Below are positions 1 to 17,156 of a stretch of DNA of 17,156 nt, piece after piece. Below the pieces are notes generated by a model. It saw nothing but the letters and a program-made list of their open reading frames with translations. It did no database searches and was not told the DNA's origin. The position numbers were made by a program, and so were the translations under genes. Position 1 is the stretch's first letter, and every line of letters begins with the position of its first letter. The DNA is from Pseudomonadota bacterium (GTDB taxonomy: Bacteria > SAR324 > XYD2-FULL-50-16 > JAHJRI01). The stretch is taken from NCBI GenBank assembly GCA_022360105.1, contig JAKSDL010000871.1:1-17156 (forward strand), in the 5' to 3' direction.

Positions 1-1055
1 AGCGGTTTCTTTTCATCTCTTTGATGAACCAGATATTGTAGGCTATCCTTGGAATAGAAACCATATATTTTGCGAGGAGGGTACTTCTGGGCATCATCCC
101 AAATCCAGGTATCGAAACCGTTGGAATAAAATATTACCGGGCGTTGATTATACTTACTTTCCAGTCCATCAGCATAGTCTATTGCTTGCTTTCTGCCTCT
201 TTCAGGCTCTACGGCTGTCTTCTTGGCTTCAATGATTGCCAACGGTTTTCCATCATCACCGGGTAATACATAATCTGCATAACCAACTCCTGAAGGGGTT
301 GGCTGATACTCAACTTCCATCTCCTCAACCACATCAGGTTGTTTTGTCGGGGACGATGTCAAGTTCCAGCCTACATCCGCCAATTGTGAATCTATCAAAA
401 ATCTGCGTGTTGCAGCCTCATCAAATTCCAGTTCATTCGCTACTTTTTCAGCCTTGGAGGCAATGCTCTGCAACTCGTCTGCTGTTTTTTCCGCTTCCAG
501 TCGTTGTTGGCGTTCTTGCTGAAGTTGAGCTAACAGTATTTGCATTTGAGATTCCTGTTTGGCATACTTCTCCAGCAATGCTGATTTCTCTCTCTTCAGT
601 GTTTGAGTATCTAGATTATCCTTGGTGGGAAGGATATAGTCCGGAAGTGTTTTGACATCGCCGCCAACAGCAGTAATATTTAGCCAGCGACCCAAATCGT
701 AAGCTTCTTTAACCAGTTGCACCGCAGCTTTTGAAGTACATTTTTCACCATGGGCTGCTTTGTTACCATATATCCGAAGGGCGTGAAGCTTTTCCTGAAT
801 CACTCTTGGTGTAGAAGCTGTGAAAGAGTCATTTTTAAGCAAGTCCATAAAAGTGGACATGGGTTGCTTAGGTAAATCATATGTTTTATAAACTGCTCCA
901 ACCAGGCATTCTCCAAATGCTCTTAATTTAACCAGAGCCCCTTCCGGGTCCGGATAGGCATAGCTTTCGGAAAATCCTCCCAATGAAGCCAATTCCGGCC
1001 ATTGCTTTCTTAAAAACTCAAAATTTTTAGATTGCATAATAATTTTTGTGTTCAT
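1..1055 (-). CDS. hsdR: Type I restriction enzyme R subunit, N-terminal part (truncated by window edge)
   Basis: This is the 5' part of the R (restriction/translocase) subunit of a type I restriction-modification complex. The reading frame is open from the ATG at 1055 to the window edge, about 351 codons. Residues about 35-130 resemble the DUF4145-type N-terminal domain of EcoKI-class HsdR (KLRAFGE, then LRIYGNKAAHGE). Residues about 150-212 form a charged, Glu/Gln/Lys-rich coiled coil. The HSDR_N nuclease domain follows with PD-(D/E)xK residues visible as D261 (ADYVLP) and E276-A-K278 (IIEAKK). The helicase/translocase motor and the hsdM and hsdS genes would lie beyond the left edge. Neither candidate start has a Shine-Dalgarno. 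The second ATG at 1037 (MQSKNFEFL) fits the usual family N-terminus better and suits the predicted transcription start, so 1037 is a real alternative. Intact nuclease residues argue for an active enzyme. Confidence 0.93.
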   Translation of the reverse strand, partial: MNTKIIMQSKNFEFLRKQWPELASLGGFSESYAYPDPEGALVKLRAFGECLVGAVYKTYDLPKQPMSTFMDLLKNDSFTASTPRVIQEKLHALRIYGNKAAHGEKCTSKAAVQLVKEAYDLGRWLNITAVGGDVKTLPDYILPTKDNLDTQTLKREKSALLEKYAKQESQMQILLAQLQQERQQRLEAEKTADELQSIASKAEKVANELEFDEAATRRFLIDSQLADVGWNLTSSPTKQPDVVEEMEVEYQPTPSGVGYADYVLPGDDGKPLAIIEAKKTAVEPERGRKQAIDYADGLESKYNQRPVIFYSNGFDTWIWDDAQKYPPRKIYGFYSKDSLQYLVHQRDEKKP

Positions 1056-1067
1056 GGCCGCTTAATC

Positions 1068-1083
1068 AGCAAAGGCCATGCCA
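1068..1083 (-). promoter_or_regulatory. Sigma-54 (-24/-12) promoter for hsdR
   Basis: Read on the minus strand the site is TGGCATGGCCTTTGCT. It fits TGGCAYR-N4-TTGCW at every defined position, with GG and GC separated by exactly 10 bases, and differs from the TGGCACG ideal at one base. It lies wholly in the gap between the stop of the sigma-54 activator gene and hsdR. With the usual 12-base distance, transcription would start near 1057, two bases before the ATG at 1055 and twenty before the ATG at 1037. The assignment is by motif and context, and the neighbouring activator strongly supports it. Confidence 0.82.
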
Positions 1084-1084
1084 T

Positions 1085-2590
1085 TTAAATTTCGATGCCG
1101 TATTTACCCATCCAATTAGTTAAGGTTTGGTAATTTTTCAAACCTAAATCTTCTGCTGCTTTTGTTTTATTCCCGTTGTGTTTCTGCAAGGCTCTTTCGA
1201 TGTAATGCTTTGCTACCATCTCCATAATATTCTGAATTTTAAACTCTTTATCAATTGAGCGAAAAAGTACACTTTCATTTTTAGTTGGTTGCTGGAACAT
1301 AGCTTCCTTAACATCATTTTCAGAAATGGACTTCCCTGAACTCCAAAGAGATGCTCTTAATAGAGTTGCATAAAGCTCACGAATATTGCCCGGCCAACTA
1401 TAGTTCAGCATAATATTTTTTGCCTTAGCAGAAATTTTTTTACCCCAATACCCAACTTGATCTTTTGCTTCTTCATTTATTTGTTCCAGTAGCCTTTCGC
1501 ATAGCAATCCAAAATCGCCGGTTCGCTCTCTTAATGGTGGTAATTGTAAAATACCAATCGCGACTCTATAGTATAAGTCCTCGCGAAATCGCCCTGCAGC
1601 CACCTCTTTTAGAAGGTCTTTATTAGTCGCTACAATGATTCTGACATTCACGGTTTTTTCTTTGGTCTCTCCCACTCGAACCAAGGTTCCATCCTGCAAT
1701 ACTCGTAGTAATCTTACTTGAGCATCCAATGGAAGTTCTCCGAACTCATCCAGAAAGAGGGTGCCTCCATCTGCTTCTTCGAAGTAACCTTTTTTATCAG
1801 TGTTTGCCCCGGTAAATGCGCCTTTAGCGTGCCCAAAAAGCGTAGAGTCAACTAGTTGATCGGGAATCGCTCCACAATTAAGAGCCAGAAAAGGTTGATT
1901 GCTTCGACCACTGGCATTATGGATGGCTCTGGCAAACAGTTCTTTTCCAGTTCCGGTCTCCCCAATGATCAGTACCGGCAGATTTCTTACGGCAAGCTGT
2001 GAGGCACGTACTTTCTGTTTATCGACCTGGGGGTTCTGGGTAATGATACTATCAAAAGCAGCATCAGGTCTCACGGGGGCTTCCATGAGTTGCTGCAAGG
2101 CAACATCATTTTTGGAGGCTAGCAAAGGCAAATACTCCGCTGATATGTCAAAAGGTATTTCAACATCTTTTACCCCCTCTTCAACAGATGACTGAATGAA
2201 TTTTGCGGCATATTTTGTTTTTCCTAATAGTACCCAAATTGCCGTCATTGTAGGGGTACCCGGACTTAAATGGATAACAATTTCAGCATTGGGATAATCT
2301 CGTTTTACATTTGACAAATGACGGTCAGCAGCGCCGTGAACAGCCTGAAAATCAACAGGTGATTTCAGTTTAATGTCTTCAGCTGTAAAATCGTTAATAT
2401 CGTAAGATCGAATCCATTCCAGATAAGGCTTAACATCTCTAGCAGGATAGTTATAAATAAGCTTAACAGCTGTAAAATCTCGCTTCTTTAAAGCTGCTAA
2501 TAACGGGCCTGGCAAAGCATCCTTTTCATTCATACTGGAATAAGCATTTAAATCTGCTGCCCCAATCCAGGAAACTAAAACTTTATCCAC
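1085..2590 (-). CDS. RtcR-like CARF-domain sigma-54-dependent transcriptional activator
   Basis: A 501-residue bacterial enhancer-binding protein. Residues 1 to about 165 form a Rossmann-like sensor resembling the CARF domain of RtcR: a start strand (VLVSWIGAAD), then IVIHLSPGTPTM at 104-115 and KYAAKFIQSS at 126-135. The matching stretch of E. coli RtcR has the same IHxTTGT...ARLIQSS layout. The AAA+ domain has Walker A GETGTGKE (210-217), the sigma-54-contacting GAFTGA loop (257-262), Walker B LFLDEFGEL (278-286) and an arginine-finger region FREDLYYR (335-342). A Fis-type HTH lies at about 463-498 (GNKTKAAEDLGLKNYQTLTNW). Start is GTG at 2590 with AAGG five bases upstream. There is no receiver domain, so control is by ligand. 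In RtcR, the CARF domain represses the ATPase until RNA-derived ligands bind. Here no rtcBA genes are nearby; the next gene on the same strand is hsdR, 29 bp away behind a sigma-54 promoter. It is therefore the likely regulator of this restriction system rather than of RNA repair (inference). Confidence 0.9.
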   Translation of the reverse strand: MDKVLVSWIGAADLNAYSSMNEKDALPGPLLAALKKRDFTAVKLIYNYPARDVKPYLEWIRSYDINDFTAEDIKLKSPVDFQAVHGAADRHLSNVKRDYPNAEIVIHLSPGTPTMTAIWVLLGKTKYAAKFIQSSVEEGVKDVEIPFDISAEYLPLLASKNDVALQQLMEAPVRPDAAFDSIITQNPQVDKQKVRASQLAVRNLPVLIIGETGTGKELFARAIHNASGRSNQPFLALNCGAIPDQLVDSTLFGHAKGAFTGANTDKKGYFEEADGGTLFLDEFGELPLDAQVRLLRVLQDGTLVRVGETKEKTVNVRIIVATNKDLLKEVAAGRFREDLYYRVAIGILQLPPLRERTGDFGLLCERLLEQINEEAKDQVGYWGKKISAKAKNIMLNYSWPGNIRELYATLLRASLWSSGKSISENDVKEAMFQQPTKNESVLFRSIDKEFKIQNIMEMVAKHYIERALQKHNGNKTKAAEDLGLKNYQTLTNWMGKYGIEI

Positions 2591-2769
2591 CCTAACCTTT
2601 ATTATTTAATAGTTATTTTTCTTTACTTGATCGACGCTCAGCAAACCCTCCCAAAACACCGTTCCAACTTAAAGGAAGGTGAGATCAAAATCAATATGAA
2701 CATCTTGGACTTGGCTTTCACTACAAACAACTCAGTCGTTGCAGTTGAAAGAATTAAACTACTTTGTGA

Positions 2770-3564
2770 TTAACTCGAAGCGGATTCATAGGCGTTTAAG
2801 CAGATACGCCAGAGGAAATGGACAATAGTAGAACCTATTGTTATTGCCGCAATCATGCCTGCCAGGGGAATCCAATCCTTGATATCAAAAAGGAAACGAT
2901 TCGGAGCATTAAAAATCAGAAGCACCGGAATAACGAAGGTTAATACTTTTCGAATCAGATTGGCGTAGATAAAATCCGGCCAGCGAGATACTTGTTGAAG
3001 TTGCATACGTAAGAAATTTATGCCTGTCCCTTCCAACATCCAGAACATGCTACAAGAAATGATTATTTCAATCAGTCCGGTTAGCATAAAAGCCAGCGCC
3101 ACCAAGAAAGGTAGGATCACCCAGACCAGCCAGGAGAATCCCAGGTCAATTCCAAAATAGATCATGCAACTCCAGGGAATAACAAATAAGGGAGTACTCC
3201 CGGCCGAAATTCTGCGAAAGTACACTGAAAACAGAGAGCTGGCCGGTTTTACCAGAATAAAATCCAACCCGCCCTGCCTGATTAAAAGAGATAGTTCCCA
3301 AAAATTTGGTGCCAAAAATGACATCTGCAGATGATTTACGGCCAACACAAATGACATAAAAAACATCAATTGTTCACGGTTCCAGGTCCCAATGGTCTGC
3401 ACGTGGTTATAGATTATATCTACCGTTGCAAAAACCGAAGCATAGAAAAAGACATCCATCACAATCAGCAATACGAAATGCATGCGAAAGGACATGGCTT
3501 CGATAAAGCAGGTTTTAATGAATTCCCTGTATAAAGTTAGATAGTATTTCGTTCTGCCCAGCAT
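2770..3564 (-). CDS. ABC-2 type transporter permease (COG3694-like)
   Basis: A 264-residue integral membrane protein, third gene of a three-gene ABC operon. I chose the ATG at 3564 rather than a longer frame to 3645, because it follows the upstream stop (3567-3569) by two bases, has GGGG about eight bases upstream, and the extra residues would overlap the preceding gene. Hydrophobic segments suggest about six membrane helices (for example MHFVLLIVMDVFFYASVFA, VILPFLVALAFMLTGLIEII and a C-terminal LAGMIAAITIGSTIVHFLW). The stretch RQGGLDFILVKPASSLFSV, between the second and third hydrophobic regions, is typical of the COG3694 permease family, which occurs paired with a COG4587 permease and a COG4586 ATPase. 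The substrate is unknown. It would form the membrane pore as a heterodimer with the other permease. Confidence 0.85.
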   Translation of the reverse strand: MLGRTKYYLTLYREFIKTCFIEAMSFRMHFVLLIVMDVFFYASVFATVDIIYNHVQTIGTWNREQLMFFMSFVLAVNHLQMSFLAPNFWELSLLIRQGGLDFILVKPASSLFSVYFRRISAGSTPLFVIPWSCMIYFGIDLGFSWLVWVILPFLVALAFMLTGLIEIIISCSMFWMLEGTGINFLRMQLQQVSRWPDFIYANLIRKVLTFVIPVLLIFNAPNRFLFDIKDWIPLAGMIAAITIGSTIVHFLWRICLNAYESASS

Positions 3565-3566
3565 TT

Positions 3567-4361
3567 TTACATCCCCGCACCAGTATAGAGTTTCAACCCT
3601 TTTCTCCAGACAAACAGGATCAGCAGATTCAACAAAACTGTCCAAAAAACAAGATTGATAATTGCCAACAGAAATCCATCTCCTGTTCCCATAAAGGTCT
3701 TCACCGGAACAAAGGTCACATAAGGAAACGGCGTATAGGCAAGCATTTCAGCTGCCCATTCCGGGAACAGATCCAGGGGAATGATGTTGCCGGATAGCAA
3801 TTGAATGATTGTTTCCGCTATGACAGCTAGCACCCAGGTTTCTTCCAGCCAGAAAGTCATTAAACCGATCAGGTATTGTAGGCTGAACCAGAAAAATCCA
3901 ACCAATATTGCCAAAACCATCCCTTTGGCGAAACTGGTGGTTTCAAAACCGTTAAAAAACTGGGGAAACACAGTCAGCAGAAATACCAGGCTCAGCACCC
4001 CGATAAACATTTGGATGAACAACCTGCTTAGAAAATTGGTTACCTGGAATTCGTAAAGGCTGAAAGGGTAAATTAAATAGGTGGACACCCTTCCCAAACG
4101 AATGTCTTCGGACAGTTTCCCAAAATTATAGGAGCGGCTGATCAGCATCAGGATCATCGTCCAGAGATGATAAGTCAGCATTTCGGAAAGTGAGTAATTG
4201 CCAATCCGAATCTCTTCATCGCCTTGAAAAATGCTGTACCACAGGCTGATCTTAACAAAAAAGAAGACCAGGACCGGTCCCACTACCATCAATAAGAAAT
4301 TCACCCTATAAACCAGGGTATTTGACCAATGCACCTTAATGGTCTGCCACCATTTTATCAT
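3567..4361 (-). CDS. ABC-2 type transporter permease (COG4587-like)
   Basis: A 264-residue membrane protein, second gene of the operon. The N-terminus (WSNTLVYRVNFLLMVVGPVL) and the central SEDIRLGRVSTYLIYPFS segment match the COG4587 style of ABC-2 permease. About six transmembrane helices are apparent, with the conserved late motif SGNIIPLDLFPEWA before a final helix pair. The start ATG at 4361 lies three bases after the ATPase stop, with a good ribosome site (AAGGGAG) inside the end of the ATPase gene. This implies translational coupling. It is similar in size to, but clearly different in sequence from, the other permease, so the pore is probably heterodimeric. These three-gene exporters are widespread but mostly lack a defined substrate. 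Confidence 0.87.
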   Translation of the reverse strand: MIKWWQTIKVHWSNTLVYRVNFLLMVVGPVLVFFFVKISLWYSIFQGDEEIRIGNYSLSEMLTYHLWTMILMLISRSYNFGKLSEDIRLGRVSTYLIYPFSLYEFQVTNFLSRLFIQMFIGVLSLVFLLTVFPQFFNGFETTSFAKGMVLAILVGFFWFSLQYLIGLMTFWLEETWVLAVIAETIIQLLSGNIIPLDLFPEWAAEMLAYTPFPYVTFVPVKTFMGTGDGFLLAIINLVFWTVLLNLLILFVWRKGLKLYTGAGM

Positions 4362-4364
4362 TGT

Positions 4365-5372
4365 CTACTCCCTTATTCCTGAAGGTGCGCTTGCCAAAAG
4401 ATCCGGATTCTCCATCACCGTTTTCATTACCCGTTCAATGGGCAGTTTTTCCGTGTTAAATTCCACCACGGGCAGGTGCTGAAGAATTTCGATGGTGGCA
4501 TCTTTCAATTTTACATGAGGGATTCGCAATTCTACTCGTGTTCCATCATGATTCCAGTGTGGGTCGTATTGATCGAGTAAATGGTGGTTTCCGACAGCAG
4601 TTTCAAAATCAAAAACAACATTTTTTTCTTTTCCCAGCAAATTAGAGAAAGTAACAATATCTCCGTCAAACCGGTTCTCCCCTTTCAAAATAAAAACCAA
4701 GCGTGAGCAAAGAGCTTCGACATCCGCCATGTAATGGGATGTCAGTAATATTGTACAGTGATTTTGCGCATGATAATCCTGTATAAACTTTCGGATGTTT
4801 CGTTGGGCGATCAGATCTAATCCTATGGTGGGTTCGTCCAGGAAGATGATGTCCGGTTTGTGCAAAAGACAGGACATCAGTTCCACTTTCATGCGTTCAC
4901 CCAGGGATAGTTTGCGGACATGTACCTGAAGCAGGTCCTTGACATCCAGAAGTTCCGAGAGTTCTCCTACTCGATTCCTGAAATCGCTGTTACCGATCTC
5001 ATAATACCGTTGCAGCAATTGAAACGAATCCATGGCCGGCAGATCCCACCAAAGCTGGGATTTTTGTCCCATCACCAGTGCGATCTTTTTTCGAAACATC
5101 CTTTCCCGTTTGGCAGGCTCGTGGCCGATGATACTAACCAAGCCGCCACTCGGAACCACAATACCCGTAAACATTTTTATCAATGTGGTTTTCCCCGCCC
5201 CATTGGGTCCCAGCAATCCGACTATTTCACCATCGGCAATTTCCATATCAAACGGTTTAACCGCTTCCCGTATTTCATACTTCCTGTTCACAAAGGATTT
5301 GAGAGTCCCCACAAACCCCGGTTCCTTTTGATACAACCTGAAATTCTTGTACAGTCCCTGGCATTTAATCAT
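4365..5372 (-). CDS. ABC-2 transporter ATP-binding protein (COG4586-like)
   Basis: A 335-residue cytoplasmic ATPase that powers the two downstream permeases. Visible motifs are Walker A GPNGAGKT (55-62), Q-loop Gln103 (MGQKSQLWWDLP), signature LSLGE (155-159), Walker B IIFLDEPTIGLD (from 175) and H-loop His213 (LLTSHYM). The Q-loop followed by QLWWDLPA, and the roughly 90-residue C-terminal extension after the nucleotide-binding domain, are features of the COG4586 family that accompanies COG4587/COG3694 permeases. It is first in the operon; a plausible promoter lies just upstream at 5396-5423. The ATG at 5372 has no obvious Shine-Dalgarno, which is odd, but residues 1-10 (MIKCQGLYKN) give a normal ABC N-terminus. 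The function is export of an unknown substrate. Confidence 0.92.
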   Translation of the reverse strand: MIKCQGLYKNFRLYQKEPGFVGTLKSFVNRKYEIREAVKPFDMEIADGEIVGLLGPNGAGKTTLIKMFTGIVVPSGGLVSIIGHEPAKRERMFRKKIALVMGQKSQLWWDLPAMDSFQLLQRYYEIGNSDFRNRVGELSELLDVKDLLQVHVRKLSLGERMKVELMSCLLHKPDIIFLDEPTIGLDLIAQRNIRKFIQDYHAQNHCTILLTSHYMADVEALCSRLVFILKGENRFDGDIVTFSNLLGKEKNVVFDFETAVGNHHLLDQYDPHWNHDGTRVELRIPHVKLKDATIEILQHLPVVEFNTEKLPIERVMKTVMENPDLLASAPSGIRE

Positions 5373-5395
5373 GGTTTTTTACTGATTGTGTCTGA

Positions 5396-5423
5396 ATTCT
5401 ATTTCGATCCAGTTGTTTTCCAA
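5396..5423 (-). promoter_or_regulatory. Candidate sigma-70 promoter for the ABC operon
   Basis: On the minus strand TTGGAA (5423-5418) and TAGAAT (5401-5396) are separated by 16 bases. This is a fair -35/-10 pair and would give a leader of roughly 16 bases before the ATPase ATG. Motif match only. Confidence 0.35.
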
Positions 5424-5499
5424 TTCAAATAGTTCGATTCTTCTTGTCTAAGATATGTAGCAATCGATTTTATTTCAATGGAAGAACTCAAGAACTCCG

Positions 5500-5632
5500 G
5501 ATTAAAGTTTATATTCTTATTTCGCCTGATGGGCAACCAAGTTGCCCATCCTACATTTCCTGCAGATTAAAGTTCAGATTCTCATTTGGTATATCCTGTA
5601 GGATGGGGCGGCGTAGCCTGCCCATCGCGGGA
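5500..5632. repeat. Diverged 65-bp tandem duplication carrying GATGGGC hairpins (REP-like)
   Basis: Two units start with GATTAAAGTT at 5500 and 5565 and share a similar next 20 bases (ATATTCTTATTT versus AGATTCTCATTT). Each contains a hairpin: 5528-5550 is a perfect 10-bp palindrome with a CAA loop (GATGGGCAAC/GTTGCCCATC), and 5602-5626 is an imperfect one (GATGGG...CTGCCCATC). The word TGTAGGATGGG appears on the plus strand at the second hairpin and in near form on the minus strand beside the first. Such GTAGGATGGGC palindromes resemble dispersed REP elements. The rest of 5373-5843 shows only the flanking promoters and no convincing gene. Confidence 0.72.
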
Positions 5633-5843
5633 TTATAACTCGAGCATCATATTGATACGTTTAACGAGCACGACGAATTTGGATCGTATTCAAATAATCA
5701 TCAAGGTCGAACTTACTGATTTTTAAAAAACTGTAAAAAAATCACCATCACAAGAATCGGGTTGCCTGAACCTGGCTTTCTCTTTAAAACTGAGATTGTA
5801 TAAAAGAACACTCATGCGTCACCAGTTTTAAACGGAGCGGATC

Positions 5844-6716
5844 ATGGACCAATTTGAGCAATCACTTCAGGATTATGAACGAGTAGAGCAGGCGTTGCAG
5901 TATCTGGAAGGTAATTTCAAACAGCAGCCTTCTTTAGGGGAGATCGCAGCCAGTGCCAATTTGAGTGAGTTCCATTTTCAGAAATTGTTCAGCAGATGGG
6001 TTGGAATCAGCCCTAAGAGATTTCTGCAGTATGTCACCAAGGAATATGCGAAACAATTGTTGCAATCGCCCCGCAGTCTGCTGGATGTTACCTATGATTC
6101 CGGACTATCCAGCCCTGGTCGGCTCTATGATCTGTTTGTAAAATGTGAAGCCATTACACCGGGTGAATACAAAGAAAAGGGATCGGGATTGACAATCTTC
6201 TACGGATTTCATCCATCTCCCTTCGGAGAGTGCCTGTTATCCGTCACTGAACGTGGAATTTGTGGGCTTAGTTTTGTCAAGACCCGGAAATCAGACATGC
6301 TGGAATCCTTAAACAGACAGTGGCCCATGGCAACAATTAAAGAGTCGCACAAAGAGACACAACCTTACATTGAGCAGATTTTTCGTATCAATGTTGAATC
6401 GGAATCGGCTCCCTTGCATTTGTTTGTCAAAGGAACCAACTTTCAGATCAAGGTCTGGGAAGCATTAATTCATATTCCTTTTGGAGCTGCCGTGACCTAT
6501 GAAGACATAGCCAGGCATATAGGCAATCCGGGGGCTGTTCGCGCTGTAGGGACAGCAATAGGCAAGAACCCGATTCCATTTTTAATCCCCTGTCATCGAG
6601 TGATAAGAAAAATGGGTGAATTCGGTAATTACGGGGAAGGTCCTCTCAGGAAAAAGGCTATCCTTGGCTGGGAAGCGGCCAAATACAATGAAGCACAAAC
6701 TTCCCTGGCAGGATAA
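5844..6716 (+). CDS. AraC-type HTH / methylated-DNA-protein-cysteine methyltransferase fusion (Ada-like, no N-Ada domain)
   Basis: A 290-residue fusion. Residues about 12-110 form an AraC-type double helix-turn-helix (LGEIAASANLSEFHFQKLFSRWVGISP, then the second HTH ending ITPGEYK). Residues about 115-275 form an O6-alkylguanine transferase: a ribonuclease-like N-terminal part, then FQIKVWEALIHIPFG, the DNA-flipping region with Arg233 (AVRAVGTAIG), and the acceptor Cys250 in PFLIPCHRVI. The protein would remove alkyl groups from guanine O6 in a suicide reaction. The zinc-binding N-terminal domain that makes E. coli Ada a methyl-phosphotriester sensor is missing. If the HTH acts as a regulator, its trigger must therefore differ (inference). 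The ATG at 5844 has GGAG six bases upstream. It is a single-gene unit, divergent from the ABC operon and convergent with the stress-protein gene. Confidence 0.92.
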   Translation: MDQFEQSLQDYERVEQALQYLEGNFKQQPSLGEIAASANLSEFHFQKLFSRWVGISPKRFLQYVTKEYAKQLLQSPRSLLDVTYDSGLSSPGRLYDLFVKCEAITPGEYKEKGSGLTIFYGFHPSPFGECLLSVTERGICGLSFVKTRKSDMLESLNRQWPMATIKESHKETQPYIEQIFRINVESESAPLHLFVKGTNFQIKVWEALIHIPFGAAVTYEDIARHIGNPGAVRAVGTAIGKNPIPFLIPCHRVIRKMGEFGNYGEGPLRKKAILGWEAAKYNEAQTSLAG

Positions 6717-6731
6717 ATTTGAAGCGTCCAA

Positions 6732-6767
6732 TTGACACAATGAAACCCTTTGATCTCAATGTGTTAA
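6732..6767. terminator. Weak hairpin between convergent genes
   Basis: TTGACACAATGA and TCAATGTGTTAA can pair over 12 positions with one mismatch and one G-T pair, around a 12-base loop. It sits in the 91-bp gap between the convergent Ada-like and universal-stress genes. There is no T-tract on either side, so it is at best a weak or Rho-assisted terminator. Confidence 0.3.
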
Positions 6768-6807
6768 TATACGACTGTCAATCTTCGGGCGCGGTAACTT
6801 TAAACAA

Positions 6808-7332
6808 CTAGGCATCCAGGGGCACCAGAAACACAGGCATTTTTGCCCTGCGCATAACGCCACGAGTGGTGCTTCCGACAACAGCCTTGGTAAGCAGACT
6901 ACGTTGATGATGCCCCATCACAATCATATCGCAGCTCGCTTCAACAGAAACCTCAAGGATCTCATCTACAATCTTTCCCATACGGATGGTCACTCCTTCC
7001 ACGAGTGGCTTGTCACCTTCCAGACCTTCTTCCGAGGCCGCTCTCTGACCAAGTTTTTCCAGGGCATCTTTGATAATCGGTACCTGCTTTTGTTTTCCCA
7101 CTAGAATATTGCGAGCATAAGATTCATTTTCCTGTTGAATCTTTTCGTATGCCTCATCGCCGATCATATCGACCACAATATCTTTAGTTCTGGATGATTC
7201 GTCCTCAATAACGTGAAGAATCAAAATGCTCGCATGGGATTTAATGGCGAGGCTAACCGCATAGTCAAACACTTCTTTGGATCGTGACGACAAATCGGTG
7301 GTGAACAAAATTCTATTAAAATCATGGGCCAT
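6808..7332 (-). CDS. Universal stress protein (UspA family)
   Basis: A 174-residue single-domain cytoplasmic Usp protein. The N-terminal strand RILFTTDLS carries the usual ATP-contacting aspartate (D13). The C-terminal signature is G140-HH-Q143-RSLLTKAVV-G153-S154, followed by PVFLVP. The ATP-binding motif of the family is GxxGx9G(S/T); here the second glycine is glutamine, so ATP binding may be weakened (inference). The insert between about residues 90 and 110 (EEGLEGDKPLVEG) makes it longer than E. coli UspA (144 residues). Start ATG at 7332 has AGGAG seven bases upstream. It has its own upstream region after a strong terminator and so is probably transcribed alone. Confidence 0.92.
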   Translation of the reverse strand: MAHDFNRILFTTDLSSRSKEVFDYAVSLAIKSHASILILHVIEDESSRTKDIVVDMIGDEAYEKIQQENESYARNILVGKQKQVPIIKDALEKLGQRAASEEGLEGDKPLVEGVTIRMGKIVDEILEVSVEASCDMIVMGHHQRSLLTKAVVGSTTRGVMRRAKMPVFLVPLDA

Positions 7333-7416
7333 CTTACAGCTCCTGCTTTAGTGAAAACAATTGATATACTGAATTTAAATCCGCCCAACGGAAAAAATCT
7401 ACACTCCTACCTAAAT

Positions 7417-7443
7417 CTTATAAAGCTTTCAGTTTAATCTCAA
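7417..7443 (-). promoter_or_regulatory. Candidate promoter for the universal stress gene
   Basis: On the minus strand TTGAGA (7443-7438) and TATAAG (7422-7417) are each one base from consensus but separated by only 15 bases. Further upstream, 7481-7492 is a perfect 12-base palindrome, ATTGATATCAAT, that could be an operator. Motif match only. Confidence 0.3.
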
Positions 7444-7499
7444 ACAACAAAAATAACAAACAATATTGGAAAGTTTGGCAATTGATATCAATAGAAGAG

Positions 7500-7534
7500 A
7501 AAAAAAAAGGATTGACCTATCGGGTCAATCCTTT
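7500..7534 (-). terminator. Intrinsic terminator of the pentapeptide-repeat gene
   Basis: A perfect 12-bp stem (7506-7517 AAAGGATTGACC with 7523-7534) with a five-base loop is followed on the minus strand by an unbroken run of T (7508-7500). It lies 25 bp after the stop of the pentapeptide-repeat gene and is a textbook Rho-independent terminator for that strand. The plus strand lacks a long T run after it. Confidence 0.9.
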
Positions 7535-7559
7535 CAGGCATGATAGAAAAAAAACCTGG

Positions 7560-8291
7560 TTATTTGGTAGTATTCTTGAAATTAGCGCCTTTGCAGATGG
7601 AATCTTTTAATTCGGCTCCTGTTAGATCTGAATTGGAAAAATCAGCATCTTTCAGATTTGCCCCTTCCAGGTTGACATTTTTCAAATCCGCAGAAGCTAA
7701 CTCGGTATTAACCAGTTCGCCGCCTTTGATATCGGCATTTTCCAGGTTGGCGTGGTTTAATTTTGCAAAAGAAAGATTAGCATCCCTGAGATTGGCATCG
7801 CTTAAATCGGCATCTGTGAGATCGGCAAAAGAAAGATTGGCTCTCAGCAGCGACAAATTTGCCATTGATGATTTGGAAAGATCAGCACCATTTAAATTGC
7901 AGTAAGAAAAATCCGCATCCGTCAGGTTGCAGTTAATCAGGGAAGTATTCACCAATTCAGCACTTCTGAAATTAGCTTCTTTGAGGTTGGCCTTTTTTGC
8001 AGATGCATTGGAAATCTCCACATGGGAAAAATCAGCATGCTCCAGATTAGCACCTTCAAAATTAGCGCCCGAAAAATCAGCTCCGTGAGCATCGATATCT
8101 TTCAGATTAGCCCCTTTCAGATTGGCACCGGACAAATCAGCATCCCTCAAATTGGCACCTTCAAAACTGGCATTTTTTAAATTGGCATTCTTAAGATTGG
8201 CATTTTCCAAATCAGCGTGTTCGAAAATTCCATCCGTACCTTCCTTGGTACGCAACAATTCCATTATTTCAGCTGTATTATCAGTTTTCAT
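7560..8291 (-). CDS. Pentapeptide-repeat protein
   Basis: A 243-residue protein. After a short N-terminal segment of about 24 residues, nearly the whole chain is A(D/N)LxX pentapeptide repeats (for example ENANLKNANLKNASFEGANL), about 43 in all. These predict a right-handed quadrilateral beta-helix of about ten to eleven coils. Characterised relatives include DNA-gyrase-protecting DNA mimics (Qnr, MfpA), but most have no known role. There is no signal peptide or membrane segment, so it is probably cytoplasmic. Start ATG at 8291 has AAAGGA seven bases upstream. It is monocistronic, ending at a strong terminator. The repeats break in places (HVEISNASAKK, SSMANLSLL), as is usual. Qnr-like function cannot be claimed: I see no clear Qnr loop insertions. 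Confidence 0.9.
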   Translation of the reverse strand: MKTDNTAEIMELLRTKEGTDGIFEHADLENANLKNANLKNASFEGANLRDADLSGANLKGANLKDIDAHGADFSGANFEGANLEHADFSHVEISNASAKKANLKEANFRSAELVNTSLINCNLTDADFSYCNLNGADLSKSSMANLSLLRANLSFADLTDADLSDANLRDANLSFAKLNHANLENADIKGGELVNTELASADLKNVNLEGANLKDADFSNSDLTGAELKDSICKGANFKNTTK

Positions 8292-8877
8292 AACGTGTTC
8301 CTTTGTACTTTTTGAAAAAAGTCACTCAAACCGTGTTCAATGGTTTGACATTTTGCATAGCCCGCGAATACAGGATTGGAAGCATATGCGGACTGAATTG
8401 ACGCTGGCCGAAAATTGTAAAGTTGATTACAAAAAAACGCAGGAGATAAATATAAATATGAGTCGATATAAAGGTGCTGATCTGCGATCAAAAATAAAAA
8501 TACGTCTTTAGGTTCCTATTTTAGCAGTTAACCGGCGCGATGTCAATTTTGCCCAGAATCTACGGGGAGTTAGCAGCCTCTTGCGACACTAATTGGTGCC
8601 TTTTAGAGAAGTCATCACAGGCCGAAATATCATAAAAAAGAATCGAAGTAGTTTGTGGGAAATTTTTAACATGATTGATCCGAACTTCGAAAAGCGTAGT
8701 GTAGCTGGCATCCTTTCAACTTATTCGCAAAAACGCCGCTTAACCAATAGACTTCAGCATGTTGGACCAAACCTTCGCTTACCCGGTTTTGTTTAGACCG
8801 GCGTTTCCGAGATGTAGCACATGGATGTCGACAGAGAAAGTTCCCGTGAAGAAGCTGGGCAGTGATTAATGACAAGA
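8292..8877. other. Intergenic region without a convincing gene
   Basis: About 585 bp lie between the pentapeptide gene and the kinase stop. Open frames of 67-69 codons occur on both strands and overlap each other. None has a good ribosome site or recognisable composition. Apart from the inverted repeat at 8326-8348 and presumed promoter sequence for the minus-strand pentapeptide gene, I see no clear feature. Confidence 0.5.
8326..8348. promoter_or_regulatory. Inverted repeat upstream of the pentapeptide gene
   Basis: TCAAACC and GGTTTGA form perfect 7-base arms around a 9-base spacer, 34 bases before the ATG of the pentapeptide gene. It could be an operator or a leader hairpin. No regulator can be assigned. 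Confidence 0.35.
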
Positions 8878-11517
8878 TCAGGGTTCGTTGGTTTGATCGA
8901 TGGGAAGTCGAATGATAAACCTGGTCCCTTTAAAAGGATTTGATTCCACACTCATATGACCATTGTGATTTTTGGTGACAATGAAATAAGAAAGCGAAAG
9001 TCCCAGACCAGTGCCTATGCCTACATCCTTGGTAGTAAAAAAAGGTTCAAATACCCGTTTGCGCACTTCTTCATCCATTCCCGGCCCATTATCTTCAATT
9101 GCTATGCATGCTACATTTGCTTCCGACCACGTCGTCAGTAAAAACCTGGAAGGTTGCCGATCCAACCTGCATACATCGCCCATCGCCTGGGCACCGTTTT
9201 TTAAGATGTTTAAGAACACCTGTTGAATTTGACTTCCCTCGCAGGCAACTTTGGGGAGGTTAGCATCATAATCCCTGGTGATGTTGATCTGTCGAAAATC
9301 GTACTTCTTTTTAAGATCATAGTCGTTTTCCGCCAGCTCTATGGTTCGATCAAGCAATTCCGCCAGGTCGTGCTTAATAAAACGTGTATCGCTTTTTCGA
9401 CTGAAATTAAGCATGTTCTCTACGATTTTGGAAGCACGTTGACCGGCGGAAAGGATCGCATCGATCATTTTGAAAATACCTCTGCTTCCCATGTATTGCT
9501 CGATTGCCTCAATGGAAATGCCATGTTCTTCTGCAACTTTCTGGTTTTTTGCTATTCCAAAACTCAGTCGATTACGCAGCAGCTGCACGTTCTGCAGAAT
9601 AGCCGCAAGAGGGTTGTTGATTTCATGCGCCATCCCTGCTGCCAGTCCTCCAATGGACATCATTTTTTCCGATTGCACCATCAACTCTTCCAATCGTACC
9701 CGCTCGGTTACATCATGAATCCGCATCACCACACCACCCAAACCGTTGGTAACCAGGGGATAAATCACCATGTCATAATAGTGTTTGCCATTTTCCTCAC
9801 CCACAACCATCCTGGGCACTTCAACAGGTCTGCATTCTTCAATGGCATCCCTGAACCTGTTTTTTTCCTTGGAAAGCAACGGATACACGTCCGAAAGCTG
9901 TCGTCCCACAGCGACTTCCGAAGGTAACCCGGTGTGAACCTCCGCTTCAACATTCCAGAGCGTTACCTGGTCTTCCAGATCCACACCCACGATAATGGAA
10001 GGCATGGAGTCAATAATGTTATTCAAAAACAGACGCAATCGATCCGATTCTTCTTCAGCCCGAATCCGTTTACTGATATCCACTGCCATGAAGAGGATAT
10101 GCTTTTTGCCTGCAGAATGGAAAGGGACGATATGGCAATCCAGGGCCATCGATCGACCGAAATGGGAAATTGATTTAATTTCGGTCCGCTTCTTTTTCTG
10201 ATCGCTGACAGCTGAGCGGGCAATATCGAGCAAAATCCGGTTGTTCCAGACATCATCATCAAACAGGTTCCGTTTTCTCAATTCCTCACGGGTCGTGCCA
10301 ACCATGCTTGCAAGCGATTGGTTCGCGGCGATGCAAACACCGGTTTCATGATAAATACTTATGCCTATTGGTGATTCCGAAATAATTTTTTCGTTGAATT
10401 CCAGAGCTTCGGAAATTCTCCTTTGAATGTTTTTATGTTCGGTAATATCGGTTGAAAGGCCGCAAACTGCATAAACCTCGCCACTCGCTTCACGAAGGGG
10501 AAATTTAACGGAAAGGTAAACCTTGGCTTTGCCCGGCCTTTCGATCACTTCTTCAAAACGCATGGCTTTGCCATTCTTCAACACCAGATCGTCGTTTTTC
10601 CTCACCAGCTTAGCTGTTACCTCCCCAAACAAAGCATAGTCATCCTTGCCGATCATTTCATCCCTGGCGATGCCGTATTCCTTTTCAAATCGATTGTTAA
10701 TCAGCAGGTACTTTCCAGCAGGATCTTTTAGATATAAGAGTGATCCCATATTGTTGATGATTGACTGCAATCGTTCTTCGCTGGTTCTTAATGATTTTTC
10801 CACTGAGTTTCTTTCCAGAATCTCATTTTCCAGACGGGTATTCATTTCCAGCAAAGACGCTTCTCTTTGCTGTACTTTTTTCCCCATCTCCCTGAATTTT
10901 GCCAGGACAGAGTCGATTTCCCGATATTTATGTGTTTTTTCGGTAAACTGATAATCAGACTCACCAATAGCATTGGTTCCCTCTATTAAAAGTGATAGAG
11001 GTTTCGCTAAAAGCAGTCGAAAAATAATGCTGGTCATCACAATCATGCTTGAAATAATGACCAAGGCGGTGATCAGGCTGGTGCGCATGATATGGGAGAG
11101 TTGCTCCTGATAGAAATTCGGTGTCAGGGATATTTCGACATTGCCGATAACCAGGCCATCATGAACAATATCGGAACTGCGTTCAATCAATTGCAAACCC
11201 TCAAATTCCTTTTCCTGATCAAATAAGGCCTTACTGCTGAAACCTTCGGTAATTCGAAGTTTGGCGACCAATTCATTATTATAGTATGATTCTGCAATTT
11301 TAAGGATATGCTCCTCGTTTATCGTCCAAAGAGACAGTTCCAAACTCTCAACCAAATGCTCAATGTAATTGTCTGCTTTTTGCTCAAGCTCTTCCATTTC
11401 CCAATCGGCAACCAGCCAATAATTCACAGCCGTCACCAATACAGTGGCGAGAACCATAATACCCGCCAATGCCAGAATCAAATCGCTGGAGATGCTTCGT
11501 TGCTTATTGAAAAACAA
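8878..11517 (-). CDS. Membrane sensor histidine kinase with three PAS domains
   Basis: An 879-residue kinase. A transmembrane helix (about 13-36) and a second (about 147-170) enclose a periplasmic sensor of about 110 residues. A HAMP-like linker (171-215) and coiled coil (215-250) follow. Then come three PAS domains, about 245-365 (ends STDITEHK), 370-485 (ends AVDISKRI) and 493-608 (ends IHDVTERV). The transmitter has phosphoacceptor His631 in GLAAGMAHEINNPLA, N-box around N770/N774, G1 DNGPGM (809-814) and G2 GTGLGLS (835-841), so it should be active. There is no receiver domain, and no response regulator gene is adjacent. The track start is TTG at 11517 with no clear Shine-Dalgarno; no better start precedes the first helix. 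The upstream same-strand gene encodes a secreted binding protein that could feed its periplasmic domain (inference). Confidence 0.93.
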   Translation of the reverse strand: MFFNKQRSISSDLILALAGIMVLATVLVTAVNYWLVADWEMEELEQKADNYIEHLVESLELSLWTINEEHILKIAESYYNNELVAKLRITEGFSSKALFDQEKEFEGLQLIERSSDIVHDGLVIGNVEISLTPNFYQEQLSHIMRTSLITALVIISSMIVMTSIIFRLLLAKPLSLLIEGTNAIGESDYQFTEKTHKYREIDSVLAKFREMGKKVQQREASLLEMNTRLENEILERNSVEKSLRTSEERLQSIINNMGSLLYLKDPAGKYLLINNRFEKEYGIARDEMIGKDDYALFGEVTAKLVRKNDDLVLKNGKAMRFEEVIERPGKAKVYLSVKFPLREASGEVYAVCGLSTDITEHKNIQRRISEALEFNEKIISESPIGISIYHETGVCIAANQSLASMVGTTREELRKRNLFDDDVWNNRILLDIARSAVSDQKKKRTEIKSISHFGRSMALDCHIVPFHSAGKKHILFMAVDISKRIRAEEESDRLRLFLNNIIDSMPSIIVGVDLEDQVTLWNVEAEVHTGLPSEVAVGRQLSDVYPLLSKEKNRFRDAIEECRPVEVPRMVVGEENGKHYYDMVIYPLVTNGLGGVVMRIHDVTERVRLEELMVQSEKMMSIGGLAAGMAHEINNPLAAILQNVQLLRNRLSFGIAKNQKVAEEHGISIEAIEQYMGSRGIFKMIDAILSAGQRASKIVENMLNFSRKSDTRFIKHDLAELLDRTIELAENDYDLKKKYDFRQINITRDYDANLPKVACEGSQIQQVFLNILKNGAQAMGDVCRLDRQPSRFLLTTWSEANVACIAIEDNGPGMDEEVRKRVFEPFFTTKDVGIGTGLGLSLSYFIVTKNHNGHMSVESNPFKGTRFIIRLPIDQTNEP

Positions 11518-11566
11518 ACTGGCAGGTATTGCTTTATGTTGATTTGAATTGTTTGGACGTATAAAG

Positions 11567-11583
11567 AAAAAAAAAAAAAAAAA
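11567..11583. repeat. 17-base A/T homopolymer between binding-protein and kinase genes
   Basis: An unbroken run of 17 A on the plus strand (T on the coding strand of both neighbours) lies 50 bp before the kinase start and 32 bp after the stop of the binding-protein gene. No stem precedes it on the minus strand, so it does not look like an intrinsic terminator. A tract this long is prone to slippage. Confidence 0.9.
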
Positions 11584-11614
11584 TGGATATGGAAGTTTAC
11601 GCCTGAAACTGATG

Positions 11615-12376
11615 CTAGTCCGACCAGATAACAGTCGGCACCAGACGTTTGATTGACCGGTTCAGTCTGGAAATGTGCTTATCCTCCAGGCCTTTGCTGC
11701 ACATAAGGTAACGTTTGTTTCCTTCAGGCAGACCTGGCAATGTATGTTTGACAAAATCTTTTCGATTCAATTTAACCAAATCGATAAGCGAATCAACCTC
11801 CTCGGGGGCGATGAAGATGTAACTGATCCTGTTTTGATTCAGCAATCTGATCAGCTGTTTTTGAGATGATTTTACAATGAGCTGTTTCGGTTGATGACGG
11901 TCGATAAGATCGTCAAGATACTGCCCGTAAGAAAAGGCCGCCATTTTTCCAAGAATCATCTCTCTGTTTTTTATCAGAGATTCTACTTTCTTGTAGCTTG
12001 AAATCAGCTTGCTGTGTCCACGGTGGGACAAGATCACCATGGGCAGGTTTTGGTAAAACGGCAGGGTAAACTTGGCAAATCCCTGTCTTTCCTTATTTTT
12101 AAACCAACCAGGTGAACAAGAAAGCTGACGATCGTTTTTAATCGTTTTGATGATTCGTTTTGGCGGCATCGAGTAAAAATTAAATTCCATGTTAGCTTCG
12201 GTAAACAGCTGTCTTGTTAAATCATTCAAAAAACCTGCAGGTTCATTTCCAACAGTCAGATAATAAGGCGGGCGTTCAAAATACAGGATATCAACCTCGA
12301 CAGCGACCAGGTTTTCAGAGCTCAGCAGAATATAAAATGATAAAACCGCTACGGCGATAATTCTAAGAAGTTTCAT
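11615..12376 (-). CDS. Periplasmic solute-binding protein (SBP_bac_3-like)
   Basis: A 253-residue protein with a signal peptide (KLLRIIAVAVLSFYILLSS, likely cleavage near residue 26). A type 2 periplasmic-binding fold follows: it opens with the strand VDILYFERPPYY and the G-F-L-N-D-L motif, as in family-3 (amino-acid type) solute-binding proteins. A hinge-crossing strand (PMVILSHRG) and a C-terminal lobe ending in KHISRLNRSIKRLVP are also present. No ABC permease or ATPase is linked to it. It precedes a histidine kinase on the same strand by 97 bp, which suggests a sensory rather than uptake role (inference). Start ATG at 12376 is supported by the signal peptide; the ribosome site (TTAGG three bases away) is poor. 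Confidence 0.82.
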   Translation of the reverse strand: MKLLRIIAVAVLSFYILLSSENLVAVEVDILYFERPPYYLTVGNEPAGFLNDLTRQLFTEANMEFNFYSMPPKRIIKTIKNDRQLSCSPGWFKNKERQGFAKFTLPFYQNLPMVILSHRGHSKLISSYKKVESLIKNREMILGKMAAFSYGQYLDDLIDRHQPKQLIVKSSQKQLIRLLNQNRISYIFIAPEEVDSLIDLVKLNRKDFVKHTLPGLPEGNKRYLMCSKGLEDKHISRLNRSIKRLVPTVIWSD

Positions 12377-12531
12377 TGGCCTAACCGATATCCTTTTTGT
12401 GGTGCAATGCCTTTGTTTAGAACTCTCTATTCTCCACGGTTAAAGACGAACAAACAATGCATTCGAGCTAATAAAAATTTCATCTTACAAGTTCTAACCC
12501 CGCTTGGTTTTTGGTTATGAATTTTGTAACT

Positions 12532-12740
12532 ATTCACCACGAAGACACGAAGTTCACGAAGCAAAGATAAAAAATGAGATAGAACCCGCCAGCGGTGAGG
12601 ATTTTTGACGATGTTAAGTGCAAAAAATATCAATAAACGATGGAAGAGAATTAACGACAAATTTTACAACGCTCTCTGATTCTTGTGCTTAAAGCCCTTT
12701 AAATTAAAAACTTCGTGTCCTCCGTGTCTTCGTGGTGAAT
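12532..12740. mobile_element. MITE-like element with 30-bp terminal inverted repeats
   Basis: Arms 12532-12561 and 12711-12740 are inverted copies with three mismatches over 30 bases; the outer 18 (ATTCACCACGAAGACACG) are identical. The arms contain short CACGAAG iterations. The 149-bp interior is AT-rich and non-coding. No target-site duplication is evident. Sequences of this CACCACGAAGACACGAAG type recur between genes in many environmental bacteria. A 77-codon minus-strand frame across it is a by-product of the repeat. The remaining gene-free bases of 12377-13049 hold a short palindrome (12767-12780, TAACGA-TG-TCGTTA) and the tetR promoter/operator. Confidence 0.6.
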
Positions 12741-12974
12741 AAATACTAATTTTTTTTAATTTTTCTTAACGATGTCGTTAGTGCCTTAAGTCAAACCAAT
12801 GAATGTATGCCAGTGATTTGTGTTACAGGATAGTCCTGGCGTTACCGTTCGACAATCAAATTCCTATCGCCTTGATGCGAATTTCACATTTGCGGTTATC
12901 TTATTCTGCCCCCGAATTCCTGTCCGGCAAGGCTTGGTGTCATGAAAAATCATCGATCAAAAACTACTTTCCAG

Positions 12975-13001
12975 TTGACAGGATTCGGGTTATCATAATA
13001 A
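12975..13001 (+). promoter_or_regulatory. Candidate promoter of the tetR-icmF operon
   Basis: A perfect -35 TTGACA (12975-12980) is followed after 15 bases by TAATAA (12996-13001). The spacing is short and the -10 weak, but transcription would begin inside the adjacent operator at 13006-13019, which supports the placement. Confidence 0.42.
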
Positions 13002-13005
13002 AAAA

Positions 13006-13019
13006 AGACCGGTTGGTAT
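13006..13019 (+). promoter_or_regulatory. Putative TetR-family operator (autoregulatory)
   Basis: AGACCGGTTGGTAT is a near-palindrome of the AGACC-N4-GGTCT type bound by NemR-like TetR repressors; only one right-arm base deviates. It sits 31 bp before the tetR start and overlaps the expected transcription start. No second copy is seen before icmF. The link to this particular repressor is inference. Confidence 0.5.
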
Positions 13020-13049
13020 ATTTCTCTAATCAAACAGATCGGAAATCAG

Positions 13050-13685
13050 ATGAAATCATCCAAGGGTCACATGACCCGAAAAAATATTGTTGAGGAAGCG
13101 TTACAGCTATTTTCGGTGAAGGGGTATTACAATACCTCTGTCAACGATATCCTGCATGCCACACATCTCACTAAAGGTGGGCTATACGGTCATTTCAAAT
13201 CCAAAGAAGAGATCTGGAAAGCCGTATATGAAAAAGCTGTATCCATATGGAGAGCCAGGGTTTTCAGGGGCATCAGGGAAATTGAAGATCCCATTGAACG
13301 AATTGAGCAGTTGATTGAAAACGACATGAGGGATTACCTGGGAGCTGATGTTTTCAAAGGGGGCTGCTTTTTTCTCAATATGCTGGTTGAATTGTCGGGG
13401 CAGTCTGCCAGCATGAGTCGACAGATTTTGAAGGGCTACGTGCAGTTTTCCAGATTAATGAGAGACTGGTTGCAGGAAGCCGGCGAAAAAGGCCTGCTAA
13501 AACCCGGCCTTAACTATAAAGATATAGCCAGTTTCATCGTGATTTCACTTAACGGTGCCTCGGCCATTTACACGGCATCAAGAGACGCCAATATCTGGCA
13601 ACAGACATCCATTCAGCTGAAAAACTATTTGAACGGATTGAGAATTCAGGCGGGAGTCACGGTCGCTGTAAGTGAATACAATTAA
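13050..13685 (+). CDS. TetR/AcrR-family transcriptional repressor
   Basis: A 211-residue repressor. The N-terminal HTH (about residues 10-55) has the family pattern: IVEEALQLFSVKGYYNTSVNDILHATHLTKGGLYGHFKSKEEI. The C-terminal ligand-binding domain (GGCFFLNMLVELSGQSASMSRQI, RDWLQEAGEKGLL) resembles the NemR/AcuR type. It lies 58 bp before the preferred icmF start on the same strand and probably controls icmF with itself, through the operator at 13006-13019. The ligand might be an acyl-CoA or reactive metabolite linked to the mutase pathway, but nothing in the sequence proves it. The start at 13050 has a weak GGA seven bases upstream. A second ATG at 13071 has a better AAGGG site and would still leave the HTH intact, so it is a fair alternative. 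Confidence 0.9.
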   Translation: MKSSKGHMTRKNIVEEALQLFSVKGYYNTSVNDILHATHLTKGGLYGHFKSKEEIWKAVYEKAVSIWRARVFRGIREIEDPIERIEQLIENDMRDYLGADVFKGGCFFLNMLVELSGQSASMSRQILKGYVQFSRLMRDWLQEAGEKGLLKPGLNYKDIASFIVISLNGASAIYTASRDANIWQQTSIQLKNYLNGLRIQAGVTVAVSEYN

Positions 13686-13743
13686 TTAGACGACTTAATT
13701 CAGACAGCAAGTAGTTAAAATGTTAACTTTATCGGGGAATAAC

Positions 13744-16700
13744 ATGTCCACACAAAAACAGATTTATAAACCGGTTAATAATGTCAGGGTTGTAACAGCC
13801 ACAGCATTGTTTGACGGGCACGATGCCTCCATAAACATCATGCGTCGTATATTGCAGGATGCAGGAGCCGAGGTAATTCACCTGGGTCACAATCGCTCTG
13901 TTCTGGATATTGTTGACGCTGCCATTGAGGAAGATGTTCAAGGTATCGCAGTATCAAGTTACCAGGGGGGCCACGTCGAGTATTTTAAATACATGGTGGA
14001 CCTGCTGAAGGAGAGAGGTGCGGACCAGGTAAAAGTGTTTGGGGGTGGCGGCGGAGTTATCGTTCCTGAAGAAATCAAGGAATTGGAATCGTACGGTGTG
14101 ACTAAAATATATTCACCGGAAGATGGCACAAACATGGGTCTGGTTGGGATGATAGAACATATGATAAAGGCAATGGATTTTCCCATCAAACCAAAAAACG
14201 GTTATGACCTGGGTCGGTTAAGTCCGGATAACAAGTCCGTTTTCGCTAATCTGATAACCGCCATCGAAAACGGCAACTGGCAAAAAGATCCCGCATTAAA
14301 AGTAGAAAAAGAAAAACTGATCAAAACAGCTGAAGCCAGTCAAACACCAATTCTGGGAATTACGGGAACCGGTGGAGCCGGGAAATCATCACTCACAGAC
14401 GAGTTGATTTTTCGTTTTTTAAACGACTTCAAGGATTTGACTATTGCCATAGTTAGTTGTGATCCCTCCAAACGAAAAACAGGCGGAGCCCTGCTTGGCG
14501 ATCGGATTCGCATGAACTCGATTGGCAACTCCAGGGTCTACATGCGCAGTCTGGCCACGCGTAAATCCCATACCGAAGTCCCGGAAAATCTCAACGACGT
14601 TGTTAACACCGTCAGGGCTGCGGGTTTTGATATCATCATCGTGGAAACCGCAGGCATCGGCCAGGGTGATTCCCATATCATCGATATTGTGGATATACCA
14701 ATTTATGTGATGACGAGTGAGTTCGGAGCCGCCTCCCAGTTGGAGAAAATTGACATGCTGGATTACGCTGAGCTGGTTGTGATCAATAAATTCGAAAAAC
14801 GCGGTGGAGATGATGCCGTTGCGGATGTCCGCAAGCAGGTACAGAGAAATCTGAAGGCGTTCGGTGAAAAGCTGGAAAACATGCCCGTTTATGGCACTAT
14901 CGCCTCAAAGTTTAACGACGACGGCGTGACATCTCTCTATCATGCGATTCTCGACAAAATTAAAGAAAAAACCGGACAGGAGTTTAAATCCAGTCTCCCC
15001 AGGACAAACAGTAAAACCTCCACCTCCAAAACGATCATCATTCCCCCTGACCGCGTCCGCTATCTCTCAGAGATCTCCGAAACAGTGCGCATGTATCATG
15101 AGGAAACCTCATCGCAAGCCGATCTGATACGAAAAGCCTGGCATCTTGAAGAGACAAAAGACATGCTGGGTGCTTCCAAAACACCTGCCGCACTGGAAGA
15201 AGAATTAAAACAAGCCGCTGAACAAATCACTGAAGAAAGTAGACAGGTTCTTGAGCAATGGAGGGAAGTTAAAGAAAAATACTCCGGGAAAGAACTGGTG
15301 TATGAAGTCAGGGGTAAAGAAATCCGTCTGCCCCTCTACACCGAATCATTATCACATACCCAAATACCCAAACTTGCCCTGCCCAAATTCAAGGACCCGG
15401 GTGAGATTTACCGTTTTATGAGAACGGAAAACCTGCCTGGTTACTTTCCTTACACAGCCGGTCTTTTTCCCTTAAAAAGAGTCGGTGAAGATCCTACCCG
15501 GATGTTTGCAGGTGAGGGAGATCCTGCCAGGACCAATAGACGCTTCAAACTTCTTTCAGCCAACTATGAAGCAAAAAGACTGTCCACAGCCTTTGATGCC
15601 GTGACACTATTTGGATTTGACCCGGAGGAAAGACCGGATATTTACGGTAAGGTCGGAACATCCGGTGTCAGTATTTGTACACTGGATGACATGAAAACGC
15701 TTTACGACGGGTTTGAGCTTTGCTTTCCGACTACTTCCGTGTCCATGACAATAAACGGACCGGCACCAATCATTCTGGCAATGTTCTTAAACACAGCCAT
15801 CGATCAGGAAGTTGCCAAGAGAACGTCCGAAAAGGGTGCTAAGGTTTCCGCCGATGAGTACAACAAGATCAAAGCCGACGTTCTGCAGAATGTCAGGGGC
15901 ACGGTTCAGGCGGATATACTGAAAGAAGACCAGGGGCAGAATTCCTGTATCTTTTCCATCGATTTTGCCCTGAAGATGATGGGAGATATCCAGCAATATT
16001 TTATCGAGCAAAACGTCAGAAACTTTTATTCGGTCTCCATATCCGGATATCACATTGCAGAGGCCGGGGCGAATCCTATTACTCAGACGGCATTCACCAT
16101 CGCAAACGGATTCACTTATGTGGAGTATTATCTTTCCAGGGGAATGCCAATTGATTCCTTTGCTCCCAATCTTTCCTTTTTCTTCTCCAACGGAATGGAC
16201 CCCGAATATACGGTTATCGGTCGCGTTGCCAGACGAATCTGGTCCATCGCCCTAAAAGAAAAGTATGGCGGAACGGCACGTTCCCAGATGTTGAAGTATC
16301 ATATTCAAACATCGGGACGCTCCCTGCATGCACAGGATATTCAATTCAACGATATCAGAACTACCTTGCAGGCACTTTGTGCGGTGTATGACAATTGCAA
16401 CAGCCTGCATACCAATTCCTACGATGAAGCTATTACCACTCCCAGCGATGAGTCTGTAAGAAGAGCCCTGGCCATTCAACTTATCATCAACCGCGAATGG
16501 GGCCTGGCAAAGAACGAAAACATGAACCAGGGAAGCTTTGTTGTAGAGGAATTGACCGATCTGGTGGAAGAGGCGATTCTGATGGAATTTGATCGTATTA
16601 CAGCCCGTGGCGGGGTATTAGGGGCAATGGAAACCGGCTACCAGCGAGGAAAAATCCAGGAGGAGTCAATCTATTATGAAATGTTAAAACACTCCGGCGA

Positions 16701-17001
16701 GTATCCGATTGTCGGCGTCAATACTTTCCAGGACAAAAATTCCGATCTCGAATCCATAGCCGGTGCCGTTGAACTGGCACGTGCCACCGAAGAGGAAAAA
16801 GAATCGCAACTGAAACGCCTGGCTGACTTCCACAAACGGCATGAAGACGAGTCTCCGGTCGCCCTGGAAAAACTGCAGCAAACAGCTCTAAAAGGAGAAA
16901 ATGTGTTTGCTGAGCTGATGGAGACCGTAAAAACCTGCAGCCTGGGCCAGATTACCAGGGCATTAAATGACGTGGGAGGACAGTACAGACGGAATATGTA
17001 G
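13744..17001 (+). CDS. icmF: Fused isobutyryl-CoA mutase / G-protein chaperone IcmF
   Basis: This enzyme is a coenzyme-B12-dependent mutase interconverting isobutyryl-CoA and n-butyryl-CoA, fused to its own MeaI-type GTPase repair chaperone. Counting from the ATG at 13720, the order is: B12-binding domain (20-150; FDGHDASI with cobalt-ligand His34, GGGGGVI); GTPase (210-430; P-loop GTGGAGKS 216-223, [10 protein letters not shown] at 308-317, nucleotide-recognition NKFE at 356-359); linker; then the mutase TIM-barrel (from about 560). The [15 protein letters not shown] segment is the Icm form of the substrate site, unlike the RPWTIRQY of methylmalonyl-CoA mutase. I prefer the ATG at 13744 over the one at 13720, because CGGGGA lies five bases before it and the earlier ATG has no Shine-Dalgarno. 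The resulting 1085 residues match the usual family length. It follows a TetR gene, its likely regulator. Confidence 0.95.
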
Positions 17002-17025
17002 CTACGGTTATCGGTTATCTAATGT

Positions 17026-17038
17026 CGTTAACTTAACG
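17026..17038. repeat. Short palindrome downstream of icmF
   Basis: CGTTAA-C-TTAACG is a perfect 6-base-arm palindrome 25 bp after the icmF stop. It shares ATGTCGTTA with 12772-12780 and TTAACGACA (inverse) with 12651-12659. No T-tract follows, so it is not a clear terminator. The remaining 118 bp to the window end show no gene. Confidence 0.4.
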
Positions 17039-17156
17039 TATCGGTTTGTAACTTGTATAAAAGCTACGCCCTTTAAACTTGGGTTTCCGAGGGTATTTGC
17101 GACCCGGCCTGATGGGTTCAACAAGAGTTAAGAACAGCTTATGAAGTTTTTGAATC

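Follow-up and report, generated by a model that had tools for sequence, protein, structure and literature searches.

What would a CARF-bearing activator of sigma-54 be doing directly ahead of a type I restriction gene? The minus strand of the window (the whole stretch analysed, 17,156 bases) carries first a complete CARF–AAA+–Fis activator and then the start of hsdR, and we think it probable that this locus places a type I restriction system under an alarm switch that acts in cis and depends on sigma-54. The CARF domain would hold the activator inactive until it binds a nucleotide or RNA end that signals infection or RNA damage; the freed activator would then assemble on a palindromic enhancer in its own gene (codons 384–396), the ~360 bp between enhancer and promoter would loop, aided in many relatives by IHF acting midway, and the GAFTGA loop would remodel sigma-54 polymerase poised at a −24/−12 promoter just past the activator stop codon. 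Transcription of hsdR would begin there, and in relatives also that of hsdM and hsdS behind it. Ligand binding by the CARF domain would in this way turn on restriction in cis, and the switch would presumably serve in phage defence. Support at the sequence level comes from gene order, the modelled CARF fold, intact AAA+ and HTH domains, a conserved promoter match, and an enhancer-like dyad that is conserved at nearly fixed spacing and has few other genomic copies. The features are as follows.

1085..2590, minus strand: CARF–AAA+–Fis sigma-54 activator, RtcR_PspF2 family, 501 aa, GTG start (ORF translation and profile matches)
2054..2590, minus strand: CARF sensor domain, residues 1–179 (structure model, pLDDT 86; fold comparison with the PDB)
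1556..2047, minus strand: AAA+ sigma-54 interaction domain, residues 182–345, GAFTGA intact (Sigma54_activat, 225.8 bits; motif in translation)
1403..1441, minus strand: candidate enhancer (UAS), codons 384–396 of the activator (synonymous-constraint peak; best match of the whole window)
1410..1443, minus strand: 34-bp dyad register of the UAS, ATAAGA-N3-TTT-N10-AAA-N3-TCTTAT (consensus and axis from relatives)
1203..1215, minus strand: IHF-like site with 1 mismatch, away from the position conserved in relatives and weak (consensus match)
1100..1225, minus strand: Fis-type HTH, residues 456–497 (HTH_8, 30.4 bits against a cut-off of 22)
1068..1083, minus strand: sigma-54 −24/−12 promoter match TGGCATGGCCTTTGCT, 11 of 12 consensus bases (motif match; conserved in relatives)
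3..1055, minus strand: 5' part of hsdR, 351 codons, truncated by the contig end, ATG1 at 1055 (ORF translation and Pfam)

A link between CARF activators and restriction is not a new idea. Makarova et al. 2014 (PMC4012209, main text) described RtcR-like activators of the same architecture as "often associated with restriction-modification" and proposed their sigma-54 activation, and restriction that is induced by infection or damage, as opposed to always on, has been proposed for them since that paper. The linkage was extended in eLife 2024 (PMC11090510, main text), where an upstream activating sequence is supposed for RtcR–type I RM–CoCoNuT superoperons. The main texts were found to contain no "promoter" in the former paper and no "IHF" in the latter, and the enhancer, IHF and promoter wiring of such loci was not found in the literature searched. 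That wiring, with a candidate enhancer, IHF site and promoter located, is what is newly resolved here, and it makes a ten-year-old proposal testable by single constructs. E. coli RtcR is likewise a CARF-repressed sigma-54 activator, and its promoter region has a UAS, IHF and −24/−12 elements (available text of PMC9650030); its target is RNA repair (rtcBA), whereas here the target is a restriction operon and the candidate enhancer lies inside the activator ORF. A Geobacter RpoN paper (PMC2725144) was set aside as evidence on hsdR, which its available text mentions only in strain genotypes.

The activator translation contains GETGTGKE and GAFTGA motifs and a Pfam AAA lid domain, and it combines the AAA+ domain with GAFTGA and the DNA-binding HTH that mark bacterial enhancer-binding proteins. 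PADLOC model PDLC01995 (RtcR_PspF2) matches it at full length (residues 3–500) with 660.1 bits, the best among the CARF_AAA_HTH models (PspF1 237.3, RtcR 201.6), and we see no protein difference from that family, whose model is silent on regulatory sites. The protein scores below the cut-offs of both the NCBIfam RtcR equivalog NF038308 (329.4 against 650 bits) and Pfam RtcR (18.7 against 23.1). By these profile scores it belongs to RtcR_PspF2 and not to RtcR proper, a correction to the preliminary description. The database entry (P0001) is 482 aa long with a later start that would remove CARF strand 1; the 501-aa start is preferred since the closest relatives, P0002 and P0003, are also 501 aa.

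By sequence the activator N-terminus gives just sub-threshold CARF matches (Pfam Csm6_CARF, 22.6 against 27.5), and a sequence profile of the domain found nothing credible in the PDB (best E 0.66). The domain was modelled alone because a fold search with the full-length model gave only sigma-54 activator structures among the 50 matches listed. In the PDB fold comparison of residues 1–179 the top match is Csm6 (6tug, E 3e-7), and the first 46 of the best 50 matches listed are what we take to be CARF proteins (Csm6, ring nucleases, Can2, Cam1, Card1, Cad1). With strands at residues 3–8, 41–46, 68–72, 103–107, 130–135 and 139–143, the model has the six-stranded Rossmann-like core with β5–β6 hairpin that defines the superfamily in the main text of PMC4012209. 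The activator N-terminus thus models as a CARF fold, as had been suggested from the letters.

Ligand-induced derepression of the activator would parallel the CARF repression described for RtcR (PMC9650030, available text). It is possible, though we would not favour it, that the ligand is also that of RtcR, RNA ends with 2',3'-cyclic phosphate with RtcAB involved, and that the operon answers RNA damage. Family kinship (the 201.6 bits to the RtcR model) and the proposal of RNA ends as ligand in the main text of PMC11090510 argue for this, but RtcR requires RtcAB (PMC9650030, available text), and in the closest solved fold among the matches listed, a Csm6, the bound ligand is an analogue of cyclic hexa-adenylate. 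Among 44 host genomes searched, some perhaps incomplete, RtcA was found in 10 and RtcB in 20 (not found in 34 and 24, respectively), and given these counts and the failed RtcR cut-off an RtcAB-linked signal should not be assumed. A type III CRISPR cyclic oligoadenylate is in general an unlikely ligand; RtcR was not activated by oligoadenylates in vitro (PMC9650030, available text). Cas10 was rejected as a pointer to the ligand source: its palm family matched in 16 of the 44 hosts (only one of the matches is strong, at 1.6e-17; another, split in two pieces, is middling at 4e-11), and these matches are confounded by a positive E. coli control.

The gene downstream of the activator is hsdR and not rtcBA, and Pfam found no RTC or RtcB domain among the 12 covered of the window's 25 listed ORFs. 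The hsdR product matches HSDR_N (36 bits, cut-off 25.1) and, barely, DUF4145 (23.2 against 23.1), and a second in-frame ATG at 1037 opens a conserved MxSxNFE start. Since the window is the whole contig and ends inside hsdR, hsdM and hsdS are out of sight. The preliminary description had the activator directly ahead of a same-strand hsdR, and this holds (complete 501-aa ORF, 29-bp gap, GAFTGA intact); the linkage extends across genomes: among 80 loci whose activator is complete, the first co-directional gene of appreciable size after it is HsdR in 52, and 44 of these 52 also have hsdM and hsdS. Operons as unrelated as type I R-M, MoxR–VWA–HEPN, VWA–kinase and Druantia type III may make use of the same switch.

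The gap before hsdR contains the −24/−12 promoter match that sigma-54 control calls for. Counting sites with at least 9 of 12 consensus bases within −5 to +60 nt of the stop codon, 62 of 79 activators have one, against 15 of 744 other genes of the same loci; at 11 or better the counts are 44/79 and 1/744. A site is present in 51 of the 52 HsdR-next loci, and in the one remaining locus, L012, an 11/12 site lies farther downstream of the stop, immediately ahead of a likely hsdR start. Among loci not used for derivation the promoter is present in 9 of 11. In 17 of the 79 activators the region around the stop yields no match reaching 9 bases; a more distant or divergent one exists for some of them, and for others none was seen. 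The earlier suggestion of sigma-54 control of the restriction genes is thus upheld as far as sequence goes, and hsdR transcription would be expected to depend on rpoN.

An enhancer in the gene's own codons, a frequent midway IHF bend and a promoter after the stop would make any downstream defence operon inducible, and, tentatively, the activator gene may be a portable alarm cassette, joined to a near-leaderless hsdR with a read-through block. If so, transcripts of the long-HsdR branch would start ~1–4 nt from a conserved in-frame AUG, an inverted repeat around −12, which covaries, could keep read-through transcripts from initiating at this AUG, and alarm transcripts would be the sole source of the restriction enzyme, which even damaged ribosomes might be able to make. 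Of five covariation measures, taken from the 31 sequences with 11-nt spacing among 45 distinct ones, two do not stand out against 500 shuffles (pairs changed on both sides, equalled or exceeded in 103 shuffles; further pair types, in 36); the window, with 12-nt spacing and only a 4-bp GGCC repeat, is outside this set. It is unlikely that induction is suicidal, R, M and S coming from one alarm promoter so that the unmodified chromosome is cut once the switch is thrown. In relatives the genes that follow the promoter, R, (RmuC-like), M and S, do lie near one another, and in the last 60 hsdR codons no synonymous-constraint peak stands out that would suggest a separate modification promoter (maximum 1.35); on the other side, a constitutive hsdM promoter could escape the synonymous-constraint test, and constraint at RmuC 3' ends is a little elevated (mean 1.28, maximum 1.60).

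A palindromic candidate enhancer lies ~360 bp upstream of the promoter within the activator reading frame, where the synonymous-constraint ratio reaches 2.27 at codons 388–393 (mean 1.11, sd 0.19). The window's UAS has a held-out score of 51.9 against a recoded mean of 35.2 (p 0.017), and with a matrix that includes the window itself it scores 52.7 against −1.7 at the next best place in the window; its dyad has 3 mismatches to the consensus by manual count. In the held-out recoding test p is ≤0.01 in 58 of 63 loci with the promoter and 6 of 17 without, and among loci not used for derivation the enhancer has p<0.05 in 10 of 11. Seven loci keep it at p≤0.01 without a promoter site within 60 nt (L007, L012, L018, L035, L043, L078 and L115; the site of L018 is 8/12 only). 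In 45 genomes the dyad (≤2 mismatches) occurs at 30 places, 25 of them at the activator, the site of its derivation, and 5 elsewhere, against 6 for a reversed control pattern; 17 of the 45 have no copy at 2 mismatches. We suggest that the dyad is the activator's own binding site.

Less likely still than suicidal induction is that codons 384–396 are constrained by some other element (RNA structure, an internal promoter, another protein's site). Synonymous constraint leaves its cause unnamed, and alone is not decisive, since the HsdS control gene also peaks (2.19, in a slightly different window and identity limit); the two halves are also only imperfectly symmetric (complementarity 0.497, median 0.254, with another axis at 0.492). 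Against this stand the co-occurrence with the sigma-54 site, the lack of any Rfam match in the window, locus L073, where dyad and promoter both lie in a divergent, non-coding intergenic region, and L012, where an apparently decayed duplicate of the activator 3' end retains an enhancer match, an IHF match and a promoter, with 356 nt from promoter to enhancer. That hsdR is an ordinary, separately promoted gene, with the activator acting elsewhere and the −24/−12 match fortuitous, is very improbable: in some relatives the promoter match beside the stop is missing or the neighbour is another gene, but the site is nearly fixed in place where it occurs (62/79 against 15/744), 100 single-base shuffles gave 9 sites of 11/12, an expectation of ~0.09 per window, and the activator gene accounts for 25 of the 30 places with the dyad.

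The candidate UAS came from the codon-level constraint test, after a dyad search of flanking regions; that search was discarded as a source of a shared enhancer, its repeats being common to at most 13 of 63 loci, mostly close relatives. An AGGTTTG..CAAACCT inverted repeat in the HTH codons (~1119–1141) was rejected as the enhancer, with no shared repeat there in relatives. Exact dyads in eleven viral contigs are taken as chance; the activator motifs looked for were not found in the fetched stretches.

IHF, which may act at midway sites, has a consensus match in 26 of 63 loci, all at −165 to −187, compared with 1/63 and 9/513 in controls. Seven of 80 genome loci (L004, L015, L022, L050, L059, L070 and L077) were left out of all counts because the motif rule found no full activator ORF. 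No suitably placed enhancer match or promoter site was found in L004, L022 and L059; L070 has a promoter site of 11, and L015, L050 and L077 have an enhancer match and a promoter site of 10–12 roughly at the expected place.

The activator is the first gene of a minus-strand pair whose second gene, hsdR, runs off the contig; the window is the entire contig, so that the view ends inside hsdR. The features are:

2590-1085, minus strand: activator ORF, followed by a 29-bp gap and then hsdR
1083-1068, minus strand: sigma-54 promoter match TGGCATGGCCTTTGCT in the activator–hsdR gap, 11/12 consensus bases
1055-3, minus strand: hsdR, incomplete at the contig end (Pfam HSDR_N and DUF4145)
2770-5372, minus strand: genes for an ABC-2 type exporter, made up of an ATPase and two ABC2_membrane_6 permeases, next to the activator on its upstream side
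7560-8291, minus strand: long pentapeptide-repeat protein (236 bits)
13050-17001, plus strand: TetR-family regulator, then a fused B12-binding/MeaB/mutase protein

Pfam finds sigma-54 AAA+, lid and Fis HTH domains in the activator, and with the ORF order this upholds the preliminary description, which placed such a protein directly before hsdR on the same strand. The CARF-like sensor proposed there is also borne out by structure prediction; residues 1–179, modelled from a 47-row alignment (pLDDT 86), match best, among the 50 PDB rows listed, a Csm6 with a bound cyclic hexa-adenylate analogue, and the first 46 of those rows are what we take to be CARF proteins. The PADLOC RtcR_PspF2 model covers the activator from end to end (660 bits) and the protein falls below the RtcR equivalog cut-off, indicating that it belongs to the named sister family RtcR_PspF2 and is not RtcR itself. 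An 80-row tree places it among Pseudomonadota members on a long branch, its nearest row being 56% identical.

A search with one genome taken from each species gave 423 CARF-domain relatives, of which the best 80 loci were taken, and viral contigs added seven more (the activator is identical within two pairs). A complete activator ORF is present in 80 of these 87 loci, the seven left out being genome loci in which the motif rule found none. In 52 of the 80, the first co-directional gene (≥150 aa) after the activator is a member of the HsdR cluster (cluster identities are from Pfam on one representative each), and HsdM and HsdS are also present in the DNA examined around 44 of the 52. Linkage of CARF activators to restriction, and the idea of sigma-54 control there, have been published (passages of PMC4012209 and PMC11090510); a located enhancer, IHF site or promoter was not found in those passages or in the literature searched.

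The promoter match stands out in the window, where the runner-up -24/-12 places score 9/12, and it recurs in the relatives, mostly starting 1–15 nt (maximum 26) past the activator stop. Among 79 activators (the 80 minus L055, whose contig end is too near; seven viral loci in, window out), 62 have a site of at least 9/12, 58 of at least 10/12 and 44 of at least 11/12, versus 15, 5 and 1 of 744 control 3' ends, taken from the remaining genes of ≥150 aa at these loci. Several of the 17 activators without a nearby site have one that is more distant or divergent.

The candidate enhancer lies within the activator ORF. Codon sharing was compared with each gene's own codon usage over 1791 pairs (≤72% identity) drawn from 63 activators that have a promoter, the window's among them, and the excess peaks at codons 384–396 (up to 2.27; mean 1.11, sd 0.19) and 445–453 (up to 1.72). 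The consensus of the first peak is a dyad, ATAAGA-N3-TTT-N10-AAA-N3-TCTTAT, about 360 bp 5' of the promoter. For control genes of the same operons, which were measured over 9 codons at a time (7 for the activators) and up to 75% identity, the maxima are 1.56 (HsdR), 1.68 (HsdM), 1.65 (RmuC) and 2.19 (HsdS, near residue 160 in the L001 copy, perhaps reflecting recombination in its central conserved region); because of the HsdS value the case for the enhancer rests on other tests as well. When each gene was recoded with its own codons and relatives of ≥65% identity were held out, the enhancer reached p≤0.01 in 58 of 63 loci with a promoter versus 6 of 17 without. The window's copy is weaker, with a held-out p of 0.017 (score 51.9) and, counted by hand, 3 mismatches to the dyad, but nothing else in the window comes near it: with a matrix that includes the window it scores 52.7, against -1.7 for the next place.

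An independent set of 15 regions from sampled genomes, less three duplicates of earlier loci and one with no activator ORF by the rule, left 11 loci; 9 have a promoter ≤60 nt from the stop and 10 an enhancer at p<0.05 (0.046 in L109), in each case the top-scoring in-frame position among the final 600 nt, lying 354–375 nt before the stop. L115 has the enhancer and no promoter, and L118 has neither but carries a divergently oriented 11/12 site. In 45 genomes searched, the dyad with ≤2 mismatches occurs at 30 places in 28 genomes, 25 of them assigned to the activator from their coordinates (24 within the gene, one in the L073 divergent intergenic region). As the pattern was derived at activators, the informative figure is the near-chance count elsewhere, 5 places against 6 for a reversed control pattern; the candidate enhancer therefore appears dedicated to its own neighbour, though 17 of the 45 lack any dyad at ≤2 mismatches.

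Two loci are natural experiments. In L073 (Acidobacteria) the copy in the activator ORF is indistinguishable from recoding (p 0.167), and a dyad with one mismatch and an 11/12 promoter are found in the intergenic region that separates the activator from a divergent operon; the second gene of that operon is helicase-like. In L012 an apparent decayed second copy of the activator 3' end, recognized by eye, lies between activator and hsdR and retains an enhancer match, an 11/12 promoter 356 nt beyond it and, also by eye, an IHF match, CAACTTGTTGATA. L039 has a second, weaker enhancer match (22.0) just 5' of the activator start (~9986, minus strand), and L057 and L063 have stretches resembling it by eye, suggesting possible autoregulation in deltaproteobacterial members.

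At the second peak, codons 445–453, an exact IHF consensus is found in 26 of 63 genes, always 165–187 nt 5' of the promoter. The controls give 1 of 63 when the 5' part of these genes is scanned and 9 of 513 for other genes. Deltaproteobacterial loci and the window have no match at these codons; the window has a one-mismatch IHF-like site away from the conserved position.

In 49 loci with a promoter site and the conserved hsdR start MxSxNFE, 47 have an in-frame upstream ATG (L014 and L016 have an out-of-frame one only), and in 46 of the 49 the start point predicted by the -12 element has an in-frame ATG at +1 to +4 (where there are two upstream ATGs, in three loci, the +3 was assigned by hand). 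The upstream ATG has an SD-like 4-mer before it in 25 of 47 cases, the second ATG in 0 of 49. A 7-pair inverted repeat around -12 (31 sequences) has a covariation of 0.353 versus 0.210 (sd 0.022) for shuffles, 0 of 500 being as high, and ≤0.226 for slid controls, with two of five measures not extreme. Since the shuffles leave relatedness among the sequences in place and the window's own repeat is just 4 bp long and in a different register, we can only infer that hsdR translation would be near-leaderless and that the repeat might block the hsdR start on read-through transcripts.

Where hsdR is not next, the genes that follow include MoxR–VWA–HEPN (4 loci), VWA–kinase (4 loci) and, beyond a short ORF in L043, a Druantia type III DruH protein. 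In L051, L054, L061 and L066 the activator is followed by a 9–10/12 promoter match and then, in place of hsdR, by a MoxR–VWA–RiboL-PSP-HEPN operon (Pfam assignment in L051) that may be a defence module. Target class changes 19 times on the tree, against a minimum of 4 and a shuffled mean of 29.7 ("other" class n=19, truncated loci included), indicating that partners were exchanged repeatedly, yet non-randomly. In even draws (E 1e-30, centre genome counted), the family turned up in 5 of 369 genomes from the class to which G001, an Alteromonas, belongs and in 11 of 297 from the phylum of G002 (a Desulfobacteraceae).

PMC9650030 describes RtcR as requiring RtcAB and as repressed by its own CARF domain. 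Of 44 host genomes searched, drawn from the 80 loci and mostly from isolates, 10 encode RtcA and 20 encode RtcB, so the family in general cannot rely on both. Cas10-palm matches in 16 of the 44 (one strong, one middling) are confounded, as the E. coli control is also positive.

We note that an RmuC-family gene (cluster 4) lies behind hsdR in 19 loci, mostly in the order hsdR–RmuC–hsdM; the example L020:14920-16833 is RTasRmuC by PADLOC, and the gene may be the ShdA-like gene described in Pseudomonas by PMC11090510. A phage-type integrase gene two ORFs upstream of the activator in L028 (8179-9444; Pfam) and five other loci (cluster 9) points to mobile islands. The seven viral contigs (L081–L087) carry divergent activator relatives, L081 with a 12/12 promoter match 2 nt past the activator stop, and phages or prophages may thus carry such switches.
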